Below, piece by piece: positions 1 through 64,000 of a DNA stretch of 64,000 nt. The position numbers and the translations under genes were made by a program. The DNA is taken from assembly GCF_001049495.1 (NCBI RefSeq), contig NZ_CDWI01000011.1:868001-932000 (forward strand), written 5' to 3'. Under the pieces are notes generated by a model that did not search any database, had not been told where the DNA came from, and was given only the letters and a program-made list of their open reading frames with translations. Numbering within the stretch: position 1 is the stretch's first letter; each line of letters starts with the position of its first letter. The DNA is from Microbacterium sp. 3J1 (GTDB lineage Bacteria; Actinomycetota; Actinomycetes; Actinomycetales; Microbacteriaceae).

Positions 1-472
1 CCGCCAGCGGAGTCGTGGGAATGCGTCCCCAGCCGGTCCGCGGCGTGATCATCTCGCCGGACGAAACGGGTCGGTGCAGAGTCCAGGTCTGGATGAGGGA
101 GCGTCCATGTGCCCGTGCCTCGCTCTCCGCGAGGTCGAGCAACGCGTCCTCGACACCGGTTCCCCAATGGCGCTCCGGTACGAGGAGGTCGATCTCCGCG
201 GCCTGCGCGTCCGCCTCCTGCGCATAGTCGATGGTGATCATGCCCACGATCTCGCCGCGCTCACGGGCGACGAACCCCGTGTGCAGGGTGTCGGTCGCGT
301 CTTGCCAGGAGGCGAGCATCTGCGCGGCATCGGGGGCGATCTCCGGCAGGCCGACCGCCTCATCGCAGATGAGGCGGTTGAGCTCGCCGTAGGCGCGGAA
401 CTCAGCGCCGTCGTCGTCGGTCAGCGATGCCGGGACTCTCAGCGGTGAGATCGTCAGGGTGGTGGTGGTCAT
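1..472 (-). CDS. GNAT-family N-acetyltransferase, partial (C-terminus outside window)
   Basis: The minus frame opens with ATG at 470-472 (N-terminus MTTTTLTISPL) and runs off the left edge after about 157 residues. The stretch GFVARERGEIVGMITI followed by VPERHWGTGVEDALL matches the central strands and acetyl-CoA-binding turn of the GNAT fold, where glycine-rich QxxGxG/A is usual; here it is HWGTGV. It resembles the N-terminal half of the upstream gene, sharing EIVG, WGxG, QxWT and the PRTGWGRIP / EARTGYGSVP segment, so the two look like tandem paralogues. Its start overlaps the upstream stop (ATGA), implying translational coupling. The acetylated substrate cannot be told from sequence. Confidence 0.85.
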   Translation of the reverse strand, partial: MTTTTLTISPLRVPASLTDDDGAEFRAYGELNRLICDEAVGLPEIAPDAAQMLASWQDATDTLHTGFVARERGEIVGMITIDYAQEADAQAAEIDLLVPERHWGTGVEDALLDLAESEARAHGRSLIQTWTLHRPVSSGEMITPRTGWGRIPTTPLA

Positions 473-1557
473 CTCAGCTCCTTCTTCCAAGCGCCTTCGT
501 ATGCGATGGGTTCGAATCCCATCGCTTCGTTGATGGAGAGCATGGGCCGGTTCTCCTCGGCGTTGTAGGTGATCAGTTCCGGTGATCCGGGGTTCGCCTC
601 CCTCCAGGCGAGGAGAGCGGCGCACTTGACGAGCTGGCCCAGCCGGTGGCCACGATGCTCCCTGAGCACGAGGGTGTCGTGCTGATGCGTCGTCGCGGTC
701 GGATCCGGGCCGATGCCGAGTTCAGTGAATGCGGCCAGCTCGCCGGTGCCGACGTGATGCGCGACTGTCACCTGCATCGTCTGGCCCATCTCCGAGATCC
801 GCGCCTCGGCATCGATCACGCGCTGCGGATCCCAGAACTCCTCATCGGTCTCGAGGTCTGCGGACGGTGCGTCGGTCGACATGCGGGATTTCAGCCACGC
901 ATACCCCTCGAGGTGCTCTGCAGGTGTCGGGATCATCCACTGCAGCACGCGGTAGTCCGCGGAGAACGTGCGTGCGTCGTCGAGCAGCGTCTGCGCGCGT
1001 CGCACGCTCTCGTCCGTCGCCGGGAGCCGGCTCACGCGGTACACCTGCTCCAGGGTGAAGCCGTGGCGTCGGAGGAAACGTGCGACGTGATCGTCGGGGA
1101 CGCTCCCGTACCCGGTGCGCGCCTCCAGGCGCGCACCATCGCCCGCCTGCTGCTCGGTCCAGTTCTGGATCACCGTCCGCCCGTGGTCGCGAACGACGGC
1201 CTCGATGTGCGGCAGGATCGCCGAGCCGATTCCACGTCCCCACACGTGGGGATGGATCTCGATCGAGGCGATGGCGACCCGTGAGCCGTCCTCGAGCGGG
1301 ATGTCGACGACGGCACGGCCGACGATCTCTTCGTCGACCCGCACGGCCCAGACGACGGTGGTGCGCTCTTTCCGCGAACGGAGAAGCGGGAGAAGGGCTT
1401 CGGGAGTGAGGTCCTGCTCGGCGCGGCCGGTGAGTTCTCGGTAGACGGCGTTGCGCACGCGGGCGAGTTCTCGGAACTCGCCCGCGTCGGCTGCATCCGC
1501 CCGTGCGGGAAGCACGAGCGGATGCAGCGTGGCATCGGTGGTGAGGGGGATGCTCAT
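469..1557 (-). CDS. tandem-GNAT N-acetyltransferase
   Basis: A 362-residue protein with two GNAT-like halves. The N-terminal half (about residues 20-180) carries EEIVGRAVVDI and HVWGRGIGSAILPHIE, an acetyl-CoA pyrophosphate-binding motif; the C-terminal half (about 215-362) carries REHRGHRLGQLVKCAAL, also of the Q/RxxGxG/A type, and ends in the usual NxxMxxINEAMGFEP segment. Double-GNAT proteins of this size are common in Actinobacteria; MshD and aminoglycoside or amino-acid acetyltransferases are relatives, but no substrate is assignable. ATG at 1557 was chosen because CGGAGG lies about 6 bases upstream and the longer open frame to 1947 is low-complexity Arg/Pro sequence overlapping the preceding gene. 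The stop overlaps the start of the next GNAT gene. Confidence 0.88.
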   Translation of the reverse strand: MSIPLTTDATLHPLVLPARADAADAGEFRELARVRNAVYRELTGRAEQDLTPEALLPLLRSRKERTTVVWAVRVDEEIVGRAVVDIPLEDGSRVAIASIEIHPHVWGRGIGSAILPHIEAVVRDHGRTVIQNWTEQQAGDGARLEARTGYGSVPDDHVARFLRRHGFTLEQVYRVSRLPATDESVRRAQTLLDDARTFSADYRVLQWMIPTPAEHLEGYAWLKSRMSTDAPSADLETDEEFWDPQRVIDAEARISEMGQTMQVTVAHHVGTGELAAFTELGIGPDPTATTHQHDTLVLREHRGHRLGQLVKCAALLAWREANPGSPELITYNAEENRPMLSINEAMGFEPIAYEGAWKKELR

Positions 1558-1571
1558 CGATGGCCTCCGGG

Positions 1572-1850
1572 TCAGCGCAGCTGGCGATGCAGGTCGAGGG
1601 TGAGCAGAGCCAGGTTCGGGTCGCTCGGGCCGTGGAGACGGTCCAGGAACAGCGGGTCGATCGGGGCCGCAGCGAGGCGGCGCGCGTTTCGTGGACGCTG
1701 TGCCCTCTGGAGCAGCCAGAGGCCGATGCGGAGGGAGAGACGATCGGCGAGGGCGAGGCGGCGCAGGTCGTCGGGTGCGGGGATGTGCAGGACCGTGGGG
1801 TCCTCGGTATCCGGAGGGTGGACGGTGTGGTGGTGCAACGTGGTGTTCAC
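1572..1850 (-). CDS. small conserved-looking protein upstream of GNAT genes
   Basis: A 92-residue protein starting with GTG at 1850, with AAGGA about 6 bases upstream. The N-terminus is His-rich and polar (MNTTLHHHTVHPP). The middle segment LALADRLSLRIGLWLLQRAQR is an amphipathic or weakly hydrophobic helix followed by Arg-rich sequence. No enzyme motif is visible and I do not recognise a named family; short proteins with an RLSLRxGLWLL segment do occur near acetyltransferase genes in this bacterial group (recollection, not verified). Its stop lies 15 bases before the tandem-GNAT start, inside that gene's ribosome-binding region, so the three genes form one operon. Confidence 0.65.
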   Translation of the reverse strand: MNTTLHHHTVHPPDTEDPTVLHIPAPDDLRRLALADRLSLRIGLWLLQRAQRPRNARRLAAAPIDPLFLDRLHGPSDPNLALLTLDLHRQLR

Positions 1851-1981
1851 GATGTGTCCTTCGGTGAGGGTGTGCGGGAGCGAGCCGTCGCACGGCGCAG
1901 AACGGCGCCGGACGAGCAGCGGAAGTGAGGCGAACCCGGAGCGTCACGAGTGGACGAGTCGCCGGGGTCGACGGAGATCCG

Positions 1982-2045
1982 TGATCCGAAGGGATCAGAG
2001 GGTGGGGCGCGAGAGGGCGCAGAGGAGGAGCGCCCTCACAGGGCG
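1982..2045 (-). promoter_or_regulatory. alternative RNA hairpins between leader peptide and GNAT operon
   Basis: Read on the minus strand, CGCCCT (2045-2040), AGGGCG (2036-2031) and CGCCCT (2019-2014) follow one another. The middle copy can pair with either neighbour: loop of 3 for the first hairpin, 7 bp and loop of 11 for the second. A further hairpin TGATCC-cttc-GGATCA lies at 1997-1982. The order leader peptide, hairpin 1:2 or 2:3, then structural genes is like attenuators; no U-run follows, so any control would more likely be translational. Function is inference. Confidence 0.45.
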
Positions 2046-2064
2046 GAGTCCTCGGGCTGCGGCG

Positions 2065-2169
2065 CTATGCGAGCGCGCTGAGACGGACGCCGGCGGTTAC
2101 CGAATACGCAAGGCGCGGCGCGAATGGCGCGGCGAGGCCAGTGGCCTGTGCGTTCTGAGTGATCATCAT
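2065..2169 (-). CDS. 34-residue putative leader peptide
   Basis: A short minus-strand frame begins with two ATG codons (2169 and 2166) behind a near-ideal AAAGGAGG Shine-Dalgarno sequence, far stronger than most in the window. It encodes MMITQNAQATGLAAPF... ending ...VRLSALA and stops with TAG at 2067-2065. It is alanine-rich, without Cys, Trp or an obvious run of one regulated amino acid. It lies directly downstream of a good promoter and just upstream of alternative hairpins leading into the GNAT operon, so I read it as a leader peptide. It could instead be an unrecognised small protein. Confidence 0.55.
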   Translation of the reverse strand: MMITQNAQATGLAAPFAPRLAYSVTAGVRLSALA

Positions 2170-2171
2170 CG

Positions 2172-2205
2172 GTAACCTCCTTTCGTGTGGCGATCCGGAG
2201 GTTAC
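2172..2205. repeat. inverted repeat spanning -10 region and ribosome site
   Basis: GTAACCTCC (2172-2180) and GGAGGTTAC (2197-2205) are perfect 9-base inverted arms separated by 16 bases. On the minus strand the inner copy contains the Shine-Dalgarno of the leader peptide and the outer copy overlaps the -10 element. It could be a DNA operator or, if transcription starts early enough, an RNA stem hiding the ribosome site. Confidence 0.6.
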
Positions 2206-2233
2206 GGTAGCGAAGCCCGGGCGTGTCCGTCAA
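2204..2233 (-). promoter_or_regulatory. promoter of the GNAT operon
   Basis: Minus-strand TTGACG (2233-2228), an 18-base spacer and TACCGT (2209-2204) give one of the clearest sigma-70-type promoters in the window. The expected transcription start near 2195-2198 leaves roughly 25-30 bases before the leader-peptide ATG. Confidence 0.65.
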
Positions 2234-2320
2234 GCATCCGGTGTTCGGCTCGGCGTGTCGCACGCCGGACGGGTTCTCTCGAGGCCCGCGCGGGATGCCG
2301 GTCCTGACGCGGGATTCCGG

Positions 2321-2371
2321 TAGCGTATGGGCGTGATTCACCCCGGAAGCGCGGCGCGCGCATGCATCTGA
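2321..2371 (+). promoter_or_regulatory. smc promoter with 12-codon leaderless upstream frame
   Basis: TAGCGT (2321-2326) is followed by six bases and GTG at 2333, the layout of leaderless genes elsewhere in the window. That GTG opens a 12-residue frame (VIHPGSAARACI) ending with TGA at 2369-2371, so it overlaps the smc ATG at 2362 in another frame. smc itself has only a weak GGAAG upstream. Translation of the short frame could couple to or modulate smc. Confidence 0.35.
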
Positions 2372-5300
2372 AGAGCCTGACCCTCAAGGGGTTCAAGTCC
2401 TTCGCGCAGCCCACCAGTTTCGTCTTCGAGCCGGGTGTGACATGCATCGTCGGGCCGAACGGCTCCGGCAAGTCGAACGTCGTCGACGCGCTCGCGTGGG
2501 TCATGGGGGAGCAGGGGGCGAAGACGCTGCGCGGCGGCAAGATGGAGGATGTCATCTTCGCCGGCACGTCGACACGCGGACCCCTGGGGCGCGCCGAGGT
2601 CCAGCTCACCATCGACAACAGCGACGGCGCCCTGCCGATCGAGTACGCCGAGGTGACGATCAGCAGGACGCTGTTCCGCAACGGTTCGAGCGAATACGCC
2701 ATCAACGGCGAGAACTGCCGCCTGCTCGACCTGCAGGAGCTCCTCAGCGACTCGGGGCTCGGGCGGGAGATGCACGTCATCGTCGGGCAGGGGCGTCTGG
2801 ACACGGTTCTCCAGGCCTCGCCGGAGGATCGACGTGGGTTCGTCGAGGAGGCGGCCGGCATCCTCAAGCATCGGCGTCGTAAGGAGAAGACCCTCCGCAA
2901 GCTCGATGCGATGGAGACGAACCTCACCCGCCTGAGCGATCTGGCCGGGGAGATCCGACGTCAGCTCAAGCCGCTCGGCAGGCAGGCGGAGATCGCGCGC
3001 GAGGCTCAGACGATCGCTGCGGTGGTCCGCGATGCCAAGGCGCGCATCTTCGCCGACGACGTCGTGGCCCTGCGGACGGCGCTTGCCGACCACACGCGCA
3101 CGGAGCAGGAGCGGCACACGGAGCGGCTGGTGCTGTCGGACCAGGCCGAGGTGGTTCGTTCCGCCATCGCGCGCCTCGAACAGGATCAGAACTCCGTCGC
3201 CGTGGACCAGGCGCGCGGTGTCGCGTTCGGCCTCGAGCAGGCGCAGGAGCGCATGCGGGGGCTCTATACGCTCGCCAACCAGCGCCTCGCTCTGCTCGGC
3301 TCCGAGGAGGACGATGCTGCGGTCACCGCGGTGACCGTCACCCAGAGCACGATCGACGAGGCGAAGGACGAGATCACCGAGATCTCCGCCGGTCTCGGAG
3401 ATGCACAGGATGCCGCGACGGTCGCGAGCCGCGAGGTCGTCCACGCACGCGCGGAGCTCGACACCCTCGATGTCGACATCGCGGAGCAGAGCGCCCTCGT
3501 CTCGGAATACGACATGCGCGTGTCCTCGCTGCGCGGAACCGCCGAAGCCGCAGCATCCGCCCTGGCCGCCGTCCGCGGCGCGGTGCTCCGACAGGAGAAC
3601 GCCCTCGAGGCGGCGAACGCACGCCGTCGCGAAGCGGCGGAGGCGCTGGAGAGAATCGACGAGGCGGAGGCCCCCGAAGGGACGGCCGCCGAGCACTCCG
3701 CCGCATACGACAGCGCTCAGCGGGCCGCGACGGCCGCCGAAGCCGAGCGCGAGACGCTGCGCGAGCGACTGCATGCGGCGGAGCGTGAGGTCGATGCGCT
3801 GACCGCCAAGGCGGCCGCGCTCAGCAGCGCGCTCGCAGTCTCCGGGGGAGCGGCGGAGATCGTCAGGACCGGAGGCCACGGCATCCGCGGGCTCGTCGGC
3901 GATGCGGTGCAGGTCAGGGCCGGTTTCGAGGCCGCCATCGCCGCCGTCCTCGGTCCGCTCGCCGAGGGAGTCCTCGTCGACGCGGCGTCCGACGCGTTCG
4001 CGCTGGCGAAGGAGGCAGCAGACCATCGCAGGGGCGTCGTCGACTTCGTCGTCGCCGACGCGCGGCGTCCGAGTGTCGAGCTTCCCGTCCTTCCCGGTGT
4101 CACACCCGCGACCGAGACCGTCACAGCGCCGGACGGCGTGATGGGCATCCTGTCGCACGTCCTCATCGCCGACGGTCTCGACGAGGCCCGGGCTGCTCGA
4201 GGAGCACTCGACGCCGCCGGCGACACGACCACGACGATCGTCACCGGTGCCGGCGACGTCGTCACGGCGCAGACGCTGCGGACCGGATCCGGGGGTGAGC
4301 GCTCGCGCCTCGAGCTCGCGGCGGAGCGCGATGCGGCCACCGAGCGACTCGCCGAGGTCCAGGTGATCGTGGACTCGCTGCGCGAGGCGCGGGAGGACGC
4401 GAACGAGGCCGTGGAGACGACGAGGCGGCAGGCGAAGGACGCCTTGCGAGCGCTGCGCGAGCACGATGCCGCCCTCGCCACTCATGCGGAGCAGGTCAAC
4501 CGCATCACCGTGACCCACGAATCGGCCGTGGCGGAGTGCCAACGACTCGAGACCGGGCTCGCGCAGGCGCAGGCGGCGGTGGAGGATGCCGAGGCGAAGG
4601 CGGAGTCCGCGAAGGCAGCCTTGGACGCGGCGGTGTCCGCCCCGCGACCCGTCCTCGACGCCTCCGCGCGCGACGGACTGCTGGAGTCGCTCGAGCTCGC
4701 CCGGGAGGGCGAGGTGCGCGCTCGCCTCGAGATCGAGACCCTCCGCGAGCGCGTCCGTGCCGCCCAGGCACGGGTCGCTGCTCTCGAGCGGCAGCGGGAG
4801 CAGGAGCGGGACGCCGCCGCCGAAGCCGCGCGACGTGCGGTCATCAGGCGAGCTCAGCGCGAGGCGGCGGCCGGGGTGGCCGAGGAGCTCCCGCGCATCC
4901 TCGACTCCCTCGATCGCTCCGTCACGGAGGCACGGATGGCTCTCGCCGAGGCGGAGGCCGCGCGATCTGCGCAGAACGAGGAGCTCACCGCTCTGCGTGC
5001 GCAGGAGACGTCGCTGCGCGAGAGGCTCGCGGGTCTCACCGAGAGCGTCCACGGGCTCGAGCTCCAGATCCACGAGAAGAAGCTCCATCTGCACAGCCTG
5101 CTCGAGCGCGTGGCGTCAGAGCTCGCACTCGATGAAGATATTCTCGTTGCGGAATATGGACCTGACCAGCTCGTTCCGCGCGATCCGCTGTCCGAGGCGC
5201 CCGACGACGAGCTGGTGGACGACACCGCCATCCCGTTCGATCGGCGCATCCAGCAGCGCCGGCTCACGGACGCCGAGCGCAAGCTGGCGCAACTGGGTCG

Positions 5301-5910
5301 TGTGAACCCGCTCGCGCTCGAGGAGTTCGCCGCGCTCGAGCAGCGTCATGCCTTTCTCACCGAGCAGCTGACGGACCTCACGCAGACACGCCAGGATCTC
5401 CTGACGATCATCGCCGACCTCGACGAACGCATGCAGACGATCTTCGCCAGCGCCTTCGAAGACACCAAGGAGGCCTTCGGCGAGGTCTTCCCGCTCCTGT
5501 TCCCCGGCGGGTCCGGGAGCATCTCGCTCACCGACCCGGACAACATGCTCACCACGGGCATCGAGGTCTCGGTGCGGCCCGTCGGCAAGAAGATCGAACG
5601 ACTGTCGCTGCTCTCCGGAGGGGAGCGCTCGCTGGCGGCCGTCGCGCTGCTGGTCGCGATCTTCAAGGCGCGGCCGAGCCCGTTCTACATCCTCGACGAG
5701 GTCGAGGCAGCGCTCGACGATGCCAACCTCGGCCGCCTCCTGACCGTGTTCGAGCAGTTGCGCGAGAGTTCGCAACTGCTCGTGATCACGCATCAGAAGC
5801 GCACGATGGAGATCGCGGACGCTCTGTACGGCGTCTCGATGCGCCAGGACGGCGTCTCTGCGGTGGTCGGGCAGCGCGTCGGCGATCGTGCCGCGGCGGC
5901 CGCCGGCTGA
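2362..5910 (+). CDS. smc: chromosome segregation protein SMC
   Basis: An 1182-residue SMC ATPase that compacts and helps segregate chromosomes, normally with ScpA and ScpB (not in this window). The N-terminal head has Walker A GPNGSGKS at residues 31-38. Long coiled coils rich in Ala, Glu and Arg fill about 170-500 and 660-1000, flanking a hinge near 500-660 that begins GGHGIRGLVGDAV. The C-terminal head has the ABC signature LSGGERS near 1084 and Walker B with YILDEVEAALDD near 1110. Length is usual for the family. ATG at 2362 gives the typical start MHLKSLTLKGFKSFA. ftsY follows 68 bases downstream in the same direction, a common actinobacterial arrangement. Confidence 0.98.
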   Translation: MHLKSLTLKGFKSFAQPTSFVFEPGVTCIVGPNGSGKSNVVDALAWVMGEQGAKTLRGGKMEDVIFAGTSTRGPLGRAEVQLTIDNSDGALPIEYAEVTISRTLFRNGSSEYAINGENCRLLDLQELLSDSGLGREMHVIVGQGRLDTVLQASPEDRRGFVEEAAGILKHRRRKEKTLRKLDAMETNLTRLSDLAGEIRRQLKPLGRQAEIAREAQTIAAVVRDAKARIFADDVVALRTALADHTRTEQERHTERLVLSDQAEVVRSAIARLEQDQNSVAVDQARGVAFGLEQAQERMRGLYTLANQRLALLGSEEDDAAVTAVTVTQSTIDEAKDEITEISAGLGDAQDAATVASREVVHARAELDTLDVDIAEQSALVSEYDMRVSSLRGTAEAAASALAAVRGAVLRQENALEAANARRREAAEALERIDEAEAPEGTAAEHSAAYDSAQRAATAAEAERETLRERLHAAEREVDALTAKAAALSSALAVSGGAAEIVRTGGHGIRGLVGDAVQVRAGFEAAIAAVLGPLAEGVLVDAASDAFALAKEAADHRRGVVDFVVADARRPSVELPVLPGVTPATETVTAPDGVMGILSHVLIADGLDEARAARGALDAAGDTTTTIVTGAGDVVTAQTLRTGSGGERSRLELAAERDAATERLAEVQVIVDSLREAREDANEAVETTRRQAKDALRALREHDAALATHAEQVNRITVTHESAVAECQRLETGLAQAQAAVEDAEAKAESAKAALDAAVSAPRPVLDASARDGLLESLELAREGEVRARLEIETLRERVRAAQARVAALERQREQERDAAAEAARRAVIRRAQREAAAGVAEELPRILDSLDRSVTEARMALAEAEAARSAQNEELTALRAQETSLRERLAGLTESVHGLELQIHEKKLHLHSLLERVASELALDEDILVAEYGPDQLVPRDPLSEAPDDELVDDTAIPFDRRIQQRRLTDAERKLAQLGRVNPLALEEFAALEQRHAFLTEQLTDLTQTRQDLLTIIADLDERMQTIFASAFEDTKEAFGEVFPLLFPGGSGSISLTDPDNMLTTGIEVSVRPVGKKIERLSLLSGGERSLAAVALLVAIFKARPSPFYILDEVEAALDDANLGRLLTVFEQLRESSQLLVITHQKRTMEIADALYGVSMRQDGVSAVVGQRVGDRAAAAAG

Positions 5911-5966
5911 GCCGAGTTGTGCTCAGAGCGTAGGTCACGATCACCGGTCCTCGAGGATGCTGGCCC

Positions 5967-5978
5967 TAGGCTGGAGTC
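5967..5978 (+). promoter_or_regulatory. ftsY leaderless-type promoter
   Basis: TAGGCT is followed by six bases (GGAGTC) and then the ftsY ATG, so transcription would start at or next to the start codon. ftsY can therefore be expressed independently of smc. Confidence 0.5.
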
Positions 5979-6851
5979 ATGGCGGAGAAGTCCTGGTCCC
6001 TCACCCGTGCGCTGCGCGGGATGTTCGTCAAGCCCACCATCGACGAGACCACCTGGGAGGATCTGGAGACGGCGCTCATCACCGCCGACTTCGGTCCGGA
6101 CATCAGCGAGCGCGTCGTCGAGGAGCTCCGCGCCAAGGTCGAGCGCTTCCGCACGACCGACCCGAAGGATCTGCACCGCATGCTGCGGGAGACCCTCGAG
6201 GAGCACTTCGCCAAGTTCGACACCACGCTGAAGCTCACGGAGCGGCCGGCGGTCGTTCTCGTCGTCGGCGTCAACGGAGTGGGCAAGACCACCACGATCG
6301 GCAAGTTCACGAAGTTCCTGCGCGGGTATCAGCGCAGCGTCGTCGTGGGCGCGGCGGACACGTTCCGCGCAGCCGCAGTCGACCAACTCGCGACCTGGGC
6401 CCAACGCGGCGGAGCGGCGATCGTGCGTCCGCAGCAGGAGGGTCAGGATCCGGCATCCGTCGCCTACCAGACCATCGAGTACGCCCAGCGCGAGGGCATC
6501 GAGATCGCCATCATCGACACCGCGGGGCGCCTGCACACCAAGGGCGGCCTGATGGATGAGCTCTCCAAGATCCGCCGCGTCATCGAGAAGCAGGCGCCGA
6601 TCAGCGAGGTCCTGCTCGTGCTCGACGCCACGACGGGGCAGAACGGCGTCATGCAGGCCGAGGCCTTCCTGCAGCACGCCGGTGTGACGGGACTGGTGCT
6701 CACGAAGCTCGACGGGTCGGCGAAGGGCGGTTTCGTGCTCGCAGTGCAGGAACGCACCGGAATCCCCGTCAAGCTCCTCGGACAGGGTGAGGGCATCGAC
6801 GACCTGACCGGTTTCACCCCCCACGTCTTCGTCCAGTCGCTGGTCGGCTGA
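5979..6851 (+). CDS. ftsY: signal recognition particle receptor FtsY
   Basis: A 290-residue SRP GTPase that docks the Ffh-ribosome-nascent-chain complex at the membrane. The NG domain shows G1 GVNGVGKTTTIGKF near residue 97, DTAGRLHTKGG near 178 and TKLDGSAKGG near 241. The N-terminus lacks the long acidic A domain of the Escherichia coli protein and starts with a short basic stretch (MAEKSWSLTRALRGMF), as in many actinobacteria. No transmembrane segment is present; membrane contact is expected through the N-terminal amphipathic part. Its partner ffh lies about 3 kb downstream. Confidence 0.97.
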   Translation: MAEKSWSLTRALRGMFVKPTIDETTWEDLETALITADFGPDISERVVEELRAKVERFRTTDPKDLHRMLRETLEEHFAKFDTTLKLTERPAVVLVVGVNGVGKTTTIGKFTKFLRGYQRSVVVGAADTFRAAAVDQLATWAQRGGAAIVRPQQEGQDPASVAYQTIEYAQREGIEIAIIDTAGRLHTKGGLMDELSKIRRVIEKQAPISEVLLVLDATTGQNGVMQAEAFLQHAGVTGLVLTKLDGSAKGGFVLAVQERTGIPVKLLGQGEGIDDLTGFTPHVFVQSLVG

Positions 6852-6894
6852 GACGGGGCTACCGCCGCGAGCAGGAGGCTGGTTTCATAGCGTT

Positions 6895-7395
6895 ATGGCG
6901 ATCGAACACGACTACTTCGGACTCCTGTCCTCAGGACCCGACGGCTCGATCTTCTGGTCGGAGACCGTGGAGCTGGGTGACCAGAGCGTCACGGTCGATC
7001 TCACCGCGCCCGACCAGGACGACGTCTCCGCAGACGCGCTGGACATCGCCGCATCCCTCATCGCGGGCCTCGAGAGCGTCGATGCCACTGCGCGTCGGGG
7101 CATGCTGTCGGAAGTCGACGATCGCACGAGCGAGGTGACCGAGTACATCCTGCAACAGCAGGAGGCGTACGGCGACGAGCTCGAAGAGGTCCTGGTGGAC
7201 GTGAGCGGCGACGCGGCGGTCGACATCATCCGATCGCTGCGGCTCATGAGCATGACGATCCTCGCCGACGAGCACGGAGGATCGGAGCCTTTCGCCGTGC
7301 TCGAGTACGCGCTCGACGCGGACACGACCGATGACGTCCTCCTCGTGAACCTCGGGTCGGACGGCAGCGTCCAATCCGTCATGAGCGCGGACTGA
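6895..7395 (+). CDS. DUF2004-like protein
   Basis: A 166-residue soluble acidic protein with N-terminus MAIEHDYFGLLSSGPDG, which resembles the DUF2004 family (from memory). There are no cysteines, transmembrane segments or recognisable catalytic motifs; the C-terminal half (EEVLVDVSGDAAVDIIRSL, then FAVLEYALDADTTDDVLLV) looks like alternating strands and helices. Function is unknown. It stands alone between ftsY and the convergent lipA, starting 43 bases after ftsY with only a distant AGGAGG upstream. Confidence 0.8.
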   Translation: MAIEHDYFGLLSSGPDGSIFWSETVELGDQSVTVDLTAPDQDDVSADALDIAASLIAGLESVDATARRGMLSEVDDRTSEVTEYILQQQEAYGDELEEVLVDVSGDAAVDIIRSLRLMSMTILADEHGGSEPFAVLEYALDADTTDDVLLVNLGSDGSVQSVMSAD

Positions 7396-7418
7396 GCCGC
7401 TCCTCTCGCGCGCAGCGG

Positions 7419-8408
7419 TCAGACCGCCTGCGCGAATCCGAGGTCGGCGCTGTCGGCGATGTGCGCCAGGTGAGAGGGGATCTCGCGCCCCTTCGACACC
7501 ATCGACTGCGCCCACAGCCGTCCGGCGCGGTACGACGAGCGCACGAGAGGTCCAGCGAGGACGCCGAGGAAGCCGATCCGCTCTGCCTCCTCCTTGAACT
7601 CGACGAACTCCGCCGGCTTCACCCAGCGCGCCACGGGAAGATGCCTCGGTGACGGACGCAGGTACTGGGTGATCGTGATGATGTCGCACCCGGCGCCGTG
7701 CAGATCCTCGAGTGCCTGCACCACCTCCTCCGGTTCCTCTCCCATGCCGAGGATGAGATTCGACTTGGTGATGAGACCCGCGTCGTGGGCCTGCGTGATG
7801 ACATCCAGGGACCGCTCGTAGCGGAAGGCAGGACGGATGCGCTTGAAGATGCGGGGCACGGTCTCCACGTTGTGCGCGAAGACCTCCGGACGAGCGTCGA
7901 AGATCTGCCCCAGGAACTGAGGATCCGCGTTGTGCTCGTTCGCGAGCAGCTCCACTCCCGTGTTCGGGTTGAGATCGTGGATCCTGCGCACCGTCTCGGC
8001 GTTGAGCCAGGCTCCGGTGTCGGGCAGGTCGTCTCTCGCGACACTCGTCACGGTGGCGTACCGCAGCCCCATCCGCTGGACGCTCTCGGCGACGCGGCGC
8101 GGCTCATCCGTGTCGTATGCGTCGGGCTTCCCCGTGTCGATCTGGCAGAAATCGCAGCGGCGCGTGCACTGCGAGCCGCCGATCAGGAACGTCGCCTCTT
8201 TGTCCTCCCAGCATTCGAAGATGTTGGGGCAGCCTGCCTCTTGGCAGACCGTATGCAGGTCCTCGCTCTTCACGAGTGTCTGGAGCGCGGTGTACTCCGG
8301 ACCCATCTTCGCCTTCGTCCGGATCCACTCCGGTTTCCGTTCGATCGGCGTCTCGGCGTTGCGGATCTCGAGGCGGAGGAGCTTTCGGCCCTCGGGTGCA
8401 GCGGTCAT
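7419..8408 (-). CDS. lipA: lipoyl synthase LipA
   Basis: A 329-residue radical SAM enzyme that inserts two sulfurs into octanoyl groups on carrier domains. The auxiliary cluster cysteines are C55, C60 and C66 ([14 protein letters not shown]4CX5C), the radical SAM cluster is C81-X3-C85-X2-C88, and the C-terminal RSSYRAG serine that ligates the auxiliary cluster is present. ATG at 8408 was chosen because it overlaps the lipB stop (ATGA) and gives [19 protein letters not shown], a usual LipA start; upstream sequence is lipB in another frame. It is translationally coupled to lipB, giving the complete endogenous lipoylation pair. Confidence 0.97.
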
Positions 8409-9058
8409 GCGAGTGCTCCTGCGTGGTCGGCGTCGGAATAGTCGGAGAGGAAGGCGTCGGACACGGCGTCGTGGATGTCGGCGGGGGAGACGTCCGCCCC
8501 GACCACCTCGCTGACCGTCGTGACACCGGCATCGGTGATTCCGCACGGGATGATGCCGCGGAATCCGGCCAGGCCGTTGTCGCAGTTGACGGCGAAGCCG
8601 TGCATCGTGACTCCCTGCTGCACGCGGACCCCGATCGCAGCGATCTTGTCCTCGGAGAGCGGTCGGCGGACCCAGACGCCGCTGCGGCCCTCGACCCGGT
8701 ATCCGTCGACTCCGAAAGGACGCAGGACGTCGATGAGGATCCGTTCGAGACGCCGGACGTGCGCGACCACGTCCATGGGCTCCGGGAGCCTCACGATGGG
8801 GTACCCGACGAGCTGCCCCGGGCCATGCCAGGTGATCTTGCCGCCGCGATCGACGTCGATCACGGGGGTGCCGTCCTGCGGGCGCTCATGGCTCTCGGTG
8901 CGCTTGCCCGCTGTGTAGACGGCCTCGTGCTCCAGAAGGATGAGGGTGTCGGGACGCGTGCCGTCGACGATGTCGGCATGGATGCGACGCTGCAGATCCC
9001 AGCCGACCGTGTACGGGACAAAGTCCGGCGCGAGACCGGGGGTGAGGATGTCGAGCAT
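8405..9058 (-). CDS. lipB: lipoyl(octanoyl) transferase LipB
   Basis: A 217-residue cytosolic acyltransferase that moves octanoate from acyl carrier protein to lipoyl domains. The catalytic dyad is visible as K138 (SEDKIAAIG) and C172 (GIIPCGI); [16 protein letters not shown] and GRSGVWV are conserved family blocks. It begins with ATG behind GGAG and precedes lipA with a 4-base overlap, so octanoyl transfer and sulfur insertion are made from one transcript. Confidence 0.97.
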
Positions 9059-9141
9059 CTCCGTACCGCCTTCGCTGATAGATGGATTGGGTCCAACAAT
9101 ACTCCTCCTGCGAGCGCCCGCGCCGGAACGGCGCCGCGCGG

Positions 9142-9153
9142 TACCGTGGGGGC
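9142..9153 (+). promoter_or_regulatory. tetR leaderless-type promoter
   Basis: TACCGT, then six bases (GGGGGC), then ATG at 9154. The divergent lipB start is 95 bases away; a small TTGG-GT-CCAA palindrome lies between them at 9087-9096. Confidence 0.5.
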
Positions 9154-9741
9154 ATGAGCAGCACGAACCGGGCGGGGCGCCCGAAGGCCTCCTCCCGCGA
9201 GACCCTCGCCGAGGCGGCGTGCGAGCTCTTCCTCGAGCAGGGATACGACGCCACGTCGGTCGCCGACATCACCCGCCGCGCGGGAGTCAGCCGGTCGAGC
9301 TTCTTCAACTACTTCACGTCGAAGAGCGACGTGCTGTGGTCGGGCCTCGACGAGCGGATAGGGCAGGCGATCGAGTCGCTCGCCGCGCTCGGGGCCGATG
9401 CGCAGGGCAGCGACATACGCGACATCCTCCTGCGCATCGTCGAGGGCTTCGATCCGGATCCACTCGCGCTCGCTCTGCGCAACGCCGGGGCGATGGGGCT
9501 GCAGGATGAGATGGTCAGGGACACCGGACTCCGACACGTCAGGCTCGCGTCCGCGGTGGCCGCGTCGGCGACGGCTTCGGGCGTGGACGCGATCAGAGCG
9601 GACATCCTGGGGTCCGCGCACGCGGCGGCAGTGCTCTCCACCCTTCGCGTCTGGGCCGAACAGGGTGCGGGCAGGGAGACGCCGGATGCCGTGCTGAGCG
9701 ACGCGCTCGGCATGATCCACGATCTTCCGTGGCGGGGCTGA
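9154..9741 (+). CDS. TetR-family transcriptional regulator
   Basis: A 195-residue repressor-like protein. The helix-turn-helix is clear at about residues 30-60: [17 protein letters not shown], then [16 protein letters not shown], the standard TetR recognition-helix signature. The remaining 130 residues form an Ala-rich helical ligand domain that does not match a subfamily I can name. It is divergent from lipB and upstream of ffh; the target is unknown, possibly itself or lipB. ATG at 9154 was chosen over the in-frame ATG at 9082 because it sits six bases after a TACCGT -10 element and removes a non-conserved leader. Confidence 0.93.
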
Positions 9742-9761
9742 GCACCACGGTCCTGCTCGGA

Positions 9762-9767
9762 TAGAAT
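9762..9767 (+). promoter_or_regulatory. ffh -10 element
   Basis: TAGAAT lies 10 bases before the ffh ATG, predicting a very short leader of about 3-4 bases. No clear -35 match is seen. Confidence 0.45.
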
Positions 9768-9777
9768 CGGTAGCACC

Positions 9778-11331
9778 ATGGCTACCTTTGGCACGCTCTC
9801 CGATCGGCTCACCGAGACCTTCCGCAACCTTCGCACGAAGGGAAAGCTCACCGCGGCGGACGTCGACGGGACGGTCCGCGAAATCCGCCGGGCGCTCCTC
9901 GACGCCGATGTCGCCCTGTCCGTCGTCAAGGAGTTCACCGCGAAGGTGCGCGAGCGGGCGCTCGGCGACGAGGTCAACAAGGCGCTGAACCCGGCCCAGC
10001 AGGTCGTGCAGATCGTCAACGAGGAGCTGGTCGCGATCCTCGGCGGAGAGCAACGGCGCCTGCGGTTCGCCAAGACCGCTCCGACGGTCATCATGCTCGC
10101 AGGCCTCCAGGGCTCGGGAAAGACCACGTTCGCAGGCAAGCTCGCGAAGCAGCTGGAAGGCGAGGGACACACGCCGCTGCTGGTCGCCGCCGATCTCCAG
10201 CGTCCCAACGCCGTCAATCAGCTCCAGGTCGTCGCCGAGCAGGCGGGCGCCACGATCTACGCGCCGGAGCCGGGCAACGGTGTCGGCGACCCCGTGAAGG
10301 TCTCGCGAGACGGCGTCGAGCACGCCCGCCGGCAGCAGCACGACGTGGTCATCATCGACACCGCCGGTCGTCTCGGCGTGGATGCCGAGCTCATGAAGCA
10401 GGCCGCCGACATCCGCAAGGCAGTCGATCCTGACGAGGTCCTCTTCGTCATCGACGCGATGATCGGCCAGGATGCCGTGAACACGGCGAAGGCGTTCCAG
10501 GAGGGCGTCGACTTCACCGGCGTCGTGCTCTCGAAGCTCGACGGCGATGCGCGCGGCGGTGCTGCGCTCTCGGTGGCCTCCGTGACCGGTCGCCCCATCA
10601 TCTTCGCCTCGACGGGCGAGCGCCTCGAGGATCTCGAGCCGTTCCACCCCGACCGCATGGCGAGCCGCATCCTCGACCTCGGCGACATCCTCACCCTCAT
10701 CGAGCAGGCCCAGCAGGCCTTCGACGAGGAAGAAGCCATGAAGATGGCCGAGAAGCTGGCCACCGAGCAGTTCACTCTCGAGGACTTCCTCGATCAGCTT
10801 CAGCAGATGAAGAAGATGGGCTCGATGAAGAAGATGCTGGGCATGCTGCCCGGCATGGGCCAGATGAAGCAGCAGCTCGAGGACTTCGATGAGCGCGAGA
10901 TCGACCGCACAGAGGCGATCATCCGCTCGATGACCCCGGGAGAGCGGCGCAACCCGAAGGTGCTGAACGGCTCACGTCGTCTGCGCATCGCCCGGGGATC
11001 GGGTATGACCGTCACAGACGTGAACCAGCTCGTGCAGCGCTTCGACCAGGCGGCCAAGATGATGAAGACCGTCGCACGCGGCGGTACTCCGAACATCCCG
11101 GGAATGGGCGCCATGCCAGGACTCGGCAAGCCCGGTGCGTCGTCGAAGCGCGGCAAGAAGGGCAAGTCGTCGGGCGGTTCGCGTTCGGGCAATCCCGCCA
11201 AGCGGGCGGCCGAGAACGCCGGCCTCGCTCCTGCGGCGAACCCGACCGGTTCGGGGTTCGGTCTCGGCGGGTCCGCAGCGCCGAGCGAAGCCGACCTCGC
11301 GGAGATCCAGAAGCTGTTCGGCAAGGGCTGA
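9778..11331 (+). CDS. ffh: signal recognition particle protein Ffh
   Basis: A 517-residue SRP54 GTPase that binds signal sequences and 4.5S RNA. The NG domain carries GLQGSGKTTFAGKL near residue 108, DTAGRLG and SKLDGDARGG. The methionine-rich M domain follows at about 300-440 (QQMKKMGSMKKMLGMLPGMG) with the RNA-binding SRRLRIARGSG segment. A Gly/Lys/Ser-rich flexible tail (about 440-517) is longer than in E. coli and typical of actinobacteria. It works with FtsY encoded upstream. A strong hairpin follows the gene. Confidence 0.98.
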   Translation: MATFGTLSDRLTETFRNLRTKGKLTAADVDGTVREIRRALLDADVALSVVKEFTAKVRERALGDEVNKALNPAQQVVQIVNEELVAILGGEQRRLRFAKTAPTVIMLAGLQGSGKTTFAGKLAKQLEGEGHTPLLVAADLQRPNAVNQLQVVAEQAGATIYAPEPGNGVGDPVKVSRDGVEHARRQQHDVVIIDTAGRLGVDAELMKQAADIRKAVDPDEVLFVIDAMIGQDAVNTAKAFQEGVDFTGVVLSKLDGDARGGAALSVASVTGRPIIFASTGERLEDLEPFHPDRMASRILDLGDILTLIEQAQQAFDEEEAMKMAEKLATEQFTLEDFLDQLQQMKKMGSMKKMLGMLPGMGQMKQQLEDFDEREIDRTEAIIRSMTPGERRNPKVLNGSRRLRIARGSGMTVTDVNQLVQRFDQAAKMMKTVARGGTPNIPGMGAMPGLGKPGASSKRGKKGKSSGGSRSGNPAKRAAENAGLAPAANPTGSGFGLGGSAAPSEADLAEIQKLFGKG

Positions 11332-11400
11332 ACCGCCCCTGCCCTTCGCCCGCCAGCCGCGCGTCGCAGCCCTCGACGGCGTCGAGCGATGAGAGGGCCC

Positions 11401-11456
11401 CGCTGAGACGCGAGACGGGCCCGGAGGGGAAGTCCTCCGGGCCCGTCTGCTCAGCG
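11401..11456. terminator. bidirectional terminator between ffh and glpK
   Basis: A 14-bp perfect stem (GACGGGCCCGGAGG at 11414-11427 with its complement at 11434-11447, loop of 6) is enclosed by a second 7-bp stem, CGCTGAG (11401-11407) with CTCAGCG (11450-11456). It sits between convergent genes. There is no long T run, as is usual in high-GC actinobacteria. Confidence 0.8.
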
Positions 11457-11464
11457 CGCTGAGA

Positions 11465-12979
11465 TCACTTCACGTCTTCGTCGACCCAGTCCATCGACTT
11501 GGTGACGGCCTTGCGCCACAGACGCAGCTGGCGGTCGCGCTCGTCCCCGTCCATCGACGGCTCCCAGCGACGGTCCTCCTGCCAGTTGGAGGAGAGGTCG
11601 TCGAGACCGCTCCAGAAGCCCACGGCAAGGCCGGCGGCGTACGCGGCGCCGAGCGCCGTCGTCTCTGCGACCACAGGCCGCACGACGGGCACACCGAGGA
11701 CGTCCGCCTGGAACTGCATGAGCGCGTCGTTGGCGACCATTCCGCCGTCGACCTTGAGCTCGGTCAGATCCACACCCGCGTCGGCGTTCACCGCATCGAG
11801 GACGTCGCGCGTCTGGAACGCCACTGCTTCGAGCGCTGCGCGAGCGATGTGGTTCTTGTTCGCGTAGCGGGTGAGGCCGACGATGGCGCCGCGGGCGTCC
11901 GCACGCCAGTACGGAGCGAACAGTCCCGAGAACGCCGGCACGATGTAGACGCCGCCGTTGTCATCGACCTTCTCCGCCAGCTCCTCGACCTCCGGGGCCG
12001 AGGAGATGATGCCGAGCTGGTCGCGGAGCCACTGGATGAGCGATCCCGTGACCGCGATGGATCCCTCCAGGGCGTAGTGCGTCGGCTGGTCGCCGAGCTT
12101 GTAGCCGACCGTCGTGAGCAGCCCGTTCTTCGAGTGGACGATCTCCTCGCCCGTGTTGAAGATGAGGAAGCAGCCCGTGCCGTAGGTGTTCTTGCTCTCT
12201 CCGGTCTGGAAGGCGGCCTGTCCGAACGTGGCGGCCTGCTGGTCGCCGAGGATGCCGGCGATCGGGGTCTCACGCAGCAGCGAGGAGCTCTCGGCTGCGC
12301 CGTACACCTCCGACGAGGAGCGGATCTCGGGCATCATCGAGCGCGGCACGCCGAACACCTCGAGGATGTCGTCGCGCCACTCGAGCGTCTCGAGATCCAT
12401 GAAGAGCGTCCGGGAGGCGTTCGTGACGTCGGTCGCGTGCACGCCGCCGTCCGTGCCACCCGTGAGGTTCCAGAGCACCCAGCTGTCGGTGGTGCCGAAG
12501 ACGAGGTCGCCCGCCTCCGCCTTCTCGCGCGCGCCGTCGACGTTCTCCAGGATCCAGGCGATCTTCGTGCCCGAGAAGTACGTCGCCAACGGCAGACCCA
12601 CGATGGGCTTGAACCGCTCGACGCCTCCGTCCGCGGCGAGGCGGTCGACGATCTCCTGGGTGCGGGTGTCCTGCCACACGATCGCGTTGTAGACGGGCTT
12701 TCCGGTGGTCTTGTCCCAGACCACGGCGGTCTCGCGTTGGTTGGTGATCCCGACCGCGGCGATGTCGTGACGGGTGAGGTCGGCACGGCTCAGAGCGAGG
12801 CCGATGACCTCCTGGACATTGCGCCAGATCTCGGAGGCGTCGTGCTCGACCCAGCCGGCCTTCGGCAGGATCTGCTCGTGCTCCTTCTGGCCCGTCGCGA
12901 TGATGCTGCCCTTCTTGTCGAAGATGATCGCGCGGCTGGATGTGGTTCCCTGATCGATGGCGAGGATGTAGTCAGCCAT
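11465..12979 (-). CDS. glpK: glycerol kinase
   Basis: A 504-residue FGGY-family kinase that makes glycerol 3-phosphate from ATP and glycerol. The N-terminal phosphate loop [13 protein letters not shown], the substrate segment around [20 protein letters not shown] and the C-terminal [19 protein letters not shown] adenosine-binding block are all present, and length matches the family. The start ATG lies behind GGAGAAAC. It is the last gene of the minus-strand glpD-glpF-glpK cluster; the 30-base gap after glpF indicates cotranscription. Confidence 0.98.
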
Positions 12980-13009
12980 GGTGTTTCTCCTTTGAAGTCA
13001 GGTGTCGGG

Positions 13010-13762
13010 TCAGGCGAGGCCGAGCAGAGCGGGCGCGGCGACGGCGGCGAGGACGCCACCGATCAGCGGACCGACCACTGGAACCCATGAGTAGGACCAG
13101 TCGCTGGAACCCTTGCCCTTGATGGGCAGGATCGCGTGGGCGATGCGCGGACCGAGGTCACGGGCAGGGTTGATCGCGTATCCGGTCGGTCCACCGAGGG
13201 ACGCGCCGATGCCGACGACGACGAGAGCGACCGGAAGCGCGCTGAGCGGTCCGAGGCCTCCGGGGACGCCGATGTCGGCGACTCCGTAGTCGGCGAACGC
13301 GAACACCGCGAAGACGAGGACGAACGTGCCGATGACCTCGGTGACGAGGTTCCAGCCGTAGGAGCGGATGGCCGGGCCGGTCGAGAAGACGCCGAGCTTG
13401 TTCGCGGGGTCCGGCTCCTCGTCGAAGTGCTGCTTGTACGCCAGCCAGGTGAGGATCGCACCGACGATAGCTCCGAGGAGCTCTGCGCCGGTCGCCACGG
13501 CGAACTGCGAGAAGTCGATCTTCCCCCCGACCAGGAGTCCGATGCCGACCGCCGGGTTGAGGATCGCGCCGGAGTAGGCGGAGGCGAGGACACCCACGAA
13601 GACCGCGAGACCCCATCCCCAGTTGACCATCAGGAAGCCGCCGCCGAAGCCCTTGTTCTTCGCGAGGGCGACGTTGGCGACGACACCACATCCGAGGAGG
13701 ATCAGCAACGCGGTGCCGACGAACTCCGAGAGGAAGTAGAGACCGAGATTCACTTCAGTCAT
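13010..13762 (-). CDS. glpF: glycerol facilitator, MIP/aquaporin family
   Basis: A 250-residue six-helix channel for glycerol uptake. Both half-helix NPA boxes are present: NPAV at residues 69-72 (SGAILNPAVG) and NPAR in GYAINPARDLGPR, where Asp after NPAR is the mark of glycerol-conducting members. ATG at 13762 (MTEVNLGLYFLSEFVG) is preferred because homologues usually start close to the first helix and AGAAAGG precedes it; an alternative ATG at 13783 with GAGGGG upstream would add seven residues. It lies between glpD and glpK. Confidence 0.95.
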   Translation of the reverse strand: MTEVNLGLYFLSEFVGTALLILLGCGVVANVALAKNKGFGGGFLMVNWGWGLAVFVGVLASAYSGAILNPAVGIGLLVGGKIDFSQFAVATGAELLGAIVGAILTWLAYKQHFDEEPDPANKLGVFSTGPAIRSYGWNLVTEVIGTFVLVFAVFAFADYGVADIGVPGGLGPLSALPVALVVVGIGASLGGPTGYAINPARDLGPRIAHAILPIKGKGSSDWSYSWVPVVGPLIGGVLAAVAAPALLGLA

Positions 13763-13852
13763 GTCTTCATTGACCTTTCTCATGTGGCGGGGCCCCTCTG
13801 CCCTGCCACCCTATGAAATACGCCGCGAGGAGGGCGGCGCTCGTCGTCCCCG

Positions 13853-15562
13853 TCAGCCGCGGGTGCGGGACGGGATCTGGAGTCCGTGTCGTTCGTTCAA
13901 CAGTGCGCGCGTCTGCTCGAGTTCGGCGTCGTGACGTGCGCGGTCCCAGTGGAGCAGGGGAGCGAGTGCATCCGCAAGCTCTTCGAGCACATTCGCGTCC
14001 GCGCCGCCCGTGAAGGCGATGCTCGTGCGACGCAGGACGACGTCCTGCAGACGCGCGACCATCTCGTTGGAGACGATCCATTCGAGCTCGCGAGTCGAGA
14101 GGTCGCCGCCGGCGAGGGGAGCGTCGGGACCCTGCTCGATGTACTCCCAGACCTGCGCCGCGCGGGTGCCGTACCGGGCCAGCAGCGGGTTCGCGCGATC
14201 GCCCGCTCCGGGGAGGTTCTCCTGGATCCAGATCCGACGAGCCTTCTCGGTGCGCGGGAAGTCGCGGCCGCCGCCGATCGCGCGACCCGCGGTCGATACG
14301 GTGCGGGTGCGTCCGAGGAGCCCGAGCACGACGTCCGAGAGCGATTCCCCGAGAGCGCGGAAGGTCGTCCACTTGCCCCCGACGAGGCTGACGAGCGGGG
14401 CTGCGCCCTTCTCGTCCACCTCGATGCGGTAGTCACGCGAGACGAATCCGGGAGCCGTGTCCTCATGACGGGGCAGAGGCCGGATGCCCGAGAAGTTGAA
14501 GACGATCTGCTCCCGGGACACATCGATGCCCGGGAAGACGTGGTGGATGAGTTCGAAGAAGTAGTCGATCTCCTCATCCGTGCACACGGGCACCTCGCGG
14601 GGATCCGCGTCGATGTCGGTCGTTCCTACGAGGACGCGTCCCTTGAGCGGGTAGATCAGCACGATGCGGCCGTCCGAGTGCTCGAAGAAGATCTCGCGGC
14701 CGCGGGTGGCCTCGAGGAGCTCCGGGTGGTCCAGGACGATGTGCGATCCCTTGGTGCCGCCCATGAAGCGGGTGTCGGTGCCGAGAGCGTCGTTGGTCAG
14801 ATCCGTCCACGGACCCGAGGCGTTGACGACCACGTCGGCGGCGACGGGGAACTCGGTGCCGCTCTCGCGGTCGCGCAGGACGACTTTCTCGCCGTCGCGG
14901 GCGATGGCCTCGACGTAGTTGAGCGCCACTGCACCCGGGTGCGCGGCGCGTCCGTCCTGCAGGACGTCGAGCGCGAGACGCTCGGGGTCGTGCATGGACG
15001 CGTCGTAGTACGTGGCGGTGTACTTGATCTTCGGGTCGAGCGAGGGCAGTTCAGCGAGCGAGCGCTTCCTGCCGAGGAACCGGTGCCGCGGCACCGAACC
15101 GCCGTCGCGCGAGAACGTGTCGTAGATCGTGAGCCCGACCTTGATCAGGAATGCGCCTCGCTCCTGGGGCTTGCCGCTCTTGTGCGTGAGGAACCTCAGG
15201 GGCGCCGACAGGATGCCCGAGAACGTCGAGTAGATCGGGATCGTCGTCTGCAGCGGCTTGACGTAGTGGGGCGCGATCTTGAGCAGGCCGTTCCGTTCCT
15301 CGACGGATTCGCGGACGAGTCGGAACTCGCCGTTCTCGAGGTAGCGGATCCCGCCGTGGATCATGTGGCTCGACGCGGCGGACGCGCCGGAGGCGAAGTC
15401 GCCTCGCTCGACGAGCAGGACGTCGACGCCCTGCAGGGCGAGGTCACGGAACGCGGAGATGCCGTTGATACCTGCACCGATGATGAGAACGCTCGTGCGT
15501 CCGGATTCACGGACCGTGCGGACCTCTGCGCGCTCCGGTGATGAGTGTGTCGACTCGATCAT
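13853..15562 (-). CDS. glpD: glycerol-3-phosphate dehydrogenase (FAD-dependent)
   Basis: A 569-residue membrane-associated flavoenzyme oxidising glycerol 3-phosphate to dihydroxyacetone phosphate. The Rossmann FAD motif is SVLIIGAGINGISAFRDLA near residue 25; ASGASAASSHMIHGGIRYLE is the conserved GlpD block that contacts FAD. The C-terminal DAO_C domain (about 420-540) is complete. ATG at 15562 has GGGAAGGG about 6 bases upstream. It is the promoter-proximal gene of the glp cluster and is divergent from the SorC/DeoR-type regulator, with a palindrome between them. Confidence 0.97.
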   Translation of the reverse strand: MIESTHSSPERAEVRTVRESGRTSVLIIGAGINGISAFRDLALQGVDVLLVERGDFASGASAASSHMIHGGIRYLENGEFRLVRESVEERNGLLKIAPHYVKPLQTTIPIYSTFSGILSAPLRFLTHKSGKPQERGAFLIKVGLTIYDTFSRDGGSVPRHRFLGRKRSLAELPSLDPKIKYTATYYDASMHDPERLALDVLQDGRAAHPGAVALNYVEAIARDGEKVVLRDRESGTEFPVAADVVVNASGPWTDLTNDALGTDTRFMGGTKGSHIVLDHPELLEATRGREIFFEHSDGRIVLIYPLKGRVLVGTTDIDADPREVPVCTDEEIDYFFELIHHVFPGIDVSREQIVFNFSGIRPLPRHEDTAPGFVSRDYRIEVDEKGAAPLVSLVGGKWTTFRALGESLSDVVLGLLGRTRTVSTAGRAIGGGRDFPRTEKARRIWIQENLPGAGDRANPLLARYGTRAAQVWEYIEQGPDAPLAGGDLSTRELEWIVSNEMVARLQDVVLRRTSIAFTGGADANVLEELADALAPLLHWDRARHDAELEQTRALLNERHGLQIPSRTRG

Positions 15563-15590
15563 CTTCGACCCTTCCCTGTTGCTTGCCCCC

Positions 15591-15620
15591 AGCATCGACC
15601 CCCACGCCCGCCGTGCGCAA
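15591..15620 (-). promoter_or_regulatory. candidate glpD promoter
   Basis: Minus-strand TTGCGC (15620-15615), an 18-base spacer and GATGCT (15596-15591) form a plausible promoter 29 bases before the glpD ATG. The 16-bp palindrome lies immediately upstream of the -35. Confidence 0.45.
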
Positions 15621-15625
15621 GCTCG

Positions 15626-15641
15626 TTGCACATATGTGCAA
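15626..15641. promoter_or_regulatory. 16-bp perfect palindrome, likely operator of the glp regulator
   Basis: TTGCACATATGTGCAA is a perfect palindrome in the glpD/regulator intergenic region; a partial half-site GTGCGCAA lies at 15613-15620. SorC/DeoR-type regulators bind such dyads. Its place upstream of the glpD -35 and 24 bases before the regulator's ATG suits control of glpD plus autoregulation. Confidence 0.7.
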
Positions 15642-15664
15642 GGATCAAGAGCGAGGAGGTCGTC

Positions 15665-16636
15665 ATGGCCCAGTCGGATGCAGGATCACACGACGCGAAG
15701 CTGATCGCCGCGCTCACCGCCGCACAGCTCTACTACATGCAGGACAAGACGATGGAGGTCATCGCGCAGGAGCTGAAGACATCGCGCTCGTCGGTGTCGC
15801 GCCTGCTGAGCTTCGCGCGCGAGAGCGGGCTCGTCGACATCCGGATCAACTCGCCGCTGGAGCGACTGGGGATGCTGGAGCAACGGATCCGCGACCGGCA
15901 TCGGGTCGTCGCCCACGTTGTGCCCATCCCGGAGATCGTCAGCGAGGTCGAGCGTCTCGAGCGTGTCGCGCTGACCGCGGGTCGTCTCCTGTCGCAGTTC
16001 GTGGACTCGAACATGATCGTCGGCGTCGCGTGGGGATCCACCATCAGCGCGGTCAGCCGGGGGCTGACGCAGAAGGAGACGCACAACACCACGTTCGTCC
16101 AGCTCAACGGGGCGGGCAACACGCAGACCAGCGGAGTCGAGTACTCGAGCGACATCCTCCAGCGCTTCGGAAGTGCCTTCGGCGCTCAGGTGCAGCAGTT
16201 CCCGGTGCCGGCGTTCTTCGACGATCCGTCCACGCGTGAGGCGATGTGGCGGGAGCGGAGCACGCGCCGAGTCCTCGACCTCCAGTCGAAGATGGACATC
16301 GCCGTGTTCAGCCTCGGGTCCCCGGCGGCCGAGGTGCCCAGTCGCGTCTACGTCGGCGGTTATCTGGGCCGGGACGACTACCGGAGCCTGCGCGAGGACC
16401 ACGCGATCGGCGATGTGGCCACCGTCTTCTTCCGGGCGGACGGCTCATGGAAGGACATCCGGGTCAATGCCAGGGCCACAGGGCCGGGTCTCGACCGGCT
16501 CCGACGCGTGCCACGGAGGGTCTGCGTGGTCTCGGGCATCCCGAAGCTCGCGAGCCTCCGCGCCGCGATCGCCGCGGACCTGATCACCGATGTCGTGCTC
16601 GACGAGGGTCTCGCGCGGCAGCTGGTCGAGGACTGA
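15665..16636 (+). CDS. SorC/DeoR-type sugar-binding transcriptional regulator
   Basis: A 323-residue regulator. The N-terminal helix-turn-helix (about residues 14-60) reads AQLYYMQDKTMEVIAQEL then KTSRSSVSRLLSFARESGLV. The rest is the sugar-binding domain typical of the family, with GVAWGSTISAV (phosphosugar loop) near residue 120, NTTFVQLNGAGNT and GDVATVFFRADGS. ATG at 15665 has GAGGAGG about 6 bases upstream. Divergence from glpD suggests control of glycerol use with glycerol 3-phosphate or a related phosphosugar as ligand; that is inference from position. Confidence 0.92.
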   Translation: MAQSDAGSHDAKLIAALTAAQLYYMQDKTMEVIAQELKTSRSSVSRLLSFARESGLVDIRINSPLERLGMLEQRIRDRHRVVAHVVPIPEIVSEVERLERVALTAGRLLSQFVDSNMIVGVAWGSTISAVSRGLTQKETHNTTFVQLNGAGNTQTSGVEYSSDILQRFGSAFGAQVQQFPVPAFFDDPSTREAMWRERSTRRVLDLQSKMDIAVFSLGSPAAEVPSRVYVGGYLGRDDYRSLREDHAIGDVATVFFRADGSWKDIRVNARATGPGLDRLRRVPRRVCVVSGIPKLASLRAAIAADLITDVVLDEGLARQLVED

Positions 16637-16638
16637 CC

Positions 16639-17790
16639 TCAGGGCTCCTCGGTCGACGCCTCGGGTCCGGAGCGGAACTCGCGGATCAGATGCTGGACGA
16701 CGGCGGCGAGGTCGCCGCCCGTGGCGTTGGCGATCGTCAGCTGTCGTTCGTAGCTGGCGCCGTCGGCGAGGATCGTCTCGATGCTGCCGAACTCGCGCAC
16801 GCAGCCGAGCTCGACGGCGACGGGGGCGAGCTCGTCGATCACCTCGGCCAGGTGGTCCCGAACGGGGAGCTGTGTGCCTGCGGCATCGATGATCACCCGT
16901 GCATCGAGCCCGTAGCGCGCGGCGCGCCACTTGTTCTCGCGGTGGAACCACGCCGGAAGCTCGGCGAGGGTGCGGCCTTCGTCCAGCTGCCGGGACAGGT
17001 GCTCCACGAGCACCTGGACGAGGGCGGCGACGGCCGCGAGCTCGGGAAGCGTGGAGAGGCCGTCGCAGGCGCGGATCTCGATCGTGCCCCAGCGAGGAGC
17101 GGGGCGGATGTCCCAGCGCACTTCGGTGGCGTCCGCCATCACACCGGTCCGCACCATGTCCTCCAGATAGGACTCGTAGTCCGACCAGTCGCGGAGGGGC
17201 CAGGGCAGGCCCGCGGTGGGAAGCTGCTGGAACACGAGAGCCCGGTTGGAGGCGTATCCCGTACGCTCGCCGGCCCAGAACGGGCTCGAGGCCGAGAGAG
17301 CCTGCAGATGAGGGAGGTAGGACGCGAGCGCATTGATGATCGGCATGACCTTGCGCTGATCCTCCACGCCGATATGGACGTGGATGCCCCAGATCATCAT
17401 GTTCCGCCCCCACCACTGGGTGCGCTCGATCAGGGTGTGGTAGCGCGTCTTGTCGGTGACCTCCTGGTCGTACCACTGCGCGAACGGGTGGCTGCCCGCC
17501 GAGAGCAACTCGATCCCCGCCGGATCCGTGGCCGCTCGCACGGCGGCGATCGCGTGCGCGATGTCGTCGACGGCGTGTCCCACGGAATCGCCGATCCCGC
17601 TCGTGACCTCGATCGTGTTGGTGAGCAGCTCGCCGGTGACCGTATGGCGCTCGTCCTCGCTCTCCGCCTCCAGGGCGGCGAGGAGTTCGGGCGCACGACC
17701 GACGAGATCGCCGCTGACCGGGTCGGCGAGCATGATCTCCCATTCGAGGCCGACGGTGGAGCGGGCGGAGGGGGCGAACTCGAGCTTCAC
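16639..17790 (-). CDS. YbdK-type carboxylate-amine ligase (GCS2 family)
   Basis: A 383-residue member of glutamate-cysteine ligase family 2. Landmarks are STVGLEWEIML (ATP/metal-binding Glu), NTIEVTSGIG, GIHVHIGV (conserved His pair), DIRPAPRWGTIEIRACD and NKWRAARYGLDA. The family makes gamma-glutamyl or other weak amide bonds; YbdK itself has low glutamate-cysteine ligase activity, so the physiological product is uncertain in a genus expected to use mycothiol. GTG at 17790 gives MKLEFAPSARS; GTG at 17796 is an alternative. It ends 3 bases after the convergent regulator. Confidence 0.88.
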   Translation of the reverse strand: MKLEFAPSARSTVGLEWEIMLADPVSGDLVGRAPELLAALEAESEDERHTVTGELLTNTIEVTSGIGDSVGHAVDDIAHAIAAVRAATDPAGIELLSAGSHPFAQWYDQEVTDKTRYHTLIERTQWWGRNMMIWGIHVHIGVEDQRKVMPIINALASYLPHLQALSASSPFWAGERTGYASNRALVFQQLPTAGLPWPLRDWSDYESYLEDMVRTGVMADATEVRWDIRPAPRWGTIEIRACDGLSTLPELAAVAALVQVLVEHLSRQLDEGRTLAELPAWFHRENKWRAARYGLDARVIIDAAGTQLPVRDHLAEVIDELAPVAVELGCVREFGSIETILADGASYERQLTIANATGGDLAAVVQHLIREFRSGPEASTEEP

Positions 17791-17844
17791 GAGCACAGTC
17801 TGACATGCCGCCCGCGCGACACGATCACCGTCGTGTCGCCGCGT

Positions 17845-17874
17845 TTCGCTTGTGGTCGTCGCATCTGGCAGAAT
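17845..17874 (+). promoter_or_regulatory. rpsP operon promoter
   Basis: CAGAAT at 17869-17874 is preceded by TGG, giving the extended -10 string TGGCAGAAT; TTCGCT lies 18 bases further upstream. The same TGGCAGAAT occurs before rplS. A leader of about 120 bases separates it from rpsP. Confidence 0.55.
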
Positions 17875-17999
17875 AGAGGGTCGGACGTGGTGCTCGACCC
17901 TCTATCCAGCACTCGTCCTCCTCATTTGAGCTTCCGCCGGGTGTGCACCCCACTCTCCAGGCGATCGGTTCGTTTCCTTCCACACAATTCAGGAGAATC

Positions 18000-18425
18000 G
18001 TGGCTGTCAAGATTCGTCTCAAGCGCCTGGGCAAGATCCGCGCGCCTTACTACCGCATCGTCGTCGCCGACTCGCGCACCAAGCGCGACGGTCGTGTCAT
18101 CGAAGAGATCGGCAAGTACCACCCCACCGAAGAGCCCTCGTTCATCGAGGTCGACTCCGAGCGCGCTCAGTACTGGCTCTCCGTCGGCGCGCAGCCGACC
18201 GAGCAGGTCGCCGCGCTGCTGAAGATCACGGGCGACTGGGGCAAGTTCAAGGGCGACAAGGACGCGAAGTCCACCCTCAAGGTCGCAGAGCCCAAGCCGG
18301 CCTTCGAGATCGACGCGTCCAAGAAGTCCGTCGTCAAGCCGAAGGCCGAGAAGAAGGCAGAGGCTCCCGCCGCTGCCGACGCCGACGCGGAGGCCGCTGA
18401 GGCTCCCGCCGCCGACTCGGAGTAA
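18000..18425 (+). CDS. rpsP: 30S ribosomal protein S16
   Basis: A 141-residue S16. The conserved N-terminal domain [20 protein letters not shown], then [12 protein letters not shown] and [11 protein letters not shown], is standard; the last 55 residues are a Lys/Ala/Glu-rich actinobacterial extension ending in [10 protein letters not shown]. The start is GTG with AGGAG at 17991-17995; an earlier in-frame ATG at 17943 would add non-conserved sequence. It heads the operon rpsP-khpA-rimM-trmD, which couples ribosome assembly with tRNA methylation. Confidence 0.97.
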
Positions 18426-18431
18426 TCCGCC

Positions 18432-18662
18432 GTGCTCGCCGCCGCGCTCGAACACATCGTCAAGGGGATCGTCGATCACCCTGAGGATGTCCGTATCAAC
18501 GCTTCCACCTCGCCGCGAGGCGATCTCCTCGAGGTGCGCGTGCACCCCGACGACCGTGGTCGCGTGATCGGGCGCGGCGGCCGCACCGCGAAGGCACTGC
18601 GTACGCTCATCGGCGCCCTGGCCGATGGGCGTCGAGTACGCGTCGATGTCGCGGACGACTGA
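18432..18662 (+). CDS. khpA: KH-domain RNA-binding protein KhpA
   Basis: A 76-residue single type II KH domain with the GxxG-type loop in RVIGRGGRTAKALR. Proteins of this family (KhpA/YlqC) bind RNA and act in post-transcriptional control of cell size and division in Gram-positives, often with KhpB/Jag, which is not in this window. It starts with GTG six bases after the rpsP stop, and rimM follows at once, so it is an integral part of the S16 operon. Confidence 0.93.
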   Translation: MLAAALEHIVKGIVDHPEDVRINASTSPRGDLLEVRVHPDDRGRVIGRGGRTAKALRTLIGALADGRRVRVDVADD

Positions 18663-18666
18663 CGTG

Positions 18667-19263
18667 GTGGCGAAAGACCGCAATCAGGGCAAGAACCAGC
18701 TGCGGGTGGGGCGTCTCGTCAAGGCGCACGGCCTGAAAGGCGCGCTCAAGCTGGAGCTGTACACCGACAACCCGGAGCGACGCTTCGTCCCGGGTGCCGA
18801 GTTCACGTTGCAGGTGCCTGAGGCATCTCCGTGGCATGGCAAGACCGTGGTCGTCCGCGAGTACCGGGTGATGAACGGCAATCCGGTCGTGTTCCTCAAG
18901 GACGTGGACGACCGTGAGGGCGCGGAGAGCCTCGTCCGGGCGATCCTCTGGATCGATCAGGACGATGAAGAGGTCGAGGAGAACGCGTGGTTCGACCACC
19001 AGCTCGTCGGACTCGACGTCGTCCGTGACGACGTCGTCGTCGGCAAGGTGGCGCGGATCGAGCACTTCCCCGCGCAGGACCTGCTCATCGTGAAGCCCGC
19101 ATCGGGTGGGGACGACGTCATGGTCCCGTTCGTCGAGGCGATCGTGCCGCTGGTGGATGTGAAGGCGGGCCGCGTCATCGTGACACCGCCTCCGGGACTG
19201 TTCGAAGACCTGTCGGAAGCGACCGACGCCGACGAGTCCTCGGACTCCGACGCGTCCGCGTGA
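18667..19263 (+). CDS. rimM: ribosome maturation factor RimM
   Basis: A 198-residue 30S assembly factor. The N-terminal RimM domain starts [21 protein letters not shown]; the C-terminal PRC-barrel includes [20 protein letters not shown] and [14 protein letters not shown] short acidic tail ([12 protein letters not shown]) ends the protein. GTG at 18667 was chosen to give [10 protein letters not shown], four bases after the khpA stop; GTG 18664 or ATG 18646 are alternatives, the latter overlapping khpA. RimM acts on the S19 side of the 30S head and usually neighbours S16 and TrmD, as here. Confidence 0.95.
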
Positions 19264-19270
19264 CCGCTGC

Positions 19271-19282
19271 TACGGTTCCTCC
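19271..19282 (+). promoter_or_regulatory. trmD leaderless-type promoter
   Basis: TACGGT, six bases (TCCTCC), then GTG at 19283. It lies in the 19-base gap after rimM, so trmD may have its own transcript besides the operon one. Confidence 0.45.
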
Positions 19283-19996
19283 GTGCGCATCGACGTCATA
19301 TCCATCTTCCCGTCGTACTTCGACGGTCTGACGCTGTCGCTGCTCGGCAAGGCGCAGCACTCCGGCATCCTCGACCTGCGTGTGCGCGACCTCCGAGACT
19401 GGACACACGATCGTCATCGCACCGTCGACGACACACCGTATGGCGGCGGCGCCGGCATGGTGATGAAGCCGGAGCCGTGGGGCGAGGCGCTGGACGATGT
19501 CGCCACGTCGACGGTGGAGGCGACCGGCCAGCGTCCGACCATCATCTTCCCGTCGCCCGCGGGCGAGGTCTTCACCCAGGCGACCGCCCGCGATCTCAGT
19601 ACCCGTGAGCACATCGTGTTCGGCTGCGGCCGGTACGAGGGGATCGACGAGCGTGTGTTCGAGTATGCGGCGTCCATCGGCGAGGTCCGACTGATCAGCC
19701 TGGGCGACTACGTACTGAACGGGGGAGAGGTCGCCACCATGGCGATGATCGAGGCGATCGGACGTCTCATCCCCGGTGTCGTAGGCAACCCCGAGAGTCT
19801 GGTCGAGGAATCCCACGAAGACGGCCTCCTCGAGTACCCGTCGTACACGAAGCCGTCGAACTGGCGCGATCAACCCGTGCCCCCCGTCCTGCTGAGCGGG
19901 AATCACGCAGCGATCGCCGCGTGGCGGCGCGAGCAGCAGATCGAGCGCACGCGGCGTCGTCGGCCCGATCTCCTGCCCGAGGAGACAGCGCTCTAG
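19283..19996 (+). CDS. trmD: tRNA (guanosine(37)-N1)-methyltransferase
   Basis: A 237-residue SPOUT-class enzyme that methylates G37 of tRNAs and prevents +1 frameshifting. The start [16 protein letters not shown], the [13 protein letters not shown] block and the trefoil-knot residues in [13 protein letters not shown] and [13 protein letters not shown] are all canonical. It starts with GTG. Its TAG stop shares the four bases CTAG with the stop of the convergent phosphatase gene. Confidence 0.98.
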
Positions 19997-20586
19997 AGGA
20001 TCGTCTCCGCACCGTGCTCGATCTCGAACACGACATCGTGCGGGTGCCGCAACGACAGGGCGGTGCTGACGTCGAGGCCGCGGAGTTCGGCCCGCAGCAT
20101 CCGTCCCAGCATCTCGTGGCTGACGAGCACAGGGATTCCGCGCGACGCCCACCCGCAGGTCGAGAGAGCGCGTCGCGCACGCCCTCGTGCTTGCGCATAG
20201 CTCTCTCCTCGGGGGAAGGCCCACCCGTAGCGATTCTCTGCGCGTTGCTGACGGGCCGTGGGAAAGAGCTCGTCGATCTCGGCCCTGGTCAGTCCTGCCA
20301 TCTCTCCGTGGTCGACTTCGGCGAGGTCGGGCACTTCTACGAGATCTGCTCCGATCCGTTCCGCGATGATCTCGGCCGTACGGAGGGAACGGCCCAGCGG
20401 ACTCGAGCAGACCGATGCGATGCCGCGGCCGGCTAGTCGCGCCGCCATCCGCTGCGCTTGGACCACCCCTTCGTCCGTGACCGGAGAATCCATCCTGCCG
20501 TGAAGACGGTGCTCGAGATCCCACGTCGTCTGTGCGTGCCGGACGAGGAACAGGTGCTCCGGCACGTGGCGATCCTGCGGAATCAT
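19993..20586 (-). CDS. histidine phosphatase family protein
   Basis: A 197-residue phosphoglycerate-mutase-like phosphatase. The catalytic His is in [12 protein letters not shown] (RHA instead of the commoner RHG), with [14 protein letters not shown] supplying the second Arg, [19 protein letters not shown] the Glu, and SHEMLGRML the second His. The substrate is not predictable; relatives act on phosphoglycerate, cobalamin precursors or other phosphoesters. ATG at 20586 follows CAGTCT plus six bases. It is divergent from the methyltransferase gene and convergent with trmD. Confidence 0.88.
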
Positions 20587-20634
20587 GCATTCAGACTGGC
20601 ATAGCCGTGACGTCGCCGCCCCGCCACGGACTGA

Positions 20635-20646
20635 TAGCGTCGCAGC
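20635..20646 (+). promoter_or_regulatory. leaderless-type promoter of the methyltransferase gene
   Basis: TAGCGT, six bases (CGCAGC), ATG at 20647. It drives the two-gene unit methyltransferase plus pyrimidine-dimer glycosylase. Confidence 0.5.
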
Positions 20647-21384
20647 ATGGTGGATGGAGTGCTCGCGAGGTCGTTCGAGAGGACCGGCGCGGACTACGAC
20701 CGCTATCGACCGGGCTTCCCCGCGGAGGCAGCGGACCTGCTGGTTCCGGACAGGGTCGCGAGTGCGCTCGATCTCGGCGCCGGCACGGGCAAGTTCACCG
20801 CTCTGCTCCTCGGTCGGGCGGCCGAGGTGGTCGCTGTCGAGCCGTCCGGAGCCATGCTCGACGTGCTCCGAGCGAAGCTGCCCGCCGTCGCCGCGCATCT
20901 CGGCAGCGCCGAGCGGATTCCCGTGCCCGACTCCTCGATGAGCGTCGTGTCGGTCGCACAGGCCTTCCACTGGTTCGAGCGTGACGAGGCCTGCACCGAG
21001 ATCCGCCGTGTGCTGGTGGAGAACGGGAGGCTGGGGCTGATCTGGAACCGCTCGAACCCCTCGTGCGCCTGGGACCGCGCCGCGCACCGTGTCGCCCATC
21101 CCGCCGTCTCCGATGCCGACGGGACGACCAGTGCGGCAGCCGCAGACCTCCCCGGGTTCGAACCGGTGGCTCGGCAAGAGGTGCACTGGACCGAGAGGAT
21201 CAGCAGATCCGACTATCTGCGTCGATGGGCGACCGTGAGCACCTTCCTCGTCGCTGATCCCGATACGCGGGCCGAGATGCTCGCTCAGATCGTTCACATC
21301 CTCGATGAGCACCCGGAGACGCACGGGTCGGAGGACCTGGAGCTGCCGATCGTCACCGACGTGTTCGTCTACCGTCGCGCATGA
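20647..21384 (+). CDS. class I SAM-dependent methyltransferase
   Basis: A 245-residue methyltransferase of the Methyltransf_11 type. Motif I is ALDLGAGTGKFTALL near residue 40, the acidic motif II residue is in VVAVEPSGAMLDVL, and the post-motif blocks AERIPVPDSSMSVVSVAQAFHW and VLVENGRLGLIWN follow. The AFHWF string is common in actinobacterial small-molecule methyltransferases; the substrate is unknown. Its stop overlaps the next start (ATGA), so it is coupled to a DNA-repair gene. Confidence 0.9.
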   Translation: MVDGVLARSFERTGADYDRYRPGFPAEAADLLVPDRVASALDLGAGTGKFTALLLGRAAEVVAVEPSGAMLDVLRAKLPAVAAHLGSAERIPVPDSSMSVVSVAQAFHWFERDEACTEIRRVLVENGRLGLIWNRSNPSCAWDRAAHRVAHPAVSDADGTTSAAAADLPGFEPVARQEVHWTERISRSDYLRRWATVSTFLVADPDTRAEMLAQIVHILDEHPETHGSEDLELPIVTDVFVYRRA

Positions 21385-21827
21385 GGATCTGGTCGCTGCA
21401 CCCGAGATATCTCGACCGCCAGGGGCTCGTGGCGTGCTGGCGTGAGACGCTGCTCGCGCAGGCCGTGCTCGCAGGACGAACTCGCGGGTATCGGAAGCAT
21501 CCCCAGCTGGAGCGGTTCACGGCCGCTCCCGACCCCCTGGAGGCGCTCGGCGCCTATCTCGCGGCCGTGGCGGACGAAGCGGACCAGCGAGGCTATCGGT
21601 TCGACCGGTCGAGGATCGATCGATCGGATGCGCGTGCGACCGACATCCTTCCCGTCACGAACGGACAGGTGGCCTGGGAATGGACGCACCTGACGGCGAA
21701 GCTCGCCATGCGGAGTCCGGACGTCCTCGCCCATTGGTCGTCTGTGGTCACCCCGCAACCACACCCGCTCTTCCATGTGATCCCTGGGCCCATCGCGTCG
21801 TGGGAGCGTCCCGACGGCTCGGCGTGA
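21381..21827 (+). CDS. pyrimidine dimer DNA glycosylase / endonuclease V-type protein
   Basis: A 148-residue protein matching the Pyr_excise family, whose founder is T4 endonuclease V, a UV-damage glycosylase/AP lyase. Visible marks are the start MRIWSLHPRYLDRQGLVACWRE, then LLAQAVLAGRTRGYRKHPQL and HPLFHVIPGPIASWE near the C-terminus. Cellular homologues of this length are common in actinobacteria, though activity has been shown for few. It overlaps the upstream methyltransferase by 4 bases and ends 27 bases before the convergent map gene. Confidence 0.87.
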   Translation: MRIWSLHPRYLDRQGLVACWRETLLAQAVLAGRTRGYRKHPQLERFTAAPDPLEALGAYLAAVADEADQRGYRFDRSRIDRSDARATDILPVTNGQVAWEWTHLTAKLAMRSPDVLAHWSSVVTPQPHPLFHVIPGPIASWERPDGSA

Positions 21828-21854
21828 CGCTGACCTCGCGGCCGCCCTCGCGGC

Positions 21855-22637
21855 TCAGCGAACGCCGAGGAAGGACCGATCCGTCAGCACGATCGGGCCG
21901 TCGGCTGTCACGGCCACCGTGTGCTCCGAATGAGCGCCCCGCGAGCCGTCGACGCTGCGGAGAGTCCACCCGTCGGGATCGGTGACGAGCTCGTCCGTCG
22001 TCGCCAGGAGCCAGGGCTCGAGTGCGAACACCAGCCCTTCACGAAGAGGGAACCCGCGGCCGGGGCGGCCGTCGTTGGGTACGTGCGGGTCGCCGTGCAT
22101 GATGCGGCCGACGCCGTGTCCGCCGAAGTCGGTGTTGATCGAGTACCCCTCGCCGTGGGAGATCGCGGCGATCGCGGCGGAGATGTCGCCGATCCGGTTG
22201 CCGACCACCGCGGCGGCGATCGCCGCATCGAGCGCCCGCTCGGTCGTGTCGATGAGGCGCAGATCCTCGTCGCGCGGGGTGCCGACGACGAAGGAGACCG
22301 CCGAATCAGCGACCCACCCGTCGACGGAGACCGCGAAGTCCAGGGAGACGAGGTCGCCGTCGCGCAGGGTGTAGTCGTGCGGGAGGCCATGGAGGACCGC
22401 GTCGTTGATCGAGGTGCAGATGACCTTGCCGAACGGACTCGCACCGAAGGAGGGGTGGTAGTCGATGTAGCACGACTCGGCCCCGGCCTTGCGGATCATG
22501 TCGTGCGCGCGACGGTCGATGGCCAACAGGTTGGTGCCGACCTTGGTCTCGTCCCGCAGGGTCGCCAGCGTCTCCGCCACGAACCGCCCTGCGGCGCGCA
22601 TCTCGTCGATCTCGGCGGGGGTGCGCAGTTCGATCAT
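21855..22637 (-). CDS. map: type I methionine aminopeptidase
   Basis: A 260-residue metalloprotease that removes the initiator Met. Metal ligands fit the family: D in LVSLDFAVSVDGWVADSAVSF (two Asp), H in GGHGVGRIMHGDPHVPN, and Glu in FALEPWLL and SEHTV. It lacks an SH3-type N-terminal zinc extension, so it is a type Ia form. ATG at 22637 was chosen because GAGAGGA lies 6 bases upstream; longer frames have no conserved sequence. It is divergent from the small membrane-protein gene. Confidence 0.96.
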   Translation of the reverse strand: MIELRTPAEIDEMRAAGRFVAETLATLRDETKVGTNLLAIDRRAHDMIRKAGAESCYIDYHPSFGASPFGKVICTSINDAVLHGLPHDYTLRDGDLVSLDFAVSVDGWVADSAVSFVVGTPRDEDLRLIDTTERALDAAIAAAVVGNRIGDISAAIAAISHGEGYSINTDFGGHGVGRIMHGDPHVPNDGRPGRGFPLREGLVFALEPWLLATTDELVTDPDGWTLRSVDGSRGAHSEHTVAVTADGPIVLTDRSFLGVR

Positions 22638-22735
22638 CGGGTGTCCTCTCGTCGGATCCATTCTCCCCGATATGTCGGTCTCGGGTCGCCGCGTGCTCAC
22701 AGCGAACACAGGGGGAGCGCGCGCACCAGGCGTCG

Positions 22736-22747
22736 TACGATTCAGAC
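22736..22747 (+). promoter_or_regulatory. leaderless-type promoter of the 22748 membrane gene
   Basis: TACGAT, six bases (TCAGAC), ATG at 22748. Confidence 0.5.
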
Positions 22748-23236
22748 ATGTGGTTGCGTCAGGCATTCTTCCGCTGGCTTCTCCCGGCGGCGTTCATCCT
22801 GCCGCTGTGGCTGCTCGTCGGCTGGGGCGTGTTCCAGGGCGGTTGGGCGATCCTCTGGGTGCTGTTCATCGCCGTACCGTCGGTGTTCGTCGGCCAGCTC
22901 CTGCTGACGCTGCTGACGCGGTCGCGACCGTCCGTACGAGCGGAACGTGCGGTGTCCTGGTGGGACGTCGCGGGATTCGCGGTCTGGCATGGCCTCACCA
23001 TCGCCGTCGGATGCTTCATCGACGGAGCCTTCGGGTGGCTGCTCACGGGGGCGATCGTCGCCGGCATCGGACTCGTCTGGCTCCAGCTCTGGCAGCTGTG
23101 GAGCGAGGCCAGGGGCAGCGGCGCCCGGTTGCGGGAGACGATCTCCTGGGCGTCCGTTCCGCGTGTGGACGAAGCCGCTCCCGAGTCGCGACCGCACGAG
23201 GTCATCGTCGTGCGGGAGCGCGAGTCGGAGGACTGA
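22748..23236 (+). CDS. small integral membrane protein of unknown function
   Basis: A 162-residue protein with four predicted membrane segments (about residues 10-28, 33-56, 73-91 and 95-117) and a charged cytosolic tail ending in VIVVRERESED. There is no recognisable transport or catalytic motif; WWDVAGFAVWHGLTIAVGCFID is the most distinctive stretch. It is a single gene between map and rplS. Confidence 0.8.
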   Translation: MWLRQAFFRWLLPAAFILPLWLLVGWGVFQGGWAILWVLFIAVPSVFVGQLLLTLLTRSRPSVRAERAVSWWDVAGFAVWHGLTIAVGCFIDGAFGWLLTGAIVAGIGLVWLQLWQLWSEARGSGARLRETISWASVPRVDEAAPESRPHEVIVVRERESED

Positions 23237-23254
23237 GACGGGTCGCCGCCCCGT

Positions 23255-23284
23255 TTTGGCTGAGGAGGACATCCGTGGCAGAAT
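23255..23284 (+). promoter_or_regulatory. rplS promoter
   Basis: TTTGGC (23255-23260), 18 bases, then CAGAAT (23279-23284) preceded by TGG. The TGGCAGAAT string is identical to that before rpsP. A leader of about 125 bases follows, room for a regulatory structure, but I find no convincing known fold. Confidence 0.55.
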
Positions 23285-23415
23285 GGTTGTTTGTGCCGTT
23301 ACCGGCTCTGCCTCAGGGGAGCCCGCGGACGCTTCGGCGCCGTTCAGCACGACCCTTTCTTGTTCCTTCCTGAAATCATGCATCCGACCTGTGGCGGCTG
23401 CAGAGAGAGACGATC

Positions 23416-23763
23416 ATGCAGATCCTCGACGCCGTAGACGCGGCTTCGCTCCGTTCCGACGTTCCCGTCTTCCACCCCGGTGACACGGTCAACGTTCACG
23501 TGAACATCACCGAGGGCACCCGCTCCCGTATCCAGGTCTTCAAGGGCGTCGTCATCGGCCGCCAGGGCGACGGGGTCCGTGAGACCTTCACCGTCCGCAA
23601 GATCAGCTTCCAGGTGGGCGTCGAGCGTACCTTCCCGGTGCACTCCCCGGTGATCGACCACATCGAGGTCGTCACCCGCGGTGACGTGCGTCGCGCCAAG
23701 CTCTACTACCTGCGCCAGCTCCGTGGCAAGAAGGCGAAGATCAAGGAGAAGCGCGACAACTGA
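23416..23763 (+). CDS. rplS: 50S ribosomal protein L19
   Basis: A 115-residue L19 at the 30S-50S interface. [20 protein letters not shown], then [22 protein letters not shown] and [21 protein letters not shown] are canonical. The start is ATG ([19 protein letters not shown]) with GAGAGA upstream. In many bacteria rplS is cotranscribed with rpsP-rimM-trmD; here it is 3.4 kb away with its own promoter and terminator. Confidence 0.98.
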
Positions 23764-23775
23764 CGCGCGATTCTC

Positions 23776-23816
23776 CACAGCACCCCGGGACACGATGTCC
23801 CGGGGTGCTGTGTTTT
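23776..23816 (+). terminator. rplS rho-independent terminator
   Basis: CAGCACCCCGGGACA (23778-23792) pairs perfectly with TGTCCCGGGGTGCTG (23796-23810) around a 3-base loop; two more pairs extend the stem and TGTTTT follows. It is the most textbook terminator in the window. Confidence 0.92.
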
Positions 23817-23880
23817 CCCCGGGGTATGCGACCCTTGTTAGTGCCGTCTCACAGCGGTGCGAGACTGCGAAGGAACCTTG

Positions 23881-24615
23881 ATGACGACTGACTCAGCGCC
23901 TGCCTCCACGCCGACGTCGAGGCGTCGTCGCGGTCTTCTGATCTTCCTCCGTGACGTGCTCATCATCATCGTCATCGCGGCTCTCGTGTCGTTCGTGGTC
24001 AAGACGTTCATCGTCCGCTCGTTCTACATCCCCTCCGCGTCGATGGAGCGGACGCTGATGGTGAACGATCGCATCCTCGTGGACGAGCTCACGCCGCGTT
24101 GGACGAGCTACGAGCGCGGCGACGTCGTGGTGTTCAAGGACCCGGGCGGATGGCTTGAAGGACAACCCCAGACGCCTGCGCAGCCGCCCCTCGTCGAGGC
24201 CGTCGACTGGGTGCTCAACCTCGTGGGCATCTCGGCCTCCGATTCTCAGGACCATCTGGTCAAACGAGTGATCGGCCTCCCCGGGGACCATGTCGTCTGC
24301 TGCAATGCGCTCGGCCAGATCACGATCAACGGTGCTCCGATCGACGAGCTCGACTACCTCGATCTTCCCGACGGTGATACGGCCGCCTCCAACGAGCCCT
24401 TCGACGTCGTCGTCCCCGAGGGGTCTCTGTGGCTTCTCGGCGACAACCGTGACCGTTCCCGCGACTCGCGGGCGCACCAGGACCTGCCGACGGGCGGTTT
24501 CGTGCCGCTCGACAACGTCGTGGGCAAGGCGTTCTTCACCACCTGGCCGTTCGACCGCATGGGTACGATCGACGGTCACCACGACAGCTTCAACGGCGTC
24601 CCGGAGCCGGAATGA
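23881..24615 (+). CDS. lepB: signal peptidase I
   Basis: A 244-residue membrane-bound S26 protease that cleaves Sec and Tat signal peptides. One membrane segment is at about residues 18-40. The catalytic Ser is S54 in PSASMERTL and the general base Lys is K128 in HLVKRVIGLPGD; the GDNRDRSRDSR box is present. ATG at 23881 has AAGGA about 6 bases upstream, and the earlier in-frame start at 23857 is unsupported. Its stop overlaps the rnhB start (ATGA). Confidence 0.96.
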   Translation: MTTDSAPASTPTSRRRRGLLIFLRDVLIIIVIAALVSFVVKTFIVRSFYIPSASMERTLMVNDRILVDELTPRWTSYERGDVVVFKDPGGWLEGQPQTPAQPPLVEAVDWVLNLVGISASDSQDHLVKRVIGLPGDHVVCCNALGQITINGAPIDELDYLDLPDGDTAASNEPFDVVVPEGSLWLLGDNRDRSRDSRAHQDLPTGGFVPLDNVVGKAFFTTWPFDRMGTIDGHHDSFNGVPEPE

Positions 24616-25271
24616 CCGTCGTCGCACCACGACTGACGCTGGAGCGCAAGCTCCTCACAGAGTGCGAGCTGATCATCTCGCTCGATGAGGTCGGTAGAGG
24701 GGCTCTCGCGGGTCCCGTGGCCGTCGGGGCGACGGTCATGGACGCTGCAGGGGCGCGCCGCCGTGTCCCGGAGGGTCTCCGCGACTCGAAGCTGGTGACC
24801 GAGAAGCGACGGCCGGACGTGGCAGCGCGAGCAGCCGCGTGGGTGCAGGCCTCGGGCGTCGGCTGGGCGAGCGCAGCGGAGATCGACGATATCGGTATCA
24901 TGCGCGCTCTTGGCCTCGCCGCTTCCCGCGCTGTGCAGAGCGTCGTCGACCAGGGTGCCGATCTCGCGAACGCCGTCGTCCTCCTGGACGGCAACCACGA
25001 TTATGTCTCGGTCGTGCATCCCGTGCCGCTGCGCGTTCGCTCGGTCATCAAGGCCGACCGCGACTGCGCCTCGGTCTCCGCCGCGTCGGTGATCGCCAAG
25101 GTGGCTCGCGACACCCATATGGTGGAGCTCCACGAAGGGCACTCGGCGTATCAGTGGAACCGTAACAAGGGCTACGCCAGCGTCGAGCACCGGGATGCGA
25201 TCCGCGCGCTCGGACTCTCTTCGCACCACCGGTCCTCGTGGGCGATCTCGGATGCGCCGACCCTGTTCTGA
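24612..25271 (+). CDS. rnhB: ribonuclease HII
   Basis: A 219-residue RNase H type 2 that removes misincorporated ribonucleotides from DNA. The catalytic pair is D25-E26 in SLDEVGRGALAGPV; a further Asp in VLLDGNHDYV and one in IKADRDCASVSAASVIAKV complete the site. Its start overlaps the lepB stop, and the DUF2469 gene follows, the usual rplS-lepB-rnhB-DUF2469 order of actinobacteria. Confidence 0.97.
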   Translation: MTVVAPRLTLERKLLTECELIISLDEVGRGALAGPVAVGATVMDAAGARRRVPEGLRDSKLVTEKRRPDVAARAAAWVQASGVGWASAAEIDDIGIMRALGLAASRAVQSVVDQGADLANAVVLLDGNHDYVSVVHPVPLRVRSVIKADRDCASVSAASVIAKVARDTHMVELHEGHSAYQWNRNKGYASVEHRDAIRALGLSSHHRSSWAISDAPTLF

Positions 25272-25305
25272 GTGGTCTGTGCGTCGGTGGTCCGCCGTCC
25301 GACTC

Positions 25306-25311
25306 TAGGAT
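25306..25311 (+). promoter_or_regulatory. -10 element before the DUF2469 gene
   Basis: TAGGAT lies 9 bases before ATG 25321, giving at most a few bases of leader. Confidence 0.4.
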
Positions 25312-25320
25312 GGAGTCATC

Positions 25321-25647
25321 ATGGATGAGGAAGCCTTCGACGACTACGACCGCGAGCTCGAGCTCGCGCTGTTCCGTGAGTACCGCGACGTCGTCGCGCA
25401 ATTCCAGTACGTCGTCGAGACCGAGCGCCGGTTCTATCTCGCGAATGAGGTCAACGTCGTGCGGCGGGACACCGAGCACGACTTCTACTTCGAGATATCC
25501 ATGAGCGACGTCTGGGTGTGGGACATCTACCGCGCAGACCGCTTCGTGAAGGCCGTGCGGGTCCTGACGTTCAAGGACGTGAACATCGAAGAGCTGCAGC
25601 GGCGCGAGTTCGAGCTGCCGCAGGAACTCTCGCTCGACGGCGAGTGA
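25321..25647 (+). CDS. DUF2469 protein
   Basis: A 108-residue acidic protein with start MDEEAFDDYDRELELALFREY and the block RRFYLANEVNVV then VWVWDIYRADRFVKAVRVLTFKDVN, diagnostic of DUF2469. The family is nearly universal in actinobacteria, always close to rnhB and yraN, and its role is not established. A good hairpin terminator follows. Confidence 0.93.
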   Translation: MDEEAFDDYDRELELALFREYRDVVAQFQYVVETERRFYLANEVNVVRRDTEHDFYFEISMSDVWVWDIYRADRFVKAVRVLTFKDVNIEELQRREFELPQELSLDGE

Positions 25648-25652
25648 CTTCC

Positions 25653-25685
25653 CCTCCACGGCGTCGTCCGTGGAGGTCGTTTCCC
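25653..25685 (+). terminator. terminator after DUF2469
   Basis: CCTCCACGG (25653-25661) and CCGTGGAGG (25668-25676) form a perfect 9-bp stem with a 6-base loop, followed by TCGTTTCCC. Confidence 0.75.
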
Positions 25686-25749
25686 GTTCTCCTGGGATTC
25701 TGAGGGCAGCGCGAAGCGGCGGCTCGCCATCGGCGGACAGTCTGTCTGC

Positions 25750-26112
25750 ATGGCAGCGAAAGACGACTTCGGCAGGGCAGGTGAGTCCCGTGCGGTCGAG
25801 TATCTGACGGGGCGCGGATACGACATCATCGAGCGAAATTGGCGATGCCCTCAGGGTGAGATCGACATCATCGCGTCGACAGGTGCGCATCTGGCGGTGG
25901 TGGAGGTCAAGACGCGCCGTTCCTCCGCCTACGGGCACCCGTTCGAGGCAGTGGACGCCCGAAAGCTCCGCCGGCTCTGGCAGCTCGCCTTCGCCTGGGC
26001 GGCCGTCCATCCCGACGAGGTGCGCGGGCGCGACATCAGAGTCGAGGCGATCGGGATCACCGGGCCCGACCCCGCGGTCGCCGAGATCGAGCACCTCGAG
26101 GATCTGTCGTGA
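25750..26112 (+). CDS. YraN family endonuclease-like protein
   Basis: A 120-residue UPF0102/YraN protein with a restriction-endonuclease-like fold. The core is GRAGESRAVEYLTGRGYDIIERNWR, then GEIDIIAS and VVEVKTRRSSAYG, giving the E...D-ExK arrangement of PD-(D/E)XK nucleases. Cellular role is unclear; it typically sits between rnhB and the Mg-chelatase-like gene. ATG 25750 is six bases after CAGTCT. Its stop overlaps the GTG start of yifB. Confidence 0.93.
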   Translation: MAAKDDFGRAGESRAVEYLTGRGYDIIERNWRCPQGEIDIIASTGAHLAVVEVKTRRSSAYGHPFEAVDARKLRRLWQLAFAWAAVHPDEVRGRDIRVEAIGITGPDPAVAEIEHLEDLS

Positions 26113-27638
26113 AGACGGCGCGCACCTGGGCCGTAGCGCTGACGGGTGTCGACGGCCACATGGTCGAGGTCGAAGCAGACCTGTCGAATCAGACCCCGGA
26201 GTTCAAGATCATCGGCCTGCCCGACAAGTCGCTGGGCGAGGCGGTGCAGCGCGTGCACAACGCCTGCCAGAACAGTGGACTGGACCTGCCTCGGCGGCGA
26301 CTCACCGTCAATCTGTCGCCGGCCGCTCTCCCCAAGCACGGGTCGGCGTTCGACCTGAGCATCGCGGTGTCCGCCCTGGCCGCAGGTGGTGCGCTGGCGC
26401 GACGGTCGATCGCGCGCACCGTGCACGTGGGGGAACTCGGGCTCGACGGACGGGTGAGACCGGTGGCGGGCGTCCTGCCCTCGGTCTTCGCAGCGGCCAG
26501 GGCCGGTTTCGACACCGTGATCGTGCCGCACGCGAACGAGGCCGAAGCGCGGCTCGTGCCGGGCGTCGACGTGCGGGCCGCGACGACGCTGGCCCAGGTG
26601 GCCGCGTGGCACGGCGCGGACGTGGAGGTCGTGGACACGGATCCTGTCGCCGCGCCCGCCGTCGCCCTGGACCGGCCGGAGGAGCTCGACCTCGCCGACG
26701 TGGTGGGCCAGGACGAAGCCGTCGAAGCTCTGATCGTCGCTGCGGCCGGCGGGCATCACATGCTCCTCAGCGGGCCTCCGGGAGCAGGGAAGACGATGCT
26801 GGCTCGCCGACTGCCCGGCATACTTCCGCCCCTCACCGACGAGGAAGCCCTCGAAGTCGCGTCCATCCGCTCGCTGACGGGGGAGTCCGTCCGAGCGCTC
26901 GATCGCGTTCCCCCGATGGAGACCCCGCACCACAGCGCATCCGTGTCTGCGCTCGTCGGCGGTGGCTCGCGAGTCGCGAGACCCGGAGCGATCGTGCGCG
27001 CCCACCGCGGCGTGCTCTTCCTCGACGAGTCCGCCGAGTTCTCGCGGGTCGCCCTCGACGCTCTCAGGCAGCCCCTCGAATCGGGCCTGATCGAGATCAG
27101 CCGCACCGGGTTCACCGCCAGATACCCCGCGCGTTTCCAGCTCATCCTCGCGATGAATCCCTGCCCCTGTGGCAACAACGGAGTACGCGGCGCGGAGTGC
27201 GTGTGCCCGTCTCTCGCGATTCGTCGCTACGCGACGCGACTGTCAGGGCCGCTTCGCGACCGGATCGACATCGAGCTGCACGTCTCGAGGGTCTCCGCGT
27301 CTCGCGCGACGTCCGGCGGGCGCTCGGGAGTGACGAGCGACGCGGCGCGCGAACGTGTGCGCGAGGCGAGAGAGCGCGCCGCGGCACGATGGCGGGGGAG
27401 TCCGTGGCGGCGCAACGGGGAGATACCCGGCGCACGACTGCGACAGACCGACATGCGTGTGGCAGCGGACGCCCGTGCGCCCCTCGACCGAGCGCTCGAG
27501 AGAGGCGCTCTGACCCTCCGCGGCTACGACCGCGTTCTGCGCCTCGCATGGACGATGGCCGACCTCGCAGGTATCGACCGGCCGGGGCGCGAGGAGATCG
27601 GACGCGCACTGTTCCTGAAGAAGGGGTTCGCATCATGA
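26109..27638 (+). CDS. YifB/ComM family Mg-chelatase-like AAA+ ATPase
   Basis: A 509-residue AAA+ ATPase. The N-terminal Lon-like domain starts RTWAVALTGVDGHMVEVEAD; Walker A is LLSGPPGAGKTMLARRLPG near residue 220, Walker B is GVLFLDESAEF, and the C-terminal Mg_chelatase_C region is complete. The zinc-like segment NPCPCGNNGVRGAECVC is present. In naturally competent bacteria the orthologue ComM is a branch-migration helicase aiding integration of transformed DNA. It is coupled to yraN and to dprA by 4-base overlaps, so the three are one unit. Confidence 0.93.
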   Translation: MKTARTWAVALTGVDGHMVEVEADLSNQTPEFKIIGLPDKSLGEAVQRVHNACQNSGLDLPRRRLTVNLSPAALPKHGSAFDLSIAVSALAAGGALARRSIARTVHVGELGLDGRVRPVAGVLPSVFAAARAGFDTVIVPHANEAEARLVPGVDVRAATTLAQVAAWHGADVEVVDTDPVAAPAVALDRPEELDLADVVGQDEAVEALIVAAAGGHHMLLSGPPGAGKTMLARRLPGILPPLTDEEALEVASIRSLTGESVRALDRVPPMETPHHSASVSALVGGGSRVARPGAIVRAHRGVLFLDESAEFSRVALDALRQPLESGLIEISRTGFTARYPARFQLILAMNPCPCGNNGVRGAECVCPSLAIRRYATRLSGPLRDRIDIELHVSRVSASRATSGGRSGVTSDAARERVREARERAAARWRGSPWRRNGEIPGARLRQTDMRVAADARAPLDRALERGALTLRGYDRVLRLAWTMADLAGIDRPGREEIGRALFLKKGFAS

Positions 27639-28822
27639 TGGGCGCACTCTCCGGCGACGAGGGACTCACAGCCGCACTGGCGGGGGTCGGCCGGAGCGAG
27701 ATCACCGACGAGGACCTGGCGCGGGTGGCGTGGTCCGTGATCACCGAGCCGGGAGACGGAGTCGCCGGAGTGCTGATCGCCGAGCTCGGTGCTGCCGAAG
27801 CACTGCGATTCGCGTTGCGCCCAGGCTCGACGCTGCCCGCTCTCACCGCCGATCGGCGCGCCCTCAGGGAGGGGATGCGTCGGTGGAGAGCGAGAGCAGA
27901 TCCACTCGCGGTCCGTGCTGCGGTCACCGGGGCCCAGCACGTCGGCGCGCGGCTCATCCTGCCGGGCGACGCCTCCTGGCCGGAGCAGCTCGACGACCTG
28001 GGCGCCCACCGCCCGCTGGTTCTCTGGGTGAGAGGAGATGTCGCGCTGCTGCGCCGAGGACCCCGAGTGGCGATGGTGGGCGCCCGGGCGGCCAGCGGAT
28101 ACGGAGAGCTGCTCGCCGCCGAGTTCGCGGGCGACCTCGCGGCCAGCGGTGCCGTGGTCGTGTCGGGCGGCGCCTAGGGCATCGACGGCGCTGCGCATCG
28201 TGCCGCGCTGGGCGTCGGCGGGTCCACCATCGCGTTCCTCGCCGGCGGGGTCGATCGCGCGTATCCACAAGGACACCAGCAGTTGCTGCGCAGCATCGTC
28301 GAGACCGGCGCAGTGGTGAGCGAGGTGCCGTGCGGCACCGCTCCGACGAAATGGCGCTTTCTGTCGCGCAATCGACTCATCGCTGCGACGAGTCATGCGA
28401 CCGTGGTCGTCGAAGCGGGCTGGCGTAGCGGCTCGCTCAACACGGCCGGGCACGCGGCGGCTCTCGGTCGACCGCTCGGAGCGGTCCCCGGCCCGGTCAC
28501 TTCTGCGGCTTCCGCCGGATGCCATCGACTGCTGCGAGAGTACGATGCGCGGTGCGTGACGACGGCAGCGGAGATCCGGGAGCTGTGGGACGCCGGGGCC
28601 GCAGAGGGGCCTCGGCGCGAGGCACCCGTCGATCCGGAGCAGGGACGTCTTCTGGACGCGATGAGCAGCCGCGTCCCGATGCCGCTTCTCGAGCTGACCA
28701 GGCGCTCCGGTCTCGATCCCGATCGAGTGAGCGCCCTCCTCGGGCTCCTCGAGCTCGACGGTGTCGCGCGACGCGAAGAGGGCGGGTGGAGGAAGGTCGG
28801 GTCAGCTGAACGGCGAGGCTGA
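27635..28822 (+). pseudogene. dprA: dprA (DNA-processing protein) interrupted by in-frame TAG
   Basis: The frame encodes 395 codons of DprA/Smf, the RecA loader for incoming single-stranded DNA, but codon 181 (28175-28177) is TAG. It falls inside the Rossmann-fold motif: before it ...GAVVVSGGA, after it GIDGAAHRAALGVG, where related proteins carry Tyr or a similar residue in SGGAxGID. No other stop or frameshift occurs; downstream KWRFLSRNRLIAA, VVVEAGWRSGSLNTA and the C-terminal winged helix remain intact. A TAC or TAT to TAG change is the simplest cause. This is a very recent nonsense mutation, a sequencing error or, less likely, readthrough. Taken literally it yields a 180-residue fragment lacking most of the catalytic fold. 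Confidence 0.9.
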
Positions 28823-28845
28823 CCCTCCGCCCGTCCGCCCGGAGG

Positions 28846-28857
28846 CATGCTGGACGC
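28846..28857 (+). promoter_or_regulatory. xerC leaderless-type promoter
   Basis: CATGCT, six bases (GGACGC), ATG at 28858. The hexamer departs from TAnnnT at its first base. Confidence 0.35.
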
Positions 28858-29760
28858 ATGGAACTCGCGGCAGCCGCTCAGTCGTTCACCGATCACCTGG
28901 ATCGCGTGCGCCGACTCTCGCCTGCAACGGTGCGCGCCTATCGCTCCGACCTTCGCGACCTGTCCGACGCCGCCCCGGGCCTCGCGCTGGATCAGGTCAC
29001 CCTGGAGACGCTCCGGGACTGGCTCTGGCGCGCGACACAGCGGGGAGACGCGCGGGCGACGCTCGCGCGCCGCGCCGCCGCCGCGCGGTCCTTCTTCGCC
29101 TGGGCGGTGGAGGAAGGGCTGATCCCCCAGGACCCGAGCTTGAGGCTCGTGGCCCCTCGCCGCGGGCGCTCTCTGCCGACGGTGGCCTCACGCGACGCGA
29201 TGATCCAGCTGCTCGATCACCAACGAGAAGCCGCCGCGGCCGGCGACCCGATCGCGTTGCGCGACCACGCGATGCTCGAACTGCTCTACGGCGCGGGGAT
29301 CCGCGTCTCGGAGCTGTGCGGGCTCGATGTCGACGACCTCGATCTCGACCGGCACACCGCCCGTGTCATGGGCAAGGGCGCAAAGGAACGGGTCGTGCCC
29401 TTCGGGCGCCCTGCCGGTGACGGGCTGGGGGCGTATCTCACTCGGGGCCGCCCCGCGCTGGTCCTGCGCGCCGCCGATCCCTCCGCAGCGCTGTTCCTCG
29501 GGGTTCGCGGTGGCCGCGTCGGGCCGCGTGCCGTCTACGCCCTCGTCGCCGATGTACTCGCTCCGGTGCTCGGGACCGAGACGGTGGGACCGCACGCTCT
29601 GCGGCACACGGCGGCCACGCACCTCCTCGACGGCGGTGCAGACCTTCGAGCGGTACAGGAGATCCTCGGGCACGCCAGCCTCGGCACGACCCAGATCTAC
29701 ACGCACGTATCGGCCGAGCGGCTCGCGGCCACCTACCGGCTCGCCCATCCACGGGCGTGA
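28858..29760 (+). CDS. xerC: tyrosine recombinase XerC
   Basis: A 300-residue tyrosine recombinase resolving chromosome dimers at dif. The N-terminal SAM-like domain covers about 1-90; catalytic residues are R149 (GAGIRVSEL), K173 (MGKGAKER), H246 and R249 (HALRHTAATH), H272 (LGHASLGTTQ) and the nucleophile Y281. Length and its place after dprA fit chromosomal XerC rather than an integrase. The partner XerD and the dif site are not in this window. Confidence 0.95.
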   Translation: MELAAAAQSFTDHLDRVRRLSPATVRAYRSDLRDLSDAAPGLALDQVTLETLRDWLWRATQRGDARATLARRAAAARSFFAWAVEEGLIPQDPSLRLVAPRRGRSLPTVASRDAMIQLLDHQREAAAAGDPIALRDHAMLELLYGAGIRVSELCGLDVDDLDLDRHTARVMGKGAKERVVPFGRPAGDGLGAYLTRGRPALVLRAADPSAALFLGVRGGRVGPRAVYALVADVLAPVLGTETVGPHALRHTAATHLLDGGADLRAVQEILGHASLGTTQIYTHVSAERLAATYRLAHPRA

Positions 29761-29812
29761 GATGAATCGATCGCGTGGGATCCGTGACCGAGCCCGCTGT
29801 CACCGCTGCGGA

Positions 29813-30361
29813 TCAGAGCGGATCGCAGCAGGGCAGGAGCACCGCTCGCGGAACCTCTCCGAACAGGAGCGAGGGATTGATGTAGCTCCCGTCCAGGCGC
29901 ACACCGATATGAAGCGACCCCGGCGCAGTATGGCCGCCGAATGCGACCGTTCCGATCGCCTCGCCCACTGAGACCGTGTCACCGGGAGCGAGTGCGGAGA
30001 CGAGCGGTTCGAACGTCGAGACGTATCCTCCGCCGTGGTCGATCGTCAACAACGGGCGGTCGACGACAGTGCCGCGGTAGGCGACGGTGCCGGCGGCCGG
30101 GGCGCTGACGAGCGCACCGACCGGCGCGTCCACGTCGATGCCTCGATGGCCGGCGCCGTATTCGTGGGCCGGTGCACGAAACGGAGTCGTGATCGTGTGC
30201 GGGTCGGACACCGGCCACGACCACCGCGAGAACACCGGGTCCGTCTTCGAAACCCCGCCGGACGCGGCGGTCGGTCCTCCGAGCACACAGCCCGCCACGA
30301 TGAGGACCGACAGGAAGGTCAGCGCAGGGGACTCGCGGGCAGGGCGGGTGCGGGTGCTCAT
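29813..30361 (-). CDS. secreted M23-like (LytM) peptidase domain protein, probable lipoprotein
   Basis: A 182-residue exported protein. The N-terminus has basic residues, then [16 protein letters not shown], where VAGC is a plausible lipobox. The LytM fold is clear: [20 protein letters not shown] holds the first His-Asp metal pair, then [35 protein letters not shown]. The usual HxH motif reads SLHIGV, so its first, catalytic His is Ser; the protein may be a regulator rather than an active amidase or endopeptidase. ATG 30361 or 30364 are both possible starts. It is divergent from rpsB. Confidence 0.85.
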
Positions 30362-30668
30362 CATGCAATGCTCTGCGGCGAGACGCTTCGCAGATGCGCG
30401 GGGGAGCCGTAGACGCGAGTACCTGGAACAACACGTGGCTACCCGCGACTGTGCAGGGGAGGTCGGTGCCTGCGGATCCTGTATGCTGGACGAGCACCTC
30501 GATCTCGGGGTGACTACGCGTGCCCAGAGCGACTTCGGTCGTGGCATCCGCACCCACAGGTCCTGCTGCGAAGCAGGCGGGTGTGCGCCGGGCACCAGGG
30601 AGTTCGATCAATCCGATCGATTCGACAACCTCAACGGCGCGATCTCGTGCCAGAACAAGGAGACGACC
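30362..30668 (+). promoter_or_regulatory. M23-rpsB intergenic region and rpsB leader
   Basis: These 307 bases hold no gene. TATGCT at 30482-30487 is a possible rpsB -10, which would give a leader of about 175 bases. A hairpin lies at 30551-30583: CCTGCT (30562-30567), GCGA loop, AGCAGG (30572-30577), with an outer CACCC/GGGTG stem. S2 operons are often autoregulated through such leaders; that role here is inference. AAGGAG at 30658-30663 is the rpsB ribosome site. Confidence 0.5.
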
Positions 30669-31598
30669 ATGGCTGTGGTCACCATCCGCCAGCTGCTCGA
30701 CAGCGGCGTGCACTTCGGACACCAGACCCGTCGGTGGAACCCGAAGGTCAAGCGCTTCATCCTCACCGAGCGCAGCGGCATCCACATCATCGACCTCCAG
30801 CAGTCGCTCGGCTACATCGACAAGGCCTACGACTTCGTCAAGGAGACCGTCGCGCACGGCGGCACCATCCTCTTCGTGGGCACCAAGAAGCAGGCCCAGG
30901 AGATCCTCGCCGAGCAGGCGACCCGTGTCGGCCAGCCCTTCGTGAACCAGCGCTGGCTCGGTGGACTCCTCACCAACTTCTCCACCATCGCGAAGCGTCT
31001 GGCTCGCATGAAGGAGCTCGAGGAGCTCGACTACGAGAACCCCGCCGCTTCGGGCTTCACCAAGAAGGAGCTCCTGCTCAAGAAGCGCGAGCTCGACAAG
31101 CTGCACAAGTCGCTCGGCGGTATCCGCAACCTGACCAAGACGCCGTCCGCCCTCTGGGTCGTCGACGCCAAGCGCGAGCACCTGGCGATCGACGAGGCCA
31201 AGAAGCTCGGCATCCCCGTGATCGGCATCCTCGACACCAACGCCGACCCGGATGACTTCCAGTACCCGATCCCCGGCAACGACGACGCCATCCGCTCGGT
31301 CTCGCTGCTCACGCGCATCATCGCGGACGCCGCGGCCGAGGGTCTGCAGCAGAAGCACAACCCCGAGACCGGCGACGCAGAGCCCCTCGCCGACTGGGAG
31401 CGCGAGCTGCTCGAGGCTCCGACCGACGACGCCGCGGCTGCCGAGGCTCCGGCTGAGGACGCTGCCGAGGCTCCGGCTGAGGACGCGACCGAGGCTCCGG
31501 CCGACGACGCCGCTGCAGTCGAGGCTCCGGCCGACGACGCCGCCGAGGCGCCCGCAGAAGAGGCCGCCGAGGCCCCTGCTGAGGCAGACGCCAAGTAA
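30669..31598 (+). CDS. rpsB: 30S ribosomal protein S2
   Basis: A 309-residue S2. The core [20 protein letters not shown], then [11 protein letters not shown] and [17 protein letters not shown], is canonical. The last 55 or so residues form a repetitive acidic tail with the unit EAPA(E/D)DAA repeated six times with variation, seen in many actinobacterial S2 proteins. The start is ATG with AAGGAG upstream. tsf follows after 44 bases, the standard S2-EF-Ts operon. Confidence 0.98.
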
Positions 31599-31642
31599 TT
31601 CCGCGACCACCACACACATCACGAAGCAAGGAGCCACCACAC

Positions 31643-32470
31643 ATGGCCAACTTCACCATCGCCGACCTCAAGGCGCTGCGTGAGCAGCTCGGCACGGGAA
31701 TGGTCGACACCAAGAAGGCGCTCGAGGAGGCTGACGGAGACGTCGAGAAGGCCACCGAGATCCTGCGTCTCAAGGGTGCGAAGGGCAACGCGAAGCGTGC
31801 TGACCGTTCGACCAGCGAGGGCCTCGTCGTCGCTCGCGAGCAGGACGGCGCCGTGACGCTCATCGAGCTCGCCTGCGAGACCGACTTCGTCGCGAAGAAC
31901 GAGCGCTTCATCGCGCTGGCCGACAAGGTCGCCGACGCCGTCTCCGCCGTCAAGGCGGACTCGGTCGAGGCCGGTCTCGCCGCCGCAGCCGGCGACAAGA
32001 GCGTCGAGCAGGTCATCTCGGAAGAGGCCGCGATCATCGGCGAGAAGGTCGAGCTCCGTCGCGTGCGCACCATCGCGGGCGACAAGGTCGAGGTCTACCT
32101 CCACCGCACGAGCAAGGACCTGCCGCCGCAGATCGGTGTCGTCGTCGCCTACACGGGTGACGACGCGGAGACCGCTCGCAGCATCGCGCAGCACATCTCG
32201 TTCGCGAACCCGTCGTACCTGTCCCGCGAGGACGTTCCGGCCGACGCCGTCGAGAAGGAGCGCGAGATCGTCACCGAGATCTCCCGCAACGAGGGCAAGC
32301 CGGAAGCGGCTCTGCCCAAGATCGTCGAGGGCCGCGTGTCCGCGTTCATCAAGCAGGTCGCACTGCTCGAGCAGGATTACGCGAAGGACAGCAAGCTCTC
32401 GGTCGCCCAGGTGGCGAAGGACGCCGGTATCACCGTGACGGACTTCGCGCGCTTCAAGGTCGGCGCGTAG
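31643..32470 (+). CDS. tsf: translation elongation factor Ts
   Basis: A 275-residue nucleotide exchange factor for EF-Tu. The N-terminal UBA-like domain has DLKALREQLGTGMVDTKKAL, followed by IELACETDFVAKNERF and the C-terminal EQDYAKDSKLSVAQVAKDAG. Length is normal. It follows rpsB behind GGAG and ends at a strong terminator, so rpsB-tsf is closed off from pyrH. Confidence 0.98.
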   Translation: MANFTIADLKALREQLGTGMVDTKKALEEADGDVEKATEILRLKGAKGNAKRADRSTSEGLVVAREQDGAVTLIELACETDFVAKNERFIALADKVADAVSAVKADSVEAGLAAAAGDKSVEQVISEEAAIIGEKVELRRVRTIAGDKVEVYLHRTSKDLPPQIGVVVAYTGDDAETARSIAQHISFANPSYLSREDVPADAVEKEREIVTEISRNEGKPEAALPKIVEGRVSAFIKQVALLEQDYAKDSKLSVAQVAKDAGITVTDFARFKVGA

Positions 32471-32477
32471 CAGTGTC

Positions 32478-32516
32478 GAAGGGGTTCGGATCCGAGTGAT
32501 CCGAACCCCTTCTTCA
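32478..32516 (+). terminator. tsf terminator
   Basis: GAAGGGGTTCGGATC (32478-32492) pairs with GATCCGAACCCCTTC (32498-32512) in a perfect 15-bp stem with a 5-base loop. The tail is TTCAT, without a long T run. Confidence 0.88.
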
Positions 32517-32562
32517 TGCCCATGAGGCATTATCTTGAATCGGGACGAGAGGACACCCACCC

Positions 32563-33279
32563 ATGACCGAACGCACAGGACGCCGACGCGTCCTTCTCAA
32601 GCTCTCCGGTGAGGCGTTCGGCGCCGGCCAGCTCGGCGTCAACCCCGATGTCGTCAGTCAGATCGCGCGAGACATCGCTGCGGCTGTCGACCGGGTCGAG
32701 ATCGCGATCGTGGTCGGCGGTGGCAACTTCTTCCGCGGAGCCGAGCTGAGTCAGCGCGGCATGGATCGTGGACGCGCTGACTACATGGGCATGCTCGGCA
32801 CGGTGATGAACGCTCTCGCCCTGCAGGACTTCCTCGAGCAGGCCGGCGCCCCCACCCGCGTCCAGTCCGCGATCTCGATGACCCAGGTCGCCGAGCCGTA
32901 CATCCCCCTGCGCGCTGAGCGCCACATGGAGAAGGGCCGAGTCGTCATCTTCGGCGCGGGCGCGGGACTGCCGTACTTCTCCACCGACACCGTGGCCGCG
33001 CAGCGTGCGCTGGAGATCGGGGCGCAGGAGGTGCTCGTCGCCAAGAACGGCGTCGACGCCATCTACACAGCCGATCCCAACAAGCACGCCGATGCGGAGC
33101 GCATCGATCGGGTCACCTACCGTGACGCTCTGCAGCGCGGGCTCAAAGTCGTCGACTCCACGGCCTTCAGCCTGTGCATGGACAACAACATGGATATGCG
33201 TGTCTTCGGCATGGAGCCGGTCGGAAACGTCACCCGAGCACTGCTGGGCGAGCCCATCGGAACTCTCGTCACCGCCTGA
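32563..33279 (+). CDS. pyrH: uridylate kinase (UMP kinase)
   Basis: A 238-residue amino-acid-kinase-fold enzyme phosphorylating UMP to [15 protein letters not shown] near residue 10, [16 protein letters not shown], the [19 protein letters not shown] block and [23 protein letters not shown] are conserved. It has an AGAGGA ribosome site and a TATCTT -10-like element about 30 bases upstream. frr follows after 66 bases; the pair feeds nucleotide supply and ribosome recycling and usually lies next to tsf. Confidence 0.98.
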
Positions 33280-33310
33280 GCGCCTCACCGGGCACCAAGG
33301 CCCGGACCGA

Positions 33311-33316
33311 TAGAAT
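33311..33316 (+). promoter_or_regulatory. frr -10 element
   Basis: TAGAAT at 33311-33316 lies 29 bases before the frr GTG, which has AGGAG at the proper distance. A short CCGGGC/GCCCGG hairpin (33288-33305) precedes it and may end pyrH transcripts. Confidence 0.5.
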
Positions 33317-33345
33317 CTCACCACACCCCGACGATAGGAGTCACC

Positions 33346-33900
33346 GTGATCGCGGACGTCCTCGCTGAAACCACCTCTCGCATGGCCCGTGCGGTCGAGG
33401 CTGCCAAGGAGGACTTCTCCACGGTGCGCACCGGTCGTGCCAACCCGCAGCTCTTCCAGAAGGTCCTGGTCGACTACTACGGCACCCCCACGCCCCTGGC
33501 CCAGCTCGCCTCGCTCGCCAACCAGGAAGCACGGACGCTGATCATCACGCCGTACGACAAGTCGGCGCTGAAGGCGATCGAGCAGGCCGTGCGCGACATG
33601 CCGAACCTCGGTGCGAACCCGACGAACGACGGCAACCTCGTGCGCGTGACGATGCCGGAGCTCACGGCCGAGCGCCGCAAGGAGTACGTCAAGCTCGTCA
33701 AGACGAAGGCAGAGGACGCGAAGGTGCACGTCCGTGGCATCCGGCGCAAGGCCAAGGACGAGCTCGATGCTCTGAAGAGCGAACTCGGCGAAGACGAGAT
33801 CGCCCGGGGTGAGAAGGAACTCGACGCCCTCACGCGCCAGCACGTCGACCTGATCGACGACGCACTCAAGCGCAAAGAGGCCGAACTCCTCGAGGTGTAG
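33346..33900 (+). CDS. frr: ribosome recycling factor
   Basis: A 184-residue tRNA-mimic protein that splits post-termination ribosomes with [26 protein letters not shown], then [23 protein letters not shown] and [24 protein letters not shown] are diagnostic. It starts with GTG behind AGGAG. cdsA begins six bases after its stop. Confidence 0.98.
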
Positions 33901-33905
33901 GCGGC

Positions 33906-35045
33906 ATGTCCGACGATCCCACCGGTGCAGGCACCGACAAGCCGCAGACGCGCCGAGAGGCGCGCGACTCGTCGACCCCGGCCGGCGGCATCCCCGTGGT
34001 CGACGGCGCCTTCGCCGAGTTCGACGGCTCGAGCGTCCCACCGCGACCACCACTCCCTGTGGACCCCGCGGATGTGAGCGGCTCCGGCATGGACACGGCC
34101 GACCACTACGCGATCCGCGAGCAGTGGCGCGCGGCCCGTGACGAGCTCGGCAGCCACGTCTCCTACGCTCGCGACCAGCTGGATCAGGCGAACGAGCGGA
34201 TCAAGGAGCGCACCGGGCGCGACCTCGTCCTCGCCATCCTGATCGGCCTGGCGTTCGGCGGCGCACTCCTGGCGTCTCTGCTCTTCATCAAGGTCCTCTT
34301 CGTGCCGTTCGCTCTGGCAGCCGCCCTGCTGGGGGTCTACGAGCTCGCGCTGGCGCTCCGGACCTCCGGTCGGCGCATCGACATCGCGCCGCAGCTGATC
34401 GCGGCGGCGCTGCTCGTCTCCCTCGCGTTCTTCGTGGACGAGTGGCTGGTCTGGGTGGTGCTGTTCATCTCCGTCGCCTTCGTCGTCGTCTGGCGGTTGG
34501 TCGCCCAGATGGTGGCGAAGGACGGGCGCACGTACGGAGATGTCCTGACGGACGCCGTCATCGGCGGCTTCGTGCAGATCTACGTCCCCTTCCTCGCGGC
34601 CGTCGCCCTGATCCTCCTCAAGCAGGAGGGCGGGCAATGGTGGGTGCTGAGCTTCATCGCCATCGCCGTGGTCGCCGACACGGGCGCGTACGCAGCCGGT
34701 CTCGCATTCGGGCGCCATCCGATGGCGCCCAAGATCAGCCCGAAGAAGACGTGGGAGGGCTTCGCCGGCGCGGTGGTGGCCTCCATCACGGCCGGGGTTC
34801 TGCTGGCGATCTTCCTGCTGCACCTGCCCTGGTGGATCGGCGTCATCTTCGGCGTGACCATCCTGCTCTCCGCCACTCTGGGCGACCTCGGGGAATCCAT
34901 GCTCAAACGCGATCTGGGCATCAAGGACATGAGCTCCTGGCTTCCCGGGCATGGCGGCCTCCTCGATCGGCTCGACAGCATCCTGCCGTCGACCGTCCCG
35001 GCTCTCGGTCTCTACTTCCTCTTCTCCTCCTGGGCGGTGCTGTGA
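33906..35045 (+). CDS. cdsA: phosphatidate cytidylyltransferase
   Basis: A 379-residue integral membrane enzyme making CDP-diacylglycerol. The first 90 or so residues are a polar, proline-rich cytosolic extension; about eight membrane segments follow from residue 98. The C-terminal CTP-transferase signature is complete: SMLKRDLGIKDMSSWLPGHGG followed by LLDRLDS. It follows frr in the same transcript and its TGA overlaps the next ATG by one base. Confidence 0.95.
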   Translation: MSDDPTGAGTDKPQTRREARDSSTPAGGIPVVDGAFAEFDGSSVPPRPPLPVDPADVSGSGMDTADHYAIREQWRAARDELGSHVSYARDQLDQANERIKERTGRDLVLAILIGLAFGGALLASLLFIKVLFVPFALAAALLGVYELALALRTSGRRIDIAPQLIAAALLVSLAFFVDEWLVWVVLFISVAFVVVWRLVAQMVAKDGRTYGDVLTDAVIGGFVQIYVPFLAAVALILLKQEGGQWWVLSFIAIAVVADTGAYAAGLAFGRHPMAPKISPKKTWEGFAGAVVASITAGVLLAIFLLHLPWWIGVIFGVTILLSATLGDLGESMLKRDLGIKDMSSWLPGHGGLLDRLDSILPSTVPALGLYFLFSSWAVL

Positions 35046-35629
35046 TGGCTTCCGATGACGTGCAGAACCTGATCGAGACGGAGGATGCCCCGCCCGCCTT
35101 CCCTCTCGCCGGCGGCCGGGCGCACGGATATCATCGTGCAGCCGTGGACACCTTCCTGGCTGCCGCCCGCGCAGCTTTCGAGGGCGACGCCGACGACCTC
35201 ACCGCGGCTGATGTGCGCGTGGCCTCCTTCCCACTGGTCAAGAACGGGTACGTCGTCGCCGAGGTGGATGCCGCTCTCGGACGAGTCGAGGATGCGCTGG
35301 CGGCACGCGCCCGTGACCGAGCTGTTCGCTCCCGTGGGGCAGGAGCGTGGGTGGAGAAGGCGCGCGACGACGCTCAGGTGGTCCTCGATCACCTCGCGCG
35401 CCCGCCGAAGCACCGGTTCGCCCGCACGGGTGTTCTGACGTTCGGCTACCGCGTCGACGAGGTCGATCACGTCGCCGGGCGGATCGTCAAGTACCTTCGC
35501 GACGGCGAGCCGCTGACCGCCGAGCAGTTGCGTTCCGCCGCCTTCCGCATGCAGCGCGGGGGATACCGCGAAGAGCAGGTCGATGCGCTGCTCGATGCGA
35601 CCGTCGACGTCATCCTGGCCGTTCGCTGA
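35045..35629 (+). CDS. DivIVA-motif repeat protein
   Basis: A 194-residue protein built of about four copies of the short DivIVA N-terminal motif (hydrophobic, GY, then EVD and a hydrophobic helix): GGRAHGYHRAAVDTFLAAAR, FPLVKNGYVVAEVDAALGR, VLTFGYRVDEVDHVAGRIV and FRMQRGGYREEQVDALLDA. In DivIVA/Wag31 this motif inserts into curved membranes and recruits polar growth factors, but the long coiled coil of true DivIVA is absent. This matches the actinobacterial 'DivIVA domain repeat' family of unknown role. Coupling to cdsA hints at a membrane-linked function. Confidence 0.85.
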   Translation: MASDDVQNLIETEDAPPAFPLAGGRAHGYHRAAVDTFLAAARAAFEGDADDLTAADVRVASFPLVKNGYVVAEVDAALGRVEDALAARARDRAVRSRGAGAWVEKARDDAQVVLDHLARPPKHRFARTGVLTFGYRVDEVDHVAGRIVKYLRDGEPLTAEQLRSAAFRMQRGGYREEQVDALLDATVDVILAVR

Positions 35630-35677
35630 ACGTTCTCGTGGCCTCGTCCGACCTCACCCGGTAGACTCGCTCACATC

Positions 35678-36358
35678 GTGACTTCCCGCAACGACATGAC
35701 CCTGCATCGAGACGACGTCGCGCCGGTTCCGGCGTCGACGGCGCTTTCGCCGCGTCAGGGCACGCGCCGGCGCGGAGTCGTCGGGTTCGTCAGCGCACTG
35801 GCTGTCGTCGGATTCGCTGCAGCGATGGTGGCTCCGACCGGCGTCGCTCTCGCAGAGCAGCCCGTCGAGGCCGAGCTCGAGTCGGCGTACTCGGTCGCGC
35901 TGGAGGACACGCAGAACCTCACCGTGACGACCGAGGGAGCAGCGATCGCCCCGGTGCAGCGCGGCACGTTCTCGGTGTACGTCACGCCGAAGCCGACCCC
36001 CACTCCCACCCCGAAGCCCGCGGCGAGCTCGTCGTCCAAGTCGGACTCCGGTGGCAGCGGCCCGCTCTTCTACACAGGAGGCGGCGCACCCGCCGAGTGG
36101 ATGTCGGCCGCCGGGATCGCGGAGTCGGACTGGGGCTTCGTGGACTACATCGTGTCTCGCGAGAGCGGTTGGAATCCCAACGCGACGAACAAGTCGTCCG
36201 GAGCGTGCGGGCTGGTCCAGGCTCTCCCGTGCAGCAAGGTTCCGGGCAACGGCTACGATCCCATCGACAACCTCCGCTGGGCGACCGGATACGCAACCGG
36301 CCGCTACGGCAGCTGGGCCGGAGCGCACGCGTTCTGGACGAAGAACCACTGGTGGTGA
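35678..36358 (+). CDS. secreted lytic transglycosylase-like protein
   Basis: A 226-residue exported protein. A basic N-terminus and hydrophobic stretch (about residues 33-59) end in VALA-EQ, a good signal peptidase I site. A Thr/Pro linker (TPKPTPTPTPKPAASSSS) leads to a C-terminal lysozyme-like domain with IVSRESGWNPNATNKSSGACG, where the Glu after SR is the expected catalytic acid, and WATGYATGRYGSWAGAHAFW. Small transglycosylase-like proteins of this type help remodel peptidoglycan. GTG 35678 is used; TAGACT lies 10 bases upstream, and ATG 35696 is an alternative. Confidence 0.88.
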   Translation: MTSRNDMTLHRDDVAPVPASTALSPRQGTRRRGVVGFVSALAVVGFAAAMVAPTGVALAEQPVEAELESAYSVALEDTQNLTVTTEGAAIAPVQRGTFSVYVTPKPTPTPTPKPAASSSSKSDSGGSGPLFYTGGGAPAEWMSAAGIAESDWGFVDYIVSRESGWNPNATNKSSGACGLVQALPCSKVPGNGYDPIDNLRWATGYATGRYGSWAGAHAFWTKNHWW

Positions 36359-36367
36359 GCCGCGGTC

Positions 36368-36655
36368 ATGGCCCGCTCGCACCGACGCCGTCCGGCGCGC
36401 CCTGACTCGGAGGACTCGCTCGACCGTCTCGTCGCCTCCTGGAAGCGCACGGAGGTGCGTCGGGGAACCGAGTGGACGGTGCAGCCGGTGTCGGCCGTGC
36501 AGGCCCAGAAGGAGTACAGCTGTCCGGGGTGCGGTCGCGGCATCGAGCCCGGCACCGCGCATCTCGTCGCATGGCGGGCCGATGGTGTACTCGGCGACGC
36601 CGCCGACCTGGCCGCGCGGCGGCACTGGCACACGCACTGTTGGAGGATCGCATGA
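36368..36655 (+). CDS. small protein with a zinc-ribbon-like cysteine pair
   Basis: A 95-residue basic protein. The N-terminus is Arg-rich (MARSHRRRPARPDSED). The centre has SCPGCGRGIEPGTAHLVAW and the C-terminus HWHTHCW, so Cys-X2-Cys with His/His/Cys could bind one zinc. Similar small proteins occur across actinobacteria, often labelled ATP/GTP-binding without evidence; I see no P-loop. It overlaps the following hydrolase start by 4 bases. Confidence 0.8.
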   Translation: MARSHRRRPARPDSEDSLDRLVASWKRTEVRRGTEWTVQPVSAVQAQKEYSCPGCGRGIEPGTAHLVAWRADGVLGDAADLAARRHWHTHCWRIA

Positions 36656-37371
36656 GCATCGAGATCAGGGGCCCCGTGGAGCTTCCCGCCCGACGCGAGG
36701 AGATCGTCCTCGAGACCGCTGACGGGCTCACCCTCGTGGGCGAACTCGCGACTCCGGAGACCGTCGCGCCGGTGGCGACCCTCGTTACGCTGCATCCGCT
36801 GCCCACCGCCGGCGGTTTCATGGACTCCCACATCCTCCGCAAGGCAGCGGCTCGCCTCCCCGCGACCGCGGACCTCGCCGTGCTGCGGTTCAACACGAGG
36901 GGCACCTCGTCGCCCCGTGGAACGAGCGACGGAGCGTTCGACGGAGGCGCGTCCGAGCACTTCGACGTGGCTGCGGCGATGGATCTCGTGAGAGAGCGAG
37001 CGCTGCCGAGGCCGTGGCTGGTCGGTTGGTCGTTCGGCACCGAACTGGCGCTCAAGTACGGGCGCGATCATGACGTCGAGGGCATCATCCTGCTCTCGCC
37101 GCCGCTGCACCGCGCGACGGCCGAGGAAGTGGCCGCGTGGTCGACGTCGGATGCTCGGATCGTGATCCTGGTTCCGGAGTTCGACGACTACCTGCGGCCT
37201 GACGAGGCGCGCGAGCGGTTCGCAAGCCTTCCCGACGCCGAGATCATCGCCGTCGAGGGCGGCAAGCATCTCTGGGTCGGCGAGACTCAGACACGGCGCG
37301 TGCTGACGGAGATCGTGACAGCGGTCAATCCCGCTGCCCTGCCGCTCCCGACCACGTGGCCTGCCGAGTAG
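36652..37371 (+). CDS. alpha/beta hydrolase
   Basis: A 239-residue alpha/beta-hydrolase-fold protein. The nucleophile elbow is GWSFGTE, and TLHPLPTAGGFMDSHILRKA resembles the oxyanion region of dienelactone-hydrolase and CocE-like relatives; the expected acid is in PEFDDYLRP and the His in VEGGKHLWVGE. The substrate is unknown. No signal peptide. It is translationally coupled to the small zinc-ribbon-like gene. Confidence 0.87.
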   Translation: MSIEIRGPVELPARREEIVLETADGLTLVGELATPETVAPVATLVTLHPLPTAGGFMDSHILRKAAARLPATADLAVLRFNTRGTSSPRGTSDGAFDGGASEHFDVAAAMDLVRERALPRPWLVGWSFGTELALKYGRDHDVEGIILLSPPLHRATAEEVAAWSTSDARIVILVPEFDDYLRPDEARERFASLPDAEIIAVEGGKHLWVGETQTRRVLTEIVTAVNPAALPLPTTWPAE

Positions 37372-37395
37372 GAGCGACCGCGCTCGGCAGCGGCC

Positions 37396-38457
37396 TCAGA
37401 GTTCGTTCATCCGGGGGATGAGCACCTGTCGGTAGAGAATGAGGATGCTCGCTGCGACAGGGATCGCGATGAGCGCGCCGAGCAGCCCGAGCAGGCTCCC
37501 GCCCGCCAGTGCCGCCACGACGACGACGGCGCCGGGGACGGAGACTGCGCGGCTCATGATCCTGGGGGAGATCACGTACGCCTCGATCTGCATGTAGATG
37601 AGGTAGTAGATGCCCGCGGTGATCGCCGTCGCCGGCGAACCGAGGCCGGGCACGAGGCACAGCAGCACGATGATCGTGGATCCGGTCAGCGTGCCCACCA
37701 GGGGGATCAGCGAGAAGAAGAACGCGATCACGGCGAGGACGGCGGGGAACGGTGCGTCGATGATCGACAGGAAGATCATGCTGAGCACGCCGTTGATGAC
37801 ACCCTGCGTCACCTGGCCGATGACGTAGTACCCGACGGAATCCGTGATCTGGTCGGCCAGATCGACGAATCGCTCACGCTTGGATGCCGGGGCGAGCTGG
37901 TACACGGCGCGCTTCAGCGACGGCGTGGATGCCGTCAGGTAGATCGTCAGGATGAGCACGACGAACGCCCCGAACAGGCCGCTGAGAAGCGCACCGCTGG
38001 CGGCGAGGACACCCTGCCCGATCGATCCGCCGATCTCAGCGAGGTTCGTGTTCAGCCAGTCCTCCACGTAGGCGAAGACCTCGTCGACGCGCAGATTGGG
38101 GAAGGTGTCCTGCATCCAGTTCTTCAGGTCGTCGATGGCCGTGCCCCGCTGCACGATCGCGGTGATCTGGACCACCAGCTCGGAGATCTGCTCGACGAGG
38201 ACGGGGATGACGATGAGGATGATCCCGGCGAAGACGCTCAGCACGACCACGATCGTCACGAGGACGGCGAGCCATCGGGGGAGTCGCCGTCGCTCGAGGA
38301 AAGACACGAGCGGATCCAGTCCGAGGCTGAGGAACAGCGCTGTTCCGACGTACAGCAGGACGGTCGACAGGTTCTGCACGCTGCCGATCAACAGGATCCC
38401 GAGGCCGACACCGAGCGTCGCCACGAGAGCGGTGCGGAAGGGACTGTGGATCTTCAT
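37396..38457 (-). CDS. AI-2E/PerM family transporter
   Basis: A 353-residue protein with about eight membrane segments and the family's central soluble loop (about residues 90-150). SMIFLSIIDAPFPAVLAVIAF, then LIPLVGTLTGSTIIVLLCLV and YLIYMQIEAYVISPRIMSRAV match the conserved C-terminal core. The family includes TqsA (AI-2 export) and Na+/H+ antiporters, so the substrate cannot be assumed. A leaderless-type promoter precedes it. Confidence 0.9.
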   Translation of the reverse strand: MKIHSPFRTALVATLGVGLGILLIGSVQNLSTVLLYVGTALFLSLGLDPLVSFLERRRLPRWLAVLVTIVVVLSVFAGIILIVIPVLVEQISELVVQITAIVQRGTAIDDLKNWMQDTFPNLRVDEVFAYVEDWLNTNLAEIGGSIGQGVLAASGALLSGLFGAFVVLILTIYLTASTPSLKRAVYQLAPASKRERFVDLADQITDSVGYYVIGQVTQGVINGVLSMIFLSIIDAPFPAVLAVIAFFFSLIPLVGTLTGSTIIVLLCLVPGLGSPATAITAGIYYLIYMQIEAYVISPRIMSRAVSVPGAVVVVAALAGGSLLGLLGALIAIPVAASILILYRQVLIPRMNEL

Positions 38458-38469
38458 GCTGCAAGGCTA
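38458..38469 (-). promoter_or_regulatory. leaderless-type promoter of the AI-2E transporter gene
   Basis: Minus-strand TAGCCT (38469-38464), six bases (TGCAGC), ATG at 38457. Confidence 0.5.
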
Positions 38470-38560
38470 TCGAGCAGACGCGCTCACACCGTCCGCGACG
38501 TGCCGCAGCGGACGGGGGAGCCGCTCGTGGGCAACACACAGGCGCTTTCGCTAGTCTGAA

Positions 38561-40606
38561 ATGTCGAGTGTTGCGACTCGGGCGTTCGTCCCGGGGCGCG
38601 TGAGGAGACTATTCGTGCGTTTCGTATGGGCCGTGGTGGCCTTCGTGCTGGCCGCGGGACTGATCGGTGCGGGCATCGCTCAGCGAACCATCTTCATGGG
38701 GCCGTCGACCGAGAAGGTCGCCGTCGAGGTCGAGGAACCTGCTCCGTTCGTTCTCATGGATGCCGAGGTGCTACGTGAGCACGCCGGTGCTCAGACCCTG
38801 TTGATCCGTGGTGAGGGCGACATCTTCGCCGCCTACGGTCGGACGGGGGACATGGAGGCCTGGCTCGCGGATGCCGACTACAACCACGTGACCGTCGGCA
38901 CGAACGGACGACTGGATGTCGAGTTCGTCCCGGCGTCCTCCGGAGAGTCGACCGAGGAGTCGCCCGCGACTCCGGCCCCCGAGGTGACGCCTGCGCCTGA
39001 GGCGACGCCGACCGAGGAAGCAGACGCCGAGGCCACGGGACGAAACCCCGCGGGTTCCGACCTGTGGTTGGACTCGTTCAGCGAGCCGGACAGGCTGATC
39101 GCCGACCTCCAGGTTCCCGAGGGAGTGAGCGTCATCATCGCGCACGACGGGACGCAGGACGCGCCCGAGGACATCTCGATCTCGTGGCCCCTCGACACAT
39201 CGACGCCGCTCGCCGGGCCGCTGATGGCCGCAGGCGGCCTGGTGCTGCTCGTGGGCCTCGTCCTCTACGTGCTTGCCATCCGACACCAGCGCCGCGGGAA
39301 GGGGCCGCGCCGTAAGGGCCCTGGCCCGATGCCCGCCACCGAGCCCATCGAGCTGTCGCAGCTGCCACCGGCCGAGCGATCTGCGATCGAGTCCGCGGGT
39401 GCCGACCGACCGGGCGCCGAGGGACCGAGCTCGGATCATGACCCTGCCGCACCCGAATCCGGCGCTCCCGAGCGCGATTCCGACAGCTCCGAGGCCGCCG
39501 AGCAGGGAAGACGGTCCGAGCTGCGCGCCGCGACACCGACCCGCAGGCGCAGGATGCTCGCAGTCCCCGCGTTGGCGCTGACCGCGCTGCTCGCGACAGG
39601 GTGCTCCGCTGACTCCTGGCCCCAGTTCGGTGCGGCCAGCCCCACGCCCTCACCGACCCCCACCGTCATCGCGCCGGACAATCAGAAGCCGCCGGCGGTC
39701 ACTGAAGCGCAGGCGAAGCGGATCCTTCAGCAGATCTCGACCACCGTCACGGACGCGGATGCGGCGATGGACATCGAGCTCGCCAAGACGCGCCTCGACG
39801 GTCCTGCTCTCGCCGCCCGGACCACGGAGTACGCCCTGCGGACCGCGGTTCCGGAGACGCCCGTCCCCGGCGCGATCCCCACCGACGACGTCGAGGTCGT
39901 GCTTCCGGAGGCGACCGATCGGTGGCCGCGGACCGTGCTCCTCCTCTCGAAGAGCGAAGGTGACGACACGATCCCGCCTGTCATCCTGACGATGACACAG
40001 CAGGATCCGTGGTCGACCTACAAGATCACGAACATGGCCGAGATGTCCGCCGACGCGGTGTTCCCAGACGTGGCTGCGGCGTGGCTGGGGACGTCACTCG
40101 TGCCCGACGACTCCGCGTTCCTCAGCATGCCGCCCGGCGAGCTCGCTGCCACGTATGCGGACGTCGTGGATGCCGGAGAGCAGAGCGCGTCCTACGGGCT
40201 GTTCGATGAGATCTCGCTCAACCTCGCCAAGTCGATCAGGGACAGCCGTCAGGCGGTCGTCCAGAACCTCGCGGACAACGGCGCCGCCGCGACGTCTCAG
40301 ACGGCGTTCGACATCGTGCCCTCGGAGGCTGCTCCCGTCTCGATGACCACGCTCGGCAGCGGCGCGATCGTCGCCGTCTCCCTCGTGGACACGGAGACGG
40401 TGACGCCCACCTCCGCCGACGCCGTCATCAGGTTCGGTGAGAACGCCCAGGCGAAAGCGCTGACCGGTGTCACCGAGTCTGCGAAGGGTGTGACGACCAA
40501 GTACGAGTTCCAGCTCTTCTTCTCCGTGCCCGCTCAGGGATCCACCGAGCAGATCCGACTCCTGGCCGTCCGCCAGGACCTTCTCTCCGTCGAGGTGATC
40601 AAGTGA
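38561..40606 (+). CDS. large envelope protein with internal lipobox
   Basis: A 681-residue protein I cannot name. Segment order: membrane helix at about 19-40; extracytoplasmic domain to about 215 with a Pro/Glu/Ala-rich stretch; second membrane helix at about 217-242; a charged cytosolic linker (about 245-330); then RRRRMLAVPALALTALLATGC, which looks exactly like a lipoprotein signal with Cys348; then a Ser/Pro/Thr linker and a roughly 320-residue extracytoplasmic domain. This could be one polytopic protein, two fused genes, or two genes read in one frame with an internal start at ATG 39554. Annotations as glycosyltransferase exist for such proteins (recollection) but no such motif is visible. 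It overlaps the thioredoxin-TPR gene by 4 bases. Confidence 0.8.
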   Translation: MSSVATRAFVPGRVRRLFVRFVWAVVAFVLAAGLIGAGIAQRTIFMGPSTEKVAVEVEEPAPFVLMDAEVLREHAGAQTLLIRGEGDIFAAYGRTGDMEAWLADADYNHVTVGTNGRLDVEFVPASSGESTEESPATPAPEVTPAPEATPTEEADAEATGRNPAGSDLWLDSFSEPDRLIADLQVPEGVSVIIAHDGTQDAPEDISISWPLDTSTPLAGPLMAAGGLVLLVGLVLYVLAIRHQRRGKGPRRKGPGPMPATEPIELSQLPPAERSAIESAGADRPGAEGPSSDHDPAAPESGAPERDSDSSEAAEQGRRSELRAATPTRRRRMLAVPALALTALLATGCSADSWPQFGAASPTPSPTPTVIAPDNQKPPAVTEAQAKRILQQISTTVTDADAAMDIELAKTRLDGPALAARTTEYALRTAVPETPVPGAIPTDDVEVVLPEATDRWPRTVLLLSKSEGDDTIPPVILTMTQQDPWSTYKITNMAEMSADAVFPDVAAAWLGTSLVPDDSAFLSMPPGELAATYADVVDAGEQSASYGLFDEISLNLAKSIRDSRQAVVQNLADNGAAATSQTAFDIVPSEAAPVSMTTLGSGAIVAVSLVDTETVTPTSADAVIRFGENAQAKALTGVTESAKGVTTKYEFQLFFSVPAQGSTEQIRLLAVRQDLLSVEVIK

Positions 40607-41538
40607 CCGATATCTCTCCCGCCGCTCTCCGAGGGGCCGTCGACCTGTCCGCGCTGCGCAATCGGCCGTCGCCGACGGCATCCGAATCGTCCTCTCAGGG
40701 GGCGCCTGCGGGTGTCGCGGACGTCGTGGTCGACGCGACCGATGAGACCTTCGGCGAGATCCTGGAGATTTCCCGGACGGTGCCGGTCGTCGTCGACCTC
40801 TGGGCGGAATGGTGCGGGCCCTGCAAGCAGCTGAGCCCCATCATCGAGAAGGTGACCCGCGAGCTCGGCGGACGCGTGCTGCTCGCGAAGGTCGACGTGG
40901 ACGCCAACCCCCAGCTGGCGCAGAGCTTCCGTGCGCAGTCGATCCCGATGGTCGTCGCAGTCATCGCAGGTCAGCCGGTCCCCATGTTCACCGGCGCTGT
41001 GCCCGAGCAGCAGGTCCGCGAGGTCTTCGCTCAGCTGCTTCAGGTCGCCGCCCAGAACGGCGTGTCCGGCACGCTGGACGTCGGCGGTGCCGCCGAGGAC
41101 GAGGCGACGCCCGAGGAGCCCGCGCTGCCGCCCCTCCACGCGGAGGCGTTCGCGGCGATCGAGATCGGCGATTACGCGGCGGCGATCACGGCCTATGAGA
41201 AGGCTCTCGCCGAGAACCCCCGCGACGAGGATGCCATCGCAGGTCTGGGTCAGGTGCGACTGCTCGACCGCGTGCAGAGGCTCGATCTGCAGGAAGCTCG
41301 TGCAGCGGCCGCCGCAGCTCCTCACGACGTCCAGGCGCAGTTCGACGTCGCGGACCTCGACCTGGCGGGCGGTCACGTGGAGGACGCTTTCGCGCGCCTC
41401 CTCGACCTGTTCTCTCAGCTGCCCGCTGACGAGCGCACACCGGTGCGCGAGCGTCTCATCGAGCTGTTCGGACTCATCGGCGCCGCGGACCCGCGGGTCG
41501 TCTCGGCCCGTAACCGCCTATCGTCGCTTCTCTTCTGA
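40603..41538 (+). CDS. thioredoxin-domain TPR protein (CnoX/YbbN-like)
   Basis: A 311-residue protein. A thioredoxin domain at about residues 40-150 has the redox-active WCGPC (C71, C74); a C-terminal helical TPR-like region includes AAITAYEKALAENPRDEDAIAGL and VEDAFARLLDLFSQLP. This is the architecture of CnoX (YbbN), a chaperone-redox protein that protects clients from overoxidation and hands them to GroEL; the E. coli protein has SXXC instead of CGPC. GTG start overlaps the upstream stop. Confidence 0.9.
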   Translation: MTDISPAALRGAVDLSALRNRPSPTASESSSQGAPAGVADVVVDATDETFGEILEISRTVPVVVDLWAEWCGPCKQLSPIIEKVTRELGGRVLLAKVDVDANPQLAQSFRAQSIPMVVAVIAGQPVPMFTGAVPEQQVREVFAQLLQVAAQNGVSGTLDVGGAAEDEATPEEPALPPLHAEAFAAIEIGDYAAAITAYEKALAENPRDEDAIAGLGQVRLLDRVQRLDLQEARAAAAAAPHDVQAQFDVADLDLAGGHVEDAFARLLDLFSQLPADERTPVRERLIELFGLIGAADPRVVSARNRLSSLLF

Positions 41539-41553
41539 GTCGCGTGCCGCCGG

Positions 41554-43757
41554 TCAGCCGTGGGTGACCGTCGGCACGTGCGGCTCGTTCTGGTGGCGCA
41601 GCCAGATCGTCGACAGCGCGGGCAGGGTGATGGTGGCGACCGACGCTGATGCGTCCCCATCGGGGTGCGCGACGACCATCCCGAGGTTCCCCGAACCGCG
41701 GCCACCGAACTCTGCGGCATCCGAGTTCAGGATCTCCTGCCACACGCCCTCGCGCGGGAGGACGAGCCGGTAGCCGCCGCGCTCGACACCCGAGAAGTTG
41801 CTGATCACGACGATGCGTCCGCCGTGCGCGTCGCGCCGCTCGAAGGCGATGACGCTGGGATCCCAGCTCGGTGCTCCGAGTCGCGAGAAGGATGAGGCGT
41901 CGTTGTCGCGCTCCCAGAGGGGTGCGTGAGCTCGGTACGTCCGGTTGAGCTGACCGACGAAGTCCTGGAGCTGTAGGTGAGACGGCTGCTCCAGGAGCCA
42001 CCAGTCGAGTTCCCGAGATTCCGACCATTCCCCGAGCTGACCGAACTCCTGGCCCATGAACAGCAGTTTCTTGCCCGGGTGCCCCCACATGTACGCGAGG
42101 TAGGCGCGGGCGTTGGCGAGTTTGTGCCAGTGATCGCCGGGCATCTTCGACACGAGGCTGCCCTTGCCGTGCACGACCTCGTCGTGGCTGATGGGCAGGA
42201 GGTAGTTCTCGCCGAACGCGTAGACGAACGAGAAGGTCATCTCGCCTTCATGGTGCGATCGGTACATGGGGTCGCGCTGGATGTACTGCAGGGAGTCGTT
42301 CATCCAGCCCATGTTCCATTTGAAGCCGAAGCCCAGACCCGCGTGGTCTGTGGGGGCGGTGACGCCGGGGAAGCTGGTCGACTCCTCGGCGATCATGAGG
42401 ATGCCGGGGTGCAGACGGTAGGCCGTCGCGTTGACCTCCTGGAGGAAGCGGATGGCTTCGAGGTTCTCGCGACCGCCGTGGATGTTGGGCTCCCACTCGC
42501 CGGCCTTGCGTGAGTAGTCGAGGTAGAGCATCGACGCCACGGCGTCGACCCGCAGCCCGTCGACGTGGAACTCGTCGAGCCAGTACAGCGCGTTGGCGAC
42601 GAGAAAACCGCGGACCTCCGGGCGCCCGTAGTCGAAGATCAGCGTGCCCCAGTCCTGATGCTCGCCGCGTCGCGGATCCGGGTGCTCGTACAGAGGCTGG
42701 CCGTCGAACCTGGCGAGAGCGAAGGCGTCCTTCGGGAAGTGCCCCGGGACCCAGTCCAGGAGCACTCCGATACCGGCCTGGTGGAGACGGTCGATCAGAT
42801 AGCGGAGGTCGTCGGGGCTGCCGAATCGACTCGTGGGCGCGTAGTAGCCGCTGATCTGGTAACCCCAGGAGCCCCCGAACGGATGCTCCGCCAGAGGCAT
42901 GAACTCGACATGCGTGAAGCCGGCTTCGGTCACATGATCGATGAGGGCGTCGGCCGCTTCACGGTACCCGAGTCCAGCTCGCCATGAACCCAGATGCACT
43001 TCGTACACGGAGAGGGGCTGCGCGACGGCGTGGGTCGCCGCGCGGCGGGTCATCCACGCGCCGTCCGACCACGCATAGTCGGATCGGGTCACGACGGATG
43101 CCGTCTCCGGCGGGACCTGGGCGGCCTGAGCCATCGGGTCGGCTTTGAAGATCCAGGCGCCGTCCCGCGTCCGGATCTGGTACTTGTAGGTGGTTCCGAC
43201 ACCGAGATCCGGGATGAACAGCTCCCAGATCCCGCTCCCGCCCATCGAGCGCATGGCATGCGACTCGCCGCTCCAGCCGTTGAGCTCGCCGACCACGCGC
43301 ACCGCGGTGGCGTTGGGTGCCCAGACGGCGAAGGCGACGCCGTCGTCACCCTCGAGATTTCGGGGATGCGCGCCGAGGACCTGCCAGAGGCGCTCATGTC
43401 GTCCCTCGGCGATGAGGTGCAGATCCATCTCGCCGACGGTCGGAAGGTGCCGGTACGGATCGCCGACGATCATCTCGGCGCCATCTTCGTACGCCGTGGC
43501 GATTCGGTAGGGAACCGGCGCGCCGTCATGCTGAGCCTCCCAGATCCCGTGCGCCACGTGTTCGAGGTCGAGTCGCGTGCCGTCGGGGAAGACAGCCGCG
43601 ACCGATGCGGCCAGAGGCCGGCGCGCTCGGATGACCGTCGCGGTGCGGCCGCCGGCGTCCGTCACGGGGTGTGCTCCGAGCACCGCGTGCGGATCATGAT
43701 GGGAGCCGTCCGCGACCGCCGCCCACTCGGGGGATTCCGTCACATCTTCCACGTAGC

Positions 43758-43761
<4 letters not shown>
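41554..43761 (-). CDS. glgB: 1,4-alpha-glucan branching enzyme
   Basis: A 735-residue GH13 branching enzyme creating alpha-1,6 links in glycogen or GlgE-type alpha-glucan. An N-terminal CBM48 domain precedes the barrel; the nucleophile Asp is in HVDGLRVDAVASMLYLD, the acid Glu in LMIAEESTSFP and the third Asp in LPISHDEVVHGKGSL. ATG at 43761 overlaps the glgE stop (ATGA), which fixes the start. It is the last gene of the glgX-glgE-glgB operon. Confidence 0.97.
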
Positions 43762-45892
<2,131 letters not shown>

Positions 45893-45896
<4 letters not shown>

Positions 45897-47965
45897 TCCA
45901 CCCGGAACAGGCGCATCGAGGTACCGGCGATGGGGAGGACATCACCGGGGGCGAAGACCTCTGAGACCTCTGAGGGTCGGTCTTCGGCACTGGACCAGAG
46001 CGACACGAACCGGGTGGCATCCTCGAGGGTCTCCGGCAGCGTGACGTCGATCGGCGACTCCGTTCCGTGGACGATCAGGAGGATGCGGTTCGCCGGCTCG
46101 CGATCGGGTGTGGAGGCTGCGACGTACTGCAGCGTCCGGTTGCCCGGATCGGTCCACTGATCGCTCTCCATCGTCTCGCCGTTCTGGTTGAACCAGTCCA
46201 TGACCGAGGCGTTGGGGATGTGCTCGCCGAGGCGTGCGTATCTGCTGGGTCGCAGGGCAGGATTCTCGTTGCGGAGTCGGGTCAGGCGCTCGACATGGGC
46301 GCGCAGATCGGTCTGCCACGGCTCGTCGTCCCAGCTCAGCCAGGTCATCGCCGAGTCCTGCGCATAGGCATTGTTGTTGCCTCGCTGGGTGCGTCCGACC
46401 TCATCGCCGGCCGTGATCATCGGGATGCCGGCGGAGAGGAGGAGCGTGCCGAGGAGGTTGCGCATGGCCTTGCGCCGTGCGGCGAGGATCGACGGGTCGT
46501 CGGTGGGCCCCTCGATCCCGTGATTGAACGCGCGGTTCGTGTCGGCTCCGTCGCGGTTGTGCTCGCCGTTCGCCTCATTGTGCTTGACGTCGTAGGACAC
46601 CAGGTCGTGCAGAGTGAAGCCGTCGTGCGCCGTGACGAAGTTGATGCTCGCGAGAGGGCCTCGCTCGTCGGCGAAGGTGTTGGACGAACCAGCCAGCCTC
46701 GTCGCGAACCCGCCGATGCCCACCGGGGCGGAGGCGCGTCGCGCATAATCGATGTCGCTGAGCCAGAAATTGCGGACGCGGTCCCGGTAGCGGTCGTTCC
46801 ACTCGTGCCAGCCATCGGGGAAGTTCCCGGTCTGCCACCCGCCGAGACCGACGTCCCACGGCTCCGCGATGAGCTTGGTCTCGCTGAGGATCGGATCGTT
46901 CGCGATCGCCGTGAGGAGCGGATGCTCCGGCGTGTAGGAGTGCGAGGCGTCGCGGGCGATGGCCGTGGCGAGATCGAAGCGGAATCCGTCGATCTGCATC
47001 TCCTGGGCCCAGTACCGGAGAGAGTCGAGGACGAGTCGAGCCCCGGCGTCGACCGATGTGTCGACCGTGTTGCCGCATCCGGTGGTGTCGATGTACGCAC
47101 CGGAACGGTCCTGGCGGTAGTAGCTCGCGTTGTCGATGCCGCGGAAGCTGGAGCGCGGTCCGCCGATGCCCTCCTCGGAGGTGTGGTTGTACACGACGTC
47201 GAGGATCACCTCGAGACCGGCCTCGTGCAGGAGCCGCACCATCCCCTTGAACTCCGCGAGAATCGCCTCCGGTCCCATCTTGCGGGCCTCTTCTGTGGCG
47301 TAGGCGGTATGCGGCGTGAAGAAGTTGAGGGTGTTGTATCCCCAGTAGTTGGTGAGTCCTCGCTCGAGCAGACGCGGTTCGGGAACGAAGGCGTGCACGG
47401 GGAGGAGCTCGATCGACGTGACGCCGAGCGCGTGGAGGTACTCGATCATCGCGGGGTGGGCGAGCCCGGCGTAGGTGCCGTGCAATGCGGGCGGGATATC
47501 GGGATGCCGCTTCGTGAGGCCCTTGACGTGCCCCTCGTAGATCACGGTCCTGTCGAGGGGGATCCGCGGTTTCTGCGACTCACCCCAGTCGAAGCCGTCG
47601 ACGATCACGACGGAGCGCCATTCCTCATAGCCGTCACCCTGGGCCAGCCCCCGTGCGTACGGGTCGAGCAGGAGCGTCTCCGGATTGAAGGTGTTGCCCG
47701 GGCCGTGCGGCCCGCCCACCCGGATGGCGTACCTCGTGCCTGGCTGGAGCAGTGGCGTCGTGACTTCCCAAACGCCGCCCGGCAGACGCTCCAGGCTCGC
47801 TTGATCGATGACCCAGTCGACGTCGGTCGCGTCGAACACGACGAGCTCCACGGAGGTCGCGTTCTGGGACCAGACCCGAAGGGTTCCGACGCCGTCGTGC
47901 AGACGGACGCCGAGGTGGTCGAGTGCAGAACCGCCGGGCGCGGCGGTGTCTCGGGTCTCGGGCAT
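45893..47965 (-). CDS. glgX: glycogen debranching enzyme GlgX
   Basis: A 690-residue GH13_11 isoamylase-type enzyme that removes short alpha-1,6 branches. It has an N-terminal CBM48 domain (LGVRLHDGVGTLRVWSQNAT), nucleophile Asp in QIDGFRFDLATAIARD, acid Glu in KLIAEPWDVGLGGWQ and the third Asp in FVTAHDGFTLHDLVSYD. It is the first gene of the minus-strand operon and overlaps glgE by 4 bases, so synthesis and trimming of alpha-glucan are co-expressed. Confidence 0.96.
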
Positions 47966-47977
47966 GAGTACACCATA
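47966..47977 (-). promoter_or_regulatory. glgX operon leaderless-type promoter
   Basis: Minus-strand TATGGT (47977-47972), six bases (GTACTC), ATG at 47965. A weak CCTGAG lies 17 bases upstream. Confidence 0.55.
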
Positions 47978-48067
47978 GAGTGCCGCGCTCGGGTCTCAGG
48001 ACACCTCACACTCAGTTCCACGTGCCGCCGGCCGATCGGCCGCCATCCAGTGCCGGAATGCGCCCTG

Positions 48068-48079
48068 TACCGTGTCGAG
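48068..48079 (+). promoter_or_regulatory. cysteine desulfurase promoter
   Basis: TACCGT, six bases (GTCGAG), then ATG at 48080, in frame with the gene. Either the gene is leaderless from 48080, or the transcript begins there and GGGGGAG serves ATG 48098. Confidence 0.5.
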
Positions 48080-48097
48080 ATGGGGGAGCATGGGAGT

Positions 48098-49273
48098 ATG
48101 CAGCACTATCTCGATCACGCGGCGACCACGCCTCTGCGTCCGGAGGCGCGAGCGGCGTGGCTGGCGGCGAGCGACATCGTCGGCAACGCGTCGTCGACCC
48201 ACGGTGCGGGGCAGGACGCACGTCGTCTGCTCGAGGAGTCCCGCGAGCGGACGGCGTCGATGCTCGGGTGCGACCCGATCGAAGTCGTGTTCACTTCAGG
48301 GGGAACCGAGTCGATCAATCTCGCTCTGCAAGGGCTCTGGAGGGCCCGGAAGGCAGGCGCCGACGCCGTCGTGATGCCGGACGGCGAGCATCACGCGACA
48401 ATGGACACGATCGAGGCGCTGGTGAAGACCGGAGCGGTGCTCCGACCCGTCCCGGTGACGTCGAGCGCAGGGATCGACGTGTCGGACTTCGCCCGTCCTC
48501 TGCCGGGCGCCGCACTGGCCACCGCGCTGGTCGCGAACAACGAGGTCGGGACGGTGAACGATGCGCCGGGGTTGGCCGCCGCGGCTGCGGATGCCGGGGT
48601 TCCACTCCATCTCGACGCCGTCGCCGCGCTCGGACACCTCCCGCTGTCGTTCCGCTCTCTGCGGGGAGACGCCGCCTCGGGAGCGGGACTCGTCGCGATG
48701 AGCGTCGCAGGGCACAAGATCGGCGCGCCTGTCGGAGTGGGAGCGCTCGTGACAGCGAGATCCGCATCGCTCGCGGCGCTGCTTCACGGTGGCGCCCAGC
48801 AGCGCGGACTCCGTGCCGGCACGCAGGACGTCGCGGGAGCGGCTGCGTTCGCCACGGCCCTCGAGATCGCCGAACAGGAGCGAGAGGCCGAGGTCGCGCG
48901 GGTGGGTGGCCTTCGAGACCGGCTCATCGACGGCATCCGTTCGCGAGTGCCCGCCACGGAGCTCCTCGGTGATCCGGAACACCGGCTGCCGGGCAACGCC
49001 CACTTCCTCTTCCCCGGGGCGGTGGGCGAGAGCCTCCTCTTCCTGCTCGATATGGCGGGGGTCGCCGCCTCGACCGGCTCGGCCTGTCAGGCGGGGGTCG
49101 CGGAGCCGTCGCACGTCGTGATGGCCATGGGGCGCAGCGAGCACGAAGCCCGGAGTGTGCTGCGGTTCACACTCGGCCGCACGTCGACGGATGCCGACAT
49201 CGACGCGGTGCTGGCGACGATCGCCGACGCGTATGCCCGCGCATCCGGGTCCGGTACAGGCATGCGCTCGTAG
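48098..49273 (+). CDS. cysteine desulfurase (NifS/IscS type)
   Basis: A 391-residue PLP enzyme taking sulfur from cysteine. YLDHAATTPLRPEA opens the fold, the PLP-stacking His is in DGEHHATMD, the Schiff-base Lys is K207 in SVAGHKIGAP, and the persulfide Cys is C330 in STGSACQAGVAEPS. ATG 48098 is used; in-frame ATG 48080 would add MGEHGS. mnmA follows 9 bases later, so this enzyme probably supplies sulfur for tRNA 2-thiolation, with possible wider roles in Fe-S assembly. Confidence 0.95.
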   Translation: MQHYLDHAATTPLRPEARAAWLAASDIVGNASSTHGAGQDARRLLEESRERTASMLGCDPIEVVFTSGGTESINLALQGLWRARKAGADAVVMPDGEHHATMDTIEALVKTGAVLRPVPVTSSAGIDVSDFARPLPGAALATALVANNEVGTVNDAPGLAAAAADAGVPLHLDAVAALGHLPLSFRSLRGDAASGAGLVAMSVAGHKIGAPVGVGALVTARSASLAALLHGGAQQRGLRAGTQDVAGAAAFATALEIAEQEREAEVARVGGLRDRLIDGIRSRVPATELLGDPEHRLPGNAHFLFPGAVGESLLFLLDMAGVAASTGSACQAGVAEPSHVVMAMGRSEHEARSVLRFTLGRTSTDADIDAVLATIADAYARASGSGTGMRS

Positions 49274-49282
49274 ACTGGACAC
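49271..49282 (+). promoter_or_regulatory. mnmA leaderless-type promoter overlapping upstream stop codon
   Basis: TAGACT, six bases (GGACAC), ATG at 49283. Its first three bases are the TAG stop of the desulfurase gene. Confidence 0.5.
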
Positions 49283-50380
49283 ATGAAGATTCTCGCGGCC
49301 ATGAGCGGTGGAGTGGACTCCGCGGTGGCGGCGGCCCGGGCGGTGGAAGCGGGCCACGAGGTCGTCGGCGTCCACCTGGCGCTGTCCCGTGCCGGGGGCA
49401 CGTTGCGGACGGGCAGTCGCGGATGCTGCACCATCGAGGATGCGCTCGATGCGCGTCGGGCCGCCGACCTGCTGGGAATCCCGTTCTACGTGTGGGACTT
49501 CTCCGAGCGCTTCAGGGAAGACGTGATCGCGGACTTCGTGTCGGAGTACCAGGCCGGGCGCACCCCGAATCCATGCATGCGGTGCAACGAGAAGATCAAG
49601 TTCGCAGCCCTGCTCGAGAGAGCGATCGAACTCGGATTCGATGGGGTGTGCACCGGGCATTACGCGACGCTCGTGCCGACCGACGCAGGGCTCGAGCTCC
49701 ATCGCGCCGCGGACAATGCGAAGGACCAGTCCTACGTCCTCGGAGTGCTCACCGCGGAACAGCTCGCGCACACGTACTTCCCGCTGGGGACCACACCGTC
49801 GAAGGCCGTGGTTCGTGCGGAGGCCGCGGCGCGCGGGCTCACCGTGGCGCAGAAGCCCGATAGCCACGACATCTGCTTCATTCCGGACGGAGACACCCGG
49901 GGCTGGCTGGCCGAGAAGGTCGGCACGGCCACGGGCGAGATCGTCGATCGTGAGGGAGCCGTCGTCGGGTCCCACGAGGGAGCCCATGCGTTCACCGTGG
50001 GCCAGCGACGAGGGCTGAAGCTCGGGGTGCCTGCGTCAGACGGCAAGCCGCGATTCGTCCTCGAGGTCCGACCGGTGACCAACACGGTGGTGGTCGGCCC
50101 CAAGGAGGCTCTGGCGATCGCCGAGATCGCAGGGCAGCGGTTCAGCTGGGCCGGCGCCGCGCCGGTCGACGCCGAGTTCGAGTGCGAGGTGCAGATTCGC
50201 GCGCACTCCGAGCCGGAACCTGCGACGGCGTACGTCGACTCCGACGGTGTCCGGGTGGTGCCGGAGCGTTCGCTCGACGGTGTCGCACCCGGTCAGACGG
50301 CCGTCCTCTACGTGGGGACGCGGGTTCTCGGTCAATTCACCATCGACCGCACGGTGTCCGCTGTGCCCGTCGACGCGTAG
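49283..50380 (+). CDS. mnmA: tRNA-specific 2-thiouridylase MnmA
   Basis: A 365-residue PP-loop ATPase that thiolates U34 of Lys, Glu and Gln tRNAs. The PP-loop SGGVDS is at residues 8-13. The two catalytic cysteines are C98 in [12 protein letters not shown] and C198 in [11 protein letters not shown], which together carry the persulfide. The C-terminal beta-barrel is complete. It accepts sulfur directly or through relays from a desulfurase like the one encoded just upstream. Confidence 0.97.
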
Positions 50381-50411
50381 GGCACTCCCACGCGATGTCG
50401 GCACCCGCTCG

Positions 50412-53221
<2,810 letters not shown>

Positions 53222-53320
53222 CCGGCTCACGCGGGGGAGAGGGTCGCAGGAACTTCGTGTGATCCCGTGCGTCGATCCGAGCCCCTGAAAGACAGGACGA
53301 GCGCGCCCGCTCCACCCCAC

Positions 53321-53357
53321 GCGCGCCAGGCCCGAACATCGTCGGGACCTGGCGCGC
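53321..53357. terminator. bidirectional terminator before the helicase stop
   Basis: GCGCGCCAGG (53321-53330) pairs with CCTGGCGCGC (53348-53357); inner CCCG/CGGG extend the stem with one bulged A. It lies between convergent genes. Confidence 0.75.
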
Positions 53358-53374
53358 TGGATATGCGTTGCTGA

Positions 53375-55213
53375 TCAGCCCTTGTGACGCGGCTTGCGGA
53401 ACGGCTTCTCGCCACGCTCCTCAGTGCGTGCAGGACGGTCGTCGCGGTCGTAGCGCGGACGGTCGTAGCCGCCTCGTGCGCCGGCGTCGCGAGGTCCGTC
53501 AGTGCGTCGAGCCCCAGGACCGCGGTCGGGCTTGATCTCGATCAGACGACCCGAGATGCGGGTGTCCTTGAGCTTGTCCAGCACGGACGAGTCGAGGTTG
53601 GCGGGCAGCTCGACGACGGTGAAGTCCGGGCGGATGTTGATCGCGCCGAAGTCGTCACGACCCAGTCCGCCTTCGTTCGCGAGGGCGCCGACGATCTGAC
53701 GGGGCTCGACACGGTGACGGCGTCCGACCTCGATGCGGTAGGGCTTGTAGTCTCCACGTCCGCGACGCTCACGCGGCTCGCGGGTCTCCCGCCGGTCGCC
53801 GCGGTTGCTGTTCTCGCGCGGCGGTCGGTTGTCGTACTCGACGGCCTTCGACAGCGGGTCATCTGCCGGGTCGAGGAGCAGCGGGGTGTCGCCCTGCGCC
53901 ACGACCGCGAGAGCGGCAGCGACATCCGCCTCGGGCACATCGTGATTGCGGACGTAGTGGTCGATGACGTCGCGGAACTTCTCGATACGCGAGGCATCGC
54001 CCAGCGCGCTCGTGATGGCGTCATCGAAACGGGCGAGACGGGTGGTGTTCACGTCGTCGAGGCTCGGCAGCTGCATCTGCGTGGGCGCCTGACGCGTCGC
54101 CTTCTCGATCGACTTGAGCAGGTAGCGCTCGCGCGGCGTGATGAAGCTGATCGCATCTCCGGTGCGGCCGGCGCGGCCGGTGCGACCGATGCGGTGCACG
54201 TACGACTCGGTGTCGGTGGGGATGTCGAAGTTGATGACGTGGCTGATGCGCTCGACGTCGAGACCGCGCGCGGCGACGTCGGTCGCGACGAGGATGTCGA
54301 GCTTGCTCGCCTTGAGCTGGTTCACGCTGCGCTCACGCTGCACCTGAGGCACGTCGCCGTTGATCGCGGCGGCGGAGTAGCCGCGTGCGCGGAGCTTCTC
54401 GGCGAGGGTCTCGGTCTCGTTCTTGGTACGGACGAACACGATCATGCCGTCGAAGTTCTCGACCTCGAGGATGCGGGTGAGGGCGTCGACCTTCTGCGCG
54501 TACGACACCACGAGGTAGCGCTGCGTGATGTTGGTGCCGGTCGCCGTCTTCGACTTGATGCTGATCTCTTCGGGCTCGCGCAGGTACTTCTGCGCCAGGC
54601 GGCGGATCTGCGGCGGCATCGTGGCGGAGAAGAGGGCGACCTGCTTCTCTTCCGGGGTCTGCGCGAGGATCTGCTCGACGTCTTCCGCGAAGCCCATCTT
54701 CAGCATCTCGTCCGCCTCGTCGAGGACCAGGTACTGCAGCTGCGACAGATCGAGCGTGCCCTTGGCGAGGTGGTCCATGATGCGTCCGGGGGTTCCGACG
54801 ATCACGTGGACTCCGCGGCGGAGTGCCGACAGCTGCACGCCGTAGCCCTGGCCGCCGTAGACGGGGAGGACGTGGACGCCCTTCATCTTCGAGGCATACG
54901 ACTCGAAAGCCTCGCAGACCTGCAGGGCGAGCTCGCGGGTCGGCGCGAGCACGAGCGCCTGCGGCGTCTTCTGCGACACGTCGAGGCGCTCGAGGACGGG
55001 GAGCGCGAAGGCCGCGGTCTTTCCCGTGCCGGTCTGAGCCATGCCGACGACGTCGCGACCCGACAGAAGCGTCGGGATCGTGGCGGCCTGGATGGGGGAG
55101 GGGGTCTCGTAGCCGAGGTCTCGGATCGCCTTGAGGACGGGGCCGGTGATGCCGAGCTCCTCGAATCCAGGGGTCTCGGGGGCGTCGGTGGGCACAGCGT
55201 CTTCAGGAGTCAC
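53375..55213 (-). CDS. DEAD-box ATP-dependent RNA helicase (DeaD/CsdA type)
   Basis: A 612-residue RNA helicase. Motif I AQTGTGKT is at 59-66, PTREL near 91, DEAD at 165-168, SAT near 196, RGLD and HRIGRTGRAG in the second RecA domain. The C-terminal RNA-binding domain (KPYRIEVGRRHRVEPRQIVGALAN) is of the DbpA/CsdA RRM type, followed by an Arg/Gly/Asp-rich tail ending KPRHKG. Such helicases help ribosome assembly and mRNA decay, especially in the cold. GTG at 55213 begins MTPEDAVPTDAPE; no Shine-Dalgarno is visible. Confidence 0.95.
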   Translation of the reverse strand: MTPEDAVPTDAPETPGFEELGITGPVLKAIRDLGYETPSPIQAATIPTLLSGRDVVGMAQTGTGKTAAFALPVLERLDVSQKTPQALVLAPTRELALQVCEAFESYASKMKGVHVLPVYGGQGYGVQLSALRRGVHVIVGTPGRIMDHLAKGTLDLSQLQYLVLDEADEMLKMGFAEDVEQILAQTPEEKQVALFSATMPPQIRRLAQKYLREPEEISIKSKTATGTNITQRYLVVSYAQKVDALTRILEVENFDGMIVFVRTKNETETLAEKLRARGYSAAAINGDVPQVQRERSVNQLKASKLDILVATDVAARGLDVERISHVINFDIPTDTESYVHRIGRTGRAGRTGDAISFITPRERYLLKSIEKATRQAPTQMQLPSLDDVNTTRLARFDDAITSALGDASRIEKFRDVIDHYVRNHDVPEADVAAALAVVAQGDTPLLLDPADDPLSKAVEYDNRPPRENSNRGDRRETREPRERRGRGDYKPYRIEVGRRHRVEPRQIVGALANEGGLGRDDFGAINIRPDFTVVELPANLDSSVLDKLKDTRISGRLIEIKPDRGPGARRTDGPRDAGARGGYDRPRYDRDDRPARTEERGEKPFRKPRHKG

Positions 55214-55225
55214 TGACCAAGGGTA
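55214..55225 (-). promoter_or_regulatory. helicase leaderless-type promoter
   Basis: Minus-strand TACCCT (55225-55220), six bases (TGGTCA), GTG at 55213. It explains the missing ribosome site. Confidence 0.5.
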
Positions 55226-55260
55226 GCGCTTCGCGGGATTCCGCGCCTGTGAGGGCGCCC

Positions 55261-56961
55261 TCAGGAGCCGTTGGTCAGAGCCAGGAGCTTCTCCTTCACC
55301 TGACGACGCAGGACCTTCCCGATGAGCGACTTCGGCAGTTCGTCGACCACGAAGATGCGGCGAGGGACCTTGTAGGGAGTGAGGATGCTCCGCGCGTACT
55401 CGCGGACCGCCTCCACATCTACATCCGAGCCGCTGTCGACGACGATCGCCGCGACGACCTCCTCGCCGGAGTGATCGCTGGGGAGCCCGATGACGGCCGC
55501 GTCCGAGACCTGCGGATGCTGGCGCAGCGCATTCTCGACCTCCGTCGGAGCGACATTGAAGCCGCCGGTGATGATGAGCTCCTTGATGCGATCGACGATG
55601 CGGACGAAACCGGAGTCGTCGATGGTCACGATGTCTCCCGTTCGGAACCACCCGTCGGTGAACACGGCCTCGGTCTCCTCGGGCTTTCCGTAGTACCCGG
55701 AGAAGACCTGGGGACCCCGTACGATCAGCTCTCCTGCCGACCCGGCCGGAACGTCTGAGGTGGGATCCTCGGGGTCGACCACACGGCATTCGGTTCCTGG
55801 CAGCGGGAGCCCCACGGTTCCGGGCACTCGATTGTCGGCGACCGGATTGGCCATGAGCACGGGGGAGCACTCGCTCAGCCCGTATCCCTCGACGAGGAAT
55901 CCGTTCGTCGCGGCCTCGAAGGGGACCACGAGGTCGTGCGGCAGCGCCATCGCGCCCGAGATCGCGACATCGATGCCGTCGAGCGACACGCCCTGGGCGT
56001 TGGCCGCAGCCAGCAGTCGGTCGGCGATCGGCGGCACGAGCGGCAGGAAGGTCGCCGGGTGCTTCTTCACGACGTCGAGCACGAGGTCGGGATCGAACTT
56101 CGGGAACAGGACCAGCCGGGCACCCATGGACATCGCGAAGGTGAGGCAGAGCGTCAGTCCGTAGGCGTGGAACATCGGGAGCACCGCGTACACGACGCAT
56201 CCCTTGCCGCGCTGGATCGACGGCACCCACGCCTGCGCCTGCGCGGCATTCGCCAGAAGGTTGCGATGGGTGAGGGCCGCTCCCTTCGGAGTGCCCGTCG
56301 TCCCGGAGGTGTATTGGATGATCGCGAGGTCGTCGGTCGCCGGCTTCGGGTGCGTCGCCGGGATCGGGGCGGATCGCACGACGGCGTCCCACGTGACGGT
56401 TCCGCGTACGCGCTCCGTGAGGGCCGATCGAGACTCGCGCGCCTTGGACACGGGCAGCCCGAGGGCGGCCCGCGTGAGGAACGGCATCGCTCGGGTGACG
56501 TCGACGGAGACGAGGTTGGCGACCGCGAGGTCCGCCGGGAACTCCTGCACCGTCGCAACGACCTTGTTCCAGACGATCGCGTGCTTCGCGCCGTGATCCT
56601 CGAACTGCTTGCGGAGCTCGCGCGGGGTGTAGAGCGGGTTGTGCTCGACGACCACGGCACCGAGGCGCAGCACCGCATAGAACGCGACGATGTGCTGCGG
56701 GCAGTTGGGAAGCACGATGGCGACGGGGTCGCCGGGTCGTACACCGAGATCGCGAAGACCGGTCGCCGCCCGATCGATCGCGTCCTGCAGCTCGGCGTAG
56801 GTCGTCTCGCGCCCGAAGAACTGCAGCGCAGGGGCGTCCGGGTAGTCGCGTGCCGATGCCGCGACGATGTCGATCAGCGAACCGGTCACAGGGGCGAGGT
56901 CTTCCGGCACGCCGTCCGCGTAGCTGGCGACCCACGGGCGGGGAGGCAGGTAGGTGCTCAC
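55261..56961 (-). CDS. long-chain fatty-acid--CoA ligase
   Basis: A 566-residue ANL-superfamily enzyme activating fatty acids via acyl-AMP. The AMP-binding P-loop is QYTSGTTGTPKGAALTH; EGYGLSECSPV, GWFRTGDIVTIDDSGFVRIVDR and the C-terminal Lys motif in LPKSLIGKVLRRQVKE are present. Start is GTG (MSTYLPPRPWVASYADGVP). Chain-length preference is not predictable. The helicase gene follows with its own promoter; gatC is divergent. Confidence 0.93.
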   Translation of the reverse strand: MSTYLPPRPWVASYADGVPEDLAPVTGSLIDIVAASARDYPDAPALQFFGRETTYAELQDAIDRAATGLRDLGVRPGDPVAIVLPNCPQHIVAFYAVLRLGAVVVEHNPLYTPRELRKQFEDHGAKHAIVWNKVVATVQEFPADLAVANLVSVDVTRAMPFLTRAALGLPVSKARESRSALTERVRGTVTWDAVVRSAPIPATHPKPATDDLAIIQYTSGTTGTPKGAALTHRNLLANAAQAQAWVPSIQRGKGCVVYAVLPMFHAYGLTLCLTFAMSMGARLVLFPKFDPDLVLDVVKKHPATFLPLVPPIADRLLAAANAQGVSLDGIDVAISGAMALPHDLVVPFEAATNGFLVEGYGLSECSPVLMANPVADNRVPGTVGLPLPGTECRVVDPEDPTSDVPAGSAGELIVRGPQVFSGYYGKPEETEAVFTDGWFRTGDIVTIDDSGFVRIVDRIKELIITGGFNVAPTEVENALRQHPQVSDAAVIGLPSDHSGEEVVAAIVVDSGSDVDVEAVREYARSILTPYKVPRRIFVVDELPKSLIGKVLRRQVKEKLLALTNGS

Positions 56962-56973
56962 GTGCCCAGCATA
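56962..56973 (-). promoter_or_regulatory. leaderless-type promoter of the acyl-CoA ligase gene
   Basis: Minus-strand TATGCT (56973-56968), six bases (GGGCAC), GTG at 56961. Confidence 0.5.
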
Positions 56974-57016
56974 GGGCGGCGGTCACCCGGCTGCGGGCGA
57001 CGTCGGGCGCGCTGAG

Positions 57017-57028
57017 TAGACTTGGCTC
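57017..57028 (+). promoter_or_regulatory. gatCAB leaderless-type promoter
   Basis: TAGACT, six bases (TGGCTC), GTG at 57029. Confidence 0.5.
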
Positions 57029-57328
57029 GTGTCTGAAATCACCCCTGATCTAGTGCGCCATCTCGGCGTGCTCGCGCGCATCCAGCTGAACGACGACGAG
57101 GTGACGCGGCTCACCGGCCAGCTCGACGCCATCGTCGACAACATCGCGAAGGTGTCAACGGTCGCAACGGCCGACGTCGTCGCCACCAGCCACCCGATCC
57201 CGCTGAGCAACGTCTTCCGTCCTGATGTCGTGGGGGAGACCCTCACCCACGAGCAGGTGCTTCAGAATGCACCGGATCAGGCCGATGGCCGGTTCCGCGT
57301 CACCGCGATCCTGGGAGAAGAACAGTGA
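57029..57328 (+). CDS. gatC: Asp-tRNA(Asn)/Glu-tRNA(Gln) amidotransferase subunit C
   Basis: A 99-residue GatC that stabilises the GatA-GatB interface. [31 protein letters not shown] and [23 protein letters not shown] (read in two parts) are canonical. Start is GTG; the stop overlaps the GTG of gatA. The operon gatC-gatA-gatB makes Gln-tRNA, and possibly Asn-tRNA, by transamidation. Confidence 0.97.
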
Positions 57329-58842
57329 GCGACATCATCCGTCTGACCGCGGCGGAGCTGGCGGACAAGCTCTCCTCGCGCGAGATCTCGAGCGTGGAGG
57401 CGACGCAGGCGCACCTCGATCGCATCGCTGCCGTGGACGGCGACGTCCACGCGTTCCTCCACGTGAACGAGGGCGCGCTCGAGGCGGCGGCCGCGGTCGA
57501 TGCACGGCGCGCAGCCGGCGAGGAGCTCGGTCCGATCGCCGGCGTGCCGCTCGCGATCAAGGACGTGCTCGTCACCACCGACCAGCCGACCACCAGTGGG
57601 TCGCGCATCCTCGAGGGCTACCGTTCGCCGTACGACGCCACGGTCGTGGCCCGTTCCCGTGCTGCCGGACTCATCCCGCTCGGCAAGACGAACATGGACG
57701 AGTTCGCGATGGGCTCATCGACCGAGCACTCCGCCTATGGTCCGACCCGCAACCCCTGGGACCTGGATCGGATCCCCGGCGGTTCGGGCGGCGGATCCGC
57801 TGCGGCCGTCGCGGCCTTCGAGGCGCCGCTCGCCCTCGGATCCGACACAGGCGGGTCCATCCGTCAGCCGGCGCACGTGACCGGCACCGTCGGCGTGAAG
57901 CCGACCTACGGCGGCGTGAGCCGTTACGGCGCGATCGCACTCGCGTCCAGCCTCGACCAGGTGGGCCCCGTGACACGCACGGTGCTCGACGCCGGACTCC
58001 TCCACGACGCGATCGGCGGTCACGACCCCAAGGATTCCACGTCGCTGCGCGACCAGTGGCCCTCTTTCGCAGACGCTGCACGCGAGGGCGCACGCGGAGA
58101 CGTGCTCAAGGGGCTCAAGGTCGGAGTCATCCGCGAGCTTCCCGACAGCGGGTTCCAGCCCGGCGTCGCCGAGTCGTTCCGCAGCGCGCTCGCGCTCATG
58201 GAGGCGCAGGGCGCGGAGATCGTGGAGATCGGTGCACCGCACTTCGAGTACGGGGTCGCCGCGTACTACCTGATCCTCCCGGCCGAGGCGTCGAGCAACC
58301 TGGCCAAGTTCGACTCGGTGCGCTTCGGCCTCCGCGTCACCCCGGAGGGGGGCGCCACGGTCGAGGACGTCATGTCCGCCACCCGCGACGCCGGCTTCGG
58401 CGACGAGGTCAAGCGCCGCATCATTCTCGGGACCTATGCGCTCTCCGCGGGCTACTACGACGCGTACTACGGCAGCGCACAGAAGGTCCGCACCCTCATC
58501 CAGCAGGACTTCGCGAACGCCTTCGCCGATGTGGACGTCATCGCGACGCCCTCCGCGCCGACGACCGCGTTCAAGATCGGCGAGCAGGTCGACGATCCCC
58601 TGCAGATGTACCTGAACGACATCACGACGATCCCGGTGAACCTCGCGGGCGTGCCCGGGATCTCGATCCCCAGCGGCCTGGCCGCCGAGGACGGTCTGCC
58701 CGTCGGCATCCAGTTCATCGCCCCCGCTCGCGAGGATGCCCGTCTGTACAAGGTCGGCGCGGCGCTCGAGACCGTGCTGCTCGACTCATGGGGAGCGCCG
58801 CTTCTGACGCGCGCCCCCCAGCTCGTGGGAGGAACCCGCTGA
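57325..58842 (+). CDS. gatA: Asp-tRNA(Asn)/Glu-tRNA(Gln) amidotransferase subunit A
   Basis: A 505-residue amidase-signature enzyme that releases ammonia from glutamine. The Ser-Ser-Lys triad is readable: Lys in [13 protein letters not shown], Ser in [17 protein letters not shown] and Ser in [14 protein letters not shown]. It starts with GTG overlapping gatC (GTGA) and its TGA shares one base with the gatB ATG. Confidence 0.98.
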
Positions 58843-60359
58843 TGGCCGCCGCCGCCAAGCTCATGGACTTCGACAGGGCGCTCGAGCTGTTCGAGCCGGT
58901 CCTCGGATTCGAGGTGCACGTCGAGCTCAACACCAACACGAAGATGTTCTCGGACGCTCCGAACCCGGCCAACGAGGCCTACCACGCCGCCGAGCCGAAC
59001 ACACTGATCGCTCCCGTGGACCTCGGTCTGCCCGGATCGCTGCCCGTCGTGAACGAGACGGCGATCCGTTCGTCGATCAGCCTCGGCCTCGCGCTGGGCT
59101 GCTCCATCGCGGAGTCCAGCCGGTTCGCGAGGAAGAACTACTTCTACCCGGACCTCGGCAAGAACTACCAGATCTCGCAGTACGACGAGCCGATCGCCTT
59201 CGAGGGTTCCGTCGAGGTCGAGCTGGAGGACGGCACCATCGTGCAGATCCCGATCGAGCGGGCGCACATGGAGGAGGACGCCGGCAAGCTCACCCACATG
59301 GGTGGCGCGACCGGACGCATCCAGGGCGCCGAGTACTCGCTGGTCGACTACAACCGCGCGGGTGTGCCGCTCGTCGAGATCGTCACCAAGACGATCTTCG
59401 ACACCGAGCACAGAGCGCCGGAGGTCGCGAAGGCGTATGTCGCGACGATCCGCGACATCGTGCGCAGCCTCGGCATCTCAGAGGCCCGTCTCGAGCGCGG
59501 GAACCTGCGTTGCGACGCCAACGTGTCGCTGCGTCCCCGTGGCCAGGAGAAGCTCGGAACGCGCACCGAGACGAAGAACGTCAACTCCATGCGCTCGGTC
59601 GAGCGCGCCGTTCGCTACGAGATCCAGCGCCAGGCGCAGATCCTCGCCGACGGCGGCACGATCACGCAGGAGACGCGCCACTGGCACGAGGACACAGGCA
59701 CCACCTCGCCGGGACGCCCGAAGTCGGATGCCGATGACTATCGCTACTTCCCGGAGCCTGATCTGCTGCCCGTCGAGCCGGCGGCGCAGCTGATCGAGGA
59801 TCTGCGCGCCGAGCTTCCCGAGCTCCCCGTGGCCCGCCGTCGTCGTCTGATGGCGGAATGGGGCTTCACCGACCTCGAGTTCCAGGACGTCCGCAACGGC
59901 GGCCTGCTCGATGTGGTCGAGGAGACGATCGCCGCGGGTGCGACCCCGGCGGCTGCCCGCAAGTGGTGGACAGGAGAACTCACGCGACTCGCCAATGCGC
60001 AGGAGAAGGACGTCGTCGAGCTCGTGAGCCCGGCGAACGTCGCAGCGCTGCAGCAGCTCGTGGATGCCGGGACGCTCACCGACAAGCTGGCCCGCCAGGT
60101 GCTCGAGGGTGTCATCGCCGGCGAGGGCACGCCGCAGGAGGTCGTCGACGGTCGCGGACTCGCGGTCGTGTCGGACGACGGCGCGCTCATCGCCGCGATC
60201 GATGAGGCGCTCGCGGCGCAGCCCGACGTCCTCGCCAAGATCAAGGACGGCAAGGTGCAGGCTGCCGGAGCAGTCATCGGTGCCGTGATGAAGGCGATGA
60301 AGGGCCAGGCGGACGCAGCTCGTGTCCGCGAGCTCGTCCTCGAACGCGCGGCGCAGTAG
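58842..60359 (+). CDS. gatB: Asp-tRNA(Asn)/Glu-tRNA(Gln) amidotransferase subunit B
   Basis: A 505-residue GatB kinase/amidotransferase subunit that phosphorylates the mischarged tRNA and adds ammonia. The cradle domain starts [53 protein letters not shown] and [15 protein letters not shown] are diagnostic; the C-terminal YqeY-like tail (about 355-505) is complete. GGGAGGA precedes the ATG. A hairpin follows before dinB. Confidence 0.98.
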
Positions 60360-60369
60360 TCGACATCTT

Positions 60370-60404
60370 CCCTCGGACCCCGTGTCAGGTGTCCGAGGGA
60401 GAAT
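60370..60404 (+). terminator. hairpin between gatB and dinB, overlapping the dinB -10
   Basis: CCCTCGGAC (60370-60378) pairs with GTCCGAGGG (60391-60399), loop of 12. The last G of the stem begins GAGAAT (60399-60404), which is six bases (GGACTC) before the dinB ATG. It may terminate gatCAB transcripts; no T run follows. Confidence 0.5.
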
Positions 60405-60410
60405 GGACTC

Positions 60411-61667
60411 ATGGGACACGGCGACGGCAGAGGGAGGATCGTCTCCGACGCCGACGTCGACGACACCGGGACGCGCATCCTCCATGTGGACATGGACGCG
60501 TTCTACGCGGCCGTAGAGGTGCTCGACGATCCGAGCCTGCGGGGTCTTCCGATCATCATCGGAGCTCCGGAAGGACGCTCCGTCGTCTCCAGCGCTTCGT
60601 ACGAGGCTCGGCGCTACGGTGTCAGAGCCGCGATGCCGGTGTCCCAGGCGATGAGATTGTGTCCGACCGCGCGCATCGTGCCGCCGCACTTCGACCGCTA
60701 TCAGGCCGTCTCGCGGCAGGTCATGGCGATCTTCGAGTCGTTCACGCCCCTCGTCGAACCGCTGTCCGTCGATGAGGCCTTCCTGGACGTGCAGGGAGTG
60801 CGTCGCCTGTGGGGGAGTCCCTCCCAGGTCGCCAGGCTCGTGCGTGCGCGGGTCGAGGCGGAGGTGGGGATCACCTGCAGTGTCGGTGTGGCAGCCACGA
60901 AGCACGTCGCGAAGATGGCGTCGACGATCGCCAAACCCGACGGCATGCTGGTGGTGGCGGCGCGCGAGACCCAATCGTTTCTCGATCCGAGGCCCGTGCG
61001 GGCCATGTGGGGCGTCGGGCCGAAGGCCGCCGAGGCGCTGGAGGGGCGAGGGATCCGAACGATCAGGGACATCCGCGAAGCGTCGCCCGACGTGCTGGGG
61101 CGCGCCGTCGGACCTGCGCTCAGCGCGCGTCTCGCACAGCTCGCCCGCGGAGAGGATGCGAGAGAGGTCGAGACCGAGCGCGTGGAGAAGAGCATCGGAC
61201 ACGAGGAGACCTTCGATACGGACATCACCGATCGTGCCTTCCTCCGTGCCGAGCTGCTGCGGCTCGCCGATCGCGTCGGGTCGCGCCTGCGCAGGGCCGA
61301 GTGGGAGACCGCGACCGTCTCGATCAAGGTGCGCTTCGACGACTTCCGCACGGTGAACCGATCGCAGACGCTCGCCGATCCCACCGCTGTCGGCCAACGC
61401 ATCGGCGAGGCGGCGCAATCGCTGTTCGAGCAGATCGATCGTCGCGACCCCATCCGGCTGATCGGGGTGAGGGCTGAGAATCTGCGGCCCGCGGGCGGCG
61501 GTGCTCTGGGGCTGTGGGACGACGACGAGGGTTGGCGGCGCGTCGAGGGCGCGCTCGACGACGCGATGGCACGCTTCGGGACATCGATGATCTCCAGGGC
61601 GCGGCACATCGGCCGCAGCGACGGACGCGGTGCGGCACAGCATCCCAAGGCACACGGGCTGGATTGA
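60411..61667 (+). CDS. dinB: DNA polymerase IV (Y family)
   Basis: A 418-residue translesion polymerase. Catalytic acidic residues are in ILHVDMDAFYAAVEVLDD and LSVDEAFLDVQGV; the helix-hairpin-helix thumb is around MWGVGPKAAEALEGRGIRT, and the little-finger domain follows to about 350. The C-terminus lacks a clear beta-clamp pentapeptide of the E. coli type. No SOS box (LexA site) is evident upstream. It is a single gene between gatB and the GerW-like gene. Confidence 0.95.
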   Translation: MGHGDGRGRIVSDADVDDTGTRILHVDMDAFYAAVEVLDDPSLRGLPIIIGAPEGRSVVSSASYEARRYGVRAAMPVSQAMRLCPTARIVPPHFDRYQAVSRQVMAIFESFTPLVEPLSVDEAFLDVQGVRRLWGSPSQVARLVRARVEAEVGITCSVGVAATKHVAKMASTIAKPDGMLVVAARETQSFLDPRPVRAMWGVGPKAAEALEGRGIRTIRDIREASPDVLGRAVGPALSARLAQLARGEDAREVETERVEKSIGHEETFDTDITDRAFLRAELLRLADRVGSRLRRAEWETATVSIKVRFDDFRTVNRSQTLADPTAVGQRIGEAAQSLFEQIDRRDPIRLIGVRAENLRPAGGGALGLWDDDEGWRRVEGALDDAMARFGTSMISRARHIGRSDGRGAAQHPKAHGLD

Positions 61668-61692
61668 CCACACGCCCACGCCTTGCGTCGAC

Positions 61693-61704
61693 TAGCGTGG
61701 GGGC
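61693..61704 (+). promoter_or_regulatory. leaderless-type promoter of the GerW-like gene
   Basis: TAGCGT, six bases (GGGGGC), ATG at 61705. Confidence 0.5.
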
Positions 61705-62022
61705 ATGTCCAACATCGCACTGGAACTCGGGAAGCAGGTCGCGTCGCTCGGCGTGAAGAGCGCATACGGCGAGCCGCAGGACGTCGACGGCGTCAGCATC
61801 ACGCCGGTCGCATTCACATACTCCGGTTTCGGCGGCGGCACCGGCGACGGAGCGGAGGGCGGCGGCGGAGGCGGAGTGTCGATTCCGGTCGGCGTCTACG
61901 TCCGACGCGAAGAGGGGCTGCGGTTCGAGCCGAACATCGTTACGCTCCTGGTCGTCGCAGTTCCGTTCGTCTGGATCACCGGTCGGGCACTCACGCGCAT
62001 CATCCGTGCACTCAAGAAGTGA
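61705..62022 (+). CDS. GerW/YtfJ-family protein
   Basis: A 105-residue protein related to the spore protein YtfJ/GerW. The N-terminal part ELGKQVASLGVKSAYGEPQ and the glycine-rich loop (GFGGGTGDGAEGGGGGGV) precede VSIPVGVYVRREEGLRFEPN. A C-terminal hydrophobic helix (TLLVVAVPFVWITGRAL) and basic end RIIRALKK suggest a membrane anchor. Actinobacteria of this group do not form endospores, so its role must differ. It overlaps the next frame by 17 bases. Confidence 0.85.
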   Translation: MSNIALELGKQVASLGVKSAYGEPQDVDGVSITPVAFTYSGFGGGTGDGAEGGGGGGVSIPVGVYVRREEGLRFEPNIVTLLVVAVPFVWITGRALTRIIRALKK

Positions 62023-62587
62023 CGACCCCGTCGCGGTCGCGCTTTCCCGCGCTGCAGCTCTGATCGTCGACGACATCCGCGCGGTCTCGGCCGCGAACCC
62101 GGTCGTCCTCATCGATGGCCGGAGCGGCGCAGGTAAGACGAGTCTCGCGCGCGCGGTGGTCGAACGGTGGCCGGTCACGGGCCGTACGCAGCTCATCGCC
62201 TTGGACTCCCTCTACCCCGGCTGGGACGGCCTGGATGCGGGCGCGCAGCGGGCCCTGGACGGCATCCTCCGTCCGCACGGCCGTGGTCTGTGGGGAACCT
62301 GGCAGCGATGGGACTGGACGCGTGGCACCGAAGCCGAGAGTCACGCGGTCGACCCGGCGCTCGGGGTGGTGGTCGAGGGCAGCGGCATCCTCACGCCCGC
62401 CGCCGCGCGCCTCGCGGACATCCGGGTGTGGGTCGAATCCGGTGAGTTCGGACGGAAAGCACGGGCGCTGGCCCGCGATGGTGACGCATATCGCCCCCAC
62501 TGGGAACGATGGGCCCGGCAGGAGGCGCACCACATCGCGCGCGACGATCCGCGCTCACTGGCGACCAGGGTCGTCGAGGTTCCGTAG
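62006..62587 (+). CDS. P-loop nucleoside/uridine-kinase-like ATP-binding protein
   Basis: A 193-residue P-loop protein with Walker A LIDGRSGAGKTSLARAV near residue 36 and a uridine-kinase-like layout: LIALDSLYPGWDGLDAGAQ, WDWTRG and VVVEGSGILTPAAARLADIRVWVES, the last typical of phosphoribulokinase/uridine kinase relatives. The substrate is unknown. The listed GTG start lies inside the preceding gene; no later in-frame start gives a complete P-loop domain with better support. Confidence 0.82.
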   Translation: MHSRSDDPVAVALSRAAALIVDDIRAVSAANPVVLIDGRSGAGKTSLARAVVERWPVTGRTQLIALDSLYPGWDGLDAGAQRALDGILRPHGRGLWGTWQRWDWTRGTEAESHAVDPALGVVVEGSGILTPAAARLADIRVWVESGEFGRKARALARDGDAYRPHWERWARQEAHHIARDDPRSLATRVVEVP

Positions 62588-62634
62588 CGCGGTTCGCCAT
62601 CAGGGCCGCGTGGCGAGCGTCCGGCCGGCTCGCC

Positions 62635-63129
62635 TCAGAGCAGCGAGTCGGCAGCCTGCACGACGACTTCGAGCCGGTATCCCAACCACTCATAGACGCC
62701 GTACCGAGGGTCGTCCTCGACGTCGACCTCGAGGTCGACGTCGAGGATGTCGAGGCGCGAGGCGATCACGAGCCGCAAGGCAGCGAGGGTGCGGATCCAC
62801 GCGTCGACGTCCTCGATACTGATCGTCAGCTCGTGTTCGGTGAGAGCTTCCTTCTGAGTCAGCAGTGGGATGTCCGCCGCCAGCTCGGCGAGTCCGGCCC
62901 GAACGACGAACGCATCGGCGATCCGTCGGTCGAGCAGATCGCGGCGAGTGGCGTCCGCAAAGGAGGCGGATGCATCGTCGTCCTCCGGGTAGGGGCTGGG
63001 AGTGAGTCTCGCGACGGCGGGGTCGCCGGCATCGCGTGCTGTGACCAGATCGCGGAAGTCGTCCACGAGCTGCAGCAGCTGTGCCCCCTCCACCCGGGAG
63101 ATCCGCATTCGGATGTCGGCGTCGCTCAT
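62635..63129 (-). CDS. DUF2017 protein
   Basis: A 164-residue acidic helical protein of the DUF2017 family: VEGAQLLQLVDDFRDLV, the ALTEHELTISIEDVDAWIRTLAALRLVIASRL segment (read in parts) and YEWLGYRLEVVVQAADSLL at the end. ATG 63129 overlaps the clpS stop (ATGA). Genes of this family almost always follow clpS in actinobacteria, suggesting a link to ClpS-ClpP function, but no activity is known to me. Confidence 0.9.
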   Translation of the reverse strand: MSDADIRMRISRVEGAQLLQLVDDFRDLVTARDAGDPAVARLTPSPYPEDDDASASFADATRRDLLDRRIADAFVVRAGLAELAADIPLLTQKEALTEHELTISIEDVDAWIRTLAALRLVIASRLDILDVDLEVDVEDDPRYGVYEWLGYRLEVVVQAADSLL

Positions 63130-63419
63130 CCTGCGACCTTTCGCACGGTCGCCCACAGGCCGTAGTCGTGCATGGCCTGTGCATGCACCTCCATGGTCTC
63201 CCTCGGTCCGGTGGCGACGACGGCGTGGCCTTCATGGTGGACGGCGAGCATCAGCTGAGTGGCTCGTTCCGCGGAGTAGCCGAAGTAGGTGCGGAAGACT
63301 CGGACCACGTAGCTCATGAGGTTGACGGGGTCGTTCCAGACGACGACCTCCCAGGGCTCGAGAGGCGCAGCCGAGAGATGCACCGACTCGTCGAGATCGG
63401 GCGTCGCGAGCGGTGTCAT
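63126..63419 (-). CDS. clpS: ATP-dependent Clp protease adaptor ClpS
   Basis: A 97-residue N-recognin that delivers N-degron substrates to ClpC/ClpP. The conserved core is PWEVVVWNDPVNLMSYVVRVF, with the Asn-Asp pair that contacts the N-terminal amine, then ATQLMLAVHHEGHAVVATG. ATG 63419 overlaps the metallopeptidase stop (ATGA), which decides the start. It is the middle gene of metallopeptidase-clpS-DUF2017. Confidence 0.95.
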   Translation of the reverse strand: MTPLATPDLDESVHLSAAPLEPWEVVVWNDPVNLMSYVVRVFRTYFGYSAERATQLMLAVHHEGHAVVATGPRETMEVHAQAMHDYGLWATVRKVAG

Positions 63420-63763
63420 GCCCACCCCAGGGTGTGGAGCTGATCGTCGTCGATCCCGTAGAAGTGGGCGATCTCGTGGACGAGGGTCGTGTGGATCTCG
63501 TCGCGGAGATCGTCCTCGGTCTCGCACTGGTGCAGGTGCGGCTCGCGATACACCACGATGCGATCCGGCAGCTCGCCGAGACCGTACTGCGTGCGCTCGG
63601 TCAGCGCCAGTCCGTCATACAGCCCCAGCAGGTCTAGGCTGCCGTCCTCAGGCCTATCTTCGACGACGAACACGACGTTCTCGAGGCCGTCCACCATGTC
63701 GTCGGGCAGGCGATCGAGCTCGTCCACGACGAGCTCCTCGAATGCCGCTGCTTCCATCTCCAT
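63416..63763 (-). CDS. minimal zincin metallopeptidase-like protein
   Basis: A 115-residue protein with HExxH in TLVHEIAHFYGIDDDQL, the family known as zincin_1/possible metallopeptidase. It is too small for a full protease domain of classic type, and activity has not been established to my knowledge. Start among ATG 63787, 63766, 63763 and 63757 is uncertain; 63763 lies seven bases after TAGGCT. It heads the clpS operon. Confidence 0.87.
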   Translation of the reverse strand: MEMEAAAFEELVVDELDRLPDDMVDGLENVVFVVEDRPEDGSLDLLGLYDGLALTERTQYGLGELPDRIVVYREPHLHQCETEDDLRDEIHTTLVHEIAHFYGIDDDQLHTLGWA

Positions 63764-63803
63764 CATCTTCAGCCTATTGCCGAGCATGGCCGGGATCAGT
63801 CGT

Positions 63804-64000
63804 TCAGTGCAGGAGCAGCAGCAGACCGGCGACCCCGATGAAGAGGATCCCGAAGATCGTGTTGAGGATCCGCTGGCCGCCGGCCGTGCGCGTGAACCGT
63901 CTGAACGGGCGAGCAGCTGCGGCGAAGAAGCCCCACATCACGAGGACGTCGACGATGATGACCGTGATGATGAGGGCGAGGTACTGGGGGAGTTGTGGTT
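63804..64000 (-). CDS. LysE-like membrane exporter, C-terminal fragment
   Basis: The last 65 codons of a minus-strand gene enter the window from the right edge and end with TGA at 63806-63804. The fragment has two hydrophobic segments (YLALIITVIIVDVLVMWGFF and ILNTIFGILFIGVAGLLLLLH) separated by a basic loop RPFRRFTRTAGGQR, the layout of the C-terminus of LysE/RhtB amino-acid exporters. The N-terminus is outside the window, so the family call is tentative. Confidence 0.65.
   Translation of the reverse strand, partial: PQLPQYLALIITVIIVDVLVMWGFFAAAARPFRRFTRTAGGQRILNTIFGILFIGVAGLLLLLH

Follow-up and report, generated by a model that had tools for sequence, protein, structure and literature searches.

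DprA shields incoming single-stranded DNA and recruits RecA (PMC11472951, PMC4857294). Several genes of natural competence are described as targets of mobile elements, among them comK, comYC, comFA, and comM (Croucher et al. 2016, PMC4774983) and, in the pneumococcus, comYC and ssbB (PMC12637031). In the accessible sections of a survey of large serine integrases (Durrant et al. 2022, PMC10083194), 12.4% of those predicted to be site-specific target a magnesium chelatase/protease gene, which is taken here to be comM, and competence genes are enriched among integrase targets. The comM pseudogenes of Acinetobacter baumannii (PMC11472951) provide another point of reference, as there, and probably here as well, a late transformation gene has been lost in an otherwise intact genome. 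The locus that we describe differs from the available description of that system in that the gene is dprA, the lesion is one nonsense codon, the organism is a Microbacterium, and the effect on transformation is a predicted one.

The DNA analyzed is a 64,000-nucleotide stretch of the genome of Microbacterium sp. 3J1, referred to below as the window. It includes dprA, of which no second copy was found in the genome; the gene has probably been inactivated by a recent single-base nonsense mutation.

The interrupted dprA gene and its neighbors

The dprA reading frame extends from an ATG to the TGA at nucleotides 28820-28822, and TAG in the motif context VVVSGGA-stop-GIDGAAH is the sole stop within it (Table 1). 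A PF02481 profile search of the genome matched the gene over positions 5-211, with one TAG inside the match, and the score of 224.6 bits (curated cut-off 29.6) places it in the DprA family; the frame is not open across the entire domain, as it is interrupted at codon 181. If the TAG is counted as an amino acid, the identity to the DprA of Microbacterium sp. H83 (L032), the nearest relative found, extends over residues 1-388. The genome is a draft assembly of 3.40 Mb with a completeness of 100%, and the profile search of all of it produced this one match only, with no second DprA-family gene.

The gene directly upstream is comM, whose end (27638) overlaps the start of dprA (27635). The ComEC domain of the genome is encoded by an open frame without stops. 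The sequence-only reading had located a TAG at codon 181 of a 395-codon dprA between an intact comM-like gene and an intact xerC; translation and the PF02481 search led to the same codon, and both neighbors were found to include full Pfam domains.

Table 1. Features of the comM-dprA-xerC region (coordinates refer to the window)
Feature	Coordinates	Strand	Basis
comM (YifB/Mg-chelatase-like ATPase), intact	26109-27638	+	PF13541, PF01078, PF13335; TIGR00368 E=3.3e-135, no stop
dprA, interrupted frame, 395 codons	27635-28822	+	PF02481 E=1.2e-66; 78% identity to H83 DprA
Predicted truncated product, 180 residues	27635-28177	+	Translation
In-frame amber codon 181, SGGA-stop-GID	28175-28177	+	Sequence and translation
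Possible C-terminal piece, 179 residues, from TTG	28283-28822	+	In-frame start list and upstream bases
F-L-S-R codons of RFLSRNR, counterpart of the insertion point in relatives	28358-28369	+	Window sequence and L219-L223 junctions
xerC-like tyrosine recombinase, intact	28858-29760	+	PF00589, PF02899

Origin of the amber codon

The position of the amber codon is occupied by Tyr in all 139 loci of relatives (TAC in 128 and TAT in 11), which consist of three sets, L002-L031, L032-L111, and L113-L141, with some genomes present in two of them. The motif was matched 40 more times in the other loci fetched; these matches, which include some second genes or chance matches, have Tyr (34), Val (3), Phe (2), or Trp (1) at this position and never a stop. 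In the family search of 366 genomes, the present genome (G000) was the sole one with an internal stop among the matches listed, at least about 150. Two groups of candidates for a shared stop were considered and rejected: the single TAG recorded for each of G046 and G123 lies close to a contig start and precedes the conserved GARAAT part, and the two genomes have Tyr at the position in question, while the stops in G113, G252, G273, G288, G293, and G338 were reported within C-terminal pieces of split dprA copies.

The rest of the gene bears no sign of decay. The dN/dS ratio with respect to H83 was 0.181 before the stop and 0.137 after it. This genome has kept all columns that do not vary among 34 other taxa, both before (0/14 changed) and after the stop (0/79 changed). 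In the same test, each of the other taxa had between 0 and 3 changes in the part after the stop, and 0 or 1 in the part before it, with one outlier of 18. A single stop with a conserved remainder fits a recent nonsense pseudogene. In relative-rate counts for the part after the stop, 23 of 33 outgroups were more distant from this genome than from H83, with nearly equal means (0.191 and 0.185), and these counts indicate no clear relaxation, a result to be expected of a very recent loss, but also of a dprA gene that was never lost. The TAG forms the tetramer CTAG, of which the window has 9 copies where 60 are expected from dinucleotide shuffles and 36 from trinucleotide counts; this rarity fits a newly arisen change, and also an error. 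Besides the strong depletion of CTAG, TTAA is absent from the window. As the remainder of dprA is intact and the relatives have Tyr, the lesion is either very recent or an error. These data agree with the sequence-only reading, which had expected Tyr in SGGAxGID and had described an isolated lesion with an intact downstream part.

If the TAG were an artefact of sequencing, assembly, or culture, the real codon of the strain would be a sense codon and dprA would be intact. This is the less probable explanation but one that deserves serious consideration, since an isolated base-call error would give an identical picture: one base only is affected, everything else in dprA is conserved, the assembly is a draft in 30 contigs, and the change produces an avoided tetramer. 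Two surveys of the same assembly argue against it. A scan of 304 kb (the window and 240 kb from other stretches) for stops flanked on both sides by coding-like sequence, to which frameshifts are invisible, yielded eight candidates, and the dprA stop was the only one that we judged to cut a coding frame; of the others, five were set aside as the ends of genes, with another start or gene behind them, and two as weak or antisense. When the window was compared with 50 kb of H83, which span it from its start to about 46 kb only, stops were found in 11 of the 38 matched ORFs, dprA included; the other ten were judged antisense or upstream-extended on the basis of codon-position GC and the window ORFs, and over this distance no gene judged real, other than dprA, contained a stop. 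A codon-score profile agrees for the two least clear of the ten: it places the coding signal of h85 on the opposite strand, and in h84 it shows a frame change in H83 and a continuous frame in the window. The absence of other stops judged to cut a gene indicates that the error rate is not high. The TAG base is probably present in the chromosome. A separate observation concerns H83 itself (L251, G186:C1 ~28200-28350; G186 is taken to be the H83 genome), which may contain a frameshift, as its coding signal switches frame there and that of the corresponding window sequence does not.

Predicted consequences of the stop

With a nonsense mutation at this position, residue 180 would be the last one translated; the protein would end within the nucleotide-binding fold and lack both the remainder of that fold and the C-terminal part. 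The 180-residue product, which we take to consist of the N-terminal part and the first half of the nucleotide-fold domain, is presumably inactive, making the gene a dprA null. The likely consequence would be the loss of the protection of incoming single-stranded DNA by DprA and of the recruitment of RecA. Given this known role of DprA, transformation dependent on it would be lost, if the strain carries it out at all.

Production of full-length DprA by readthrough or suppression of the amber codon would be in line with the purifying selection on the part downstream of it (dN/dS 0.137), but we consider such a bypass very improbable because no tRNA reading UAG was found, release factor 1 is intact, TAG ends other likely genes, and the search gave no second DprA gene. 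Among the 45 tRNA genes identified with Rfam, to each of which ARAGORN assigned an anticodon (30 + 15 loci), none has the anticodon CUA. The release factor 1 gene is present without stops, and the 35 window ORFs that passed a codon-position GC filter end in TGA (29), TAG (4), or TAA (2), on which grounds a genome-wide reassignment of TAG was also rejected. A backup copy of DprA was rejected as well, none having been found in the genome. Recoding would be expected to leave a stop conserved at this site, and in the 139 loci of relatives there is none. The sequence-only reading had offered very recent loss, a base-call error, or bypass; the first two both fit the data and the third is disfavored, the search for amber-suppressor tRNAs that it had proposed having been negative for these 45 tRNAs.

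The protein could also be made as two working pieces, the 180-residue fragment and a C-terminal piece reinitiated at the TTG at 28283 or at a later start. In-frame starts do exist downstream, and a Shine-Dalgarno-like AAGGA is located about 9 bases before this TTG; however, the TTG is the first start available and lies 36 codons past the amber, and neither piece would contain residues 182-216, a segment opening with the conserved GIDGAAHRAAL, which makes this arrangement very improbable as well. The amber codon is best regarded as an ordinary, probably recent loss-of-function change. If it is real, it makes the strain a naturally occurring dprA null in which comM and the ComEC domain are intact, useful for studying the role of DprA in an actinobacterium.

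Disruption of dprA and comM in Microbacterium

A PF02481 match was detected in 359 of the 366 Microbacterium genomes (G000 included), and 42 genomes with weak or absent family matches or with weak DNA matches (29 + 13) were inspected more closely. The counts of broken dprA genes that follow are lower bounds, since a second DprA-family gene can mask a broken copy, and they refer to genomes and not to independent events on a tree. In nine of the 366 genomes (G113, G111, G067, G027, G293, G338, G273, G252, and G230) the two halves of dprA are 4.7 to 19.9 kb apart, and all nine are split at one place, within a few residues, in the motif RFLxRNR; the junction sequences were viewed for the first four of them. 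Three more genomes fit the same split: G001, in which the left part alone was found within 38 kb and by the family search, and G170 and G103, in which the contig ends at the RFLxRNR site. The split loci, all from relatives and not from the window, are L219, L220, L221, L223, L235, L236+L237, L238, L239, and L240. A connection between the amber codon and this insertion site was considered and rejected: the site is about 60 codons downstream of the amber, and in the window dprA it is uninterrupted between RFL and SRNR, so that this copy has not been disrupted by a mobile element.

Frameshift-like splits of dprA were found in ten genomes (G083, G091, G165, G299, G365, G288, G308, G302, G334, and G055), some of which may be assembly errors, G091 and G308 being 68% and 76% complete, respectively. 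As their locations vary, they have the appearance of ordinary indels or of errors in assembly, and a programmed frameshift was therefore rejected. The gene is incomplete in other ways in G213 and G335 and is cut by contig ends in G046, G123, G150, and G162. In G335 (C1:3197115-3206514) the match to comM and that to dprA are separated by about 7.4 kb, and the dprA match is without its 5' part, which makes it likely that this part of the gene contains a further insertion point. The single-contig genome G304 has no DprA match and has comM in three frame-shifted pieces, the operon appearing decayed. With inserts in 9 of the 366 genomes and frameshift-like splits in 10, the loss of dprA appears to be tolerated in the genus.

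A serine recombinase match was found in eight of the nine dprA inserts, the model having been built from seven of them, which match by construction, and the Pfam Resolvase and Recombinase domains are present in all five inserts scanned (L219, L220, L238, L239, and L240). The recombinase of L219 has 38% identity with a serine integrase from Arthrobacter phage Soondubu; its identity with the product of a Microbacterium phage Percival gene, annotated as a serine recombinase, is 32%. The L220 insert, which includes terminase and capsid genes, looks like a small prophage; Microbacterium phages are described as mostly lytic (Jacobs-Sera et al. 2020). The ninth insert (G027) includes a tyrosine recombinase and a Fic protein, and that of L235 includes a GmrSD-like gene, whose best PADLOC score is for NsnA, beside a HEPN protein. 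L223 and L235 are two shorter inserts with defence-like genes (Fic and GmrSD/NsnA-like, respectively), and no phage structural genes were recognized among the few proteins scanned from these two.

As a control, comM was searched in the same 366 genomes with TIGR00368; 32 weak matches were examined, and 3 near-zero matches and 4 genomes without a match were left aside. The gene was found split, with both halves identified, in 23 of the 366 genomes, at three points, near positions 78 (3 genomes), 305 (11), and 343 (9), the halves being on different contigs in three of the 23 (G313, G129, and G271). All eight splits that were fetched (L254-L261) hold, six of them with a serine recombinase match. 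As comM is itself split, it does not represent an untouched control. Frameshift-like lesions were found in comM of four genomes (G256, G308, G304, and G170) vs ten for dprA, an excess in dprA when weighted by length (p=0.0016) that is not clear in the unweighted comparison (p=0.09). One could speculate, although we regard the idea as rather doubtful, that the comM-dprA operon undergoes repeated selected inactivation in Microbacterium under a pressure against the uptake and recombination of foreign DNA: elements bearing differing recombinases would enter it at four or more fixed sites (three in comM and one in dprA), with the frameshifts and the amber codon as their point-mutation counterpart.

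In the accessible parts of the sources, dprA is not named as a target gene in PMC12637031 or by Durrant et al. (PMC10083194), and within the main text of PMC4774983 it occurs only in the reference list; literature searches joining dprA with serine integrase and prophage, or with attB and Microbacterium, gave no match. The inserts of the relatives do share their recombinase class with the integrases surveyed by Durrant et al., and also their target if the magnesium chelatase/protease gene is comM. Since competence genes are already known as targets of mobile elements, the comM and dprA inserts can be considered further cases of this targeting. Like the genes described by Croucher et al. (2016), dprA and comM in the Microbacterium relatives are interrupted at fixed points, and most of the interrupting elements include a recombinase, whereas the lesion in the window is a point mutation and not an insert. 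In Microbacterium, the comM-dprA operon is in this respect a place where mobile elements land recurrently, and this extends the known conflict between transformation and such elements to this genus.
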